The notes beneath the pieces were generated by a model. It made no database searches and was not told where the DNA came from. It saw only the letters and a program-made list of their open reading frames with translations. The position numbers were made by a program, and so were the translations under genes. A stretch of DNA of 53,537 nucleotides. It comes from Oscillospiraceae bacterium (GTDB lineage Bacteria > Bacillota > Clostridia > Oscillospirales > Oscillospiraceae). Position 1 is the stretch's first letter, and every line of letters starts with the position of its first letter. Below, piece after piece: positions 1-53,537 of this stretch. The stretch lies in assembly GCA_902778665.1 (NCBI GenBank), contig CACYYN010000030.1:1-53537 (forward strand), in the 5' to 3' direction.

Positions 1-2
1 GA

Positions 3-39
3 AATAATCATCCACCCGCCAAGCGGGTGGATGATTATT
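3..39 (-). terminator. Terminator of the leader-peptide gene at 42-236
   Basis: A perfect inverted repeat with 17-nt arms (3-19 and 23-39) and a 3-nt loop lies directly after the stop codon of the minus-strand gene ending at 42. Its position and strength fit an intrinsic terminator. The U-tract would fall at or beyond the window edge, so it cannot be judged. Confidence 0.75.
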
Positions 40-41
40 CT

Positions 42-236
42 TTACACCATATCTTTGGGCGAGACAGGGGCGACGGGATCGTCCTTCTTGACGGATCCCT
101 TCTCCTTCTTCTGGAGGTTAATCAGCTCCTCCAGCTCCGGCATCAGGAATACACCGCCGTCAACTCTGCCGAGCTCTTCATCACTCAGGGCGGCTGCATT
201 GGCCATCCCTTCATGAAGATTTTTATTATTTTTCAT
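42..236 (-). CDS. Small protein with double-glycine (bacteriocin-type) leader
   Basis: 64 aa, starting at the ATG at 236, which has an AAGGAG site about 9 nt upstream; the frame stays open further upstream but without a ribosome site. The first ~28 residues end in LSDEELGRVDGG, the leader pattern (LSxEEL..V.GG) cut by the peptidase domain of C39-type ABC exporters or recognised by peptide-maturation enzymes. The remaining ~36 residues are charged, with many Lys, Asp and Pro and no Cys, so they do not look like a classical lantibiotic core. No exporter or modification enzyme lies nearby. It is transcribed alone, between its own promoter (271-304) and terminator (3-39). The leader call is good; the function of the core is unknown. 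Confidence 0.72.
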   Translation of the reverse strand: MKNNKNLHEGMANAAALSDEELGRVDGGVFLMPELEELINLQKKEKGSVKKDDPVAPVSPKDMV

Positions 237-270
237 GGGAAGATTCTCCTTTCCTGTTTTTTCTGTATGC

Positions 271-304
271 AGTATAACACGAGAACTGTCACAGAACAAT
301 CACA
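271..304 (-). promoter_or_regulatory. Promoter with 11-bp direct repeats, leader-peptide gene
   Basis: On the minus strand a TATACT -10 box (276-271) is preceded by TGTGACA (293-287) and, exactly 11 bp further out, by TGTGATT (304-298). There is no good -35 hexamer at the normal distance, which suggests an activator bound to the direct repeats. The same arrangement, with 10 nt between the inner repeat and the -10, precedes the LysM leader gene at 3910. Confidence 0.55.
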
Positions 305-321
305 CAAATGATTAAATTTCA

Positions 322-350
322 GGATGGCGTCGTGTTTCCCGACGTCATCC
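322..350. repeat. Dispersed hairpin repeat, copy 1
   Basis: 11-nt arm GGATGGCGTCG, loop TGTTTCC, then arm CGACGTCATCC, with one G-T wobble. The same element recurs at 5838, 12453 and 14562 with the identical loop. This copy lies between divergent genes, so it is not simply a transcription terminator. Confidence 0.8.
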
Positions 351-409
351 CGTTTCAACGTGAATCTGAAATCAGAAAGTGTCCCGGTGAACAGAAATAT
401 GCAATTGTG

Positions 410-438
410 TTGAAAAAACAGGGGGAGAGTGATATACT
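410..438 (+). promoter_or_regulatory. Promoter of the cNMP-domain gene
   Basis: TTGAAA (410-415), a 17-nt spacer and TATACT (433-438) lie about 70 nt upstream of the ATG at 510. This is the only good sigma-70-type promoter seen ahead of the 510-3789 gene run. Confidence 0.65.
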
Positions 439-509
439 TTCTCCGTCTTTTTATGAGAATACCGTCGTGGCCCTTATGATGCCATGGCTTAAAAGAGAGG
501 AGCAGCACC

Positions 510-986
510 ATGGGCAAGCTGAAAACCTATCATCAGGATGATGTGATCTTCTGCCAGGGCGATGAGAGCAAAAGCATGTTTATTGTGCGAAAGGGCAGGG
601 TAGGGGTCATCCTTGACAGGGGCAGTGATCATGAAAACTTTCTGGCAGAGTTCCTGAGCGGCCAGTTTCTCGGCGAGATGGGAATGCTGGATTCTCTCCC
701 TCGCTCTGCCACGGCAATCGCCCTGGATGAGGGCACTGAGCTGGAAGAGATCTGTGAGGAGGAGTTTCAGGCTGAGTTTGAGCAAAACCCGGATCAGGTT
801 TTTGTGCTGATGCTGCAGATGGCGGCCAGGCTGCACCGTACCACCGGCAGTTATATCGATGTCTGCCGTACGGTCCGTGAGACGCTGGACGCGGAAAACG
901 GCAACCTGCCGAAGAGCGAGGATCTGCAGGCACGCATTTCAAAATACACCTCCCTTGCCGCCGGCTCTCCCGCTGCAACCTATTGA
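510..986 (+). CDS. Cyclic nucleotide-binding domain protein without DNA-binding domain
   Basis: 158 aa. Residues ~5-110 form a cNMP-binding (CAP_ED) beta-roll: an N-terminal DDVIFCQGDESKSMFIV strand region and the phosphate-binding-cassette-like stretch FLGEMGMLDSLPRSATAIA. The conserved Glu is present, and the Arg-Ser-Ala-Thr order matches CRP-like cassettes. The C-terminal ~50 residues are helical and contain no helix-turn-helix, so this is a stand-alone sensor, not a CRP/FNR regulator. A GAGGAG site precedes the ATG. It heads a run of four same-strand genes, near STAS and SpoIIE genes, which suggests a signalling role. The ligand cannot be told from sequence. Confidence 0.8.
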   Translation: MGKLKTYHQDDVIFCQGDESKSMFIVRKGRVGVILDRGSDHENFLAEFLSGQFLGEMGMLDSLPRSATAIALDEGTELEEICEEEFQAEFEQNPDQVFVLMLQMAARLHRTTGSYIDVCRTVRETLDAENGNLPKSEDLQARISKYTSLAAGSPAATY

Positions 987-1004
987 GAAAGGAGAACAGA
1001 AGAG

Positions 1005-1442
1005 ATGAAAACTGTTTCCTTTTCCGGCAATCAGGTCATTTTCCGGGAGGGCGATGCTGCCGAAACCATGTATGATGTGATGGACGATGTGGAGGAGTGC
1101 AAAAACTATACCGTTGTAAAAGCAAATATTATTGAGCGGTTCCTTGTGAAGAATATCTCTCCTTACGACCTCCATGCAAACCCCGACGATGAGTTTGCCC
1201 AGCCTGCCGTCGGCCCCAATGACAAAATCATCAGCGACTATGTGCAGATGATCCCGATGCTCAAACGGATGGATGAGGATATCTTTTCCGATCCGGTCAT
1301 TGCGGTCAAGCTCTCTCCGAAGGGCTACCGGATTCTAAACGGCCATCATCGCTGGGCAGCCGCACTGAAAACCGGCGTCAGCAGGCTGAGAACCAAAAGT
1401 ATCAACCCCGGGGATAACCATTCATCCCCACCCGCCGGATGA
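1005..1442 (+). CDS. ParB/Srx-like protein with a truncated cNMP-domain start
   Basis: 145 aa with an AAAGGAG site at good spacing. Residues 1-25 (QVIFREGDAAETMYDV region) match only the first strand of a cNMP-binding domain. The next ~110 residues are a ParB/sulfiredoxin-fold protein with the motif LNGHHRWAAALKTGV, the phosphate-binding GxHRxxA loop typical of ParB-like nucleotide hydrolases. The two parts meet with no linker, so the gene looks like a deletion fusion of a cNMP-domain gene to a neighbouring ParB-like gene. Translation could instead start at an internal Met (MYDVMDD). The last ~10 residues (Pro/Ser-rich) also look foreign. The ParB-like fold is fairly secure; whether the protein is functional is open. 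Confidence 0.6.
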   Translation: MKTVSFSGNQVIFREGDAAETMYDVMDDVEECKNYTVVKANIIERFLVKNISPYDLHANPDDEFAQPAVGPNDKIISDYVQMIPMLKRMDEDIFSDPVIAVKLSPKGYRILNGHHRWAAALKTGVSRLRTKSINPGDNHSSPPAG

Positions 1443-1487
1443 AACTCTTTTCCGGCATCGCAATTCCAGTAAATCCTGAGGTTAAAC

Positions 1488-2882
1488 ATGAAAGTATGTC
1501 TTTTGAATGATTCCTTCCCACCCGTGATCGACGGTGTGGCCAATGTGGTGATGAATTATGCCCGCTATCTCCAGAGCGATCATGACTGCTCCGTCGTGGT
1601 GGGCACGCCCCGTTACCCGAATGCGGATTATTCCTCCTATTCCTATCCCGTCATCCCTTATCAGAGCTTTGACACTGCCGCTGTAGCCAGCGGCTATCGC
1701 ACGGGCAATCCCTTTGCCGAAAAGGAGGTTTCTCAGCTGGCGGCTTTCCAGCCGGATATCATCCACACCCACTGTCCCGCATCCGCCACCGTCATCGCCC
1801 GTATACTCCGGGAAAAGGTGGATGCCCCTGTGATCTTCACCTACCACACCAAGTACGACATTGATATCCGCCGTACCGTCCCGTTTCGCCCGGTGGCGGA
1901 TGAGGGTATCCGCATGATGGTTCACAATATTGAAGCCTGTGACGATATCTGGGTTGTCAGCCGTGGAGCAGGGGAAAGCCTGAAAGCCCTTGGCTTTGAG
2001 GGAGATTACCGTGTCATGAACAACGGCGTCGATTTCGCCAGAGGCCGTGTGGATGAGAAAGAGGTGGCCTCTGTCACGTCAGGCTATGATCTGCCGGCGG
2101 GGGTTCCCATGTTCCTCTTCGTAGGCCGCCTGATGACCTACAAAGGCCTGCCCCTGATTCTCGATGCATTGGGCATGCTGCATGATGCCGGACAGGACTT
2201 TCGCATGGTGTTTGTCGGCAAAGGTCCGGATCAGCAGCTGCTGGAGGAAAAGGCCGCCGCCCTCGGTATCGGTGATAAATGTTTTTTCATCGGCCCCATT
2301 TACGACCGCAATATTCTCCGTGCCTGGAACACCAGAGCTGATCTGTTCCTTTTCCCCTCTACCTTTGACACCAACGGCCTTGTTGTCCGTGAAGCTGCTG
2401 CCTGCGGTCTCGCCAGCGTGCTCATCAGAGATTCTTGCGCCGCCGAGGGTGTCACGGACGGACGAAACGGCTTTCTCATCGATGAAACGGGCGAGGCTAT
2501 GGCTGCCCTGCTGAAGGAAATAAGCGGCGATCTTGCCCACCTGCATCAGGTGGGGGAGAGGGCCATGGACGAGATCTACCTCTCCTGGGAGGATTGCGTT
2601 TCCGCCGCCTATGATCGATATGCTGCCGTGCTGGAGGAGAAAAAGGCGGGCACGCTGCCGAAAAAGAAGAAGCTGGCCACCGATTATCTGGTATCACTCA
2701 CAGCCCAGCGTATGACGGATCTGGAACAATTTCGCCGGGTGAAAAACGAGCTGTTTAACGGCTTCCGTGAAACCGCCGAGGGCATGATGGAAAACATCCA
2801 GGATGCCTCCGAATCTGCCGAGCACCTCTTTGACCGCTCGGAAGATTTCATCAAAGATTTTTATCATCTTTTCAAGCATTGA
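1488..2882 (+). CDS. GT4-family glycosyltransferase with C-terminal helical extension
   Basis: 464 aa. The N-terminal GT-B half begins with DSFPPVIDGVANVV and has the HTHCP motif near residue 95. The C-terminal half has FVGRLMTYKGL and the Ex7E nucleotide-sugar region around FDTNGLVVREAAACGL. This layout matches GT4 enzymes such as diacylglycerol glucosyltransferases and other glycolipid or exopolysaccharide transferases, so the likely role is adding a sugar from an NDP donor to a membrane lipid or glycan. The last ~75 residues, after a KKKKL stretch, are charged and helical (coiled-coil-like) and are not part of the usual fold. It lies 22 nt ahead of the DegV gene and is probably cotranscribed with it. 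The acceptor is unknown. Confidence 0.82.
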   Translation: MKVCLLNDSFPPVIDGVANVVMNYARYLQSDHDCSVVVGTPRYPNADYSSYSYPVIPYQSFDTAAVASGYRTGNPFAEKEVSQLAAFQPDIIHTHCPASATVIARILREKVDAPVIFTYHTKYDIDIRRTVPFRPVADEGIRMMVHNIEACDDIWVVSRGAGESLKALGFEGDYRVMNNGVDFARGRVDEKEVASVTSGYDLPAGVPMFLFVGRLMTYKGLPLILDALGMLHDAGQDFRMVFVGKGPDQQLLEEKAAALGIGDKCFFIGPIYDRNILRAWNTRADLFLFPSTFDTNGLVVREAAACGLASVLIRDSCAAEGVTDGRNGFLIDETGEAMAALLKEISGDLAHLHQVGERAMDEIYLSWEDCVSAAYDRYAAVLEEKKAGTLPKKKKLATDYLVSLTAQRMTDLEQFRRVKNELFNGFRETAEGMMENIQDASESAEHLFDRSEDFIKDFYHLFKH

Positions 2883-2904
2883 ACCGTAAAGGAGTAAAAA
2901 ACAC

Positions 2905-3789
2905 ATGCAAAGCTACATCATCGCAACATCTTCCACCGCCGACCTGCCCCGTACCTACCTTGACGAGCATCACATTCCCTTCATCTCCTACAGCTTTACC
3001 ATCAATGATGCTCCCGCCGTGGACGACTGCATTGAGGAAAACAGGGAAAAAATCTATGCCGGGATGCGCAAAGGCGACATCCTCACCACATCCATGATTA
3101 CCCAGTTTGCCTATGAAGACTTTTTCCGTTCTCTGCTGGAAAAGGGCAAAGATGTGCTGTTTCTGGATATGTCCGAGAAGATGTCCAAGTCCTATCAGAA
3201 CTGCCAGCAGGCTGCCGAGACGGTCCGTGCGGATTACCCGGACAGAAAGCTCTATGTGATGGACACGCGGTGCATTTCCGGCGGTCTCGGATTGCTGGTG
3301 AAGGAATGTGTTGCCATGATGGAAGACGGCAGCAGCCTTGATGAGGTGATCGCCTGGGGCGAGAATCACAAGCTGAAAATTGCCCACCGTTTCACCGTGG
3401 ACGACCTCAACTATCTCAAGCGTGGCGGAAGAGTTTCCAACACGTCGGCTCTGGTGGGTTCGCTGCTGAATATAAAGCCCGTGCTCTATGTGCCGGATGA
3501 GGGCACGCTGAATGTGGCTGTGAAGGCCCGTGGCCGGAAGAAAGCGCTTGAAACCATCCTCAAGGGAGTTCTGCACGATCTGAGCCTGGTGGACACAGCC
3601 GGCGAAGAGATGCTCATTCTCCATGCCGACTGCTTTGCCGATGCCGATTTTATCCGTGCCGAGGTAAGAAAAGCCCATCCGGATATAGGCGAAATCAATA
3701 TCTCTTCCCTCGGGGTGGTCATCGGTGCCCATTGCGGCCCCGGTCTGCTTGCCATTTTCTATCTCTGCAACAGCCGCCAGCCGGAGTGA
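2905..3789 (+). CDS. DegV family fatty-acid-binding protein
   Basis: 294 aa, a usual length for DegV/FakB proteins. Seen motifs: TSSTADLP at the N-terminus, TSMITQFAYEDFF near residue 65, DTRCISGGLGLLV near 115, LKRGGRVS near 175, and the late GAHCGPG motif. These proteins bind a fatty acid, and FakB members present it to the kinase FakA for phosphorylation and phospholipid synthesis. No fakA is seen in the window. A GGAG site precedes the ATG. Position after a glycosyltransferase suggests a lipid-linked operon. Confidence 0.9.
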   Translation: MQSYIIATSSTADLPRTYLDEHHIPFISYSFTINDAPAVDDCIEENREKIYAGMRKGDILTTSMITQFAYEDFFRSLLEKGKDVLFLDMSEKMSKSYQNCQQAAETVRADYPDRKLYVMDTRCISGGLGLLVKECVAMMEDGSSLDEVIAWGENHKLKIAHRFTVDDLNYLKRGGRVSNTSALVGSLLNIKPVLYVPDEGTLNVAVKARGRKKALETILKGVLHDLSLVDTAGEEMLILHADCFADADFIRAEVRKAHPDIGEINISSLGVVIGAHCGPGLLAIFYLCNSRQPE

Positions 3790-3818
3790 TCCGGTTCACA
3801 CCTCCCCTCTGGGTTCCG

Positions 3819-3852
3819 TGTGACAGTTGTGTGACATTTCTTCTGGTATACT
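3819..3852 (+). promoter_or_regulatory. Promoter with 11-bp direct repeats, LysM leader gene
   Basis: Two exact TGTGACA heptamers (3819-3825 and 3830-3836) repeat at 11 bp and are followed after 10 nt by TATACT (3847-3852). The geometry matches the promoter at 271-304. The repeats cover the -35 position, as activator sites of OmpR/PhoB-type regulators often do. Confidence 0.6.
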
Positions 3853-3909
3853 GTCATCGGGTTGAAGAAATAAAGAAATGAACCTTTTAACGGAGAAAGG
3901 AAACTGACC

Positions 3910-4116
3910 ATGGAACTCAATGAAAAAATTCTGAAGGATGAAAACCTGGAAGAAGTGCAGGGCGGAACCCAGATTCCCGTCATCATTAAAAGCGGTGATA
4001 CCCTGGGGGCTCTTGCCAAGAAGTACAACTGTTCGGTTGAAGATCTCTGCCGCTGGAACAATATCCGCAACGCAGATCAGATTGAAGTCGGCCAGAAGGT
4101 TGTCATCAAATACTGA
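3910..4116 (+). CDS. LysM-domain small protein with double-glycine leader
   Basis: 68 aa with an AAAGGA site. Residues 1-19 (MELNEKILKDENLEEVQGG) form a double-glycine leader with the LEEVQGG end recognised by C39 peptidase exporters. Residues ~22-68 form one LysM domain: SGDTLGALAKKYNCSVEDL, then WNNI and IEVGQKVVI. LysM domains bind N-acetylglucosamine-containing glycans such as peptidoglycan. The gene therefore looks like a one-domain wall-binding protein exported by a bacteriocin-type route instead of Sec. It has its own promoter and terminator (4131-4170). No exporter lies in the window. Both halves are clear in sequence; export is inferred. Confidence 0.8.
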   Translation: MELNEKILKDENLEEVQGGTQIPVIIKSGDTLGALAKKYNCSVEDLCRWNNIRNADQIEVGQKVVIKY

Positions 4117-4130
4117 GAAAAGGCATACGC

Positions 4131-4170
4131 AGCTTCAAACACGGTCCGTCTTCGGGCCGTGTTTGAAGCT
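4131..4170 (+). terminator. Terminator of the LysM leader gene
   Basis: 18-nt arms (4131-4148 and 4153-4170) with one wobble pair and a TCTT loop, followed by TTTTC. It is a strong intrinsic terminator 15 nt after the stop codon. Confidence 0.85.
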
Positions 4171-4191
4171 TTTCAGGGGCAGAATCTTACG

Positions 4192-4220
4192 TTGACAATT
4201 CAGGCTGAGATTATTATAAT
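4192..4220 (+). promoter_or_regulatory. Consensus promoter of the STAS-kinase gene
   Basis: TTGACA (4192-4197), a 17-nt spacer and TATAAT (4215-4220): a perfect sigma-70-type promoter. The surrounding ~28 bp are nearly identical to the promoter of the STAS gene at 7682. Confidence 0.88.
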
Positions 4221-4304
4221 TAGAAGCAGTACAGTCAGTAATCCCGGTTACCTGAGAGACCGGGCAATCTGGAATCAATGAACATACAGAGAGGAAACGA
4301 TAAC

Positions 4305-5491
4305 ATGGACGAGCTCCGCTATACACTGCAGGAAGGGAATCTGGTAATCTATCTTGTGGATAAAATCGACTCTGCCAATGCACCACGGGTGGAAGCTGCT
4401 ATTCGGAGTGCTTTGCAGGAGCATCCGTCTGACACGGTGATTCTTGACTGTGAAAAGCTGGATTATATCAGCAGTGCAGGGCTCAGAGTGCTGCTTCGCC
4501 TGAAGCAGGATGTGGATGACACACGCCTCGTGAATGTCAGTCCCGACCTTTATGAAATTTTTGATATGACAGGCTTTGTGGAAATGATGGACATCCAGAA
4601 GCGGTTTCGTATCATTTCCGTTGAGGGCTGTGAAGTCATTGGTCAGGGGGCCAACGGCAAGGTCTACCGGATAGACAGTGACACGGTTGTCAAATCCTAT
4701 TTCGATTCGGACGCCCTGCCTGAAATCAAACGGGAGCGTGAGCTTGCACGCACTGCTTTTGTAGCCGGGGTGCCCACGGGGCGATTCCCTATGATGTGGT
4801 GCGAATCAAAGAGGGCGGTTATGGCTCCGTTTTTGAGCTGCTCAACGCCACCAGCTATGCAAAGCTGCTGATACGCGGTGAAAAAACGGTGGATGAGGTG
4901 GTGGAGATGAGTGTTCAGCTGCTGAAGCTGATTCATTCCAGAACGGTGAAACCCGATGCCCTGCCGAATATGAAGGCGGTTGCAACCGATTGGGCAGATT
5001 TTCTGACAGATTATCTTCCAACCGAGTTGTCCCAAAAGCTCAGTAAGCTGATTGCTGATGTGCCAGAAGATGACCACATTCTCCACGGTGATTACCACAT
5101 CAAAAATGTGATGCTGCAGAATGGAGAGAGCCTCCTCATTGATATGGACACCCTCTGCCACGGCCACCCGATTTTTGAATTTGCCAGCATTTACAATGCC
5201 TATGCGGGTTTTGCGGTGCTGGATCACAACATTCAGAAGGAATTTCTCGGCATATCCTATGAAACCTCCGTTGAATTCTGGCAGAAGACTCTCCGGAAGT
5301 ACTTTGATACCGACGATGCCGCCTTCCTGCAGCAGATTGAGGACAAGGCGAAGATCATCGGCCATGCCCGCATTATGCGCCGGACGATCCGTCGCGGCAG
5401 GCTTGAAACGGAAAACGGCCGGGCGATGATCGAGGCCTGCTCTTCTATCCTTTCCGAGCTTCTCCCCAGAACAGACAGTCTCACATTCTGA
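4305..5491 (+). pseudogene. STAS domain fused to aminoglycoside-phosphotransferase-like kinase, frameshifted
   Basis: Start at ATG 4305 (GAGAGG upstream; another Met at 4278 is in frame). Residues 1-100 are a STAS domain with YISSAGLRVLL, where the Ser is the usual phosphorylation site of anti-sigma-factor antagonists. A kinase fold follows: GQGANGKVYRI (ATP loop) and VVKSY (Lys). After VAGVPTG near 4780 the frame is lost and the kinase continues in another frame from ~4790 to 5491. That part holds ILHGDYHIKNVM (catalytic HGDxxxxN) and LIDMDTLC (metal-binding Asp). One missing G in the GGGG run at ~4779 would restore a ~395-aa protein resembling the TIGR02172 family. It may be a true frameshift or a sequence error. 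Confidence 0.72.
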
Positions 5492-5518
5492 CTTCGAACA
5501 AGACAAGGAGAACAAGAG

Positions 5519-5815
5519 ATGAACATTAAAAAACAGCTCAACGGCACAGAGCTCACCCTATCCCTCTCCGGTGCCCTGGACACGGAAAATGCCCCGAAGC
5601 TGGAAGAGGTGATGAATGAATCACTGACAGGGGTGACCTCCCTGATCATCGATCTGAAGGATCTGAATTATATCTCATCTTCCGGCCTGCGTGTTCTGCT
5701 CATGGCCTCCAAAACCATGAACAGGCAGGGCACCATGGTGGTGAAGAACCCGAATGAAGTCGTCAGTGAAGTCTTCGAATTCACAGGTTTTAACGATATT
5801 CTCACCATTGCCTGA
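5519..5815 (+). CDS. STAS domain anti-sigma factor antagonist
   Basis: 98 aa, a single STAS domain like SpoIIAA/RsbV. The motif YISSSGLRVLL near residue 55 holds the Ser that such proteins have phosphorylated by an anti-sigma kinase and dephosphorylated by a PP2C/SpoIIE phosphatase. It lies 27 nt after the STAS-kinase gene with an AAGGAG site, so it is probably cotranscribed, and it faces the SpoIIE phosphatase gene (5890-7431). A partner-switch role is inferred from family and context. No RsbW-like kinase is in the window. Confidence 0.9.
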   Translation: MNIKKQLNGTELTLSLSGALDTENAPKLEEVMNESLTGVTSLIIDLKDLNYISSSGLRVLLMASKTMNRQGTMVVKNPNEVVSEVFEFTGFNDILTIA

Positions 5816-5832
5816 AAGCATCCGATATAGTT

Positions 5833-5869
5833 AAGAGGATGACGTCGTGTTTCCCGACGTCATCCTCTT
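5833..5869. repeat. Dispersed hairpin repeat, copy 2 (bidirectional terminator)
   Basis: The most regular copy: 15-nt arms (5833-5847 and 5855-5869) around the shared loop TGTTTCC, with T-runs on the plus side. It sits between convergent genes, where it can act as a terminator in both directions. Confidence 0.82.
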
Positions 5870-5889
5870 TTCATAATCCCTTTTCGGGC

Positions 5890-7431
5890 CTATTGCTCGG
5901 CGGAAGACGGGTGATCCGGACCTTTGTACTCCAGACATAGCATTGTCAGGTCGTCAAACTGCTCGGCATTGCCCACAAAGGCATCCACCGAATTGCGGAC
6001 GATTTTGAGTGTCTCCTCCGGATCTGCTTTCGCAGCGGCGCTCAGGGCATCCATCATTCTGCTTGTTTGAAACAGCTCGGAATTCGCATTTTTTGCCTCT
6101 GGTACCCCGTCGGTATAGACAAATATCTTGTCGCCTTTGTTGAGCATAATCTCATATTCTCTGTATTTTGACCCTTGCATACCGCCGAGTACGAATCCGT
6201 GTCTATCCCTGAAAAGCTCATATTTTCCGTTACGGCATAGTGCAGGATATTCATGCCCTGCATTGGCACAGGTCAGTTTGCCCGTTGAAAGCTCCAGAAT
6301 GCCGATCCATGCGGTTACGAACATATCCATTTTGTTCTGGGTGCAGAGAGATTCGTTTGCTCTGGTCAGAACCTCTTCCGCTCCGATCCCAAGGGTTGCA
6401 AAGTTCTGCAGTATCGTCTTGGAGATCATCATGAAGAGGGCTGCGGGTACGCCTTTGCCGCTGACATCCGCAATCACGACGCCCAGATGATCATCATCGA
6501 TCATGAAGAAATCGTAGAAGTCACCGCCGACTTCCTTTGCCGGGTCCATGCTCGCATACAGATTAAACTCCTTCCTGTTCGGGAAAGGCGGAAAGAGGGA
6601 GGGCAGCATGCTCGCCTGGATGTCTCTGGCCATGTTGAGCTCTGTCTGTGTGGAGGCAAGTATCGAGCTGTAGTAGTTAAAGATGATGCAATACATCACA
6701 ATCAGCGACATCAGGATCATTCCGTAATTTGACGCGTTGCCGAACTCTCCGATCGTGGTAATGTAATTAAAAAGCGGAAAGAATATGAAGGTCAGAGCCG
6801 CCACCTTCTGATTGGTCGGGATCCTGGAGCGCACAATCAGGATCGTTGTGATCACGGATGACACAATGAGAAAGATATCCTCTGCAGCGAATGCCGGCAT
6901 CGCATGATAGATTCCGTTCGAATCTACCCGGAAGGTGGTCGGATAGAAACAATTGGATAAAATAACCAGACTCTCCAGCAAAAGCAGAATCGGGAACCAT
7001 TTGTCAGCCCATCGTGCCAGCTTGCCTTCAAATTCAAGTGTGACCCTGACATACAGATAAAAGAAATAGATCAGAATAAGGTCGATCAGCTTGCTGAGCA
7101 GCACGAATAAAAACTTGATGCCGCTCTGCCCCGGGACGCCTGTTGTGAAATACATCAGCGCATTCACCACAAAGCCGGCACTCGTCAGAACGATCAGAGC
7201 ACGAAAAGTCTTCGCACCTTCTCCTTCCTGCCGCATCGAGCCGTAATACAGGGCCGCACAGGTAAACGCTCCCATCACATCGACACCGCAGTCGAATAAA
7301 TACTCCTTCATTCTTGCGAAAATCTCATCCTCGTAGATTACCCATGTAAAGATAAAGCAGGCCAGCAAAGAAGCGACAGTAAAAATCATGCCGAACAGCA
7401 CACTGTGATTTTTCAGTTTCCTGAGCACCAT
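5890..7431 (-). CDS. Membrane-anchored SpoIIE-family PP2C phosphatase
   Basis: 513 aa. Residues ~10-255 hold about seven hydrophobic segments, a membrane sensor module. Residues ~260-500 are the SpoIIE/RsbU phosphatase: MARDIQASMLP, VGGDFYDFF (metal-binding Asp), VIADVSGKGVPAALFM (second metal Asp), CANAGHEYP and FDDLTMLCLEY. Such enzymes dephosphorylate STAS proteins to release a sigma factor. Flanking STAS genes at 5519 and 7682 are the obvious substrates. Start is uncertain: AGGAG lies only 2 nt from the ATG at 7431 and better fits the next codon, GTG at 7428. Confidence 0.9.
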   Translation of the reverse strand: MVLRKLKNHSVLFGMIFTVASLLACFIFTWVIYEDEIFARMKEYLFDCGVDVMGAFTCAALYYGSMRQEGEGAKTFRALIVLTSAGFVVNALMYFTTGVPGQSGIKFLFVLLSKLIDLILIYFFYLYVRVTLEFEGKLARWADKWFPILLLLESLVILSNCFYPTTFRVDSNGIYHAMPAFAAEDIFLIVSSVITTILIVRSRIPTNQKVAALTFIFFPLFNYITTIGEFGNASNYGMILMSLIVMYCIIFNYYSSILASTQTELNMARDIQASMLPSLFPPFPNRKEFNLYASMDPAKEVGGDFYDFFMIDDDHLGVVIADVSGKGVPAALFMMISKTILQNFATLGIGAEEVLTRANESLCTQNKMDMFVTAWIGILELSTGKLTCANAGHEYPALCRNGKYELFRDRHGFVLGGMQGSKYREYEIMLNKGDKIFVYTDGVPEAKNANSELFQTSRMMDALSAAAKADPEETLKIVRNSVDAFVGNAEQFDDLTMLCLEYKGPDHPSSAEQ

Positions 7432-7569
7432 AACTCCTGATTCCTCTCTGATGATGAATTCATTTTGTGAAATAGGCGTTTATTATATTACATTCTCTCA
7501 TGAAATACCAGTATCTGCTCAAAAAACGGATGAAAATTGTTTGCTTTTTTCAGGTGATGGATTCTTACG

Positions 7570-7597
7570 TTGACAATTCCGCCTGAGATTATTTAAT
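7570..7597 (+). promoter_or_regulatory. Promoter of the second STAS gene
   Basis: TTGACA (7570-7575), a 16-nt spacer and TTTAAT (7592-7597). The block from TCTTACG through GAGATTATT copies the promoter at 4192 with only two or three differences. The rest of the 7432-7681 gap shows nothing else clear, apart from a possible minus-strand TATAAT for the phosphatase gene. Confidence 0.75.
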
Positions 7598-7681
7598 GAT
7601 AAAAAATGCATTATCCGGTCCCTGATCTGCCGAGAGAACGGACAACAGAAAAAACGAAACGGACAAAGGAGCAGGCTGACA

Positions 7682-7990
7682 ATGGAAGAGTTTGGTTTAA
7701 CTTATAAAAAAGAGGGGACCACTCTGATTGTGGAACCGAAGGGACGGCTGGATACTGCCACCTCTCCCGAAATGGAAAGACGCCTGCAGCCGGAACTGAC
7801 AGGCATGAAAGACGTAATCATGGATTTTGCCGGTGTAGACTATCTTTCCTCCGGCGGCCTTCGTGCACTGCTGAACATAGACCAGCAGATGGAAGAAAAG
7901 GGCGGCTGCCTGAAGCTCATTCATGTGAATGAGTATATTATGGAAATTTTTGAAATTACCGGGTTTTCGGATCTTGTTCCTGCGGAATAA
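7682..7990 (+). CDS. STAS domain anti-sigma factor antagonist
   Basis: 102 aa, a single STAS domain. The core YLSSGGLRALL near residue 58 keeps the Ser expected to be phosphorylated. The C-terminal IFEITGFSDL matches the last helix of this family and the corresponding stretch in the STAS genes at 4305 and 5519. It is read from a promoter nearly identical to that of the STAS-kinase gene, so the two are probably coexpressed. It diverges from the SpoIIE phosphatase gene, its likely partner. Confidence 0.9.
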   Translation: MEEFGLTYKKEGTTLIVEPKGRLDTATSPEMERRLQPELTGMKDVIMDFAGVDYLSSGGLRALLNIDQQMEEKGGCLKLIHVNEYIMEIFEITGFSDLVPAE

Positions 7991-8125
7991 ATCCGGAGAT
8001 GAGATACGTTCAGCCTGGAATCTTCAGCAACGTTGCCTGCATAAAAGGTGGGCGGGGATTTCTGTGATTTTTTCCTGAATGACATAGGTAAAATTGCAAA
8101 AACCGAAAAAGTAATCTGAATTGAT

Positions 8126-8163
8126 ATCCCCCCGGGGGGCTTGTTGAAGCCCTTCCGGGGGAT
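8126..8163 (+). promoter_or_regulatory. Hairpin covering the ribosome site of the ABC operon
   Basis: A two-part stem: outer ATCCCCCCGG paired with CCGGGGGAT and inner GGGCTT paired with AAGCCC around GTTG. The 3' arm contains the GGGGG that serves as ribosome binding site for the ATG at 8168. It could be a translational switch, or the terminator of the STAS gene. The 135 nt before it (7991-8125) match no riboswitch class I recognise. Confidence 0.55.
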
Positions 8164-8167
8164 TATT

Positions 8168-9241
8168 ATGTACATCATGAGAAAAAATTCTGCCCTGATG
8201 AAAAACAGAAGTAAAAACATGATTGCGCTTGTACTGCTTGTAATTGCAGTATTGGCGCTTGCTTTCGTGTGCCTGTTTATCGGTTCTTCGCATATGAGCT
8301 TTGCTGAGTGCATTGGTGCACTTCAGAAAAAGGGAAGCCCTGCTCAGGTGCGGATCATCTGGAACATCCGTATCCCCCGCGTGCTGGCAGCCATCATCGC
8401 AGGTGCAGGCCTGTCGATCTCCGGGCTCATTATGCAGACCAATCTGAATAACCCCATGGCTTCGCCCTCTACATTGGGTGTTTCCAACGCAGCCGTATTC
8501 GGCGCGAACCTTTCCATCATAGCTTTCGCCGGCGGATTTCTGGATACCGGGAATCACTTATCCGGCTATACGGTAGGCGCAAATCCTTATGCCACTTCTT
8601 TCATGGCATTTATCTTTGCCACGATTTCTATTCTGCTGATCCTGGGCCTGTGCCGCATCCGGGCATTCCAGCCGGGTGTTGTGGTGCTGGCGGGCATTGC
8701 CGTCGGTTCGGTCTGGACGGCAGCGACTACGATCCTGCAGTTTTATGCAACAGATGTGGGCCTCTCTGCTGCTGTGATCTGGACTTTCGGCGATCTTGGC
8801 CGTGCAACATATCGCACGGATTTCATCATGGCTGCGGTCGTGCTTGCAGGGCTTGCGTATTTCGCTTCCATGAGCTGGAGGTTCAATGCTTTGCTTAGCG
8901 GCGATGCAGCAGCCAAGAGCATGGGTGTGGCGGTGGATCGGCTGCGCTTCGTGTCTATGCTGCTGGCATCCGTTATCACGGCGGTATGTGTCTCCTTCCT
9001 CGGTATCATCGGCTTTGTGGGCATTATCTGTCCCCACGTGACCAAACGTCTGCTGGGGCAGGATCACCGTGTTTCGATCCCGGCCTCCGCTCTGAGCGGC
9101 AGCATCCTCCTTTTGCTGGCGGATACCGCGTCCCGGAGCCTGGGAAACGGATCAGCTTTGCCGGTAGGCGCTATCACTTCGCTTCTGGGTGCGCCCTTCT
9201 TCCTCGCCATCATTTTCAGCCGGAAGGGGGAGCATGACTGA
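8168..9241 (+). CDS. FecCD-family ABC transporter permease
   Basis: 357 aa from ATG 8168 (other Met at 8177; the frame is open back to 8141). It has about ten hydrophobic segments and the BtuC/FecCD motifs RIPRVLAAIIAGAGLSISG near residue 75 and GFVGIICPH near 285. This family imports iron-siderophores, heme, corrinoids, or molybdate/tungstate as the membrane part of a type II importer. Its stop overlaps the start of the ATPase gene (TGATG). Substrate cannot be read from the sequence. Confidence 0.92.
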   Translation: MYIMRKNSALMKNRSKNMIALVLLVIAVLALAFVCLFIGSSHMSFAECIGALQKKGSPAQVRIIWNIRIPRVLAAIIAGAGLSISGLIMQTNLNNPMASPSTLGVSNAAVFGANLSIIAFAGGFLDTGNHLSGYTVGANPYATSFMAFIFATISILLILGLCRIRAFQPGVVVLAGIAVGSVWTAATTILQFYATDVGLSAAVIWTFGDLGRATYRTDFIMAAVVLAGLAYFASMSWRFNALLSGDAAAKSMGVAVDRLRFVSMLLASVITAVCVSFLGIIGFVGIICPHVTKRLLGQDHRVSIPASALSGSILLLLADTASRSLGNGSALPVGAITSLLGAPFFLAIIFSRKGEHD

Positions 9242-10008
9242 TGCTTGAGATTGAAAGACTGCGCTTTCGCTATTCACGCCACGGCCCGATGGTGCTGGAT
9301 GGGGTCGATCTGGAACTCAACGACGGTGAGATAGGCATTCTGCTGGGAAAGAACGGCTCCGGCAAGACTACGCTCTTTCAGACCATCCTTGGAATCCGGA
9401 AGCCTGAGAGCGGTTTGATCCGATTCGACGGAGAAGATTTACTGAAGATGAACCGCAAGGAGCGTGCAAGGCGTATTGCCTATGTGCCGCAGAGCATACA
9501 GTTCGGGGCGCTGAGCGTCTTTGACACGGTGCTGATGGGTCGGATATCCTACTTCGGCTATAAGGCCGGAAAAGAGGATGAAGAGGTTGTCTGGCAGATT
9601 CTGCGCGATATGCGTCTGGCGGATTACGCTGCAAGGAATGTGGAACAGCTCTCCGGCGGCGAGCGGCAGAAGATTGCCATTGCCCGTGCCCTTGCTCAGG
9701 AACCGCGATTGCTGGTTTTTGATGAGCCCACCGGAAATCTGGACATTGCCAACGAGCAGCTGATTCTTGCAGAAGCACGGCGGGTAGCCCGCGAAAAGGG
9801 CATCGGCATTCTGACCTCGCTGCACGATCTGAATCAGGCTCTGGCGCTGGGCGACCGATTCTTCTTTATGAAGGAAGGGAAAATCCGCCATGAGGGCGGA
9901 GCGGAGATTGTGACCGAGAACGTCATCTTTGAAACTTTTGATGCGGAGGTCCGCATCGTTGAAACAGAAGGCAAAAAAATTATCATAAACGGAGGTTACA
10001 AACCATGA
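9241..10008 (+). CDS. ABC transporter ATP-binding protein (FecE/BtuD type)
   Basis: 255 aa. Walker A LLGKNGSGKTTLF near residue 38, Q-loop YVPQSIQ near 80, signature LSGGERQKIAIARAL near 138, Walker B LLVFDEPTGNLD near 158, and the His switch in SLHDLNQA. It powers the importer with the permease upstream and binding protein downstream. Start overlaps the permease stop and the gene end overlaps the binding-protein start by 4 nt, so translation is coupled. Confidence 0.94.
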   Translation: MLEIERLRFRYSRHGPMVLDGVDLELNDGEIGILLGKNGSGKTTLFQTILGIRKPESGLIRFDGEDLLKMNRKERARRIAYVPQSIQFGALSVFDTVLMGRISYFGYKAGKEDEEVVWQILRDMRLADYAARNVEQLSGGERQKIAIARALAQEPRLLVFDEPTGNLDIANEQLILAEARRVAREKGIGILTSLHDLNQALALGDRFFFMKEGKIRHEGGAEIVTENVIFETFDAEVRIVETEGKKIIINGGYKP

Positions 10009-11150
10009 AAAGAGCAATCACCCTGATCCTGACCCTGACCCTGCTGATGAGTCTTTGCATGTTTTCCTGCACGGCGTACGCAGAAGATGAAATCACCATC
10101 ACCGACATGATCGGCCGCGAAGTCACCGTTGCGCCGGGCAGCTACCAACGTGTGGTCTGCATTGGCGCAGGAGCCCTGCGTATGTACAGCTATATCGGCG
10201 ATATGAGCCTGCTGTGCGGTGTGGAGGATATTGATAACATCTCACTTGCCGAGCGCCCCAGGATGTTTGACTCTGTGGCCCGTCCCTATATGCTTGCCTA
10301 TGGCGAGGCCCTTACGGCTCTGCCTTCCTGCGGTGTGGGTGGTCCTCAGGCTCAGACCGCCGAGGCTGAGAAGATCCTGTCCTGCAACGCCGATATTGTC
10401 ATCTCTGAGTATGAGGACGTGGAAAAGGAAGATGCTCTGCAGGAACAGCTAGGCGTGCCTGTGATCACGCTGAAGGCCGGCCCCGGCGGCGTGTTTGACG
10501 ATAACTTCTTTGGCACCATGCGCATGCTCGGTCAAATCTTCCGGAACGAAGAGAAGGCCGAGAAACTCTGCAGCTTCATTGAGAGCGAGCGTGCCGAGAT
10601 CAGCAGACGCACTGCGGATATCCCCGAGGAGGAGAAGCCCGCCGTCTACATCTGCGGCCTTGGCAACTGGGGCACAACCAACCACCTGATGACGGCCCAG
10701 AACTATATCTCCTTCAACGTGGCCAACGTCAGAAATGTGGTCACCGATCTGGAGGCTCCGGGCATTCAGGCCATTGAAGAGGAGAAGTTTGTCGCCCTCG
10801 GCGAGGACATGGATATTATCATCATGGATGCCGCAGCGGTGAAGAATATCAAGCCGCTCTATGCTGAGGATCCCACCATGTTCGACACCTGCAAGGCCTG
10901 GCGCAGCGGCGAGGTATATCTGGAGATGGCCTACAACGCTTACTACACAAACTATGAAATCGCGCTCATCAACACCTGGTTCATCGCCAAGACCGTTTAT
11001 CCCGAGCAGTTTGCAGACATTGACATGACCGCCAAGACCAACGAAGTCACGCAGGTTTTCTATGGCATGGATCTTGCCGAAAAAATCGCATCTGCACCCT
11101 CCAGCTTCGGCGGCTATCAGCAGATCGACACTGCGACCTTCTTTGGATAA
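10005..11150 (+). CDS. Periplasmic-type (TroA-like) substrate-binding protein
   Basis: 381 aa. The N-terminal signal peptide has a hydrophobic run and a likely cleavage after AYA near residue 26; Cys residues at the end of the run make a lipoprotein possible, but no clean lipobox is seen. The mature part begins with TITDMIGREVTVAPGSYQRVV, the usual opening of FecB/BtuF-type proteins. It captures the ligand outside the membrane for the FecCD importer. An aromatic-rich patch (AYNAYYTNYEIAL) near residue 310 is notable. Ligand unknown. Confidence 0.9.
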   Translation: MKRAITLILTLTLLMSLCMFSCTAYAEDEITITDMIGREVTVAPGSYQRVVCIGAGALRMYSYIGDMSLLCGVEDIDNISLAERPRMFDSVARPYMLAYGEALTALPSCGVGGPQAQTAEAEKILSCNADIVISEYEDVEKEDALQEQLGVPVITLKAGPGGVFDDNFFGTMRMLGQIFRNEEKAEKLCSFIESERAEISRRTADIPEEEKPAVYICGLGNWGTTNHLMTAQNYISFNVANVRNVVTDLEAPGIQAIEEEKFVALGEDMDIIIMDAAAVKNIKPLYAEDPTMFDTCKAWRSGEVYLEMAYNAYYTNYEIALINTWFIAKTVYPEQFADIDMTAKTNEVTQVFYGMDLAEKIASAPSSFGGYQQIDTATFFG

Positions 11151-11153
11151 GCC

Positions 11154-11741
11154 ATGATCGAGAAAAAAGAAGTCATTGAATTCTTTGACCGTCATGCCCC
11201 CAATTGGGATGCAGATCTGATACGGAATGATGAAATCATCGGCACCATTCTGGATAACGCTGCCGTGACGGAAGGCAAGGCTATTCTGGATGTGGCCTGC
11301 GGTACGGGCGTGCTGATCCCGGATTATCTGAAAAGGAAGGTCGCCTCTGTCACCGGCATCGACATCTCTCCGAAAATGACGGAGATCGCAAGGGCGAAGT
11401 TTCCTCAGCCGGAGGTCACGATTGTCTGCGGAGATGTGGAAATCGTGAACTTCGAAAAGCAGTTTGACTGCGTGGTGGTCTACAACGCCTTTCCGCATTT
11501 CCCCAATCCGAAGCGCCTGATTCAAACGCTCAGCGGCTTACTGAAGCCCGGCGGAACGTTAACGGTTGCCCACGGCATGAGCCGGGAGCAGATTGATGCC
11601 CATCATCACGGTTCAGCGAACCATGTTTCCAATGGCCTGATGAGCGCAGAAGATTTAGGCAGCATTTTCGAAGAATATCTGACAGTTACCGCAATGATTT
11701 CAAATGACCGGATGTATCAGGTCGCCGGGCAACGGAACTGA
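11154..11741 (+). CDS. Class I SAM-dependent methyltransferase
   Basis: 195 aa. The SAM-binding motif ILDVACGTGVLIP (near residue 43), acidic loop VTGIDISPKM, and post-motifs CGDVEI and LLKPGGTLTV are clear. A His-rich stretch (AHHHGSANH) near residue 145 could bind a metal or act in the active site. It starts 3 nt after the binding-protein stop, inside the importer operon, so it may modify the imported ligand (for example a chelator, corrinoid or metalloid). That link is inference. Confidence 0.88.
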   Translation: MIEKKEVIEFFDRHAPNWDADLIRNDEIIGTILDNAAVTEGKAILDVACGTGVLIPDYLKRKVASVTGIDISPKMTEIARAKFPQPEVTIVCGDVEIVNFEKQFDCVVVYNAFPHFPNPKRLIQTLSGLLKPGGTLTVAHGMSREQIDAHHHGSANHVSNGLMSAEDLGSIFEEYLTVTAMISNDRMYQVAGQRN

Positions 11742-11750
11742 ATAGCCTGA

Positions 11751-11784
11751 AAAAATGACCATCGGATTACCGGTGGTCATTTTT
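11751..11784. terminator. Bidirectional terminator of convergent operons
   Basis: 15-nt arms (11751-11765 and 11770-11784) with one wobble, A-rich on the left and T-rich on the right, between the methyltransferase gene and the end of the minus-strand operon. It overlaps the last codons of the gene ending at 11767. Confidence 0.85.
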
Positions 11785-12417
11785 GGTGAAGAACAGCTCG
11801 ATCCTGTTATATCCGGTGGTGGTGAGATAGGCCTTTTTATCATGGGCAACCATCATCCTCGCTACCACGTATTGCCGCAGGGAATCCGGGAGGGAATCCG
11901 CATCCGTCACATCAAAGAGAATGCCGGAGTCACGCAGAATCATCCGCATGCCCGCAGGTTCCGACAGAATGGTGCATTCGGCAAACAGCTTCTATTTGCC
12001 CGCGTTTTTCTCATAGATCAGCATCAGAATTTCCTCAAGGAGAAGCGAGGCAGTGGTTCCGGATTTTACCGAAGCCTGTGCCGTGCGGAACTGCTTTTCA
12101 AAAATAAGCTCGGTCTCCCGGCGGATTTCATCTCTGTCACGCATTTCCGCACCCTCCAGAGACAGTGTGGCGAGGAAATACTCCGCGTCCTCTTCCGACA
12201 TGTCCATCACGGCGTGCTGGCTGTCAAACACCTGCTCCGCCGGATTTTCTGCTCCGGATTCCCTCGCAGCCTTGACTGCCGGCCACAGCAGGGCGGCCAT
12301 CACAATCATGGGCAGGGCCCATGTCCCTTCCTCATAGAGCCAGTCGGCTCCCAGTGCCGTGTGGAGGGCATAGCTGATATACTCGGATTTATAGTTTTTC
12401 AGCCGGGTCAGTTTCAT
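11767..12417 (-). pseudogene. Unknown protein interrupted by an in-frame amber codon
   Basis: The reading frame runs 141 codons from ATG 12417, meets TAG at 11994-11992, and continues in the same frame for another 74 codons to 11767, giving ~216 residues in all. The N-terminal part has one hydrophobic stretch (ALPMIVMAALLWPAVKAA, residues ~33-50), then acidic helices. The part after the TAG contains FDVTDADSLPDSLRQYVV and ends TTGYNRIELFFTKNDHR. No family recognised. The downstream part has no good start of its own, so this looks like one gene with a nonsense change, or readthrough. It is last in the AI-2E/cls/HD minus-strand run. Confidence 0.6.
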
Positions 12418-12447
12418 ACCTGTGTCCTTCTGGCACGAATCTGTTTG

Positions 12448-12978
12448 TCAGAGGATGCCGTCGTGTTTCCCGACGCCATCCTTTTCCTGCAGGACTGGGG
12501 TGGTTTTCTGGTTTCCGAGAACTTCTTTCATGGAGCTGATCTTGTCTGCCGCGGTGACAATCCATCCCGTCAGATGCCTGGGCGGAATAACACAGATGGG
12601 CCACATATGCCTTTTGATGGCATCTGCCTGCACGGCATTCACATGATATTCCTCTTCCGCAAGAGTTGAGCCCCGGGTCGGATGGGTGTAGGCCTTCACC
12701 CAGGGCTTGCTTTTGTGTATGACCCGTTCCGTCATGCCGATATCGTGCAGCAGGCTGCTGCAGACGGCATCCTTTTCATTCACATGCCCGCCATGCCGGT
12801 TCAGCCACCGGGCGAGGCGTAGGCTTTCTTTTGCAACATGCAGGCTGTGTATAGCCACAGAGACATTCCCGTGGTGGGGGATTTTCCACGCATCCTGAAA
12901 CCGCTGCGATGCAAGCACGTCCGCTCCCAGCTCCTGCACATCTGGCAGGAGTTCCTGTTCATTTCTCTTCATTTTCAC
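12448..12978 (-). CDS. HD-domain phosphohydrolase
   Basis: 176 aa. HD signature: His in AIHSLHVAK, LLHDIGM (the HD pair) near residue 82, then EEEYHVNAV and the late AADKISSM Asp. Such enzymes are metal-dependent phosphohydrolases; the closest look is to small HDIG-type proteins of Clostridia. It starts 4 nt after the cls stop, so it is cotranscribed. The final residues KDGVGKHDGIL are encoded by a dispersed hairpin repeat (12453-12481), which appears to have replaced the original C-terminus. Confidence 0.85.
   Translation of the reverse strand: MKMKRNEQELLPDVQELGADVLASQRFQDAWKIPHHGNVSVAIHSLHVAKESLRLARWLNRHGGHVNEKDAVCSSLLHDIGMTERVIHKSKPWVKAYTHPTRGSTLAEEEYHVNAVQADAIKRHMWPICVIPPRHLTGWIVTAADKISSMKEVLGNQKTTPVLQEKDGVGKHDGIL
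12453..12481. repeat. Dispersed hairpin repeat, copy 3
   Basis: Arm GGATGCCGTCG, loop TGTTTCC, arm CGACGCCATCC; one C-C mismatch in the stem. It overlaps the end of the HD-domain reading frame. Confidence 0.8.
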
Positions 12979-12981
12979 TGT

Positions 12982-14532
12982 TTACAGCAGCTCTGCGAAA
13001 AGGCGGAGCACCTGCTGGCCGAGCCGCAGGTATAGCACACGGATTTCCCGATACTTGTCTGTCACCTCTGTGCTCTCTTCAAAGGTCCGCTCAAAATCCT
13101 GCCGGATCTCGGTGACGGCGTGGCTGCGGGCAATCAGACAACCGTTTTCAAAATGATGATACAGGCTGCGATAATCCAGGTTGATGGTGCCGCAGGTTGC
13201 CATCTCATCGTCCGCCACAGCCATTTTGCAGTGGCAGAAGCCGGGCGTCCACTCATAGATCCTGACGCCGTTTCTTGCCAGACAGTTATAGAAGGACCGG
13301 GTGACACTGTAAACCAGTTTCTTGTCGGGGATACCGGGCGTCACGATGCGTACATCCACACCGCGTTTTGCCGCAAGAGACAGCGCGTGCGCCATCTCGT
13401 CGGTGAGAATCAGATAGGGGGTGATAAACCAGCAGTAGCGATTGGCTTTTTCCGCGAGGCTGATATACACATCCTCGCCCACGTGCACCTGATCCATCGG
13501 AGAGTCGGCATAAGGCTGGATAAATCCCGGCTGCTTTGCCTGATATTCGGTGTCCGGCAGGTAGCGGGAGAAATCCACATTGTTCCAGGCCTCCTTGCTT
13601 CCGGCATACCACATCTCCAGAAATGCCACGGTGAGGCTCTTGACCGCATCTCCCTCGAGACGCACGCCGGAATCCTTCCACCTGCCGAAGGGCTCTGTCA
13701 CGTGAAAGTATTCCTCTGCCAGGTTATACCCGCCCGTATAGCCGATTTTTCCGTCAATTACGGTGATTTTGCGATGATCTCTGTTGTTCAGAAACAGATT
13801 GATCCCCGGCCGGAAGGGGTTAAACACCTTGCAGGCAATGCCTCGCTTCTCCAGCTTCTTCACAAAATCTTTGTTGATGTATCCGATGCTGCCCATGTCA
13901 TCATAGAAGACACGGACGTCCAGCCCGGCAGAGGCACGCTCCGCCAGCACATCCTCAACTCTCTTCCAGCATGAGGCGTTTTCAATGGCGTGATATTCCA
14001 TAAAAATGAAGGATTCCGCCTTTTTCAGATCCTCAAGCTGGGCTTCCAGGCCGGGGAGTGCATCATCAAAGTAGACGATATCTGTGTTGTCATAGACGGG
14101 ATAGCCGGCATTTCGCACCAGGTAATCTGAAATTGAGGCTTTGTCCGGCATTGTCTCCTTCATTTTTCCCAGCTCCGCACTGCATTCCGGAAGCAGGGGG
14201 AGAAGGTCTTCGTCGATATCGGCATAGCGATTGCGCATTTCACGGGTGCCATGGTTAATGCCCACGAGAACATACAGCACAATGCCCATGATAGGCAGGA
14301 ACATAATCAGAATAATCCACGGCATTTTCATGGTGGAAGTAACCTGTTTGGCATAGATGGCAAGCACCATCAGCAGTGCAAGCACCCTCGTGCCTATGTT
14401 GATCCAATTCGCATACGTGTTGAGACCGGTGAAAACCATCAGTATAAACAGCAGCTCAATTACAATGGACAGGATGACAAATATCATCCGTATCACACCG
14501 TTTCTGCTGCCGGCTTTTCCTTCCTCTGTCAT
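12982..14532 (-). CDS. cls: Cardiolipin synthase (PLD superfamily)
   Basis: 516 aa. Two or three N-terminal membrane segments (residues ~15-90) precede two PLD-like domains. HKD motif 1 is HRKITVIDGKIGYTGGYN near residue 255; motif 2 is HCKMAVADDEMATCGTIN near 435. Cls joins two phosphatidylglycerols to make cardiolipin at the membrane; pgsA at 38956 makes its precursor. AGGAGG lies upstream of the ATG. It follows the AI-2E gene on the same strand, separated by hairpin repeat copy 4. Confidence 0.93.
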   Translation of the reverse strand: MTEEGKAGSRNGVIRMIFVILSIVIELLFILMVFTGLNTYANWINIGTRVLALLMVLAIYAKQVTSTMKMPWIILIMFLPIMGIVLYVLVGINHGTREMRNRYADIDEDLLPLLPECSAELGKMKETMPDKASISDYLVRNAGYPVYDNTDIVYFDDALPGLEAQLEDLKKAESFIFMEYHAIENASCWKRVEDVLAERASAGLDVRVFYDDMGSIGYINKDFVKKLEKRGIACKVFNPFRPGINLFLNNRDHRKITVIDGKIGYTGGYNLAEEYFHVTEPFGRWKDSGVRLEGDAVKSLTVAFLEMWYAGSKEAWNNVDFSRYLPDTEYQAKQPGFIQPYADSPMDQVHVGEDVYISLAEKANRYCWFITPYLILTDEMAHALSLAAKRGVDVRIVTPGIPDKKLVYSVTRSFYNCLARNGVRIYEWTPGFCHCKMAVADDEMATCGTINLDYRSLYHHFENGCLIARSHAVTEIRQDFERTFEESTEVTDKYREIRVLYLRLGQQVLRLFAELL

Positions 14533-14561
14533 GATATTTTTCTCCTCCTGTCCTTCAAAGT

Positions 14562-14590
14562 GGATGGCGTCGTGTTTCCCGACACCATTC
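14562..14590. repeat. Dispersed hairpin repeat, copy 4
   Basis: Arm GGATGGCGTCG, loop TGTTTCC, arm CGACACCATTC; the right arm has diverged at two positions. It lies between the AI-2E and cls genes. Confidence 0.78.
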
Positions 14591-14612
14591 TTTCATCGTT
14601 TGCAGCTGCAAT

Positions 14613-15734
14613 TTAAACTGCTCTGTTTTGCTTCCGTTTTTCCTGTACGGGGAGGAAATAGTCGTTATAAATAAAGCTGAGTATGGCAGCGGCCGGGATG
14701 GCAAGCAGAACGCCCACAATTCCGCCCAGATTGCCCAGCACAATGCTCATCACGAGAATCAGCAGGCCGGACACACCGAGAGAGTTGGAAAAGAGCTTCG
14801 GCTTGAGGATATAGGCGTCAAAGAACTGCAGCACAAATGTGAAAACAATAAAATACAGTGCCTGCCAGGGATTGACCAGAAGGAGAATAAAGCCTCCGAA
14901 AACAGCGCCGATGATGGGGCCAAAATTGGGGATCAGGTTCGTCACTGCAACAATCACGGAGATAAGACCGGTGTACGGCATTCTGCACAGCAGCATGAAA
15001 ACCGCATTGATCACGCCGATAATCAGCGAGTCCAGTATGGTCTGGCCGAGATAGTTCATCAGAATGCTGTCGCACCGCAGGGCAAAATCCATCACGGCTT
15101 CGTGTTTTTCTCTGGAAAGCATGATCCGCACAAGCCGCCAGAAGCCGGCAGTCACCCTGACCTTGTCCATCAGAAAATAGATGGCAAGGATGGACGAGAG
15201 CACCACCGTCACGATATTTTTCCCGGAGTTTGCCGCGGCATTGAGAATTTTCCCCGCATTGTCCCGAATGAAGCTGGTGATGGTTCCGATGGCGTTTTCC
15301 GAGAGGGTTTTCATCTGGTCCGTGCTGACAAAATGTTCCAGAGGGCTGCCTTCAATCAGGGCAAGAAGGGAAGCGGAGTACTGATCGATATTGGTGGAAA
15401 ACAGCGTCAGGCTCTGCACCAGCTGCGGAATCACCATGCCCATGATAAGCCCCACAACCAGCAGCGCCGCAATCACTGCAAGAACAACAGAAATGCTCCA
15501 CCGCGTTTTGCTGGCCTTCAGTTTTTTGAAAGGAATATAGTAGAAAAACTTGGCCAGCGGATTGAGGACATAGGCAATCACAAGTGCAAGAAAAATGGCT
15601 TTAAAATTGCCCAGAAACTGCTGTATCGCCCCCCGGATCGGGCAGAGATGGGTCAGCACCACATAGAGCGTTACGCCGATACAGGCGATCACAGCGCCGT
15701 TATACCATTTCTTTTCTGATAATATCTGTTTCAT
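14613..15734 (-). CDS. AI-2E family transporter (YtvI-like permease)
   Basis: 373 aa from ATG 15734, which has AGGAGG 9 nt upstream; the frame is open a further 19 codons. Seven or eight membrane segments with a large soluble stretch (~residues 110-190) between the N-terminal three and the C-terminal group. The family motif TNLIPNFGPIIGAVFGG near residue 260 is clear. The family includes TqsA and Na+/H+ antiporter-like members, so the substrate is not defined. First gene of the minus-strand run leading to cls. Confidence 0.9.
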   Translation of the reverse strand: MKQILSEKKWYNGAVIACIGVTLYVVLTHLCPIRGAIQQFLGNFKAIFLALVIAYVLNPLAKFFYYIPFKKLKASKTRWSISVVLAVIAALLVVGLIMGMVIPQLVQSLTLFSTNIDQYSASLLALIEGSPLEHFVSTDQMKTLSENAIGTITSFIRDNAGKILNAAANSGKNIVTVVLSSILAIYFLMDKVRVTAGFWRLVRIMLSREKHEAVMDFALRCDSILMNYLGQTILDSLIIGVINAVFMLLCRMPYTGLISVIVAVTNLIPNFGPIIGAVFGGFILLLVNPWQALYFIVFTFVLQFFDAYILKPKLFSNSLGVSGLLILVMSIVLGNLGGIVGVLLAIPAAAILSFIYNDYFLPVQEKRKQNRAV

Positions 15735-15804
15735 CACATATCGCCTCCTGAAATCTGTAATTATCTTATAACATTCTGCCACGGCGGTCAAGAAATATCA
15801 GAAA

Positions 15805-15831
15805 AGGCCTGTCCGGAAAACGGACAGGCCT
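15805..15831 (-). terminator. Terminator of pfp
   Basis: 11-nt perfect arms (15805-15815 and 15821-15831). On the minus strand they are followed by TTTTC. The hairpin is 17 nt past the pfp stop. Confidence 0.85.
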
Positions 15832-15847
15832 GAGGGATTAACAGGAA

Positions 15848-17092
15848 TTATTTTGCAAGAACCTTCTTGAGGCGAGCATAGCGGGGGAGGGAGCACTCTC
15901 TCGGGATCTCGGGCTCACCCTGAATGAGGGGCAGCACATAGTCGATAAACTCGTGCTTCACGCCGTTGTGAGATTCGTTGATCCACTCGATGGGAACCTT
16001 CTTCTCGTAGTTGGCCACATCGGAGAGAGGAATGAGCTTGAAGTTGCAGACGTAGTTGCCGTTTTCATCCGTTGCGCGCTCAAAGGCGACCATCTTGTCG
16101 GTAATGCCTTCCAGTGCTGCATGGACTGCTTTTGCACCTGCTGCTTCTGCCTCTTTCACATCCGTTGCGGAAGCCAGGTGAGCACCGCAGCGCTGCAGAA
16201 GGCTGAGCTCCACACCGCGAACCTTGCAGCCGAGGCGATTCTTCACCACGTCTGCCAGATGAGCGGCGAGACCGCCCAGCTGAGCATGGCCGAAACCGTC
16301 GGTAGCGGAGGTTTTTGCCTCGGAGACGAAGCTGCCGTCAGCATAGTGGATGCCTTCGGAGACAGCCACGAGAACCTTGCCGGTCTCCTTGTAGATCTTG
16401 TCCACGTCAGCGAGGAAGGAATCCATGTCAAAGTCAGTCTCCGGGAGGTAAATCAGATCCGGGCCGGAGCCGAACTCAGTGGCGAGTGCTGCGCTGGCAG
16501 CAAGCCAGCCTGCGTGGCGGCCCATAATCTCAACGATGGTCACCATGCCGGTGTCATACACACGGGCGTCCTTGTTGATCTCCATGCAGGATGTGGCGAT
16601 ATACTTGGCTGCGCTGGCAAAGCCGGGGCAGTGGTCGGTACCGAAGAGGTCGTTATCGATGGTCTTGGGCACACCGTTTACACGGCACTCATAGCCAACC
16701 TTCTGCATGTACTTGGAGATCTTGTTGCAGGTGTCCATGGAGTCATTGCCGCCGTTGTAGAAGAAGTAGCGGACATTGTATTTCTTGAAGATCTCAAGAA
16801 TGCGCTTGTAATCGGTGTCATCCACATCGGGGTCTGCAATTTTATAACGGCAGCTGCCCAGCTCGGAAGAAGGGGTATGGAGCAGAAGACGCAGCTCTTC
16901 AGGATCCTCTTCATCCATCACATAGAGCTTGTCGTCCAGCACGCCCTTGATGCCGTGTGCGGCACCGTAGACCTTTGTGATCTCCTCAGCGTCCAGAGCT
17001 GCACGGATTGCACCGTAGGCACTGGCGTTGATAACGGAAGTCGGGCCGCCCGACTGGCCGAAAATGCATGCACCGATCAGTTTTTCACTCAT
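15848..17092 (-). CDS. pfp: Pyrophosphate-dependent 6-phosphofructokinase
   Basis: 414 aa. PFK motifs: FGQSGGPTSVINA at the N-terminus, YNGGNDSMDTC near residue 115, PKTIDNDL near 140, and MGRHAGWLA near 190. Asp in GGNDS (Gly in ATP-PFKs) and Lys in PKTIDND (Gly in ATP-PFKs) mark PPi as phosphoryl donor. It phosphorylates fructose 6-phosphate reversibly. A GGAGG site precedes the ATG. It diverges from fba, the next enzyme of glycolysis. Confidence 0.93.
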   Translation of the reverse strand: MSEKLIGACIFGQSGGPTSVINASAYGAIRAALDAEEITKVYGAAHGIKGVLDDKLYVMDEEDPEELRLLLHTPSSELGSCRYKIADPDVDDTDYKRILEIFKKYNVRYFFYNGGNDSMDTCNKISKYMQKVGYECRVNGVPKTIDNDLFGTDHCPGFASAAKYIATSCMEINKDARVYDTGMVTIVEIMGRHAGWLAASAALATEFGSGPDLIYLPETDFDMDSFLADVDKIYKETGKVLVAVSEGIHYADGSFVSEAKTSATDGFGHAQLGGLAAHLADVVKNRLGCKVRGVELSLLQRCGAHLASATDVKEAEAAGAKAVHAALEGITDKMVAFERATDENGNYVCNFKLIPLSDVANYEKKVPIEWINESHNGVKHEFIDYVLPLIQGEPEIPRECSLPRYARLKKVLAK

Positions 17093-17151
17093 TGATTCAT
17101 CCTCCGGATTATAAATTTTGAAAAAAATCTTTTTTTCTATGTTCTTTTTTA

Positions 17152-17180
17152 TTGAATATAGAGTAAAAAGAGGATATAAT
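17152..17180 (+). promoter_or_regulatory. Promoter of fba
   Basis: TTGAAT (17152-17157), a 17-nt spacer and TATAAT (17175-17180), in an AT-rich gap between pfp and fba. Confidence 0.75.
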
Positions 17181-17247
17181 ATTTGCGCGATTTTGTAAAG
17201 ATGCGTTTTTCACAAAATTTCAAATTTTTATGTTAAGGAGTAGTAAA

Positions 17248-18216
17248 ATGGCACTTGTAACCACGAAAGAAATGTTTGCCAAAGCGTATGACGGCGGATA
17301 TGCAGTCGGTGCATTCAACGTCAACAATATGGAGATCGTCCAGGGCATCACGGAAGCAGCCGGCGAGCTGAAGAGCCCTGTCATCCTTCAGGTTTCCAAG
17401 GGCGCCCGGGCCTACGCAAACCATACCTATCTTGTCAAGCTGGTAGAGGCTGCTGTAGAGCTCAATCCCGAGATCCCCATTGCTCTGCACCTCGACCATG
17501 GCGATACGTTTGAACTCTGCAAATCCTGCATTGACGGCGGCTTCACCTCCGTTATGATCGATGCTTCCTCCAAGTCCTTTGAGGACAACATTGCCCTTAC
17601 GAGACAGGTCGTAGAGTATGCCCATGACCACGGTGTTGTGGTGGAAGCTGAACTCGGCACTCTCGCCGGTGTTGAGGACGAGGTCTCTGTGGAAGCAGGG
17701 AAGGAATCCTACACCCATCCCGATGAAGTGGAAGAGTTCGTCACCAGAACCGGATGCGACTCTCTGGCCATCGCCATCGGCACCTCCCACGGCGCTTACA
17801 AGTTCACCCCGGCACAGTGCACCCGCAATGCAGACGGCATCCTGGTTCCGCCTCCGCTCCGTTTCGACGTGCTGAAGGAGTGCATCAAGCGTCTGCCCGG
17901 ATTCCCGATCGTTCTGCACGGTTCTTCCTCCGTTCCTCAGGAGTTTGTCAAGATGGTCAACACCTACGGCGGCAACATGCCCGACGCAATCGGCATCCCC
18001 GAGGATCAGCTCCGTGAGGCTGCAAAGCTGGCAGTCTGCAAGATCAATATCGACTCCGATATCCGTCTCGCCATGACCGGCACCATCCGCAAGTACTTTG
18101 CAGAGCACCCCGACCACTTTGACCCGAGACAGTATCTCAAGCCCGCACGCCAGGCTGTCAAGGATATGGTCGCACACAAGATCGTTCACGTTCTCGGTTC
18201 CGACGGCAAGGCATAA
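17248..18216 (+). CDS. fba: Class II fructose-bisphosphate aldolase
   Basis: 322 aa from ATG 17248, chosen because AAGGAG lies 8-9 nt upstream. Zinc and catalytic motifs: ALHLDHGDTFELC near residue 80, EAELGTLAG near 137, SHGAYK near 180, VLHGSSSVP near 225 and KINIDSDIR near 272. It splits fructose 1,6-bisphosphate into two trioses and fits with the pgk/tpiA/gpmI genes at 25470-29088. The gene downstream, at 18235, starts 18 nt after its stop. Confidence 0.95.
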   Translation: MALVTTKEMFAKAYDGGYAVGAFNVNNMEIVQGITEAAGELKSPVILQVSKGARAYANHTYLVKLVEAAVELNPEIPIALHLDHGDTFELCKSCIDGGFTSVMIDASSKSFEDNIALTRQVVEYAHDHGVVVEAELGTLAGVEDEVSVEAGKESYTHPDEVEEFVTRTGCDSLAIAIGTSHGAYKFTPAQCTRNADGILVPPPLRFDVLKECIKRLPGFPIVLHGSSSVPQEFVKMVNTYGGNMPDAIGIPEDQLREAAKLAVCKINIDSDIRLAMTGTIRKYFAEHPDHFDPRQYLKPARQAVKDMVAHKIVHVLGSDGKA

Positions 18217-18234
18217 TCTGCACAGGGGTGCCCT

Positions 18235-19850
18235 ATGAGGGAAAACCGCTCTTTTTTCGTGAAAATGGATCCGCCGAAAAAACGGGGATTAAAAGATGCG
18301 GCGCCCGCAGATAAACCTAAACCACGCAGAAAGAAAAAGGAAGCTTCTCGGATTCGGGAAGCTTCCTCCTTTCCCAATGCGGAGTGGATGGTTTTCAGGC
18401 TCGCAGTCTCTGCAGTGCTGTTTGCTTTTGCATTGATCGGCCGTCTTCCGGCTGCGATTCATCTGCTGATTCTGATTGCTGCCTGGGCAGTGGCAGGGTA
18501 TGACCTGGCCATCGAAGCCGTCAGGGCCATTCTCGCACGTGATTTTGCATCCGACGCAATTCCTGTTATCATATCAACAATTCTGTGCCTTCTCATCGGT
18601 TTCGGTGAAGAGAGCGTCGCTGCGATGATACTTTGTCAGGCCCTTCGCATGGTGGTGAAGCTTCTTGCCGAGCGAAATGCAGCTCAGGCTCTCTCTTCCA
18701 TCAGTGAAAGGGAAGAGGGCATCCGTTCTCTGGCGGAAGAGCAGCTGAAGGAGGAAGGGTCTTCCGATCTTTCCATCGCATCCGTCATTGCCGGGAGCGT
18801 CAGACCTATCCTCTTACTCGCCATGGCGATTGCGGTGGTGTTTGCCCTGCTGATGGCGGGGTTTATGCACTACAACATCCGTGTCGCCATCCACAGGGCA
18901 GCCTGCATGATTGCAGTGGTGTCTCCCTTTTCCGTTCTGGTTTCCATGCCGGTCATCGGCAAGGTGAGTGTTGCCTATGCTGCCTCTCAGGGGACGGTGT
19001 TTCGCCGTGCCTCAGCGCTGGAGAGCATGGACGGCACCAAAACCGTTATCATGGAAAAGGCATGCTTCCCTGAACCGGAAGAGGCGAAAATCCTGTCCTA
19101 CAGCTCATCCGCTCTGGACGACAGCACATTTTTCATGCTGGTGCGGCATCTGCTGCAGGCATCATCCCAGGAGTTTGCCCGGATTATTCTGGACAATACG
19201 GAATCCAAAATGCTGCCGAATATCGTGAGTGATTTTGCAGAGTCTCCCGGCGGTGTGGAAGGTGTGATCAGCGGCAGCCAGGCCTATTTCGGCACCAGAT
19301 CCTATCTCAATGCCAAGGGCATCAATCCGCCTGAGGACCGGGGAGAGAAGGGAGTAAGCTACTATCTCTATCTCGCAGGCCGTTACGGCGGAACTGTTCA
19401 GCTCTCCGAGACAAGAGAGATGGATGTGGCCGACATTGTGCATGATTTTCGTTTCTCCGGTGTCAACCGTTGCATTTGATCAATGAGCTCTGCAGTGCCA
19501 GCACGGTGAAGAAGCTCTGCATCCGCCCGGTGACCTTTGACGGGCGCTGTGATGCAGAAACCGAAATCAGGGTAGGGGAACACATTGACGCAGCCGATGC
19601 AGCGACCTTTCCGGAATACACACCGAATATTCCGATGCTGTTTCCTTTGAGCCGCAGAATCCGGGAAATCGCACTGGAAAATGCCTTCTTTGCATTCGGC
19701 ATCAAAGCGGTGCTGATTTTTCTCAGCATGATCGGTTACTGCAATCTCTGGATGGCAGCTGCTGCAGATCTGATTGCTGCGGTTGCCGTGGTGATGAATG
19801 CCAACCGTGTGACGACACGATCTCTGGTGAAAACCTTCTTTAATAAATAA
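18235..19850 (+). pseudogene. P-type-ATPase-like membrane protein lacking the catalytic Asp, frameshifted
   Basis: The first frame covers 414 aa (18235-19479) and the rest (to 19850) continues in another frame; one lost T in the run at ~19470 would join them to ~538 aa. Membrane pairs near residues 50-120 and 180-240 and a C-terminal pair resemble heavy-metal P-type ATPases, as does LESMDGTKTVIMEKACF. That last motif stands where DKTGT should be, so the phosphorylated Asp is replaced. No GDG or TGES motif is seen. The protein family is therefore probably a non-pumping relative, and this copy is also frameshifted or misread. An AGGGG site precedes ATG 18235; the N-terminus is Lys-rich. Confidence 0.6.
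18339..18366. terminator. Hairpin inside the start of the ATPase-like gene
   Basis: GGAAGCTTC (18339-18347) pairs with GAAGCTTCC (18358-18366). On the plus strand it is followed by TCCTTT; on the minus strand by a stronger T-run. It may attenuate read-through from fba, but it lies within the predicted coding region. Confidence 0.4.
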
Positions 19851-19928
19851 TATGGTACATCGAAAACCTGTACCGTCAGCCTTTCTCCGATGTCAGGCTT
19901 CGGCGGGATTGGCAGGGTAGATGGGGAC

Positions 19929-19960
19929 AAGGCAGCGGTGCCGATTTCGGCCGCTGCCTT
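19929..19960. terminator. Terminator between convergent genes
   Basis: 10-nt arms (19929-19938 and 19951-19960) between the ATPase-like gene and the S15 peptidase gene. The remaining 19851-20095 gap shows no other feature. Confidence 0.7.
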
Positions 19961-20095
19961 TGGTCTACCTATAAAATCTCGCATAATACAGATTTAACGA
20001 GATTTATAGTGGGGTTTTTACGTGTTTTCAGGGGTTCATTCCAAAAGCTGGCCCCATCTTGAATGATGAGGCCTGCTCTGATAAGATATTCTTTT

Positions 20096-22237
20096 TTATT
20101 CCGCCACAGGGATCATGGCCTGCAGTGATGTGTTGTCAATCACAAAGGAATAATTGAATTCGGAATATTCCGTCGGCAGTGTCGGGTCCAGGATATAGTC
20201 TTCATCCAGAAATGCCCGGTACGGATCCCAGGCTGTGAGTATCAGATAAAGGTTATGCCCCGGTGCCATGGTGTATGCTGTGGGCAGCATATAAAATGTG
20301 TAGTCATATTCTTTTCCGGCCTCCAGATCCGTTGTTTGCGCGTATTCGCTGGAGTCATACCCGAGGCCCGGATTGCACAGATCCGTCCAGCCGAATGTGA
20401 TGCATTTGCTGTGGGTGCTGCTCTGGACAAATGATAGAATATCACGCTCGTCCAGTTCGTCACAAATTTCATAACTGCCGATGGTGGTAACCGGCAGAAG
20501 TTCTGACAGCCTGTCTTTTGTCATGTACGCTTTGAAGGGCTTCCCATCCTCTGCCGTATCAATCAGAATGGCTGTTATCATGAGTCCGTCCTTATCCGTC
20601 ACATCTGTTGATATTTTAACATGGATTTCCGGGACACCCATCATGGTGGTCCCCTCCGGGATGTCAATCTGATAAACGCCGGCAAAGGGCTCATCCAGCG
20701 TCACGTAGTACATTTCCTGCCCCTTGAGACCCTTCAGGTCCGGATTATCGCCGGACAGGAACTGGGTGGAGTATTCCGCCAGGCCTTCGGTGGTCACGGC
20801 AGTCTGCTCATTTTCTGCATAGACAGGCATCTCCCGATAGGTGAAATCTCTCCAGCTGTTATAGGTACGGAAGGATCCGTCCAGATTGCTCTGAACCGTC
20901 ACGGCTGCCATGTTTTCAATGCCGTTATCCACGCCGTAGAGATAATGAGAGAGCCACCTGTTCACAGTCTCCTCCCAGAGAACGCCGTTGATCAGCTTCC
21001 CGTCCAGAATGTTGTGGCCGTCCTGATGGAGGATAATTTTGGCCGGCATACCGGCTTTGGCAAATGCCTGCATCATCAGGTCCGCCTGTTTTGTGGTGAC
21101 GTTGAAATCATTGAGCCCCTGCACAATCAGGGCCGAGCAGCGAATGTTTTCATAGTCATCGGAATAATCAGACTCTGCCCAGATGGGGGCATAATCGCCG
21201 TTTGTGGCATCCTGATCCCGGGAAATCTGCCACAGCCAGGCGCCGTAGTCTTCGTTCGGCACCGTCCAGTCGTTATCCAGGAAGGTTCCGCCGCAGTTGT
21301 AAACGGAGAGTGAGTCCGCATAGTTCACATCAAACCGGGTGGGCACGCCCTGGGAATTGGTATAATCATACCAGCTGGCGATGCCCGCATAGGGTATGAT
21401 GGTTTTCAGCCCTTCCACACCGGTGGTTGCCACTTCATAAGGGATGGTGCCGCCGTAGGAACAGCCCGTCATTGCCACATTGCCGTTGCACCAGTCAGCC
21501 GAAATGGCAATCTGATGGGTTTTATCGGTGTAGGCAACGCGGTTTCCCGCCAGCCATTCCACAATGCATTTGTGGCTGTCCCGTTCAAGATCGGTGCCGC
21601 AGAGCTCATACCCTTCCGAGCCGTAGGTGCCGATGCCGCTGGCCATAACAACAGCGAAGCCGCGAACCAGATAATAGTCATAATCGGTCAGATACCAGTA
21701 GCCCTGCTGCCCGGAATAGGGCACGGTATAGTTCCAGTCCTTTTTCGGGCGGGCGGAAAGAGCCGCTTCAATAGAGGAACTCTCTCCCTCCGGCGTCCGC
21801 TTGCTGCCGGGGGCATAGAGACGGGCATAATCAAATTCGTTTTCTACATACATGGCGTAGGCATCCTGATATTCCTCACAGGTGCCTACCTGATACGGTG
21901 TGGGGTCATAGATGGCAGCTGCCTTGTATTTTCCCTCCGCTGCAGCTCTCGGCACCTGAATCAAAGCCTTCACCAGATCCGCCATTCCGTCATTGTCGGT
22001 GTCGTGGTCTGTTTCCACATAGACGCAGAAACGGAGAATATCACTGTCCTCATTGGAGTAATCGGAGGCTCTGGGGTCAGAGTACTGCAACATCGGCTGC
22101 AGCATGCCGTCTTCTATTTTCAGAATATCGTCGCCCCCGGCCAGTGCCGGAACTGCCGCCTGCAGAAGAACCGTCAGACACAGCAGCAAAAGAGAGAGCC
22201 TTCTGCCGATCTGGGGGTGGAACAATTCTGTATTCAT
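20096..22237 (-). CDS. Secreted Xaa-Pro dipeptidyl-peptidase-like S15 hydrolase
   Basis: 713 aa. The signal peptide (residues ~12-34, ending PALAG) sends it out through Sec. The alpha/beta-hydrolase core has the S15 nucleophile motif GCSYGGT near residue 260, an Asp region QGLNDFNV near 370, and a His region HQDGHNI near 400. The C-terminal ~250 residues form the jelly-roll (PepX_C) domain with LYLILTAWDPY. The family cleaves X-Pro dipeptides or, as CocE-type members, esters. It probably serves peptide scavenging outside the cell. Confidence 0.88.
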   Translation of the reverse strand: MNTELFHPQIGRRLSLLLLCLTVLLQAAVPALAGGDDILKIEDGMLQPMLQYSDPRASDYSNEDSDILRFCVYVETDHDTDNDGMADLVKALIQVPRAAAEGKYKAAAIYDPTPYQVGTCEEYQDAYAMYVENEFDYARLYAPGSKRTPEGESSSIEAALSARPKKDWNYTVPYSGQQGYWYLTDYDYYLVRGFAVVMASGIGTYGSEGYELCGTDLERDSHKCIVEWLAGNRVAYTDKTHQIAISADWCNGNVAMTGCSYGGTIPYEVATTGVEGLKTIIPYAGIASWYDYTNSQGVPTRFDVNYADSLSVYNCGGTFLDNDWTVPNEDYGAWLWQISRDQDATNGDYAPIWAESDYSDDYENIRCSALIVQGLNDFNVTTKQADLMMQAFAKAGMPAKIILHQDGHNILDGKLINGVLWEETVNRWLSHYLYGVDNGIENMAAVTVQSNLDGSFRTYNSWRDFTYREMPVYAENEQTAVTTEGLAEYSTQFLSGDNPDLKGLKGQEMYYVTLDEPFAGVYQIDIPEGTTMMGVPEIHVKISTDVTDKDGLMITAILIDTAEDGKPFKAYMTKDRLSELLPVTTIGSYEICDELDERDILSFVQSSTHSKCITFGWTDLCNPGLGYDSSEYAQTTDLEAGKEYDYTFYMLPTAYTMAPGHNLYLILTAWDPYRAFLDEDYILDPTLPTEYSEFNYSFVIDNTSLQAMIPVAE

Positions 22238-22285
22238 CGATTTTCGTCCTTCCCTTTTCTATATTATTCTGTCATCAGTGAAAAT

Positions 22286-22314
22286 ATTCTACCATGGTAT
22301 TATAAATCTTGCAA
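22286..22314 (-). promoter_or_regulatory. Promoter of the S15 peptidase gene
   Basis: On the minus strand TTGCAA (22314-22309), a 17-nt spacer and TAGAAT (22291-22286), about 50 nt from the start codon. Confidence 0.6.
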
Positions 22315-22322
22315 TGTTTTTC

Positions 22323-22351
22323 TTGACAGATCTGGTTGATAAGATTAAAAT
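22323..22351 (+). promoter_or_regulatory. Promoter of the deacetylase-like gene
   Basis: TTGACA (22323-22328), a 17-nt spacer and TAAAAT (22346-22351), back to back with the peptidase promoter. Confidence 0.72.
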
Positions 22352-22427
22352 TGGTATCAGAATGGAAACATATTAACATCTGATTCTTTTCAATTCTGCC
22401 GCTTTCGGCATCAGTAAGGAGGTATTT

Positions 22428-23459
22428 ATGAGCAGACGAAACCGCAGGCACAGAGGACGGAGAGGTTCATCCTCGGCTGCGAAAATCCTGATCATCGTTC
22501 TGATTCTGATTCTCATAGTGCTGGCAGGGATTCTTGTTTCCCGGTTTCTGCGAGACAATCCCTCAGCACTGAAGCTGAATCTGCCTGGTCTCAGACAGGC
22601 AGAAGTGACCCCCTCACCCACTCCCGCCCCGACCCCGGAACCGACCCCGGTGCCGACCCCTGTTCCCACACCGGAGATCACCCCGACGCCTGCCCCTGCT
22701 GAGAGTGAAACGACCGAGCCGGGCGATGCTGCGGAAGCACCTGCTGCCGTACAGAGTGCCTTTTCCAACGACTTTGTCCTTCAGAAGGACCGGGAGATCC
22801 CCATTATCTCCTATTATTCTGTCAATGATGACCCGGATATGGGACAATATCTGGTGAGCAGTGAAATCGTCACCGTGAAGGACTTTACCGATCAGCTGAA
22901 GTATATCACCGGGAACGGATTCACCACCATGACGTTTGAGGATCTGGCAGATCTGGAGAATATCACCAAGCCTGTCATGCTCACCTTTGACGGATGCTGG
23001 AAGGATCTCTACACGGTGGTATATCCCCTGATTCAGGAATACAACGTCAAAATCAACGTCTTTGTCTGGCCGGACTATCTCAGCACGGCGGGCCACATCA
23101 CGGAAGGCCAGCTGAAGGAAATGGCAGAATCTGAGCTTGTTTCCGTGCAGGCTGCAATGGAAACCTATACCTTCCTGGATTACATGCTGGAGGATACGCT
23201 CAAGGCCAATGTCTCCAAGGCAAAGACCTATGTCTCGAACCTCATTGGGAGGGATCCTCTGGCGATTGCCTATCCGGTGGGCGGTGTCAGTGCCGCAGCG
23301 AAGAATGTCTGCTCCTCCGAGTTCCGCTTCTGCGTCAGACGCTCGGCGGAGAGGCCCTTCAACACCACCATTGATGACGGTTCCCTGATCTATCGCTATA
23401 CCATGCAGAAAGGCACACCCGTCGCGATGCTCACCTTCTGGCTGAGCCGTTCCAACTGA
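22428..23459 (+). CDS. Polysaccharide-deacetylase-fold protein without the metal ligands
   Basis: 343 aa with an AAGGAGG site. A short basic N-terminus, one membrane segment (residues ~20-42), then a Pro/Thr linker of TPxP repeats (residues ~62-90) that spans the wall. The C-terminal domain resembles NodB-type deacetylases (VMLTFDGCWKDL near residue 185, FVWPDYL, AIAYPVGG near 283). The TFDDG motif is TFDGC, and the HxxxH zinc motif is absent (SVQAAMETY in its place). It is therefore likely a non-catalytic, wall-associated member. Confidence 0.75.
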   Translation: MSRRNRRHRGRRGSSSAAKILIIVLILILIVLAGILVSRFLRDNPSALKLNLPGLRQAEVTPSPTPAPTPEPTPVPTPVPTPEITPTPAPAESETTEPGDAAEAPAAVQSAFSNDFVLQKDREIPIISYYSVNDDPDMGQYLVSSEIVTVKDFTDQLKYITGNGFTTMTFEDLADLENITKPVMLTFDGCWKDLYTVVYPLIQEYNVKINVFVWPDYLSTAGHITEGQLKEMAESELVSVQAAMETYTFLDYMLEDTLKANVSKAKTYVSNLIGRDPLAIAYPVGGVSAAAKNVCSSEFRFCVRRSAERPFNTTIDDGSLIYRYTMQKGTPVAMLTFWLSRSN

Positions 23460-23491
23460 TCCGATCATTCAACTCAAAAGTGCATGAAAAG

Positions 23492-23517
23492 TCCCCGTCC
23501 GATCCTTCGGACGGGGA
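23492..23517. terminator. Terminator between convergent genes
   Basis: 11-nt perfect arms (23492-23502 and 23507-23517) with a 4-nt loop, between the deacetylase-like and Na/Pi genes. TTTC follows on the plus side and TTTTC on the minus side. Confidence 0.85.
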
Positions 23518-23544
23518 TTTCATCATGGGTAGATTTAGAAAGCT

Positions 23545-25359
23545 TTATGCCTGCTTTGTCTCGGGCAGAGCGTTGAGAAGCGCAAAGTAATGACTGCGGT
23601 TTTCTTCGAAGAGCTTATTGAAGGTGCCGTCACCGCTGTTCTGCAGGTTTTCAAAATACAGATGCTCATGATCGGCAAGTTCCGGATGTGCCCGTACCAG
23701 AACGGCGATTCCCACGTTGCTGCAGATGGCACCGATACGCTTGCAGTCACCCATCAGGTTGGAGAAGGCTGCATCCGCATAAAGAGAACAGACCCCCTGC
23801 CCCATCCGTCTGAAATGATTGGTCTGCATCTGGTTGATCAGCTCTCCGGAAACCCGGACCAGGGGCTCGATCATTTCGGCCTCTTTGAGGCTCCTTTTCC
23901 GGAAGGCGGTGCCGGTGTGGTCCAGCATCTCGTCAATCAGCGTGCGCAGAACCTCAATTTCCCGAAGGGCGTCCGGTGAAAAGGAGGTATTGTTTTTAGC
24001 CAAGTGGGCGGCGGAATCCGCAATGTTGACGGCATGGTCACCCAGACGTTCAAATTCCGTGTTTACCTTATAATACTGGTTGAGGATGCTGGCGTGCAGC
24101 TCCAGGTGCAGATGGGGTGACAGCTCCACCATGTAGTGGCTGAGCCTGTCGGTCATCCGGTCAATCTCCCCTTCTTCGGTCATCAGCTCATCCCAGCTTT
24201 TCTGATTGTAGGTCTCCAGCAGATGAAAGGCTGTGGTGAGGTTTGTCCTGGCCGCCTGGAACATGGCGAGAAGCAGCTCATAGCAGCTACGAAGAGACAG
24301 CATGGGCGTGTTGAAAAAGGCAGGGTTGAGCCCTTCCAGCACAGCCTTATACTTGTCTTCCTTCTCCGGCTCACCGGGAATAATCTTTTTGCTGAGCTTT
24401 TCATAGATCCCGATCATGGGGAAAAGAAGAATGGCACAGGCAAGATTGAAGATGGTGTTGGTGTTTGCAATCATACCGGAATTTACCGTAGCATCCCACA
24501 GACCGTCGAGAAGGCCGAGCCTGTGGGCGATATTGACCCCGATGAGCACCACTACCGTCTCACTGAGATTGAAGAGGATGTTCACCACGCCGACGCGTTT
24601 GGCCTCAGCCCTGGCGCCGATGGAGCAGACAATGGCAGTGGTCACACAGTCACCCAGATAGATGCCGACGATTACAGCGTAGATTGCTTTGAATGTCAGA
24701 ACGCCGCCGGCAGAAAAGGCCTGGAGAATGCCGATGGTGGCAGACGAGCTCTGCAGGGCAAATGCTACGCCCGCACCCGTCAGATAACCGAGAACAGGAT
24801 TATCCCCAAGGCCGGAGAAAAGCTTTTCCACAATGCCGGACTCGGTCAGCGTCTTGACAGCACCCGTCATGTTCATCAGCCCGGTGAACAGAATGCCGAA
24901 GCCCACCGCAATATTGCCGATGGATTTGGCGTTTTTCACCACACCGCTCATAATGAGAACCATGCCGATGATCAGTGCAACGGGAGCCAGTGTGGAAGGC
25001 TGCAGATAACGCAGGAAGGAGGTGCCGCCGGAGGCGTTTAAGTCCAGCAGACGGATGATCTGGCCGGTTACCGTGGTGCCCACGTTTGCTCCGATGATGA
25101 TGCCGAGGGACTGATGCAACGTGAGAATCCCTGCGCCCACAAGACCCGAGGTGATAACGATTGTCGCCGTGGAGGACTGGATCAGTGCCGTGATCAGCAT
25201 GCCGAGGAAGAATGCCTTGATCGGATTATCCGTCACCTTTTCCATGACAAGCTTCATGGTGGCACCGGAGTTTTCCTTCAGTGAATCCCCCATGAGCCGC
25301 ATGCCGTAAAGAAACAGAGCCAGCCCGCCGAGGAGAGAGATAACATTAAATACGCTCAT
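23545..25359 (-). CDS. Na+/phosphate cotransporter with PhoU-like C-terminal domain
   Basis: 604 aa. The N-terminal ~330 residues hold 8-9 membrane segments with the two inverted QSS motifs that mark NptA/SLC34 carriers (ALIQSSTATIVITS near residue 59; FALQSSSATIGIL near 205) and GANVGTTVTG. The C-terminal ~230 residues are PhoU-like helices. It imports phosphate with sodium or handles phosphate efflux. It follows gpmI on the same strand but behind a terminator. Confidence 0.93.
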   Translation of the reverse strand: MSVFNVISLLGGLALFLYGMRLMGDSLKENSGATMKLVMEKVTDNPIKAFFLGMLITALIQSSTATIVITSGLVGAGILTLHQSLGIIIGANVGTTVTGQIIRLLDLNASGGTSFLRYLQPSTLAPVALIIGMVLIMSGVVKNAKSIGNIAVGFGILFTGLMNMTGAVKTLTESGIVEKLFSGLGDNPVLGYLTGAGVAFALQSSSATIGILQAFSAGGVLTFKAIYAVIVGIYLGDCVTTAIVCSIGARAEAKRVGVVNILFNLSETVVVLIGVNIAHRLGLLDGLWDATVNSGMIANTNTIFNLACAILLFPMIGIYEKLSKKIIPGEPEKEDKYKAVLEGLNPAFFNTPMLSLRSCYELLLAMFQAARTNLTTAFHLLETYNQKSWDELMTEEGEIDRMTDRLSHYMVELSPHLHLELHASILNQYYKVNTEFERLGDHAVNIADSAAHLAKNNTSFSPDALREIEVLRTLIDEMLDHTGTAFRKRSLKEAEMIEPLVRVSGELINQMQTNHFRRMGQGVCSLYADAAFSNLMGDCKRIGAICSNVGIAVLVRAHPELADHEHLYFENLQNSGDGTFNKLFEENRSHYFALLNALPETKQA

Positions 25360-25422
25360 AGAACTCCTAAAATAAGGTCCAAAGCAAAAGAGATCTCAAA
25401 TGCTCCGTAAGTTTTCAGAACA

Positions 25423-25454
25423 ATACCGGGATGAGATCAGTCCCGTCCCGGTAT
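25423..25454 (-). terminator. Terminator after gpmI
   Basis: 9-nt arms (25423-25431 and 25446-25454) directly after the gpmI stop on the minus strand; the T-run after it is weak. Confidence 0.6.
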
Positions 25455-25469
25455 GAAAGAATCCTGATA

Positions 25470-27011
25470 TTATTCTTTTACGATCAGGCTGCGTCCGGTC
25501 ATTTCGGCAGGCTGGGCAATGCCCATAACCTCCAGAATGGTGGGCGCAATATCGGCCAGGCGGCCGTTATCCAAGCGGATGCCCTTTTCGGTGACAAGGA
25601 AGGGAACGGGATTTGTGGTGTGGGCGGTGTTGACCTTGCCCGTCTCATCAAACATGCAGTCGGCATTGCCGTGGTCTGCCGTGACAAGAAGAACCACATC
25701 CGGATGCTTCTTCAGCTCATCGATGATCCTGCCCATGCAGGCATCCACAGTCTCCACTGCCTTGACAGCGGCTTCCATCACGCCGGTATGACCGACCATG
25801 TCACAGTTGGCGAAGTTGCAGACAATGAGATCGTAATGATCGCCGGCAATTGCCTCCACAACCTTGTCGGCAACCTTTTCCGCGCTCATCTGAGGAACAA
25901 GATCGTAGGTTGCAAACTCTTTGGGAGAGGGCACCAGGCAACGGTCTTCCCCATCGCACTGCTTTTCCACACCGCCGTTGAAGAAGAATGTAACATGGGC
26001 GTATTTCTCGGTCTCTGCCACACGGAACTGCTTCAGCCCCAGAGAGCTGACCAGATCACCCAGGGTGTTCTCAATTACCTCAGGGGGATATGCGATGGGC
26101 AGTGTGAGGTTTTCATCATACTGTGCTGTGCAGACATAGCTCAGAGGATAGACCTTCTTTTTCCGCTCAAAACCGTCAAAATCAGGCAGATTCAGTGCCC
26201 AGGTCATCTCACGGGCACGGTCCGGCCGGAAGTTCATAAACACAACACTGTCACCCTGGTTGATCACGCCTTCCGGTGCAATCACGGTGGGGATCATGAA
26301 TTCATCGGTCAGATACTTCTCCCCTGCCTCATCCCAGGTCTGATAGCTCGTTTCCACTGCGTGAACGGGGTCAGAATCAAAATTGCCTTCGCCGCAGACG
26401 ATAGCATTGTAGCCTCTCTCCACACGGTCCCAGCGTTTGTCACGGTCCATACCCCAGAAACGGCCCTGAATGGTGGCAATCTTTGCATTGCCGACCTCTT
26501 TGCACTTCGCATCCAGCTCTTTGATAAAGCCGGCACCACTGGTGGGAGCCACGTCACGGCCGTCCAGGAAGCAGTGTACATACACCTGCTTCACACCACG
26601 CTGCTTTGCCATATCCAGCATGCCGAAAACATGCTTGAGGTGGCTGTGCACGCCGCCGGTGGACATGAGCCCCATCACATGCAGAGGCCTGTTATTGGCA
26701 ACTGCGTCATCCAGGCATTTCACATAGGCGGGATTTTTGAAGAAATCACCGTCGTCAATTTCCTTCGTCATCTTCGGCAGAATCTGGAAGACGACACGGC
26801 CTGCGCCGATGTTTGTGTGACCGACTTCGGAGTTGCCCATCTGGCCTTCGGGAAGACCCACGTCAAGCCCGGAGGCGATCAGCTGAGAGTGGGGATATTC
26901 GGCAAACAAACGGTCCAGATTGGGCTTGTTTGCCGTGGTGATGGCATTGCCCGGTGTAGCCGGGGCAATGCCGTAACCGTCCAGAATAATAAGAACAGCT
27001 TTATTCGTCAT
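25470..27011 (-). CDS. gpmI: 2,3-bisphosphoglycerate-independent phosphoglycerate mutase
   Basis: 513 aa from ATG 27011, whose product begins with the family's usual LIILDGYG; the frame is open 17 codons further. The catalytic Ser lies in GNSEVGHTNIG near residue 60, and the metal ligands include VTADHGNAD near 440. It interconverts 3- and 2-phosphoglycerate with Mn2+. It is the last gene of the trmL-pgk-tpiA-gpmI run, 19 nt after tpiA. Confidence 0.95.
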   Translation of the reverse strand: MTNKAVLIILDGYGIAPATPGNAITTANKPNLDRLFAEYPHSQLIASGLDVGLPEGQMGNSEVGHTNIGAGRVVFQILPKMTKEIDDGDFFKNPAYVKCLDDAVANNRPLHVMGLMSTGGVHSHLKHVFGMLDMAKQRGVKQVYVHCFLDGRDVAPTSGAGFIKELDAKCKEVGNAKIATIQGRFWGMDRDKRWDRVERGYNAIVCGEGNFDSDPVHAVETSYQTWDEAGEKYLTDEFMIPTVIAPEGVINQGDSVVFMNFRPDRAREMTWALNLPDFDGFERKKKVYPLSYVCTAQYDENLTLPIAYPPEVIENTLGDLVSSLGLKQFRVAETEKYAHVTFFFNGGVEKQCDGEDRCLVPSPKEFATYDLVPQMSAEKVADKVVEAIAGDHYDLIVCNFANCDMVGHTGVMEAAVKAVETVDACMGRIIDELKKHPDVVLLVTADHGNADCMFDETGKVNTAHTTNPVPFLVTEKGIRLDNGRLADIAPTILEVMGIAQPAEMTGRSLIVKE

Positions 27012-27030
27012 AGATAGCCTCTGAAATGGA

Positions 27031-27801
27031 TTACTGATCTGTTGCTTTGACAATTGCAGCAAAGTCAGCCGGCTTGAGGGATGCGCCGCCGATCAGGCCG
27101 CCGTCAATATCAGGCTGGGCAAGCAGTTCCTCGGCGTTCTTGGCATTCATGCTGCCGCCGTAGAGAATGCTCACGGCACGTGCGGGACGTGCGCCGTACA
27201 TCTTGCGGATGACACCGCGAATAGCCTCGCAGACTTCCTGAGCCTGCTCGGAGGTTGCGGTCTTACCGGTGCCGATGGCCCAGATGGGTTCATAGGCGAT
27301 GATGCAATGACGAAGCTCGGTTGCGCTGATGCCGTAGAGAGCAGCCTTGACCTGATAGGTGATGTGCTCGATGGTCAGGTCCATCTCACGCTGCTCAAGG
27401 CTCTCACCCACACAGATAATGGGTGTGATGCCCTTGGCCAGAAGAGCTCTTGCCTTGGCATTGATGAGCATGTCATCCTCATGATGGTACTGTCTGCGCT
27501 CGGAGTGACCGACGATGCAGTATTTTGCACCGGCATCGAGAAGCTGGTCTGCAGAGACCTCGCCGGTGTAAGCACCCTTTTCATACTTGGAAACATCCTG
27601 GCCGCCGGCAGCAACTTTGCAGTCCTTTCCGGCTTTGACCATGGCAGGGATCATCACTGCCGGTGTGCAGAGAACGATGTCGCACTGCTTGTTCTGGGGC
27701 AGTTCCTTTTTCAGCTCTTCCATGAAGGGCTTGACGCCGGAAACGAGCTGGTTCATCTTCCAGTTGCCGGCAATAACGGTTTTACGATACTTTCTGTTCA
27801 T
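27031..27801 (-). CDS. tpiA: Triose-phosphate isomerase
   Basis: 256 aa from ATG 27801 (GAGGTAG upstream). Motifs: GNWKMN near residue 12, GHSERR near 100 (catalytic His), YEPIWAIGTGK near 170 (catalytic Glu) and the phosphate loop LYGGSMN near 215. It interconverts dihydroxyacetone phosphate and glyceraldehyde 3-phosphate. It lies between pgk and gpmI, 21 nt from the pgk stop. Confidence 0.96.
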   Translation of the reverse strand: MNRKYRKTVIAGNWKMNQLVSGVKPFMEELKKELPQNKQCDIVLCTPAVMIPAMVKAGKDCKVAAGGQDVSKYEKGAYTGEVSADQLLDAGAKYCIVGHSERRQYHHEDDMLINAKARALLAKGITPIICVGESLEQREMDLTIEHITYQVKAALYGISATELRHCIIAYEPIWAIGTGKTATSEQAQEVCEAIRGVIRKMYGARPARAVSILYGGSMNAKNAEELLAQPDIDGGLIGGASLKPADFAAIVKATDQ

Positions 27802-27822
27802 TCTTTCTACCTCTTTCAAAAA

Positions 27823-29088
27823 TCAGGCATCCAGCAGGCATGCAACGCCCGGGAGCTCTTTGCCTTCCAGGAACTCGAGAGATGCACCGCCGCCGGTGGA
27901 AATGTGGGTGATCTTGTCGGCATAGCCCAGCTTCTCAACTGCTGCTGCGCTGTCGCCGCCGCCTACGATGGTGATGGCGCCGGAATCGGCAAGAGCCTGA
28001 GCCATGGCCTTGGTGCCGTTGGCAAACTTGTCAAACTCGAAAACGCCCATAGGTCCGTTCCAGACGATGGTGCCGGCACCCTTCACAGCTTCGGAGAAGA
28101 GAGCAACGGTCTTGGGGCCGATGTCCATGCCCATCATGTCAGCAGGAATGTTGCCTTCGCAGAGAACAGGCTCAGCATCGGCAGAGAACTCTTTTGCGCA
28201 ATAGTTGTCAACCGGCAGAAGGAGCTTGACGCCCTTCTCTTCGGCCTTGGCGATCATCTCTTTGGCATAGTCAATGCGGTCTGCCTCCAGAAGAGAGGTG
28301 CCGATCTCGTAGCCCTGAGCCTTCTTGAAGGTATAGGCCATGCCGCCGCCGATGATGATGGTGTCAGCCTTCTCCAGGAGGTTGTTGATCACGGCGATCT
28401 TGTCGGAAACCTTTGCACCGCCGAGGATAGCGACGAAGGGACGGACAGGATTCTCAAGGGCTTTGCCCATAACAGCGATCTCTTTTGCGACCAGCAGGCC
28501 GGAGTATGCGGGGAGATAAGCGGCAACGCCGGCGGTGGAGGCATGTGCTCTGTGCACGGTGCCGAAAGCGTCGGAAACAAAGATGTCAGCCATGTCAGCC
28601 AGGGCTTTTGCAAATGCGGGGTCATTCTTGGTCTCGCCCTTGTCAAAACGAAGGTTCTCGAGGAGGAGGATCTGGCCGGGCTGCAGAGCTGCTGCCTTAG
28701 CCTTTGCATCGGGGCCGATGGTGTCGGAAGCGAAGATCACATCCATGCCGAGCAGCTCGCTGAGGCGTTTTGCTACAGGAGCGAGGGTCAGCTTGCGGAG
28801 GGACTTCTCCCAGGATTCACGGGTGATGTCGGCTTCATTCTTGCCCTTTTCTACCTGCTTTTTCACATAGCTTTCAAAGGTGGCAGCCGGCTTGCCCAGG
28901 TGGGAGCAGGCGATGACGGCAGCGCCGTTGTCAAGAAGCTGGCGGATGGTGGGAAGAGCGGCTTTGATACGCTTGTCGCTGGTGATTTCACCGGTCACTT
29001 TGTCCTGGGGAACGTTGAAGTCACAGCGGAGAAGAACTTTCTTTCCGGCTACATCAACATCATTGATGGTTTTCTTGTTGTAATTCAT
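27823..29088 (-). CDS. pgk: Phosphoglycerate kinase
   Basis: 421 aa from ATG 29088: GGAGG lies 8 nt upstream of this Met but only 2 nt from the one at 29094. Motifs RCDFNVPQ near residue 20, [21 protein letters not shown] and the nucleotide loop [14 protein letters not shown] near 375. It makes ATP from 1,3-bisphosphoglycerate. It is read with tpiA and gpmI; gapdh is not in the window. Confidence 0.96.
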
Positions 29089-29113
29089 TTGCATATCCTC
29101 CGTTTTAAATTGT

Positions 29114-29614
29114 TTAAACTGTTTTATCTGCCATGGAGCCGAAGCTCTTCAGGCCTCCAAAGCCCTGCTGACGCAGCGCTTCGTAAGCAAGGATTGCCAC
29201 GGAATTGGAGAGGTTGAGGCTTCTGGCCTCAGAGATCATGGGGATGCGGATGCACCTGTCACGATACTTTTCCCTGAGCCATTCCGGCAAGCCGGCGGTC
29301 TCCTTCCCGAACATGAGCGTCACATCACCCGAAAAATCCGCTTCCGTGTAAACATGGGGTGCCTTGGTGGTTGCGAGGTAAAGCCGGCTGTCTCCGTTTT
29401 TCTCAAAATAGTCATCCAGATTTTCGTAAACCCGGATATCCACCAGATACCAGTAATCCAGCCCGCACCGCTTCACCATTTTATCGGAAATATCGAAGCC
29501 CAGAGGTTTGACGAGATGCAGTCGTGCACCCGTTGCAGCACAAGTTCTGGCGATGGCACCCGTGTTATGTGGAATCTCCGGCTCCACGAGCACGATATCG
29601 ACCAAGCGCTGCAC
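29114..29614 (-). CDS. trmL: tRNA (cytidine(34)-2'-O)-methyltransferase
   Basis: 166 aa, a SPOUT methyltransferase. Motif 1 [19 protein letters not shown], motif 2 [11 protein letters not shown] and motif 3 [23 protein letters not shown] form the trefoil-knot SAM site. TrmL methylates the wobble nucleotide of tRNA-Leu. Start is GTG at 29614, with TTG at 29605 as alternative. It is the first gene of the pgk run. Confidence 0.93.
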
Positions 29615-29713
29615 ACTTCCCTTCTGTTACATGGAACCCCATCATCAATTTCCAACCTATTTTAGCACAAAAAATGCAAAAATCATGTACTTTTTTATAG
29701 TTTTTATCGATTC

Positions 29714-29742
29714 TTGCAGTTTCAACAAATGTGAGCTATAAT
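29714..29742 (+). promoter_or_regulatory. Promoter of the radical SAM gene
   Basis: TTGCAG (29714-29719), a 17-nt spacer and TATAAT (29737-29742), 59 nt ahead of the start codon. Confidence 0.75.
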
Positions 29743-29801
29743 AGAGAACAAATCAAGGCCGCATATTGTATAATTTGCCAACATGGTGGGAGGGATACTC
29801 T

Positions 29802-30695
29802 TTGGAATTTGGATATAAGTGCTATGACTGCCCCAGAAAGTGTGGAATATACCGATCTGAGACGGTATATGGAGGATTCTGCGGCAGCTTTTCATTGCCT
29901 TCGTTGGTCCGTGCATCCCCCCATTTCGGCGAAGAACCCTGCATCACAGGCACAAGGGGCTCGGGGGCGGTTTTCTTCTCCGGCTGCAGCCTGAAGTGCG
30001 TCTTCTGTCAGAATCACGAGATCAGCCGGAAGGCTGTGGGCAAAAAGCTCAACGTGGAGGAAATGCGCTCTCTCCTTCTGCGCCTTCGGGACACAGGCGT
30101 GCACAACATCAACCTTGTGACACCCACCCATCATTCCCGATTCCTTGCCGAGGTGCTGACCGGGCTTGATCTGGGCATCCCGGTGGTATGGAACAGCTCC
30201 GGCTATGAGAGTGTGGAGACGCTGCAGATGCTGGATGGGCTGGTGCAGGTATACATGCCGGATATGAAGTATATGGATGCAGATCTTGCCAAAGCCTACA
30301 GTGCAGCGGCAGACTACCCGGAGATTGCCGCAGCGGCTATCCGTGAGATGTTTCGGCAGCGGGGACCGGTGCAGATGGACGATGCGGGCATTTTGAAAAG
30401 CGGCGTGCTGATCCGGCATCTGATCCTGCCGGGGCAGGAGGAAAACGCCATGGACGTGATTGACTTTGTCGCCGACAGCTTTCCCGAGGGCAGCGTGCTC
30501 TTTTCTCTGATGGGCCAGTACACCCCCATGCAGGGCACCGGCCGGTTTCCGGAGCTTCAGAGACGGGTATCGGAGGAGAGCGTGAACAACCTCTGCCATT
30601 ATATGAAAACGCGGAAGCTGGAAAACGGCTACTGGCAGGAGGTCTCCTCCGCCACGGAGGAAATGATCCCCCTCTTCGACGGCACCGGGGTGTGA
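29802..30695 (+). CDS. PflA-like radical SAM protein (PflX type)
   Basis: 297 aa from TTG 29802, chosen for the GGGAGGG site 8 nt upstream; upstream in-frame codons lack a site. A Cys pattern CYDCPRKCG at the N-terminus precedes the radical SAM cluster motif CSLKCVFCQN near residue 68. It resembles the pyruvate-formate-lyase-activating-enzyme relatives, which generate a 5'-deoxyadenosyl radical. No glycyl-radical enzyme lies next to it, so the target is unknown. Confidence 0.88.
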   Translation: MEFGYKCYDCPRKCGIYRSETVYGGFCGSFSLPSLVRASPHFGEEPCITGTRGSGAVFFSGCSLKCVFCQNHEISRKAVGKKLNVEEMRSLLLRLRDTGVHNINLVTPTHHSRFLAEVLTGLDLGIPVVWNSSGYESVETLQMLDGLVQVYMPDMKYMDADLAKAYSAAADYPEIAAAAIREMFRQRGPVQMDDAGILKSGVLIRHLILPGQEENAMDVIDFVADSFPEGSVLFSLMGQYTPMQGTGRFPELQRRVSEESVNNLCHYMKTRKLENGYWQEVSSATEEMIPLFDGTGV

Positions 30696-30821
30696 AAGAA
30701 AAATCATTGACAGCGGCGACCAAAGAGACTATGATGTGGGCGGAGAAATTGGGAGAAGTTTCTCCGGAAGTCAGAAACCATTTATCTATATTTATTATGA
30801 ATATTTCAGAAGGAGAACGAG

Positions 30822-31838
30822 ATGAATTACAACGAAGTACTGGAAAACGCCAGAGGCTGCATCGGCCCCTACTGCAAGGCCTGCCCTGTCTGCAACGGCA
30901 AAGCATGCGGCAATGCTATGCCCGGCCCGGGCTGCAAATATCCCGGCAATGTGGCAGCAAGGAACTTTGAGAAATGGCAGGATGTATGCGTGAATATGGA
31001 TACACTCTGCGCAAATGCCGACCCTGACATCTCCTTCCCTCTCTTTGGCAGGACATTCAGTGCACCCATTTTTGTGGCTCCCCTGGGAGCACTCCCCCTG
31101 CACTATGGGGACAAGCACACCGACCAGACCTATAACCGCATTATGCTCAGGGCCTCTTGTGAATACGGCGTGGCCGGCTTTACCGGTGACGGTGTTGATC
31201 CCGAGATTATGAAGGATGCCGTGAAGGATATGCTTCCTCTCGGCGGCATCGGCGTGCCCACCATCAAGCCCTGGAACAAGGAAGCCGTGTTTGAAAAGCT
31301 GGACATTCTCAATGCAAACGGCATTTTTGCAGCTGCAATGGATGTGGACGGGGCAGGCCTCCCCTTCCTCAAGGCAATGAACCCCAATGCCGGCAGCAAG
31401 ACCGTGGAAGAGATGAAAGAGATTATTGATTACGCCAAGATGCCGTTTATCATCAAGGGCATCATGACGGTGAAAGGCGCCGAGAAGGCTGTGGAAGCCG
31501 GAGCAAAGGGAATTGTGGTTTCCAACCACGGCGGAAGAGTCCAGGGCGGCACCCCCTCCACCTGTGAGGTTCTGCCGGCAATTGCCGAGGCTGTAAAGGG
31601 GAAGACGGTTATCTTTGTGGACGGCGGAATCCGTTCCGGCGTGGATGTGTTCCGTGCCCTGGCGCTGGGTGCAGATGCCGTTCTCATCGGCCGCCCGGTG
31701 CTCACGGCCATCTACGGTGCGGGAGAAGAAGGCTTTAAGGTCTATATGGACAAGATCACCGGCGAGCTGAAGTCCACCATGACCATGTGCGGTGCCGCTT
31801 CCCTCTCCGACATTACAAGAGACAAGGTTATGGCCTGA
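30822..31838 (+). CDS. FMN-dependent alpha-hydroxy-acid oxidase with Cys-rich start
   Basis: 338 aa. The TIM-barrel FMN motifs are VVSNHGGR (catalytic His) near residue 232, DGGIRSG near 268 (FMN-phosphate Arg) and ALGADAVLIGRP near 285. Residues ~12-40 carry six Cys (from GCIGPYCKACPVC on), an addition common in clostridial members and likely to bind an Fe-S cluster or metal. Anaerobic members may act as dehydrogenases of lactate-like acids rather than oxidases. AGAAGGAG precedes the ATG. Confidence 0.88.
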   Translation: MNYNEVLENARGCIGPYCKACPVCNGKACGNAMPGPGCKYPGNVAARNFEKWQDVCVNMDTLCANADPDISFPLFGRTFSAPIFVAPLGALPLHYGDKHTDQTYNRIMLRASCEYGVAGFTGDGVDPEIMKDAVKDMLPLGGIGVPTIKPWNKEAVFEKLDILNANGIFAAAMDVDGAGLPFLKAMNPNAGSKTVEEMKEIIDYAKMPFIIKGIMTVKGAEKAVEAGAKGIVVSNHGGRVQGGTPSTCEVLPAIAEAVKGKTVIFVDGGIRSGVDVFRALALGADAVLIGRPVLTAIYGAGEEGFKVYMDKITGELKSTMTMCGAASLSDITRDKVMA

Positions 31839-31870
31839 GGGCCTGCCGTTTTGCATCCTTCCATGTTGAA

Positions 31871-31900
31871 ATATGCGGGCTTTCTTCGGAGAGCCCGTAT
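31871..31900 (+). terminator. Terminator of the hydroxy-acid oxidase gene
   Basis: The arms at 31871-31881 and 31890-31900 pair with about one mismatch, followed by ATTTTT. Confidence 0.75.
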
Positions 31901-32012
31901 TTTTCTGCTTTTTTTCTGCCGGTCTGAGACCCATGACAAAATTCGTCACCTATATGTGGAAATTTTAAAGAAATTTTGAAAACTTAATCTACCAAATATG
32001 GAAATAGTGTGT

Positions 32013-32018
32013 TATAAT
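32013..32018 (+). promoter_or_regulatory. Extended -10 of the two-component operon
   Basis: TATAAT at 32013-32018 with no recognisable -35 hexamer at 16-18 nt. AATTTT-type repeats (about 31960-31975) lie upstream and may bind a PhoB-type regulator. Confidence 0.45.
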
Positions 32019-32072
32019 TACAAAAAATAGGCGTCAGATTCGTTTACATAATATTTTAGAGAGGTCTCGGTC

Positions 32073-32762
32073 ATGAAAAAAATACTCGTTCTGGAAGATG
32101 AAGACAATATCCGCAGTTTCGTTGTGATCAATTTGCGGCGCAGCGGCTTTGAACCGATTGAAGCGGAAAACGGCACCACAGCACTGGAAAAGCTGAAGGT
32201 CAACCCCGATATCTGCCTTGCCCTGCTGGACGTGATGCTGCCGGATATCGACGGCTTTGAGGTGTGCCGCCGCATTCGTGCATCCGGCTCCAAAATCGGC
32301 ATTATTATGCTCACTGCCAAGAGCCAGGAGATCGACAAGGTAACCGGGCTTATGACCGGCGCCGATGACTATATAACCAAGCCCTTCTCCCCTGCCGAGC
32401 TCACCGCCCGTGTGGATGCTCTGATCCGTCGGCTCGGTGTGGATGAGGAGGAACAGGCCGCCATCGAGATTAAAAGCGGTCCCTTTGTGCTCAACACCAG
32501 AAACAGAACGCTGGAGAAAAACTTCACCCGTCTGAAGCTCACCCAGATCGAGTATCTGCTGATGAAGCTCTTTATGGAAAATCCCGGCAAGGCCATGTCC
32601 AGAGAGGACATTCTGACGGCTGTATGGGGCACGGAGTTTACCGGAGAGCTCAAGACGGTTGATGTGAATATCCGCAGGCTCCGCATGAAGATTGAGGACG
32701 ACCCCACCGAGCCGGAATATCTGACCACGGTGTGGGGCTACGGATATAAATGGGGTTATTGA
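32073..32762 (+). CDS. OmpR/PhoB-family response regulator
   Basis: 229 aa. Receiver domain: acidic EDED near residue 9, phospho-acceptor Asp in LLDVMLPD near 54, TAKS near 82 and KPFSPAEL near 105. The C-terminal ~100 residues are a winged helix with TQIEYLLMKLF, VDVNIRRLRMKIED and TTVWGYGYKWG. It pairs with the kinase at 32888, 126 nt downstream. The pair resembles PhoP/PhoR, but the signal is not shown by sequence. Confidence 0.93.
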   Translation: MKKILVLEDEDNIRSFVVINLRRSGFEPIEAENGTTALEKLKVNPDICLALLDVMLPDIDGFEVCRRIRASGSKIGIIMLTAKSQEIDKVTGLMTGADDYITKPFSPAELTARVDALIRRLGVDEEEQAAIEIKSGPFVLNTRNRTLEKNFTRLKLTQIEYLLMKLFMENPGKAMSREDILTAVWGTEFTGELKTVDVNIRRLRMKIEDDPTEPEYLTTVWGYGYKWGY

Positions 32763-32764
32763 GT

Positions 32765-32822
32765 TAACAGTTGGTAGTTATTAGTTGGTAGTTATTAGTT
32801 GTTAGTTTTCAGTTGGTAGTTG
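32765..32822 (+). repeat. Imperfect short repeats in the two-component operon
   Basis: Units of AGTTGGTAGTTATT and shorter AGTTGGTAGTT relatives are repeated about four times between the regulator stop and the kinase start. Low-complexity, no arms for a stable hairpin, and not CRISPR-like (no spacers). Confidence 0.75.
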
Positions 32823-32887
32823 ACGGATGTCGGCGATCGGCTGATGGAACTGTCGGGCAGTCTGTAGGAATAAGGAAGTAAGTTCAT

Positions 32888-33874
32888 TTGATCAATCTGA
32901 AAAATCAGCTTCTGATTTCGGGAGCTGCAGCGCTGATTCTCCTGCTGTTGGGGATCTGGCTGATTGTGCGGGGCGCCATAACGGCAGCGGTTATCATTCT
33001 GCTGGTACTGTGCGTCTATGTGATTCTGATTAATCTGTGGTTTCGCATCTTTGTGTCGGATCCGCTGGATAAGCTGACGGCGTTCTCCCGGAAAATCGCC
33101 GATGGCAAATACGGCATGCAGGAGGAAGTTGTCATTGACAACGAAATCGGAAATCTGACCGGGGCCATCAATGAGATGTCCAAAAAGATCGCCATGGCGG
33201 ACAAGACACGGACGGAGTTTATCTCACAGATCTCTCATGAACTCCGTACACCGCTGACCGCCATCACGGGCTGGAGCGAAACCATCGCCTATGATCCTGC
33301 CGTGCAGGGAGATTCTCTCCGGGGTATTCACATCATCACAAAGGAATCGGAGCGTCTGACCAGAATGGTGGCAGAACTTCTGGAATTCACCAGAATTCAG
33401 GACGGGCGCTTCAATCTGCGCATTGAGCTGATCGATATTGCGGCAGAGCTGGAGGATGCGCTGTTCACCTACGGGGAGATTATGAAGCAGGCCGGCATCG
33501 AGATCAATTACTCGGCACCGGATGCGGAGATCCCGCTGATTCCCGGCGATCCGGAACGGCTGAAGCAGGTGTTTACCAATGTGCTGGACAATGCCTCCAA
33601 ACACGGCCATAGTGACAAGATTGACGTGTCTCTCTGGGAGGATAAGAAGCAGGTCCATATCTCCTTCCGGGATTACGGAAACGGCATCCCGGAGGATGAG
33701 CTGCCCCATGTGAAGGAAAAGTTTTACAAGGGCAGCTCCAAAAATCGCGGAACCGGAATAGGCCTGGCCGTATGTGATGAGATCATCACAAGGCACAACG
33801 GCACCCTGGATATCCGCAATGCGGAGGGCGGCGGATGCAAAGTGACCATTTCCCTGCCCATGAGCAGTGACTGA
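32888..33874 (+). CDS. Membrane sensor histidine kinase
   Basis: 328 aa, starting at TTG 32888 (AGGAAG upstream). Two N-terminal membrane segments (residues ~8-55) with almost no outside loop, a HAMP-like stretch (~55-105), H box ISHELRTPLTAI near residue 117, N box NVLDNASKH, G1 DYGNGIPE and G2 GTGIGLAV. It autophosphorylates His and passes phosphate to the regulator at 32073. The lack of an extracellular domain suggests a membrane or cytosolic signal or a partner protein. Confidence 0.92.
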   Translation: MINLKNQLLISGAAALILLLLGIWLIVRGAITAAVIILLVLCVYVILINLWFRIFVSDPLDKLTAFSRKIADGKYGMQEEVVIDNEIGNLTGAINEMSKKIAMADKTRTEFISQISHELRTPLTAITGWSETIAYDPAVQGDSLRGIHIITKESERLTRMVAELLEFTRIQDGRFNLRIELIDIAAELEDALFTYGEIMKQAGIEINYSAPDAEIPLIPGDPERLKQVFTNVLDNASKHGHSDKIDVSLWEDKKQVHISFRDYGNGIPEDELPHVKEKFYKGSSKNRGTGIGLAVCDEIITRHNGTLDIRNAEGGGCKVTISLPMSSD

Positions 33875-33923
33875 CTGTTCGCCGCAGCAAATGTATTTTA
33901 GATTGGAGTAAACAGAAAACAAC

Positions 33924-34883
33924 ATGTCAGACAAAAACAAATCCGGCGCAAGCTGCGGATTTCGCACTTCCATCGGCGGCCAGGCCCTGATGGAAGGCAT
34001 CCTCATGCGCGGGCCGAAAAAACAGGCAGTCGTATGCCGGACGGCAGACGGCCTTGTGGAAAAGGTGGAGGAGCTGAAGCTGCTGCGGGATAAATACCCC
34101 ATATTCGGCTGGCCTTTTATTCGCGGCATCGTGACGTTCCTCGATTCCATGATCAAGGGCATGGGCGCCCTGCTGTATTCTGCAGAGCTTCTGCCGGAGG
34201 AGCTGCAGGAGGACGATCCGCTGGATAAGTGGATTGAAGCCCATTTCTCCGCGGAAAAGGCAAAGCAGGTGATCATCTATACGGCTGTGGTGCTGGGCAT
34301 TGGGCTTTCCCTCTTCCTGTTTGTGTTTCTGCCCACATTTCTTGTGGGCTTTATCAGGCCGATTTTCACCAACTTCTTCCTCCGGAACCTGACGGAAGGT
34401 CTGGTGCGTATCGCTTTGCTCATCGCCTATATGGGGCTGACCCGGCGTGTGCCGGATGTGCAGAGGCTCTTCCGTTATCACGGGGCAGAACACAAGACCA
34501 TTTTCTGCTACGAGCACGGCAAGGAGCTGACGGTGGAAAACGTACGCCCCGAGAGCCGTTTCCATCCCCGCTGCGGCACCAGCTTTCTTCTGGTGGTGGT
34601 GCTGGTGAGCGTGCTGGTCAACTCGGTTGTGAAGGTGACCAACACCTTCGGCCGGATCGGCTGTCACCTGCTGCTTCTGCCGGTGGTGGTGGGCATCAGC
34701 TATGAGATTAACCGCTGGTGCGGCCTGCACGACAACCTGCTCTCCTCCATTCTCTCCGCTCCCGGCAAATGGCTGCAGCGGATCACAACCGCCGAGCCGG
34801 ATGACTCCATGATCGAGTGCGCCATCCGGGCCATTGAACTGGTGATTCCGGAGGAAAAGGGCTCTGACGAGTGGGGCAAATAA
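33924..34883 (+). CDS. DUF1385 (YqhQ-like) membrane protein
   Basis: 319 aa. N-terminal IGGQALMEGILMRGP, the hallmark of DUF1385, then two central membrane segments (~110-160), YHGAEHKTIFCYE near 190, RFHPRCGTSF near 212, and two more membrane segments. The conserved His/Glu/Cys residues suggest metal binding, but no activity is established here. In Firmicutes it commonly sits next to prmC, as here (26 nt). Confidence 0.9.
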   Translation: MSDKNKSGASCGFRTSIGGQALMEGILMRGPKKQAVVCRTADGLVEKVEELKLLRDKYPIFGWPFIRGIVTFLDSMIKGMGALLYSAELLPEELQEDDPLDKWIEAHFSAEKAKQVIIYTAVVLGIGLSLFLFVFLPTFLVGFIRPIFTNFFLRNLTEGLVRIALLIAYMGLTRRVPDVQRLFRYHGAEHKTIFCYEHGKELTVENVRPESRFHPRCGTSFLLVVVLVSVLVNSVVKVTNTFGRIGCHLLLLPVVVGISYEINRWCGLHDNLLSSILSAPGKWLQRITTAEPDDSMIECAIRAIELVIPEEKGSDEWGK

Positions 34884-34909
34884 ATACGCGGCGTACCCCA
34901 TGCCGCTGA

Positions 34910-35791
34910 TTGGGACCGAACATTTTGAAGACTTATAATGAAATCTATCTGCAGACACGCAGCATCCTGCGGCAGCGGGGTGTGGAGGGCTACAGCCTGG
35001 AGGCAAAGCTGATTGTCTCCAAGGCTGCAGGCAAAACCGTTTCCGCCCTGATGCGTGATCTCAATCTCTATACCTCTCCGGAAATTGAAGAACGGGTGGA
35101 GGATTACACGGCGAGACGGCTTCGCGGTGAGCCGGTGGCCTATATCTCCGGCTCTTGGGAATTCTACGGGCTGCCCATGATTGTGACGCCCGATGTGCTG
35201 ATCCCCCGCATCGACAGCGAAGTGCTGGTGGATGCTGCCAAAGAGGTGCTCACCGGGCACAAAATGGACGCAAGAATCCTGGATCTCTGCTGCGGCAGCG
35301 GATGCCTGACCTGTGCCATCGCCCATGAGATGCCTGCCACAAAGTTTCTCTCTGTGGATATCAGCACCAGTGCACTGGAAGTGTGCCGCAAGAACATTGC
35401 GCTCAACCGCCTCAATACCCGTGCCATCTGCATGCAGGCCGATGCCCTCTCCGCTCCGCCAATGGGGCTGGGGGCATTTGACATGATTGTGTGCAATCCG
35501 CCCTATATCCCCACCTTTGATATCCTGACGCTGGACTCCTCCGTAAAGGATTATGAGCCGCTGTGGGCGCTGGACGGAGGCGAGGACGGGCTGAAATTTT
35601 ACAAGGCCATCATCCGCAACTGGAAGGTGCTGCTGACGCAGGACGGCATCATCCTTTTTGAAGTGGGTGAAGGCCAGGCGGATGAGGTGAAAGAGATGCT
35701 GCTCTCCGCAGGCTTTGCCTCTGCCAAAACACGGCGCGACACCATCGGTGTGGAGCGTGTGGTGATCGGCCGGATGGCCGCCAACGGGTGA
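34910..35791 (+). CDS. prmC: Release-factor glutamine methyltransferase
   Basis: 293 aa. The SAM motif LDLCCGSGCLTCAIA near residue 122 and the NPPY motif (VCNPPYIPT) near 196 are characteristic, with the Gln-binding N-terminal helical domain including RRLRGEPVAYISGSWEFYG. It methylates the GGQ Gln of release factors. Start uncertain: TTG 34910 or TTG 34925, neither with a good site. Confidence 0.92.
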   Translation: MGPNILKTYNEIYLQTRSILRQRGVEGYSLEAKLIVSKAAGKTVSALMRDLNLYTSPEIEERVEDYTARRLRGEPVAYISGSWEFYGLPMIVTPDVLIPRIDSEVLVDAAKEVLTGHKMDARILDLCCGSGCLTCAIAHEMPATKFLSVDISTSALEVCRKNIALNRLNTRAICMQADALSAPPMGLGAFDMIVCNPPYIPTFDILTLDSSVKDYEPLWALDGGEDGLKFYKAIIRNWKVLLTQDGIILFEVGEGQADEVKEMLLSAGFASAKTRRDTIGVERVVIGRMAANG

Positions 35792-35861
35792 TGCATCTCC
35801 CCTCTTTCTGAAACGGATTACCTGAGATAACAACTATTCTGTGTAAAGGAGAAGACGAATC

Positions 35862-37019
35862 ATGGCAACCAAAAGCTCCGGAAACAAAAACACAAAACAG
35901 CCGATTACACCGAAAATCGTGCTTGCAACCGAAGAAGAACGGAAAAAAGCCCTGGCAACCGCCATCGCGAAAATTGAAAAGGACTACGGCAAGGGCACCA
36001 TCATGCGCCTCGGCGATGACATCTCCGTCAATGTGGAGGCTCTCTCTACCGGCTCGCTGACGCTTGACCTTGCACTGGGAATCGGCGGCGTGCCGAAGGG
36101 CCGCATCATTGAGATTTACGGGCCCGAGGCATCGGGCAAAACCACCCTTGCTCTGCATGTGGTTGCATCGGCCCAGAGAGAGGGCGGAGACGCAGCCTAT
36201 ATCGATGTGGAGCATGCCCTGGAGCCTGCCTATGCCAAGGCACTGGGTGTCGACATCGACAGCCTCCTGATCTCCCAGCCGGACACCGGTGAGCAGGCGC
36301 TGGATATTGCCGAGTCTCTGGTTCGCTCCGGTGCCATCGAGCTGGTGGTCATCGACTCCGTGGCGGCTCTGATCCCCCGGGCCGAGCTGGACGGTGAAGT
36401 GGGCGAGGTCACGGTGGGTGCGCTGGCAAGGCTCATGTCGCAGGCCATGCGCAGACTCGCCGGCATCATCTCCAAGAATAACTGCACGGTGATCTTCATC
36501 AACCAGCTGCGTCAGAAAATCGGCGTGATGTACGGCAACCCGGAGACAACGCCGGGCGGCCTTGCACTGAAGTATTATTCCTCTGTCCGCCTGGATGTGA
36601 GAAGAACGGAGATTCTGAAAGTCAACGGCGTGATGGTGGGCAACCGCACCAAGGTGAAGGTTGTGAAGAACAAGGTGGCTCCCCCCTTCCGGGAGGCCGA
36701 GTTTGACATTATGTACGGCGAGGGCATCTCCCGTCTGGGTGAAGTTGTGGATGTGGGCATCGAGCTTGACATCATCGACAAGGCAGGCGCCTGGTTCACC
36801 GTGTTCGGGCAACGCGTGCAGGGCAAGGATGCCGTGAAGAAGTACCTGGCAGAAAACCCGGACAAGTGTGCCGAGGTGGAAGAGCAGATCAAGCAGAACT
36901 TCCACAAGCTGGCGGGAACGAAGGAACCCACCTCCTCCTCTGCTTCCTCCGACGCGAAAAAAGCCGTGGACGTCAGCGCAGATGACTTTTCCGAAGACAG
37001 CTTCGGCGATGACCTTTAA
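35862..37019 (+). CDS. recA: Recombinase RecA
   Basis: 385 aa. Walker [10 protein letters not shown] near residue 90, IDVEHALEP near 118 (the usual form is IDAEHALDP), [19 protein letters not shown] near 165 and [18 protein letters not shown] near 215. The C-terminal ~45 residues are Ser/Asp/Glu-rich, as usual. It forms the filament for repair and activates cleavage of LexA-type repressors, one of which lies at 41178. AAAGGAG precedes the ATG. recX starts 5 nt after the stop. Confidence 0.97.
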
Positions 37020-37024
37020 GCGAC

Positions 37025-37627
37025 ATGCAGATCACCCATCTGCATCGGACCTCCTCTGAGCATGTGACGGTTACGCTCAGCACCGGGGAGGAGATTGCCT
37101 CCACCCTGGGTGTGGTGGCGGAGCTGATGCTCTATAACGGCAAAGAGATCAGTGATGAGAGCTATGTGCTCCTGCTGGAGCATTCTGCCAGAGCCCTGGG
37201 CGTTGAGAAGGCGCTGAACCTTCTCGGCTACAGCCGCATGTCGGCAAAGGAGCTGCGATATAAGCTGGTACGGAAGGGCATGGCGGAAGACACGGCGGAG
37301 GCCGTCATTGAAAAGCTGAAGGAGCTTCGGGTGCTGGATGATGCGGAGTATGCCGCGTCCGTGGTAAGGCACTACAGCGCCAGAGGCTACGGCAAAGGGA
37401 GAATCCGTGCGGAGCTTGCCCATCGCGGTGTGGACCGGGAATACTGGGACGAAGTTCTGGAGGATGCCCCTCCCGCCGACAATGCCATTGACCGGTTTCT
37501 GGAGAAGAAGCTGGACGATCCCTTTGACCGTGACCAGGTGCGGAAGGTTTCAGCCGCTCTTGCAAGAAGAGGCTTCAGCTGGGATGAGATTCGCGCCGGA
37601 ATTGAACGAATGAAAGACGGATTCTGA
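37025..37627 (+). CDS. recX: Regulatory protein RecX
   Basis: 200 aa, with the tandem three-helix repeats of RecX: LGYSRMSAKELRYKL, then VIEKLKELRVLDDAEYAASVVRHY and IRAELAHRGV, closing with LARRGFSWDEIR. RecX binds RecA filaments and limits them. It is 5 nt downstream of recA and overlaps no other gene; typical Firmicute arrangement. Confidence 0.9.
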   Translation: MQITHLHRTSSEHVTVTLSTGEEIASTLGVVAELMLYNGKEISDESYVLLLEHSARALGVEKALNLLGYSRMSAKELRYKLVRKGMAEDTAEAVIEKLKELRVLDDAEYAASVVRHYSARGYGKGRIRAELAHRGVDREYWDEVLEDAPPADNAIDRFLEKKLDDPFDRDQVRKVSAALARRGFSWDEIRAGIERMKDGF

Positions 37628-37636
37628 GGAACCCTT

Positions 37637-38959
37637 ATGGAACATACATTTGCACTCATATCTCTCGGCTGTGCCAAAAACCTGGTGAACAGCGAGCAGA
37701 TGCTCTATCTGATGACGGAGGCCGGGTTTACTCTGGTTCCGGACCCGGATGGGGCGGACATTGCCATTATCAACACCTGCGGTTTTATCGACTCTGCCAA
37801 GACCGAGGCCATTGACACCATCCTGGAGACGGCTGAGCTGAAAAAAAGCGGCTCTCTCGGCGCCATCATTGTGACCGGCTGCCTGGCGGAGCGGTATAAG
37901 GATTCCATCCAGCGGGAGCTGCCGGAGATTGACGCGGTGCTCGGCGTGGGCAGCTACGCCGATATTGTCTCGGCGGCGAAAGCCGTGCTGGAAAAGCGAG
38001 CCTTTCGCGCCTTTGCCGACAACAGCGCCGCCGTGGATGAGATCCCCCGTGTGGTCTCCACCGGGCCCTCCTGGGCCTACCTGCGCATTGCGGAGGGCTG
38101 CAACAACTTCTGCGCCTTCTGTGCCATCCCCTATATCCGGGGCAGATACCGCTCCAGAAAGATGGAGAACATCCTGGAGGAGGCGGAGGATCTGGCGGAG
38201 CACGGTGTGAAGGAGCTTATTGTGATCGCCCAGGATATCACCCGTTACGGCACGGACCTGTACGGGCACCGGTGCCTTGCCGAGCTCTGCAGGAAGCTCT
38301 CGGAAATCGATGGCATTGTCTGGATCCGCCTGCACTATCTGTATCCGGACCAGTTTGACGATGAGCTGATCGACGAGATCGCAGATAATCCCAAAATCGT
38401 CAAGTATCTGGACATCCCCATTCAGCACATCAACAACGGCATTCTCAAAAAGATGAACCGGCGCGGTACCGGCGATGACATCAGAGCCCTCTTCTCCCGC
38501 CTGCGGGAAAAGATCCCGGGTCTCGTGCTCCGCACCAGCCTGATCTCCGGCCTGCCCGGTGAGGGCGAGAAAGAGTTTGAGGAGCTGTGTGAATTCCTGA
38601 AGGAAGCGAAAATCGAGCGTGCCGGCGTGTTCCCCTTCTCTCCCGAGGAAGGAACGCCTGCGGAAAAGATGGAGCACGTCCCCTTTGAGGAGGCACAGCG
38701 AAGGGCTGAGCTCATCATGGAGCTGCAGGCACCCATTATGGATGATTTTACCCGGAGCTTCATCGGCAGGACGATTCCGGTGCTCTGCGAAACGAAAGAT
38801 GAGGAGAGCGGACTGCTCGTGGGCAGAAGCTATGCCGATTCTCCCGATATTGACGGCTGCGTGATGTTTGAGGGCACCTGCCCCTTCGGCGAGTTTGCCG
38901 AAGTGCTGATCGATGACGCAGAGGACGGCGTGCTCTACGGCAGGGAGGCGAACGCATGA
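37637..38959 (+). CDS. rimO: Ribosomal protein S12 methylthiotransferase
   Basis: 440 aa. The N-terminal UPF0004 domain has its three Cys ligands in LGCAKNLVNSEQM, NTCGFID and VTGCLAERY; the radical SAM cluster motif is CNNFCAFCAIP near residue 155; a C-terminal TRAM domain follows. It puts a methylthio group on an Asp of ribosomal protein S12. Its stop overlaps the pgsA start (ATGA). Confidence 0.95.
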   Translation: MEHTFALISLGCAKNLVNSEQMLYLMTEAGFTLVPDPDGADIAIINTCGFIDSAKTEAIDTILETAELKKSGSLGAIIVTGCLAERYKDSIQRELPEIDAVLGVGSYADIVSAAKAVLEKRAFRAFADNSAAVDEIPRVVSTGPSWAYLRIAEGCNNFCAFCAIPYIRGRYRSRKMENILEEAEDLAEHGVKELIVIAQDITRYGTDLYGHRCLAELCRKLSEIDGIVWIRLHYLYPDQFDDELIDEIADNPKIVKYLDIPIQHINNGILKKMNRRGTGDDIRALFSRLREKIPGLVLRTSLISGLPGEGEKEFEELCEFLKEAKIERAGVFPFSPEEGTPAEKMEHVPFEEAQRRAELIMELQAPIMDDFTRSFIGRTIPVLCETKDEESGLLVGRSYADSPDIDGCVMFEGTCPFGEFAEVLIDDAEDGVLYGREANA

Positions 38960-39477
38960 GTACAACTGCCAATAAGATTACCGTTTTGCGCATTGTGCTT
39001 GTCCCTGTTTTTCTGCTGCTGGAGTATCTGGGATATGCGTACGCTGCATTCGCCGTTTTTGTGGCGGCCTCCCTCTCCGACATGCTGGACGGATATATCG
39101 CGAGAAAGTACAACCAGATTACGGTTTTCGGCAAATTCATGGATCCTCTGGCGGATAAAATGCTGGTGCTTGCGGCCATGTGTTATCTCATCGAGGCAGG
39201 CGCCATGCCCGGCTGGGCGGTTGCTGTTGTGATCTTCCGGGAGTTTGCCGTGTCCGGGCTTCGCCTGGTGGCGGCAGAACGGAGCATTGTCATAGCGGCG
39301 GCACAGTCCGGCAAGATCAAGACGGCGTGCACCATGGTGTGCCTGTGCATCATGCTGTTTTTCCTCGGCCGATGTCCCCTCTGGCTCAATACCCTCTGCA
39401 TCGCCCTGATTGTGATCACAACCGTCTATTCCGGTTTTGAATATTTTCGCAACAATTATCGCGTATTTTCAGAATAA
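38956..39477 (+). CDS. pgsA: CDP-diacylglycerol-glycerol-3-phosphate phosphatidyltransferase
   Basis: 173 aa with four or five membrane segments. The CDP-alcohol phosphatidyltransferase motif runs DMLDGYIAR, then GKFMDPLADKM, near residue 40. It makes phosphatidylglycerol phosphate, precursor of the cardiolipin made by cls. Start overlaps the rimO stop by 4 nt. Confidence 0.95.
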   Translation: MSTTANKITVLRIVLVPVFLLLEYLGYAYAAFAVFVAASLSDMLDGYIARKYNQITVFGKFMDPLADKMLVLAAMCYLIEAGAMPGWAVAVVIFREFAVSGLRLVAAERSIVIAAAQSGKIKTACTMVCLCIMLFFLGRCPLWLNTLCIALIVITTVYSGFEYFRNNYRVFSE

Positions 39478-39500
39478 TCATCCTGAGGAGTTAAGATTTT

Positions 39501-40952
39501 ATGATACTTTACAATTCCGCTTCCAGAAAACGGGAGGAGTTTGTTCCTCATAATCCGGATCTTGTCACCATGTACACCTGCGGCCCCACGGTCTACCATT
39601 TTGCCCATATCGGCAATCTCCGCTCCTACATCATGGAGGATATTTTGGAGAAGTATCTCCGCTTTGCCGGCTATAACGTGAAGCGTGTCATGAACATCAC
39701 GGACGTGGGCCATCTCACCTCCGACGCCGATGAGGGCGAGGACAAGATGCTCAAGGGTGCAAAGCGCGAGCACAAATCCGTCATGGAGATCGCGGCATAT
39801 TATACCGATGCCTTCTTTGACGACTGCCGCAAGCTCAACATCAAGCGGCCTGACGTGGTGGAACCCGCCACCAACTGCATTGATGACTATATCCGCATCA
39901 TCACAAGGCTTTTGGACAAGGGCTATGCCTATCTCGCCGGCGGAAACGTCTATTTTGACACCTCAAAACTGGAGCGCTACTACGTCTTCAACGACTTCAA
40001 TGAGAACGACCTGGCGGTGGGCGTCCGTGAGGGCGTGGAGGAAGACACCAACAAGCGCAATAAGAACGACTTTGTGCTCTGGTTCACCAAATCCAAGTTT
40101 GAAGACCAGGCCCTGAAGTGGGATTCCCCCTGGGGCACGGGTTATCCCGGATGGCACATTGAATGCTCCGGCATCTCCATGAAACATCTGGGTGAGTATA
40201 TCGATATTCACTGCGGCGGCATCGACAACGCATTCCCTCATCACACCAATGAGATTGCCCAGTCGGAAGCCTATCTGGGTCACAAATGGGTGAAATACTG
40301 GATGCATGTGCTGCACCTCAACACCACAGACGGGAAAATGTCCAAATCCAAAGGGGAATTCCTCACGGTCTCCCTGCTGGAGGAAAAGGGCTATGATCCC
40401 CTCGCCTATCGCTTCTTCTGCCTGCAGAGCCACTACCGGAAATCCCTTGTCTTCACCTGGGAGAATCTGGATAACGCACAGCTGGCCTACAGCAAGCTGA
40501 TTGCAAAGATCGCGGCGCTGAAACCCGAGGACGGTGAGGTGGACGAAGCTGCGGCTGCCGCCCTGAGAGAAAAATTCTCTGCAGCGTTGGATAACGACAT
40601 CAACACATCTCTCGCCGTGACGGCTCTCTACGACGTGCTGAAGGCGAAAACCAATGACGCCACCAAGCTCTTCTGCATCGGTGAGTTTGACAAAGTGCTC
40701 TCCCTGAGCCTGCTGGAAAAGGCGGCGGCAAAACGGGAAGAGCTGAAGAAGCAGGCCGTAAGCGCCGGAGAGTTCACCGTTATCGCAGAGGACGGGACAC
40801 CGGATGCGGACGTGGAGGCAAAAATCATGGCCCGACGCGATGCCAAAAAAGCCAAAAACTTTGCCCTGGCCGATGCCATCCGTGATGAGCTGAAAGCCGC
40901 CGGCATTGAAGTGACCGATATCCCGAACGGCGCAAAGTGGAAGCGCATCTGA
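39501..40952 (+). CDS. cysS: Cysteinyl-tRNA synthetase
   Basis: 483 aa. Zinc and active-site motifs: TCGPTVY (Cys) near residue 28, HIGNLRS (HIGH), ECSGIS (Cys), FPHHTNEIAQSEA, and KMSKSKG near 275. The C-terminal anticodon-binding part ends in FALADAIRDELKAAGIEV. It loads Cys onto tRNA-Cys. Twenty-three nt after pgsA; a strong terminator (40991-41034) ends this core block. Confidence 0.97.
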   Translation: MILYNSASRKREEFVPHNPDLVTMYTCGPTVYHFAHIGNLRSYIMEDILEKYLRFAGYNVKRVMNITDVGHLTSDADEGEDKMLKGAKREHKSVMEIAAYYTDAFFDDCRKLNIKRPDVVEPATNCIDDYIRIITRLLDKGYAYLAGGNVYFDTSKLERYYVFNDFNENDLAVGVREGVEEDTNKRNKNDFVLWFTKSKFEDQALKWDSPWGTGYPGWHIECSGISMKHLGEYIDIHCGGIDNAFPHHTNEIAQSEAYLGHKWVKYWMHVLHLNTTDGKMSKSKGEFLTVSLLEEKGYDPLAYRFFCLQSHYRKSLVFTWENLDNAQLAYSKLIAKIAALKPEDGEVDEAAAAALREKFSAALDNDINTSLAVTALYDVLKAKTNDATKLFCIGEFDKVLSLSLLEKAAAKREELKKQAVSAGEFTVIAEDGTPDADVEAKIMARRDAKKAKNFALADAIRDELKAAGIEVTDIPNGAKWKRI

Positions 40953-40990
40953 CCCCCATTTTATTAAAAAAGGCACCCGAAATTAACAGC

Positions 40991-41034
40991 ACCCCATTTG
41001 TCAGACAGTATGGTTTACTGCTGACAAGTGGGGT
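40991..41034 (+). terminator. Terminator of the recA-cysS block
   Basis: 14-nt arms (40991-41004 and 41021-41034, one wobble), an inner CAGTA/TACTG pairing, then a run of six T. Confidence 0.9.
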
Positions 41035-41094
41035 TTTTTATTGCCTTCCTTACCCTACGCTTATGCATCCTATTAAGACTTATAACAGTCGCAT

Positions 41095-41147
41095 ATAGGT
41101 CCTATCAGGACGTTTTTGTTGACAAGAAGGTGTTTCGGTACTATACT
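41095..41147 (+). promoter_or_regulatory. Promoter and probable operator of the S24 repressor operon
   Basis: TTGACA (41119-41124), a 17-nt spacer and TATACT (41142-41147). Just upstream are two overlapping palindromes: ATAGGTCCTAT (41095-41105) and GTCCTATCAGGAC (41099-41111), candidate sites for the encoded repressor. Confidence 0.65.
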
Positions 41148-41177
41148 GAATGCATCAGGCGAAAGGAGCCGACCGAC

Positions 41178-41996
41178 ATGAAAAAGAAAACTGCAGCCAT
41201 CATCCCCATCCGCTCAGCAACCGAAGCGCTCTATGATGCGGAGGCGGAAAAGGACGAAAATATCATCGGCAAGCGTATTGCCCAGGCCAGAAAGCAAAAG
41301 GGCATGAGCATTGCCGCCTTCAGCAAATATCTGGAGAATTTCGGTGTGAAGATTGCCTCCGGCGGAGCCGGCAAATGGGAAACGGGATATTCCATCCCCA
41401 ACGCCTACCAGATGATTGCCATCTGCACCGCCCTGGAAATTGAAAACCCGATTCCCTATTTTATGAAGGACTATCAGCCGGAGCTGGACGAAGCCGGCCT
41501 CCGGAAGGTGCGGGAATACCGGGATGACCTGATCGCCTCCGGGAAATACCGGCCTGTGACCACCCTGCCGGAGATTATCCGCTATGTGGACATGCCGGTC
41601 AGCAACCTGGCGGTTTCAGCAGGCACAGGTGCCTTTCTGGATGAAGAGAACTTCGATATGATTTCCTTCCCCGAGGATCAGATCCCTGCCGGGGCCGACT
41701 TCGGCATCCGGATCTCCGGTGATTCCATGGAGCCGGTCTATCACGACGGGCAGATCGTCTGGGTGCAGCGGTGTGAATCCGTCGGCATCGGTCGGGTAGG
41801 TGTTTTCATCTATGACGGAGAGGGCTACCTGAAGATTTACCGCGAGGAGCCCCTTGAAGAGGATGAAGCCGATGCCTATACCGACAGCTACGGCGCCGTC
41901 CGGAGCCGTCCCGTGCTGGAATCCTATAACCCTGCCTATCCCCCTCGCCCCATCAACCCGAACCTGGGATTTCAGGTTGTGGGCAGGGCGCTGTAA
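41178..41996 (+). CDS. LexA/CI-type repressor: XRE HTH plus S24 peptidase
   Basis: 272 aa from ATG 41178 (AAAGGAG upstream). Residues ~25-90 are an XRE helix-turn-helix (IGKRIAQARKQKGMSIAAFSK). The C-terminal S24 domain has the Ala-Gly cleavage site in VSAGTGAFL near residue 148, the nucleophile Ser in SGDSMEP near 178, and the general-base Lys in YLKIYREE near 217. RecA filaments would trigger self-cleavage, so the operon downstream is probably induced by DNA damage. recA lies 5 kb upstream. Confidence 0.9.
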   Translation: MKKKTAAIIPIRSATEALYDAEAEKDENIIGKRIAQARKQKGMSIAAFSKYLENFGVKIASGGAGKWETGYSIPNAYQMIAICTALEIENPIPYFMKDYQPELDEAGLRKVREYRDDLIASGKYRPVTTLPEIIRYVDMPVSNLAVSAGTGAFLDEENFDMISFPEDQIPAGADFGIRISGDSMEPVYHDGQIVWVQRCESVGIGRVGVFIYDGEGYLKIYREEPLEEDEADAYTDSYGAVRSRPVLESYNPAYPPRPINPNLGFQVVGRAL

Positions 41997-42017
41997 CCAC
42001 AGGGAGGCAAACATGTG

Positions 42018-42254
42018 ATGAACACAATGGAACGTGTGAAGGAACTGGCGGAAGAGAGGCATCTTTCTCTCCGCAGTCTGGCCACACAGTGCAAAGTGCC
42101 CTATTCCACACTGAAAAACACCATGTATCGCGGCGGCCAGCTGACCGTGGACACCATTGAGCTGATCTGCCGGGGACTTGGGATCACACTGGCCCGGTTC
42201 TTCACGGAAAATCAGGAAGAGCCGGACACAGACAACAGAAAGGTGGCAAGCTGA
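42018..42254 (+). CDS. Small XRE-family helix-turn-helix protein
   Basis: 78 aa from ATG 42018 with GGGAGG 10 nt upstream. Almost the whole protein is one HTH: LSLRSLATQCKVPYSTLKNTM then GGQLTVDTIELICRGLGITL. Lies 21 nt after the S24 repressor gene, with which it probably shares a transcript. Likely a Cro-like partner or regulator. Confidence 0.85.
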   Translation: MNTMERVKELAEERHLSLRSLATQCKVPYSTLKNTMYRGGQLTVDTIELICRGLGITLARFFTENQEEPDTDNRKVAS

Positions 42255-42257
42255 ATT

Positions 42258-42548
42258 ATGGCCATTCATCGTGAAAAACCGAAAGAAAAAGTCTATGTAA
42301 AGGTGCGGTCATTTTTTGACCGTATCGGAGATATGCAGCCCACCGCCATCATCTGGGAGGACGGCCGTGAGTTCAAAATCGATGCCGTGACCGACTTTTA
42401 CCCCGCCAACGGCCAGATAAATGCCCCTAAGGATGACCGCTATACCGTCAAAATCAATGGGGAATACAAATACCTCTACTTTGAGCGTACCGACTCCTAC
42501 TTCCCCTCCCGCTACGGCCGGTGGTATGTAAAAGTTGCCCGCCCTTAA
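42258..42548 (+). CDS. Conserved small protein of an SOS-type operon
   Basis: 96 aa, 3 nt after the HTH gene stop. It has the pattern IIWEDGREFKIDAV, then RYTVKINGEYKYLYFERTD and SRYGRWYV. These beta-rich features recall the small proteins linked to ImuB/UmuC-type polymerases (DUF6504-like), but I am not sure of the match. No polymerase gene is in this window. The operon position suggests induction along with the S24 repressor. Confidence 0.55.
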   Translation: MAIHREKPKEKVYVKVRSFFDRIGDMQPTAIIWEDGREFKIDAVTDFYPANGQINAPKDDRYTVKINGEYKYLYFERTDSYFPSRYGRWYVKVARP

Positions 42549-42561
42549 AGGAGGAACACCC

Positions 42562-42732
42562 ATGAATATTATTGCCGAAGCCAAAGCACGCGGAAATAAA
42601 ATCCGCTCCAATGCAGACCTCCTCTTCGCCCAGCGGGAAATGCTGGAAACCATGCTGGCCCATCACGCCATCTCCGAGGCGGAATATCACCGCAGCCTGG
42701 AAGCTCTCCTGAAAAGCTTCCGCCACAAATAA
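42562..42732 (+). CDS. Small helical protein, original of a decayed duplicate
   Basis: 56 aa with a near-perfect AAGGAGG site. Two predicted helices: AEAKARGNKIRSNADLLF and an acidic second helix with HAISEAEYHRSLEALLKSF, recalling SHOCT-like modules. No family firmly recognised. A decayed copy lies at 43141-43315, with a frame-breaking A insertion. Confidence 0.7.
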   Translation: MNIIAEAKARGNKIRSNADLLFAQREMLETMLAHHAISEAEYHRSLEALLKSFRHK

Positions 42733-42746
42733 AAGAGGGTAAAAAC

Positions 42747-43007
42747 ATGACTATCGGATTTGCATTCATCCTCGCCTGCATCATTCTCGTGCCCTGTGTC
42801 TTTCTCTTCTCAGGCAGTGACACCGACCACCCGGAAGCCATCCGCAAAGAGTGCCGGCGTGACGCTCTGCTGGACTGGACAGACAAAGACCTCATCGCAG
42901 CCGAGCAAAACGCCGCCTGCCCGGCAAAAACAAACCTTCAGCACTCCCCTGCCACTGTCAGAATTGAAACCGTAGACCGCGATGTTTTCCTCCGGTCCGT
43001 AGCATAA
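42747..43007 (+). CDS. Small single-pass membrane protein
   Basis: 86 aa. One N-terminal hydrophobic segment (residues 2-21, IGFAFILACIILVPCVFLF) and a hydrophilic tail with two Cys. GAGGG precedes the ATG. Follows the gene above by 14 nt. Function unknown. Confidence 0.6.
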   Translation: MTIGFAFILACIILVPCVFLFSGSDTDHPEAIRKECRRDALLDWTDKDLIAAEQNAACPAKTNLQHSPATVRIETVDRDVFLRSVA

Positions 43008-43015
43008 GAGAATCT

Positions 43016-43144
43016 ATGAAAAACATCACCTGTGAAGAAGCCTATAAGCTTTTCCGTATTATATGGGAGAAACGCCTTGCCAAAGGCAACCGCCCTGCCC
43101 CTTCAGCCCCCGACACGGACAAAAAGACAGACAGCGCAGCATGA
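43016..43144 (+). CDS. Small hypothetical protein
   Basis: 42 aa, MKNITCEEAYKLFRIIWEKR then a Pro/Asp/Lys-rich tail. It starts 8 nt after the membrane-protein stop but has only a weak AAGAG site. Its TGA overlaps the ATG of the decayed duplicate, the coupling expected of a real operon gene. Too short for more. Confidence 0.4.
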   Translation: MKNITCEEAYKLFRIIWEKRLAKGNRPAPSAPDTDKKTDSAA

Positions 43145-43315
43145 ATATCACTGCGAAAGCCAAAAGCACGCGGAAATAAAATCCGCTAAAATGCAGACCG
43201 TCTCTCCGCCCAGCGGGAAATGCCGGAAACCATGCTCGCCCACCACGCCATCTCCGAGACGGAGTATTATAGAAGCCTCAATACATTACCGAAGCATTGT
43301 AAACAGAAAGAATAG
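43141..43315 (+). pseudogene. Decayed duplicate of the gene at 42562
   Basis: The DNA from ATG 43141 matches the gene at 42562 closely for ~125 nt (shared blocks GCACGCGGAAATAAAATCCG and CGCCCAGCGGGAAATG). An extra A near 43164 shifts the frame and a stop follows. Changes accumulate toward the 3' end. It is the remnant of a tandem duplication of this operon. Confidence 0.75.
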
Positions 43316-43370
43316 TGTCGATACTTGCGCTATCACATTATCAGCAACATACTGCACGCTATTTTTCTTA

Positions 43371-43399
43371 TTGACATTTGATAGCATATATGCTATCAT
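43371..43399 (+). promoter_or_regulatory. Promoter with internal operator of the toxin-antitoxin genes
   Basis: TTGACA (43371-43376), a 17-nt spacer and TATCAT (43394-43399). The 18-bp perfect palindrome GATAGCATATATGCTATC (43380-43397) fills the spacer, so a bound antitoxin would block the polymerase. Confidence 0.85.
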
Positions 43400-43426
43400 C
43401 TGATTGTGAAATGAAGGTAAATACAA

Positions 43427-43792
43427 ATGTTCAATATTGAATTTTATGAAACATCCGATGGTTTTTCCGAGATCCGGGATTTTCTTGATTCGTTACGTAT
43501 GAAATCCGATAGTGTGAAAGATGCAAGAATTCAATATCAACAGGCTGCCCGTTGCATTCAACTTCTTCAAGATAATGGCACAAATCTCCCGGTTGAGATA
43601 GCAAAACATTTGGAATCTGAGATTTGGGAACTGCGACCAGGTAATAATCGAATCTTTTTCTTCTACTACGATCATGGTACTTACGTGCTTTTGCACCATT
43701 ATCTGAAGAAGACGCAAAAAACACCAGCACGCGAAATAAGCAGGGCAAAAGCTGAAATGAATGACTATATTTCAAGAAAGGGGAAAAAGTGA
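43427..43792 (+). CDS. HigB/RelE-type toxin (phage Gp49-like)
   Basis: 121 aa. The RelE/HigB fold is marked by IRDFLDSL, then KHLESEIWELRPGNNRIFFFYYDHGTYVLLHH, where the WELRPG...R segment matches the Gp49 family. Such toxins cleave mRNA on the ribosome. The toxin gene comes first and the antitoxin second, the higBA order. Stop overlaps the antitoxin ATG. Confidence 0.88.
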   Translation: MFNIEFYETSDGFSEIRDFLDSLRMKSDSVKDARIQYQQAARCIQLLQDNGTNLPVEIAKHLESEIWELRPGNNRIFFFYYDHGTYVLLHHYLKKTQKTPAREISRAKAEMNDYISRKGKK

Positions 43793-44079
43793 TGAATTGG
43801 AATGAATATAAAGACTTTGTAAAGGAGACAGATCCGCTTGGTAAAGAAATGTTGGAAGAAGCCGAAGCCGAGGCTTCTATCATCTCTGCAATGATCAAAC
43901 AGAGAACTGCTCTCGGTATCAGTCAAAGAGACCTTGCAGCACTTTGTAACATTCCTCAGTCATCGGTAGCCCGAATAGAATCAAGCAAAACGACCCCAAG
44001 GCTTGACACATTAATCAAAATGCTCAATCAACTCGGTTTAAAGCTCTCCGTAACACCGTCATCCGCGTTATCAAAGTAA
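43792..44079 (+). CDS. HigA-type XRE antitoxin
   Basis: 95 aa from ATG 43792, overlapping the toxin stop (TGATG). The helix-turn-helix is LGISQRDLAALCNIPQSSVARIE near residue 43, followed by TLIKMLNQLGLKL. It should neutralise the toxin and bind the palindrome in the promoter. Ends with a strong terminator. Confidence 0.88.
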   Translation: MNWNEYKDFVKETDPLGKEMLEEAEAEASIISAMIKQRTALGISQRDLAALCNIPQSSVARIESSKTTPRLDTLIKMLNQLGLKLSVTPSSALSK

Positions 44080-44104
44080 AACAATGACGAAAATCATCAT
44101 ATAG

Positions 44105-44134
44105 GCTACGCGTTTCATCTCGCGTAGCTTTTTT
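44105..44134 (+). terminator. Terminator of the toxin-antitoxin genes
   Basis: GCTACGCG (44105-44112) pairs with CGCGTAGC (44121-44128), followed by six T. Confidence 0.88.
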
Positions 44135-44146
44135 ACGTTATAGTCT

Positions 44147-44176
44147 AACCAGGTGGCACCGTCGTAATCTGAAAGA
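44147..44176. repeat. 30-bp direct repeat, left copy
   Basis: Identical at 29 of 30 positions to 50535-50564, where it codes for the C-terminal end of the membrane protein on the minus strand. In this copy the surrounding frame is not kept, so it is a fragment. Confidence 0.85.
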
Positions 44177-44181
44177 AAAGC

Positions 44182-44210
44182 TTGAATTACAATTGTGTTT
44201 CCTCTATAAT
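44182..44210 (+). promoter_or_regulatory. Promoter of the helicase operon
   Basis: TTGAAT (44182-44187), a 17-nt spacer and TATAAT (44205-44210). Confidence 0.75.
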
Positions 44211-44260
44211 GATTTCATATGTTAACATAATTTTCCTTGGATTTATAAGTGAGTGCCTCT

Positions 44261-44566
44261 ATGAACACAAAAATACATTATTTTTATCGGGATTCCGGGA
44301 ATTACAAGACTTATGAATTCCGTATCGTTGCAGGAGAGATTACGGAAGAACAGTGGGATGCCATTCGCAGATGCTGTATTCCCGGAGATTATTATTTCTA
44401 TCCTGAGGCAGTCGGATTTATTGATATAGGGACTAACAGATGGATCGATATCGTCACAGACTGGTGTGAACTAGAAAACTATGAGCTGACGGAAGAAGCA
44501 CCGAATATTAATATGACTGTGCAGGAACTGGTACAACATTTCCGGGAAGCCTCTGCCCAGTGGTGA
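44261..44566 (+). CDS. Small protein cotranscribed with the helicase
   Basis: 101 aa from ATG 44261 (GTG 44249 in frame). The sequence mixes beta-type stretches (KIHYFYRDSG, YYFYPEAVGFIDIG) with a C-terminal helix. Three Cys. It ends 12 nt before the helicase ATG, so the two are probably one unit. No family recognised; it could be a regulator or partner of the helicase. Confidence 0.65.
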   Translation: MNTKIHYFYRDSGNYKTYEFRIVAGEITEEQWDAIRRCCIPGDYYFYPEAVGFIDIGTNRWIDIVTDWCELENYELTEEAPNINMTVQELVQHFREASAQW

Positions 44567-44578
44567 TCGGAGCAGAAT

Positions 44579-47221
44579 ATGAATTCCTTTCTAACCAATT
44601 ACAGTGAAATAACGTTTCTGGATACCATCAGAGACTCCCTGAGAAAATGCAGCAGCTTCTGTTTTTCTGTCAGTTTCATCAAAAAAGCCGGCCTTGTTCT
44701 TTTGAATAAGGATATTGAGGCCGCTCTGGCCAGAGGCTGTATTGGCCGACTGATCACCTCCACCTATCAGAATTTTACTGACATAGAATCCCTGCGGATT
44801 TTCCGCCTTCTCATGGATCAGTATCCGCTCTTTCTCTGCCATCTGGATTTTGACAGCTTTCACGATGCTCAATATTCCACTCTCGGTTATCACTCGAAAG
44901 GATATATCTTTTCCTTCCCCGACGGACATACAGAGATTATCGTGGGTTCCTCGAATATCACCCGTTATGCCCTGAAGAAGAACATTGAATGGGATCTCCA
45001 TATTTCATCCCGTCCGGATGAAAAAGTTTATCTGGACGCCATGAAGGAGTTTGACACACGGTGGGATAACACCCCTCTGCTTGACCGTGATCTGATTCAT
45101 TCCTACGAAACCCGATTAATGTATTCCATTGAGCGATGGGACATGGACTATGATCTGATCCGTGCCAAGGTAATGCCCAACTATATGCAGCGTGCGGCAC
45201 TGAAGGAGTTAAACCGTTACCGTGTGATGGGGATTACACGTGCAATTTCCATCTGTTCTGCTGGTTCGGGCAAAACCTACCTTGCAGCCTTCGACGCCCT
45301 GAATTTTGCCCCGAAAAGGCTGCTGTATATTGTGCACGAGGCATCCATTCTGAAGAAGGCGCTGGAGACATTCCAGTCTGTTTTCGGCCCTGACGTATAT
45401 TGCGGGCTCTATACCGGGCAAAGCAAAGAGCTGGACGCAGATTTTCTCTTTGCCACCAATGTACTAATGGCCAGAGACCTTGAGCTGTTCTCTCCGGATG
45501 CATTTGAATACATTGTCATCGACGAGTGCCACCATGCAGTAGCCGACAGCTACAAGAAAATCATAGAATATTTCAAACCGGAGTTTCTTCTCGGCCTCAC
45601 TGCCACACCTGAACGAATGGACAACCAGGATGTTCTGTCGCTCTTCGACGGCAATGTGCCTTTTGAACTTCGGCTGAGAGACGCCATCATCAATGACCTG
45701 ATCGTCCCCTTCCATTACTACGGCATCCGGGACCAGATGATTGATTACGGTCTCCCAAAATCGCAGGAACGGAAGATGCTGGCACAGATCGCTGACACGG
45801 AGCATTGTGCATTTATCCATGACGAGATTGAAAAACGGCGTCCGGAGGGAAAATTAAAAGCGATTATTTTCTGCAGAAACATCACGCATGCCCGGCAGAT
45901 GTCGGAAGCTCTCGGTGAATATTATAAAACGGCATACCTCACCGGGAAAAACAGCGTCGGAGAGCGAATTCGTGCCTATAATGATCTCCAGAACGATTCT
46001 TCCGAGCTGGAAGTTCTCTGTTCCGTGGATATTCTCAATGAGGGTGTCGATATTCCCGGAATCAACATGGTTGTTTTCCTGCGTCCCACAGAGTCCTCCA
46101 CCATTTTCATCCAGCAATTGGGACGAGGTCTCCGAAAATATGAGAATAAACCCTATGTCACCGTGCTGGACTTCAATGGGAACAGCTACAAGAGGAGTGT
46201 CCAAATTGCTCTTGCGCTCGGTGGGCTTGCAAAGAACCTTGTCCTGGAAAAAAGACTGATGATGGCAATGGTAAAGGACGATTTCAAGGCAATCGGTCTG
46301 CAGGATTACGGTGTAGAGATCCATATTGACGACCTGAGCAAAGAGGAGATTATTGATTATCTGGAACAGGAAAACTTCAACAGTCTGGCCTATATGAAGC
46401 AGGATTACCAGAACTTCAAGAAGTATATCAGTGCCCAGTTCTATCCCTCTCACACAGATTACCTCTATAATGACTGTGCCCCGGATTTGCTCCGCTTCAT
46501 GAGCATCAAAATCGGCGGACGGAAAACCGGCTGTTATTACAACTTTCTGAAAGGTATTGAGGAAGAAAATCTCCCCGATTTCACAGATCATCAGGTTGCC
46601 CTGCTGAAGTACGCCTCCTCTCTTCTGCCGCTTGTCCGGCCGTATGAATTTATCATTCTCCAGGCTCTTGCCGAAGGACAAACAGAAAGAGCCCAGTTTG
46701 CCGAGACATGCAGCGCAGAAATCGAAAATTTCTCCGAAGATGCGCTTGACCATGCACTGCATTTTCTGTGTGAAGACAAGCAGCTCATACAACATGTGGA
46801 TGAATACGTACTGGCAGCAGAAATGGATGACCAGTTCCGGGAGCACCTGGAAGATCTCCTCGAATACGGCCTCTCCAGATACCGCTCTGAATATAACGAC
46901 GAAACAGACTTCCTCCTGTGGCAAAGCTTACAGCATGGATGCAGTCCAGCGAAAGCTGCTGAAAAATCCGGGTTATACGCAGCTTGGCACCTACGTTTAC
47001 GGCAAGGAAGTTGTGATCTTTGCATCTCTGAAGAAGGATGCCTCTGTGGAAGAACGCCTGCAGTATAAAGATAAATTCCTTACTGATACTCTGTTTCAAT
47101 GGGAATGTGAAAACAACATTCGCCCTGATAAGCTGAGAGGTCTGAATGAAAGTGACTTTGCCTATGTCTTTGTGCGTAAGGTGAGCGAGGAACACGGAAT
47201 TGTGCTTCCTTTCACCTATGT
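44579..47221 (+). pseudogene. PLD-helicase-DUF3427 protein, frameshifted and cut by IS21
   Basis: Residues ~1-180: PLD-type domain with the HxK half motif (GYHSKGYIF) and GSSNIT. Residues ~200-560: SF2 helicase with Walker A SAGSGKT, DECHHA, TATPER and QQLGRGLRK. The C-terminal ~300 residues resemble DUF3427 (TQLGTYVYGKEV). The first frame fails near 46923, where one extra A in CAAAG breaks the reading; the other frame then continues to the IS element at 47222. The gene's last ~43 codons lie beyond the element, to 50139. Uninterrupted it would be a ~920-aa protein of the type often found in mobile or defence regions. It is now inactive unless the frameshift is a sequencing error. Confidence 0.85.
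47215..47221. repeat. Target-site duplication, left copy
   Basis: CCTATGT immediately before the element; the same 7 bases follow it at 50003-50009. Confidence 0.9.
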
Positions 47222-47560
47222 TGAGTATTCCGTTTTAAAAAACCTCCGAAACCGGACAGATTGACCACTTGTTCCGGCCAAATTGATCAGTGCTTCCGCC
47301 GAAATTGATCATCAGCTCCGCAGTAATTGTACATTGACAAATGAATATTCCGACTGATATCATGATCTTGCTTTTCCTTGCATTGGAGGATAGAGCTACA
47401 GTGGGGACTGACTCGAGCGCCAATGCAAGGTTTACAAAGGAGAGTGATGCGGGGGAGTATCACTCTTTTATTTTTGCTCATAGGTAAACACCACTCTCCT
47501 TGGAAAACTTAATGCGAAAAACCTCAGGTCTGGACAGAGCCCAGTGAGCCGTAGGCTCCT

Positions 47561-48307
47561 TTACTGAATGGTACTTTTCCGCTTGCGCATTGAGTCATTG
47601 CCCGCAATAATTATTTTGTGTGAATCATGAGCGAAGCGGTCACAGATTGCGTCTGCTGTGAGTTTGTTTGGTACCTGCTCCATCCAACCAGGGACATCAA
47701 ACTGAGAACAGAGAATTGTGGAACCTTTGTGGTAACGTGCATCCGCAATTTCAAGGACATCATGAGATTCCAGCTCTGAGAGAGGATACCGCATCCATTC
47801 ATCAATGATCAAATGCGCCGGTTTTTTGTATTGCTGAATTGCTTTTGGGAAAGTATTCCCAGCTCTGGCAATTTCCAGGTCTGTGAGAAGATTCTGAAGC
47901 CTTACATATTTGACCTTGAAGAAGTTTCTGGCAGCAGAGATGCCTAAAGCACAGGCAAGGTAGGTTTTCCCGCAGCCTGTCGCACCAAGAAGCAGGATAT
48001 TGTGGTGTTCACGAATATAGTTGCAGGTAGAGAGTTTTGTGATCAGTTCCCAATCAAGTTTTCTGTCCGGGAAATAGTCAATGTCTTCAATGCAGGCTCC
48101 CGGTTCAACAAATCCGGCTTTCTTGATCAGATCTTTCAGGCGATTGCTTTTTCTGGTAGACCATTCCTGATCAACAATCAATCCGAAACGTTCTTCAAAA
48201 TTGAGATTTTGAAAAGAAGGGTCTTGTAACTGCATCTGGAAAGCATCGGCCATCATACGAAGCTTCATCTCACGAAGCTTCGTCACGGTAGTTGTATTCA
48301 GCATCAC
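47561..48307 (-). CDS. istB: IS21 ATP-binding transposition helper IstB
   Basis: 248 aa. AAA+ ATPase: Walker A GATGCGKTYLA near residue 108 and Walker B LIIDEWMRYP near 170. It assembles with IstA at the IS ends and needs ATP. Overlaps istA by 4 nt, as in most IS21 elements. Confidence 0.95.
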   Translation of the reverse strand: MMLNTTTVTKLREMKLRMMADAFQMQLQDPSFQNLNFEERFGLIVDQEWSTRKSNRLKDLIKKAGFVEPGACIEDIDYFPDRKLDWELITKLSTCNYIREHHNILLLGATGCGKTYLACALGISAARNFFKVKYVRLQNLLTDLEIARAGNTFPKAIQQYKKPAHLIIDEWMRYPLSELESHDVLEIADARYHKGSTILCSQFDVPGWMEQVPNKLTADAICDRFAHDSHKIIIAGNDSMRKRKSTIQ

Positions 48308-49848
48308 TTTGTCCTCCCATAATATTCGGCACCTCTTGTGAATCCATACTGGGAGGCAGCATCAGCTGACGTTGGTTCAGCGACATGATCAGGTTTGTCT
48401 TGCCCTGAGGCGAGGATAGCCTTTACATGCTTGAAAGCTGGTTGCGGTGTGTAGGTTAGTGCTTTGGCACAGGCTTTCTCAAGGCGCTCAACAGAATATT
48501 TGTCGGCTAGCTTGAGCAAGGCCAGGCATGGTCTGTACCCTTGCTGTTCGATCTTGTAACTGCTCAGAATTGCCCGAACCACAGCTTCCGTCTTTGGTCC
48601 CACCTTGGCAGCCCACGAGATAAAACGTTCACTATTCCAAGCAACATACTTTTTATGATCAGGCGGCATATGCTCTTCGTTTGTGCTGTATTGATTAGCT
48701 CGTCCATATAAACGGACATGTGAACAAATTCGATTACCGCCAAAGAAAACTTCCACCATATTCCTGGTGAGACGAATATCCACCTTCTGCTTTATAAATT
48801 CATACGGAACAGAATAGTTCATCTTATCTATAGATATGTGGTAATTGGGACCAACAGTAGCGACTTTCCAATGAGACAGCTCATATGGTTCTGCGGGCAG
48901 TTCCATCAGAAAAGGCTTTTCGTCAGCAAATAGGGTTGCCCTGCTACCCTCTTTCTTCTGGAAAGGCTTGTGGTTGAACTCATATAACTTTAACCAGATC
49001 TCATCATTCAGGTCTGTCAATGTAAGAAATTGCCGATTGCGCAGAGCAGCGATAATGAATGTGGATATTACTCCGACAGTACCTTCTACAAATGCTTTAT
49101 CTCTGGGAGCTCTAACGCGTGCTGGTACAATAGCTGTGTTGTAATGTTCTGCAAGTTCCTGATAAGACCGATTCAATTCAACTTCTTCTCTGCCATGTCT
49201 CAGAACACCGGTTTTCAGATTGTCGCACTGAATCATCTTGGTTACGCCGCCAAAATATTTATATGCGTTGACATGTGCTGTGGTCCAGCTCTCCTGATCC
49301 ATCGAAAAGAACCCTTCCACATAGCTGTATCCGCTGTACGGAAGTGTAGCAACAAAGATGTAAACTTTGATGAGTTCTCCGGTGGCAGTGTCAATAATTC
49401 CGATTGTGTCGCCTGCCCAATCCACCTGCATAATCTCGCCAGGCTTATGATTCAGATGCATTGTTGCATTTTTCTTGGCACAGAAGTCGTTGTAATATTT
49501 GTTAAACTGAGTGGACTGATACGGCAATTCACCGGCAAGCCGGCACTCATCTACATATTCCCGCCAGAGAAGATCCAACGTTACTCCATCACGCTGCAGT
49601 TCCTTGTACACATGTTCGTAGTCCGGCATCTTATACTTTATTTTTCCAGATGCATTAGGGAACAGCATCTCATACAGCTCTTTATCCGACATTTCCTTCG
49701 GCAAAGGGTACTGAAGATTGTGTTCCTCGGCTAACCGTATGACAGTCCTTACGGTTGTGCGAGAACATTGCAGGGATTGTGCTATCTCGGTTTTGTTGAA
49801 TCCCAGGGAATTCATCCTTAGGATTTCACGGTAGTTGGTCATAGCCAT
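48304..49848 (-). CDS. istA: IS21 transposase IstA
   Basis: 514 aa. N-terminal HTH (FNKTEIAQSLQCSRTTVRTVI) near residue 18, then the DDE-type core: Asp in MQVDWAGD near 142, Asp in CDNLKTGV near 205, and Glu in KAFVEGTVGVIS near 255. A C-terminal beta-rich domain follows. It cuts and joins DNA ends during insertion. First gene of the element, near its right end; frame intact, so the element may still be active. Confidence 0.95.
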   Translation of the reverse strand: MAMTNYREILRMNSLGFNKTEIAQSLQCSRTTVRTVIRLAEEHNLQYPLPKEMSDKELYEMLFPNASGKIKYKMPDYEHVYKELQRDGVTLDLLWREYVDECRLAGELPYQSTQFNKYYNDFCAKKNATMHLNHKPGEIMQVDWAGDTIGIIDTATGELIKVYIFVATLPYSGYSYVEGFFSMDQESWTTAHVNAYKYFGGVTKMIQCDNLKTGVLRHGREEVELNRSYQELAEHYNTAIVPARVRAPRDKAFVEGTVGVISTFIIAALRNRQFLTLTDLNDEIWLKLYEFNHKPFQKKEGSRATLFADEKPFLMELPAEPYELSHWKVATVGPNYHISIDKMNYSVPYEFIKQKVDIRLTRNMVEVFFGGNRICSHVRLYGRANQYSTNEEHMPPDHKKYVAWNSERFISWAAKVGPKTEAVVRAILSSYKIEQQGYRPCLALLKLADKYSVERLEKACAKALTYTPQPAFKHVKAILASGQDKPDHVAEPTSADAASQYGFTRGAEYYGRTK

Positions 49849-50002
49849 GACCCTCCTTATGTTAATGTCACGTTGCTAGCGTGCACCAACATACTACCGT
49901 ATTCTGAGGGATGGTCAACGTTTGCGGAATAGATGGTCAATCTCAACGGTGGTGGTGGTCAATCTGAGCGGTGCTGATGGTCAATTCTATGCGGAATATT
50001 CA

Positions 50003-50009
50003 CCTATGT
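50003..50009. repeat. Target-site duplication, right copy
   Basis: CCTATGT, matching 47215-47221 at the other edge of the IS21 element. Confidence 0.9.
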
Positions 50010-50139
50010 CGGCAAAGGGAAACTGACAAATCCACGAATTCAGAACAAACCGGAAGGAACCACATATCTCTATGATATAATTATGGAGAATCCTTTGCCG
50101 GACTATCTGCAGTATGATTTCGGCTTGCAATCAAGCTGA
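50010..50139 (+). pseudogene. 3' end of the interrupted helicase gene
   Basis: Reading from the target duplication in the frame used before the IS, this codes for GKGKLTNPRI, then a tail ending QYDFGLQSS and TGA at 50137. It is the last ~43 residues of the helicase and restores a continuous frame if the element is removed. Confidence 0.85.
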
Positions 50140-50157
50140 GACAACACAGACTTTCGT

Positions 50158-50182
50158 AGGGGACGATAACATACCGTCCCCT
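50158..50182 (+). terminator. Terminator of the helicase gene
   Basis: AGGGGACG (50158-50165) pairs with CGTCCCCT (50175-50182), then CTTTCTTTTA. Confidence 0.75.
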
Positions 50183-50215
50183 GCTTTCTTTTATCACAAC
50201 ATATTTCTTTTCGCA

Positions 50216-50262
50216 TAAAAAAACTTACAGGCCGGTGATCATCGTTCTCATCACCGCCTGCA
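50216..50262 (-). terminator. Terminator of the leader-peptide gene at 50370
   Basis: The arms CAGGCGGTGAT and ATCACCGGCCTG pair with one bulge on the minus strand and are followed by a run of seven T. Together with the helicase terminator this accounts for most of the 50140-50369 gap. Confidence 0.8.
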
Positions 50263-50369
50263 AGCTGGAAAGGAACCGGAGCATTGAATCGTGTTCCGCG
50301 TATTCATTTTTCCGCTCCGGACCATTTAACCGGGTTGGTTAGCCATTATTTTAGAGGAAATTCAGCTTC

Positions 50370-50495
50370 TCACCAGCTGCCGGATGCTCCACCCTCCTGC
50401 TCCGGTTCGGGGTCTACAGGCGGCCGAAGTATGATGCCTCCTGCAACCGTTTCCATGGCTTCCGCGGTAAGCACTTTCATTTCAAGATCTTTCAT
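50370..50495 (-). CDS. 41-aa peptide with double-glycine leader
   Basis: Starts at ATG 50495 with GGGAGGG 8-9 nt upstream. Residues 1-20 end in LTAEAMETVAGG, a double-glycine leader; the core of 21 residues begins IILRPPVDPEPEQE and has no Cys, so it does not look like a lanthipeptide. The sequence is Pro/Glu-rich. It lies 27 nt after the membrane-protein gene on the same strand. It is the third such leader gene in the window. No processing enzyme is adjacent. Confidence 0.68.
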   Translation of the reverse strand: MKDLEMKVLTAEAMETVAGGIILRPPVDPEPEQEGGASGSW

Positions 50496-50521
50496 TTCTA
50501 TAGCCCTCCCTTTCAGTATAC

Positions 50522-50875
50522 TCAGTCAATATCAAACCAGGTGGCACCGTCGTAATCGGAAAGAGTGCCGTTGTCGTTCATGGATGCGGAGAACACGGTG
50601 TTGTTGCCGTCAACTACAAGCAGCTCTCCGTTGTCTCCGACGTAGGCGTCATAGTAGTAACCCACACGTGCATTGTCCGGGAACTTGACCAGGGCTTTGC
50701 CGTCATCCGTCACGGTGAGCTGGTAGGAGCCGACTCTTGCATCATACATCTCAAAGGTCTTGCCGGCGTAGGGGTTCATCTCATCGACGGAAGCTGCCGG
50801 AACAAGGAACCAGAAGGCAGCTGCAACGGCAAGCATCCCGAGCATCATGGCAGCCAGCACCACGAAGATAATCAC
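50522..50875 (-). CDS. Membrane-anchored small protein, probably 5'-truncated
   Basis: 117 aa if started at GTG 50875, but that codon has no ribosome site and lies inside a hydrophobic stretch. The frame continues upstream as KKEFKAILTYVAVKNV and reaches a stop at 50936, the stop of the kinase gene, without another good start. One long membrane segment (residues ~1-30) precedes a beta-rich outer domain with repeated aromatic/Asp motifs (YYYDAYVGDNGELL, LSDYDGATWFD). The natural N-terminus seems to have been lost where AT-rich DNA begins. Confidence 0.6.
   Translation of the reverse strand: MIIFVVLAAMMLGMLAVAAAFWFLVPAASVDEMNPYAGKTFEMYDARVGSYQLTVTDDGKALVKFPDNARVGYYYDAYVGDNGELLVVDGNNTVFSASMNDNGTLSDYDGATWFDID
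50535..50564. repeat. 30-bp direct repeat, right copy
   Basis: Encodes the C-terminal DYDGATWF region of the membrane protein on the minus strand. Repeats 44147-44176 with one difference, so the pair brackets the helicase/IS21/peptide segment. Confidence 0.85.
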
Positions 50876-50935
50876 ATTCTTTACAGCGACATAAGTAAGA
50901 ATTGCTTTGAATTCTTTCTTAATATTTAATTGAGG

Positions 50936-52528
50936 TTATTCTTCTAAAGTTTTTTTGCCAAGAAGGTCATGATATTTTTTGTAGCGCAGGTAGATATTTT
51001 CATAATCATGCCTGTCTCTCTGATCTGGCTTTATTGTAATGAAAGAATCGTTACACATATGATCTATTACTTTTTCCCATGTTTCTCCATTTGCAACAGC
51101 TGCTAACATGGCAGAACTCAGTGCGGTAATATTCTTTTTATTTGATATTAATATTTCTCTATTTAGAATATTTGCATATTGCTGGCAAAAAAACAGGTTT
51201 TTTTCTGCTATACCTCCGCAAACTATAATTTTATTGAAACAAATTCCATTCTCGTCAAGAAAATCTACAATCACTCTCATGCCACAGGCAATACCATGGA
51301 TCATAGCAACATATATATCTTCTGGTCTTGTATCAAGTGAAAGCCCGATTATGCTACCTCTTAAAGAAGAATCATTTAATATACTACGATTTCCGTTAAA
51401 CCAATCCAAAACAGTTATTTTGTTGCTACTAGTTCCCCTTGTATTAGCTAAATCCCCTAGATACGTATAAATATCGATCTTTTTTTCATCTGCATCCGAA
51501 TAATAACTTGATGGAACATGATTCTTTACAAACCAAGCCAACATATCACCTGCACAAGGCTGCCCTGCATCATAACAATAATACCCTGGTATTATTCCAT
51601 CTTTTAAGACACCGTTAATACCTGTTATTGGCTTGAATTGATGATTTGTAAAAGCCATCGCTACTGATGTCCCGAGAGTTATCGCCAATGCATCGGGGTA
51701 TTTACTGCAAAAATAAACTCCTGGTGCGCTTCCGTCCCCCATTGGCGTTGCAACCGGAATTCCTGCTGGAATGTTCAGTCTATCTGCTATAGTTTTTTTC
51801 AAATAACCACATGGTTTAGAATAATCTTTTACATTACCTGCAAATTTCTCATAGAAACTATCTCCAAATCCATCTGATAATCTATTCAGTGCCTCACGGT
51901 CTGGAAAACCATATTCTGGTGTCCACATTCCTTTGTATCCGGAAGAATAGAGACTATTCACTCTTGATCCTGTTAGAATCCAAGCAATCCACTCCCCCAA
52001 ATCACAGAAATAGTCTGCTTCATCAAAAACATACTTAGCGTTATCAAATACCTCAAGAAGTTTTGGCAAAGCCCATTCGCAGTTGCAAATATGCCCGTAT
52101 CTATCGATCGCTGGGAAACACCCTTCCTCAAAATGAAGAGCTTCAATTTTTTTGGCTTCATTCTGGGCTCCGTGATGTTTCCATAATTTTATATAAGCGT
52201 GCGGTATATTTCTATATTCCTCTATTTCCGCTAAAGCTGTCCCATCTGACTTGCATGGTACCATACTATACGTCGTAGCATCAATTCCTATACCACGTAT
52301 ACACACTTCCTTTAAACGCGTTTTCAACAGGACTTCTTCAATCCCATTAAATAGGGCTTCTCTGTAATCAGAAGGATCCGCTAAAGCCCAATCTGGAAGA
52401 TCCCATGTTAAAACTCCATGTTTATATTTTTGTACTGATTCTCCAATAACTTCCCCGTTTTCTTCAGATACCAAAGCGATTCTTGCGGATAAAGTCCCAA
52501 AATCAATACCAAGATATGTATTAACCAT
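50936..52528 (-). CDS. FGGY-family sugar kinase (ribulokinase-like)
   Basis: 530 aa. FGGY motifs: YLGIDFGTLSARIALV at the N-terminus (ATP phosphate loop), the substrate-side ATPMGDGSAPGVY near residue 262, LGTSVAMAF near 285, and IVCGGIAEKNLFF near 440. The length and spacing are closer to AraB-type ribulokinases than to xylulokinases. It phosphorylates a pentulose or related ketose. The DNA is clearly AT-richer than upstream genes, as is the next gene, suggesting one acquired operon. Confidence 0.85.
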   Translation of the reverse strand: MVNTYLGIDFGTLSARIALVSEENGEVIGESVQKYKHGVLTWDLPDWALADPSDYREALFNGIEEVLLKTRLKEVCIRGIGIDATTYSMVPCKSDGTALAEIEEYRNIPHAYIKLWKHHGAQNEAKKIEALHFEEGCFPAIDRYGHICNCEWALPKLLEVFDNAKYVFDEADYFCDLGEWIAWILTGSRVNSLYSSGYKGMWTPEYGFPDREALNRLSDGFGDSFYEKFAGNVKDYSKPCGYLKKTIADRLNIPAGIPVATPMGDGSAPGVYFCSKYPDALAITLGTSVAMAFTNHQFKPITGINGVLKDGIIPGYYCYDAGQPCAGDMLAWFVKNHVPSSYYSDADEKKIDIYTYLGDLANTRGTSSNKITVLDWFNGNRSILNDSSLRGSIIGLSLDTRPEDIYVAMIHGIACGMRVIVDFLDENGICFNKIIVCGGIAEKNLFFCQQYANILNREILISNKKNITALSSAMLAAVANGETWEKVIDHMCNDSFITIKPDQRDRHDYENIYLRYKKYHDLLGKKTLEE

Positions 52529-52569
52529 CTATTATCATTCTCCCTAACAATTCTAAAAAACAAAGGGCG

Positions 52570-53537
52570 TCATTCGGCGCCCTTATATTTTGTTTTCAAA
52601 CGATAATACTCTGACTCAACTCTATCTGAAACTTGACCCTGAATATTACACAGAGTCCTTAGCACGTCCTTTATGCCGTTGATTTTGATCATTTGCTGGA
52701 GTTTCATGCTCTGTGCATCATCTGCATTCTCATAGAGCAACATTGAAGCAATTCCAATATAATAATTAGGAGTGGGTATATTATACTCATGAGCGTAACG
52801 CATTGGTGCAACAATTCGATCATCAGGTGAAAGCTTTCTGATCGGTTCTCTGGCCACTCGAGTAACTGAATCAATAATATATGGATTTAAAAATCGCTTC
52901 ATCAGTTCAGTACGATATTGTAGCATTTCATTATTAGAAAAACCATGACGCATTATTAGCATTCTTCCACATTCTTCCATCATCCCCCATACTACATTAT
53001 ATATTTCTCTATCCTCAAGTGCTTCTTTTACTGTTTTGTATCCTTTCATGAAGCCGAGACAACCGGTAACTGCATTTGGTCCATTTAAGGTGAAGAGCTT
53101 TCGTTCCACATATGACATAAGATCATCAACGATATTCATGCCGGGTATCTCCGGGATTAATCCTTTAAAACCTGCTTTTTCCACATCCCATTCATGATAT
53201 CTCTCTACAACAACTTCCGCAGGTGCGAGATTATAGACTGGAGGAATGATACGGTCTACAGCACAATCGGGAAAACCAATATATTGATCAGCAAAGATTT
53301 TTGTAATTCCATCTAATCTCTCATAGACTAAATTTTTTAACTTCGATGTCGCACGTATCCCATTCTCACACGCTATAATATTTAATGTATTCTGATTACC
53401 TTCTAACATGCGTAATTCAATCCCAGTTGCAATTGCCGGAGCAATCGCCGGAAAAGCAGTCAATCCGACTGAGGTACATATCAATTCACAGTGTGTGTAC
53501 GCATTAATCAAATCTGGGGAATCTGAATAAATTCCGG
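52570..53537 (-). CDS. Mannitol-1-phosphate 5-dehydrogenase-like protein, partial
   Basis: The frame runs off the right end of the window, so the N-terminal NAD-binding part is missing. What is seen (~320 residues) matches the mannitol/polyol-phosphate dehydrogenase family: IIACENG near the start, DCAVDRIIPP, and LNGPNAVTGCLGF (family: NGxHA). It oxidises a polyol phosphate to the ketose phosphate. It precedes the FGGY kinase gene by 41 nt, so the two probably act in one polyol or pentitol pathway. Confidence 0.8.
   Translation of the reverse strand, partial: GIYSDSPDLINAYTHCELICTSVGLTAFPAIAPAIATGIELRMLEGNQNTLNIIACENGIRATSKLKNLVYERLDGITKIFADQYIGFPDCAVDRIIPPVYNLAPAEVVVERYHEWDVEKAGFKGLIPEIPGMNIVDDLMSYVERKLFTLNGPNAVTGCLGFMKGYKTVKEALEDREIYNVVWGMMEECGRMLIMRHGFSNNEMLQYRTELMKRFLNPYIIDSVTRVAREPIRKLSPDDRIVAPMRYAHEYNIPTPNYYIGIASMLLYENADDAQSMKLQQMIKINGIKDVLRTLCNIQGQVSDRVESEYYRLKTKYKGAE

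Follow-up and report, generated by a model that had tools for sequence, protein, structure and literature searches.

Double-glycine exporters have been mined for antimicrobials and signals, and small double-glycine proteins are often filed as bacteriocins. In the part of the literature on NHLM/NHLP export systems drawn on here, the precursors are described as carrying long leaders of the nitrile-hydratase or Nif11 type in front of cores that are short and vary greatly, and as being often encoded beside modification enzymes (Haft et al., 2010, PMC2887384). According to the excerpts used from the work on two related peptidases, leader docking involves hydrophobic residues at -4, -7 and -12 on PCAT1 (PMC6959990) and Leu-12, Glu-8 and Leu-7 on LahT (PMC6363468), and the LahT150 protease tolerates many double-glycine leaders, including those far shorter than the Nif11 type (PMC6363468). 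A role in biofilm, and not an antimicrobial one, is reported for the EbfG1-4 proteins and their transporter PteB in the sections consulted of PMC4997328.

The window, that is, the whole stretch of 53,537 nucleotides analyzed, makes up contig C30 of a draft genome (2.73 Mb, 79 contigs, 84% complete). The gene under study and its flanking signals are as follows:

3844..3852, + strand: weak promoter candidate, an extended -10 (TGGTATACT) found by eye, good -35 missing
3910..4116, + strand: gene of the LysM mini-protein with a double-glycine leader, an ORF of 68 amino acids plus stop
3910..3966, + strand: double-glycine leader MELNEKILKDENLEEVQGG, residues 1-19, with G-1, G-2, V-4, L-7 and L-12
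3967..4113, + strand: predicted mature protein TQIPVIIKSGDTLGALAKKYNCSVEDLCRWNNIRNADQIEVGQKVVIKY, residues 20-68, one complete LysM domain
4131..4170, + strand: terminator-like hairpin with an 18-bp stem and then a short T tract, from folding energy against shuffles

Translation of this gene, together with a PF01476 match over residues 25-67 that spans positions 2-43 of the 43 in the profile (E = 1e-15; 57.8 bits, cut-off 20.9 bits), confirms the description in the initial annotation of a 19-residue leader joined to one complete LysM domain. The leader motif is formed by residues L8, L13, V16, G18 and G19. In the AlphaFold2 model, built on an alignment of 20 sequences including the window protein, residues 1-17 are disordered (pLDDT below 50), and from residue 21 onward the block-mean pLDDT is 78-84, with the elements in beta-alpha-alpha-beta order (strands 21-25 and 63-67, helices 32-38 and 43-50). 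The curated bacteriocin-leader model PF10439 gives the window protein 14.7 bits, under its cut-off of 27.1 bits; TIGR01847 is absent from its matches and is reached by just 6 of 20 members of the same protein class (class A, see below), with a best E of 0.019. No nitrile-hydratase or Nif11-type long-leader family is found among the matches of the window protein, the leader of which has 19 amino acids. The tryptic peptide of the uncut precursor is DENLEEVQGGTQIPVIIK, and the semi-tryptic peptide of the mature form would be TQIPVIIK.

A purine-rich RBS-like sequence (GGAGAAAGGAAA) was recognized by eye upstream of the ATG. The region 4117-4185, downstream of the gene, has a folding energy of -33.5 kcal/mol (z = -6.6; as good in 0 of 200 shuffles), in agreement with the terminator of its own that the gene had been credited with. 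The hairpin is absent from the list of a consensus terminator scan, probably because its T tract is short. A promoter of its own, likewise ascribed to the gene, finds no support: the promoter scan gave no upstream site of 9/12 or better, and reading by eye just the extended -10 listed above. The single perfect sigma-70 site lies downstream of the gene (4192-4220), before a STAS gene, and would serve the latter rather than the LysM gene.

The genus to which the window belongs consists of uncultured ruminant-gut Oscillospiraceae and is represented by 102 genomes. A first survey at E <= 1e-6 gave matches in 17 of 37 same-genus genomes, its own included, and in 0 of 23 others of the order. A profile of 20 members matched 64 of the 102 genomes at E <= 1e-6, a count into which LysM proteins of other classes, and some long ones, also enter, with up to 10 profile matches per genome in some of them. 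The window type, class A, comprises 51 genes with full-length or nearly full-length matches (E about 1e-21 or better) in 46 of the 102 genomes, the window's own among them; the search for small LysM proteins with such a leader, suggested in the initial annotation, thus yielded full-length relatives. Nineteen class A relatives that were aligned share 37-69% identity with the window protein, and G18 and G19 are invariant across all 20 aligned members. In 11 pairs, which share sequences, dN/dS is 0.06-0.24 for the whole gene and 0.00-0.21 for the mature part; leader-only values are noisy (1.47 in one pair, not computable in two). The window gene is a real, conserved gene under purifying selection. 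One peptide-pattern scan of named genomes returned 53 loci, 28 of which match the query from residue 1-8 to residue 68, and these 28 are MAGs of uncultured Oscillospiraceae, Ruminococcaceae, Clostridiales, Clostridia or Eubacteriales. Where the record title of a relative states its origin, this is the gut of roe deer, yak or goat. RUG in the record names stands for rumen.

A single C39-peptidase domain is encoded in the window's own genome, on contig C11, within an ABC exporter of 731 amino acids that scores 932.4 bits against TIGR03796 (NHLM_micro_ABC1; cut-off 853.3). This ABC1 protein adjoins an ABC2 protein just below the cut-off of TIGR03797 (704.7 vs. 709.4 bits) and a short HlyD-like protein, 141 amino acids against the 421 positions of the model, which matches TIGR03794 weakly (34.4 bits vs. 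a cut-off of 156.2). The C39 domain, formed by residues 1-153 of ABC1, matches LahT150 (PDB 6mpz, E = 2.7e-78) and holds Cys33, His107 and Asp123, which, going by the C39 family, we take to be the catalytic residues. The exporter, located on a separate contig from the window gene, is presumably the cognate exporter of the window protein. TIGR03796 is matched above cut-off in 63 of the 102 genus genomes; in the 393 genomes that sample the rest of the order, it is above cut-off in 22, none listed as the same genus, and 28 match at E <= 1e-200.

The presence of this exporter follows that of the mini-proteins across the genus. ABC1 is above cut-off in 44 of 46 genomes with class A vs. 19 of 56 without (Fisher p = 1.9e-11, related genomes being treated as independent in the Fisher tests and in the placement control). 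The C39-peptidase ABC exporter predicted from the window gene is therefore present in its own genome and in nearly all carriers; as to carrier genomes without one, which were to count against the idea, two exist (G225 and G226, class A present and no exporter above cut-off). The same contig carries an above-cut-off exporter for 25 of the 51 class A genes, always within 10 kb (25/25), and the other 26, the window's included, are on contigs without one. Random placement, applied to 24 pairs with G217 left out, would put 13.9 of the 24 within 10 kb, the product of chances being 6e-9. Restricted to the 11 contigs that reach at least 40 kb, it predicts 3.0 such pairs, against 11 observed. Short contigs force part of the 25/25 linkage, not all of it.

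The genus exporters are surrounded by a wider set of small leader-bearing proteins, including several LysM classes and proteins with tandem CW_7 repeats. Class B proteins have about 87 amino acids, with 'GGAG.WQ.YAKG' followed by LysM, and class C LysM proteins (about 65-78 amino acids) are often encoded near ABC2. The window's own genome contains a further LysM cargo of 92 amino acids on contig C15 (locus L033, 4297-4575; LysM E = 6e-12). Class D proteins carry two CW_7 repeats (PF08230; E = 1.3e-34, 118.1 vs. 25 bits in the one protein tested, to which seven more align with 53-72% identity); at E <= 7e-23 there are 64 matches, spread over 51 genomes, and a threshold of E <= 1e-6 raises the number of genomes to 56, while the window's own genome has no match. 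An exporter is found in 48 of 51 genomes with class D vs. 15 of 51 without (p = 2.9e-12), and all 36 same-contig pairs lie within 10 kb of each other, a raw count taken without placement control. Class D occurs without an above-cut-off exporter in G158, G231 and G235, although the CW_7 gene of G235 adjoins one that is split over two frames. The system is thus wider than the initial annotation had it, since several LysM classes and CW_7 cargo share the leader type.

In 36 genus loci, all 79 unique leader-bearing proteins show both glycines (G-2, G-1) and are hydrophobic at -4 and -7, a count from profiles that included the leader, with several loci from the same genome and with the best pattern-fitting GG taken in proteins that have several. 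A hydrophobic residue occupies -12 in 78 of 78 unique proteins, and Asp or Glu is at -10 in 77 of 79. A profile restricted to the LysM columns found 65 LysM ORFs in these loci, all of them short (<170 amino acids) and all with a leader, which was recognized by pattern in 63 and by reading in 2. One LysM mini-protein (L073, 12322-12702) apparently has two tandem double-glycine leaders (..LDAVTGG.. and ..LLKVSGG..). A double-glycine-leader family with a 'DGVDRHSWFVT' core and no LysM (L032, 2330-2521; L073, 10867-11037) occurs near an exporter or a class A gene in three genomes (the window's own, G169 and G215).

Outside the genus, the combination of leader and LysM was not found among the matches listed for the order and the class. 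In the order (394 genomes, own included), the matches listed at E <= 1e-9 contain none, besides the own gene, that starts before model position 11. In the class (391 genomes, own included), those listed at E <= 1e-11 with starts at positions 6-10 are frames of 505-536 amino acids, and frames of about 124-204 amino acids match just from about position 15 onward. No listed match among the 393 other order genomes and the 390 other class genomes covers the leader in a short frame, the two samples overlapping and many genomes having just 15 first-look candidates scored, so that misses are possible. In the short-frame order matches G591:C7, G566:C13 and G432:C24, plus G591:C3 and G556:C23, no LysM protein with a double-glycine leader was called; outside that check lie the matches of G207 and G335 (131 amino acids each), G313 (51 amino acids) and G540 (110 amino acids, with a stop). 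Twenty exporter regions from 19 of the 22 non-genus order genomes above cut-off, six of them ending at contig edges at about 7-14 kb, contain no LysM or CW_7 cargo, and several contain other double-glycine or Nif11-like peptides. Because genus sequences had served to train the gene caller, all ORFs of at least 30 amino acids in these regions were additionally searched with profiles A1 and A2, which gave six matches at E <= 0.01 (five ORFs), all leader-driven. With no LysM or CW_7 cargo in the regions covered outside the genus, the pairing with this exporter looks like an invention of the lineage, with one phage exception.

These data also bear on whether the protein leaves the cell at all. The double glycine could be there by chance, in a LysM protein that stays in the cytoplasm or the forespore; the LysM models of the spore proteins SafA and SpoVID do score weakly, and the window gene stands alone, away from the exporter. 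Such an explanation is very improbable in view of the invariant GG, the -4/-7/-12 pattern, and the co-occurrence and linkage with the exporter. LysM frames from other bacteria look different as well: the 20 that were read of the other 25 loci of the pattern scan (19 frames of 276-788 amino acids and one running to a contig edge) have no such leader in the stretch shown.

The exception is a phage contig of 133,655 bases (IMGVR_UViG_3300028888_000063), recovered in 2 scans and the one metagenomic contig on which a phage-borne copy rests. It contains a double-glycine LysM gene of 63 amino acids (L192, 3007-3198; GC 0.30) with an RBS seen by eye and a complete leader motif, and in alignments of 61 residues the protein shows 46% identity with the window protein and 49% with a G169 protein of class A. 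The gene is located inside a tRNA cluster (10 tRNA genes in 19 kb), and the contig encodes Dda-like and DnaB-like helicases and relatives of RecJ and Sak4. This location, together with the use of LysM and CW_7 as wall-binding modules of endolysins (PHROG endolysin matches; Cpl-7), would suit decoys on the wall that shield its peptidoglycan against adsorbing phages, endolysins and foreign hydrolases, the phage copy serving to exclude rivals. As the phage evidence is one metagenomic contig, and a literature search for 'LysM' with 'superinfection exclusion' gave nothing relevant among the matches listed, decoys are an unlikely explanation. A broader version, tentative and in our estimate rather doubtful, is a dedicated route for wall 'caps', in which NHLM-shipped LysM/CW_7 sets would decide access to peptidoglycan and the phage copy would re-coat the host wall via the host exporter. 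If true, the caps would control binding by phages, lysins, and own or foreign hydrolases. In any case, the copy found in a phage gives a starting point for work on function.

Other genes noted in the window are the following:

42-236, - strand: second peptide with a double-glycine leader, 64 amino acids, ..ALSDEELGRVDGG / VFLMPELEEL.., at the contig end
510-986: cNMP-binding-cluster protein, from Pfam
4305..4871, + strand: STAS-domain protein with an interrupted frame (STAS E = 4e-18)
4796-5491, + strand: phosphotransferase-like part continuing the STAS gene in another frame (APH family, E = 1.7e-11 on 4796-5488)
5519..5815, + strand: STAS-domain protein, anti-anti-sigma-like (STAS E = 9e-18)
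5890..7431, - strand: SpoIIE/PP2C-type phosphatase (SpoIIE E = 1e-48)
7682..7990, + strand: STAS-domain protein (STAS E = 1.5e-16)
50370-50495, - strand: third peptide with a double-glycine leader, 41 amino acids, ..LTAEAMETVAGG / IILRPPVDPEPEQEGGASGSW, a gene-model call only

The 64-residue peptide has no relative by tblastn (E <= 0.01) in the loci compared; neither it nor the 41-residue one figures in the initial annotation of the LysM gene. The STAS/phosphotransferase-like frame of 4305-5491 breaks between about 4796 and 4871, through a sequencing error or a real break. The product of 4305..4871 is a partner-switch-type neighbor and no more than a possible member of a unit with the LysM gene. 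The cluster of the STAS protein 5519..5815 recurs in other genus loci, some of which are exporter loci, and the phosphatase 5890..7431 clusters by single linkage with sensor phosphatases and HATPases from other genus loci.

Among the recurrent neighbors in the 36 genus loci, grouped by single linkage with one to a few members of each cluster Pfam-tested, the most frequent are large secreted or lipoprotein-like proteins (24/36; L065, 4162-6267; L072, 7288-9159; and others), interleaved with the mini-protein genes, their secretion signal or lipobox being read by eye and 20 of them aligned. In Pfam they give just zinc-ribbon or low-complexity-type matches, most under the curated cut-offs shown; the best PDB matches of one that was modeled are Ig domains with low TM-scores, for which reason these neighbors are named merely Ig-like in part. 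Response-regulator-like proteins of 266-273 amino acids occur in 19 loci, in a cluster that also takes in two proteins of 199 amino acids and one regulator from the window that is unrelated. Further recurrent neighbors are a protein of 163-173 amino acids (16/36; one member is without a Pfam match), the HlyD-like protein (16/36), DUF218 proteins (14/36, two Pfam-tested), a mixed phosphatase/HATPase cluster (11/36) and the STAS cluster (9/36), the last two including the window. No RiPP modification enzyme was noticed among the scanned members of these clusters. In L069, L080, L095 and L105, a cNMP-binding-cluster protein, a metallo-hydrolase-like protein of 265 amino acids (HLHLDH, by eye) and a protein of 470-485 amino acids occur together near the mini-protein genes.

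The STAS and SpoIIE-type neighbors suggest, without proving it, a regulation linked to the cell envelope. The response regulators (19/36), STAS proteins (9/36) and phosphatases or HATPases (11/36) would also suit mini-proteins that act as exported signals, sensed by the producer and fed into these regulators. A folded wall-binding domain is, however, odd as a diffusible signal, and none of the recurrent neighbor clusters looks like a dedicated receptor, which makes signaling quite improbable.

The best explanation, to which we assign a probability of roughly 0.78, is that an NHLM-type PCAT has been re-used for the secretion of peptidoglycan-binding mini-proteins, most likely with a coating or occupying role and under envelope-responsive control. 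The C39 domain of the exporter (HlyD-like protein, ABC1 with C39, ABC2) would recognize the 19-residue leader and cut it after Gly19, the leader staying inside the cell, while the 49-residue LysM domain would be threaded out and fold outside. There it would bind the GlcNAc/MurNAc chains of the wall. One exporter would serve the whole cargo family, from the single-LysM classes to the tandem CW_7 repeats, and control would be exerted via the response-regulator, STAS, HATPase and SpoIIE-type neighbors. Such a route, independent of Sec, would put wall-binding proteins outside the cell.

The biological purpose is the least certain part of this scheme; it may be the non-catalytic coating or occupation of the peptidoglycan of the producer itself and perhaps of its neighbors. 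A single LysM is usually a weak binder. Killing is an alternative: with a bacteriocin-type leader, an exporter of a bacteriocin family and, in some genomes, numerous paralogues (as many as 10 matches), the mini-proteins might be antimicrobials whose LysM or CW_7 domains target the peptidoglycan of competitors to kill or stall them. Many bacteriocin cores vary fast, whereas the mature part is here under purifying selection; its 49 residues are nearly all LysM, without a toxic, catalytic or pore-forming segment, and no immunity family was recognized among the scanned neighbors. An antimicrobial function is accordingly considered improbable. Coating is favored over killing for three reasons: apart from a binding domain the mature protein contains little, two different wall-binding domains use a common route, and selection on the mature part is purifying.

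Compared with described systems, neither the exporter nor the leader type is new. What is apparently new is an NHLM/PCAT exporter whose entire cargo consists of LysM or CW_7. In the open-licence literature, the matches listed name no LysM or CW_7 protein with a double-glycine leader. The NHLM/NHLP systems resemble the one found here in having an ABC1 with C39 (above cut-off here), an ABC2 (marginal here), an HlyD-like protein and several Gly-Gly precursors per genome; unlike theirs, the precursors in this genus pair a short leader with a peptidoglycan-binding domain that is complete and conserved. PCAT1 with its substrate CtA and LahT150 share with it the C39 domain, the hydrophobic docking at -4/-7/-12 and the cleavage after GG, as given in the excerpts used of PMC6959990 and PMC6363468. 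CtA being, in the same portion of PMC6959990, a substrate of 90 residues, precursors of about 65-110 residues fit in size. These excerpts mention no LysM or CW_7 cargo (PMC6959990, PMC6363468). EbfG1-4/PteB of Synechococcus elongatus likewise combine small proteins with a GG motif and a transporter with a cysteine peptidase, but mature EbfG is described, in the sections consulted of PMC4997328, as having no domains of known function, whereas the genus cargo is a recognized wall binder. Since both LysM and CW_7 are wall-binding domains whose class of ligand is known, the question of which further cargo such exporters transport can be tested directly. LysM and CW_7 domains are ordinarily part of catalytic or larger proteins, usually exported by Sec or released by holins. 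The genus cargo has its wall-binding folds in common with ordinary LysM proteins and with endolysins carrying LysM or CW_7 (for Cpl-7, the part used of PMC5705596), but unlike in these, the domain stands alone, behind a bacteriocin-type leader.
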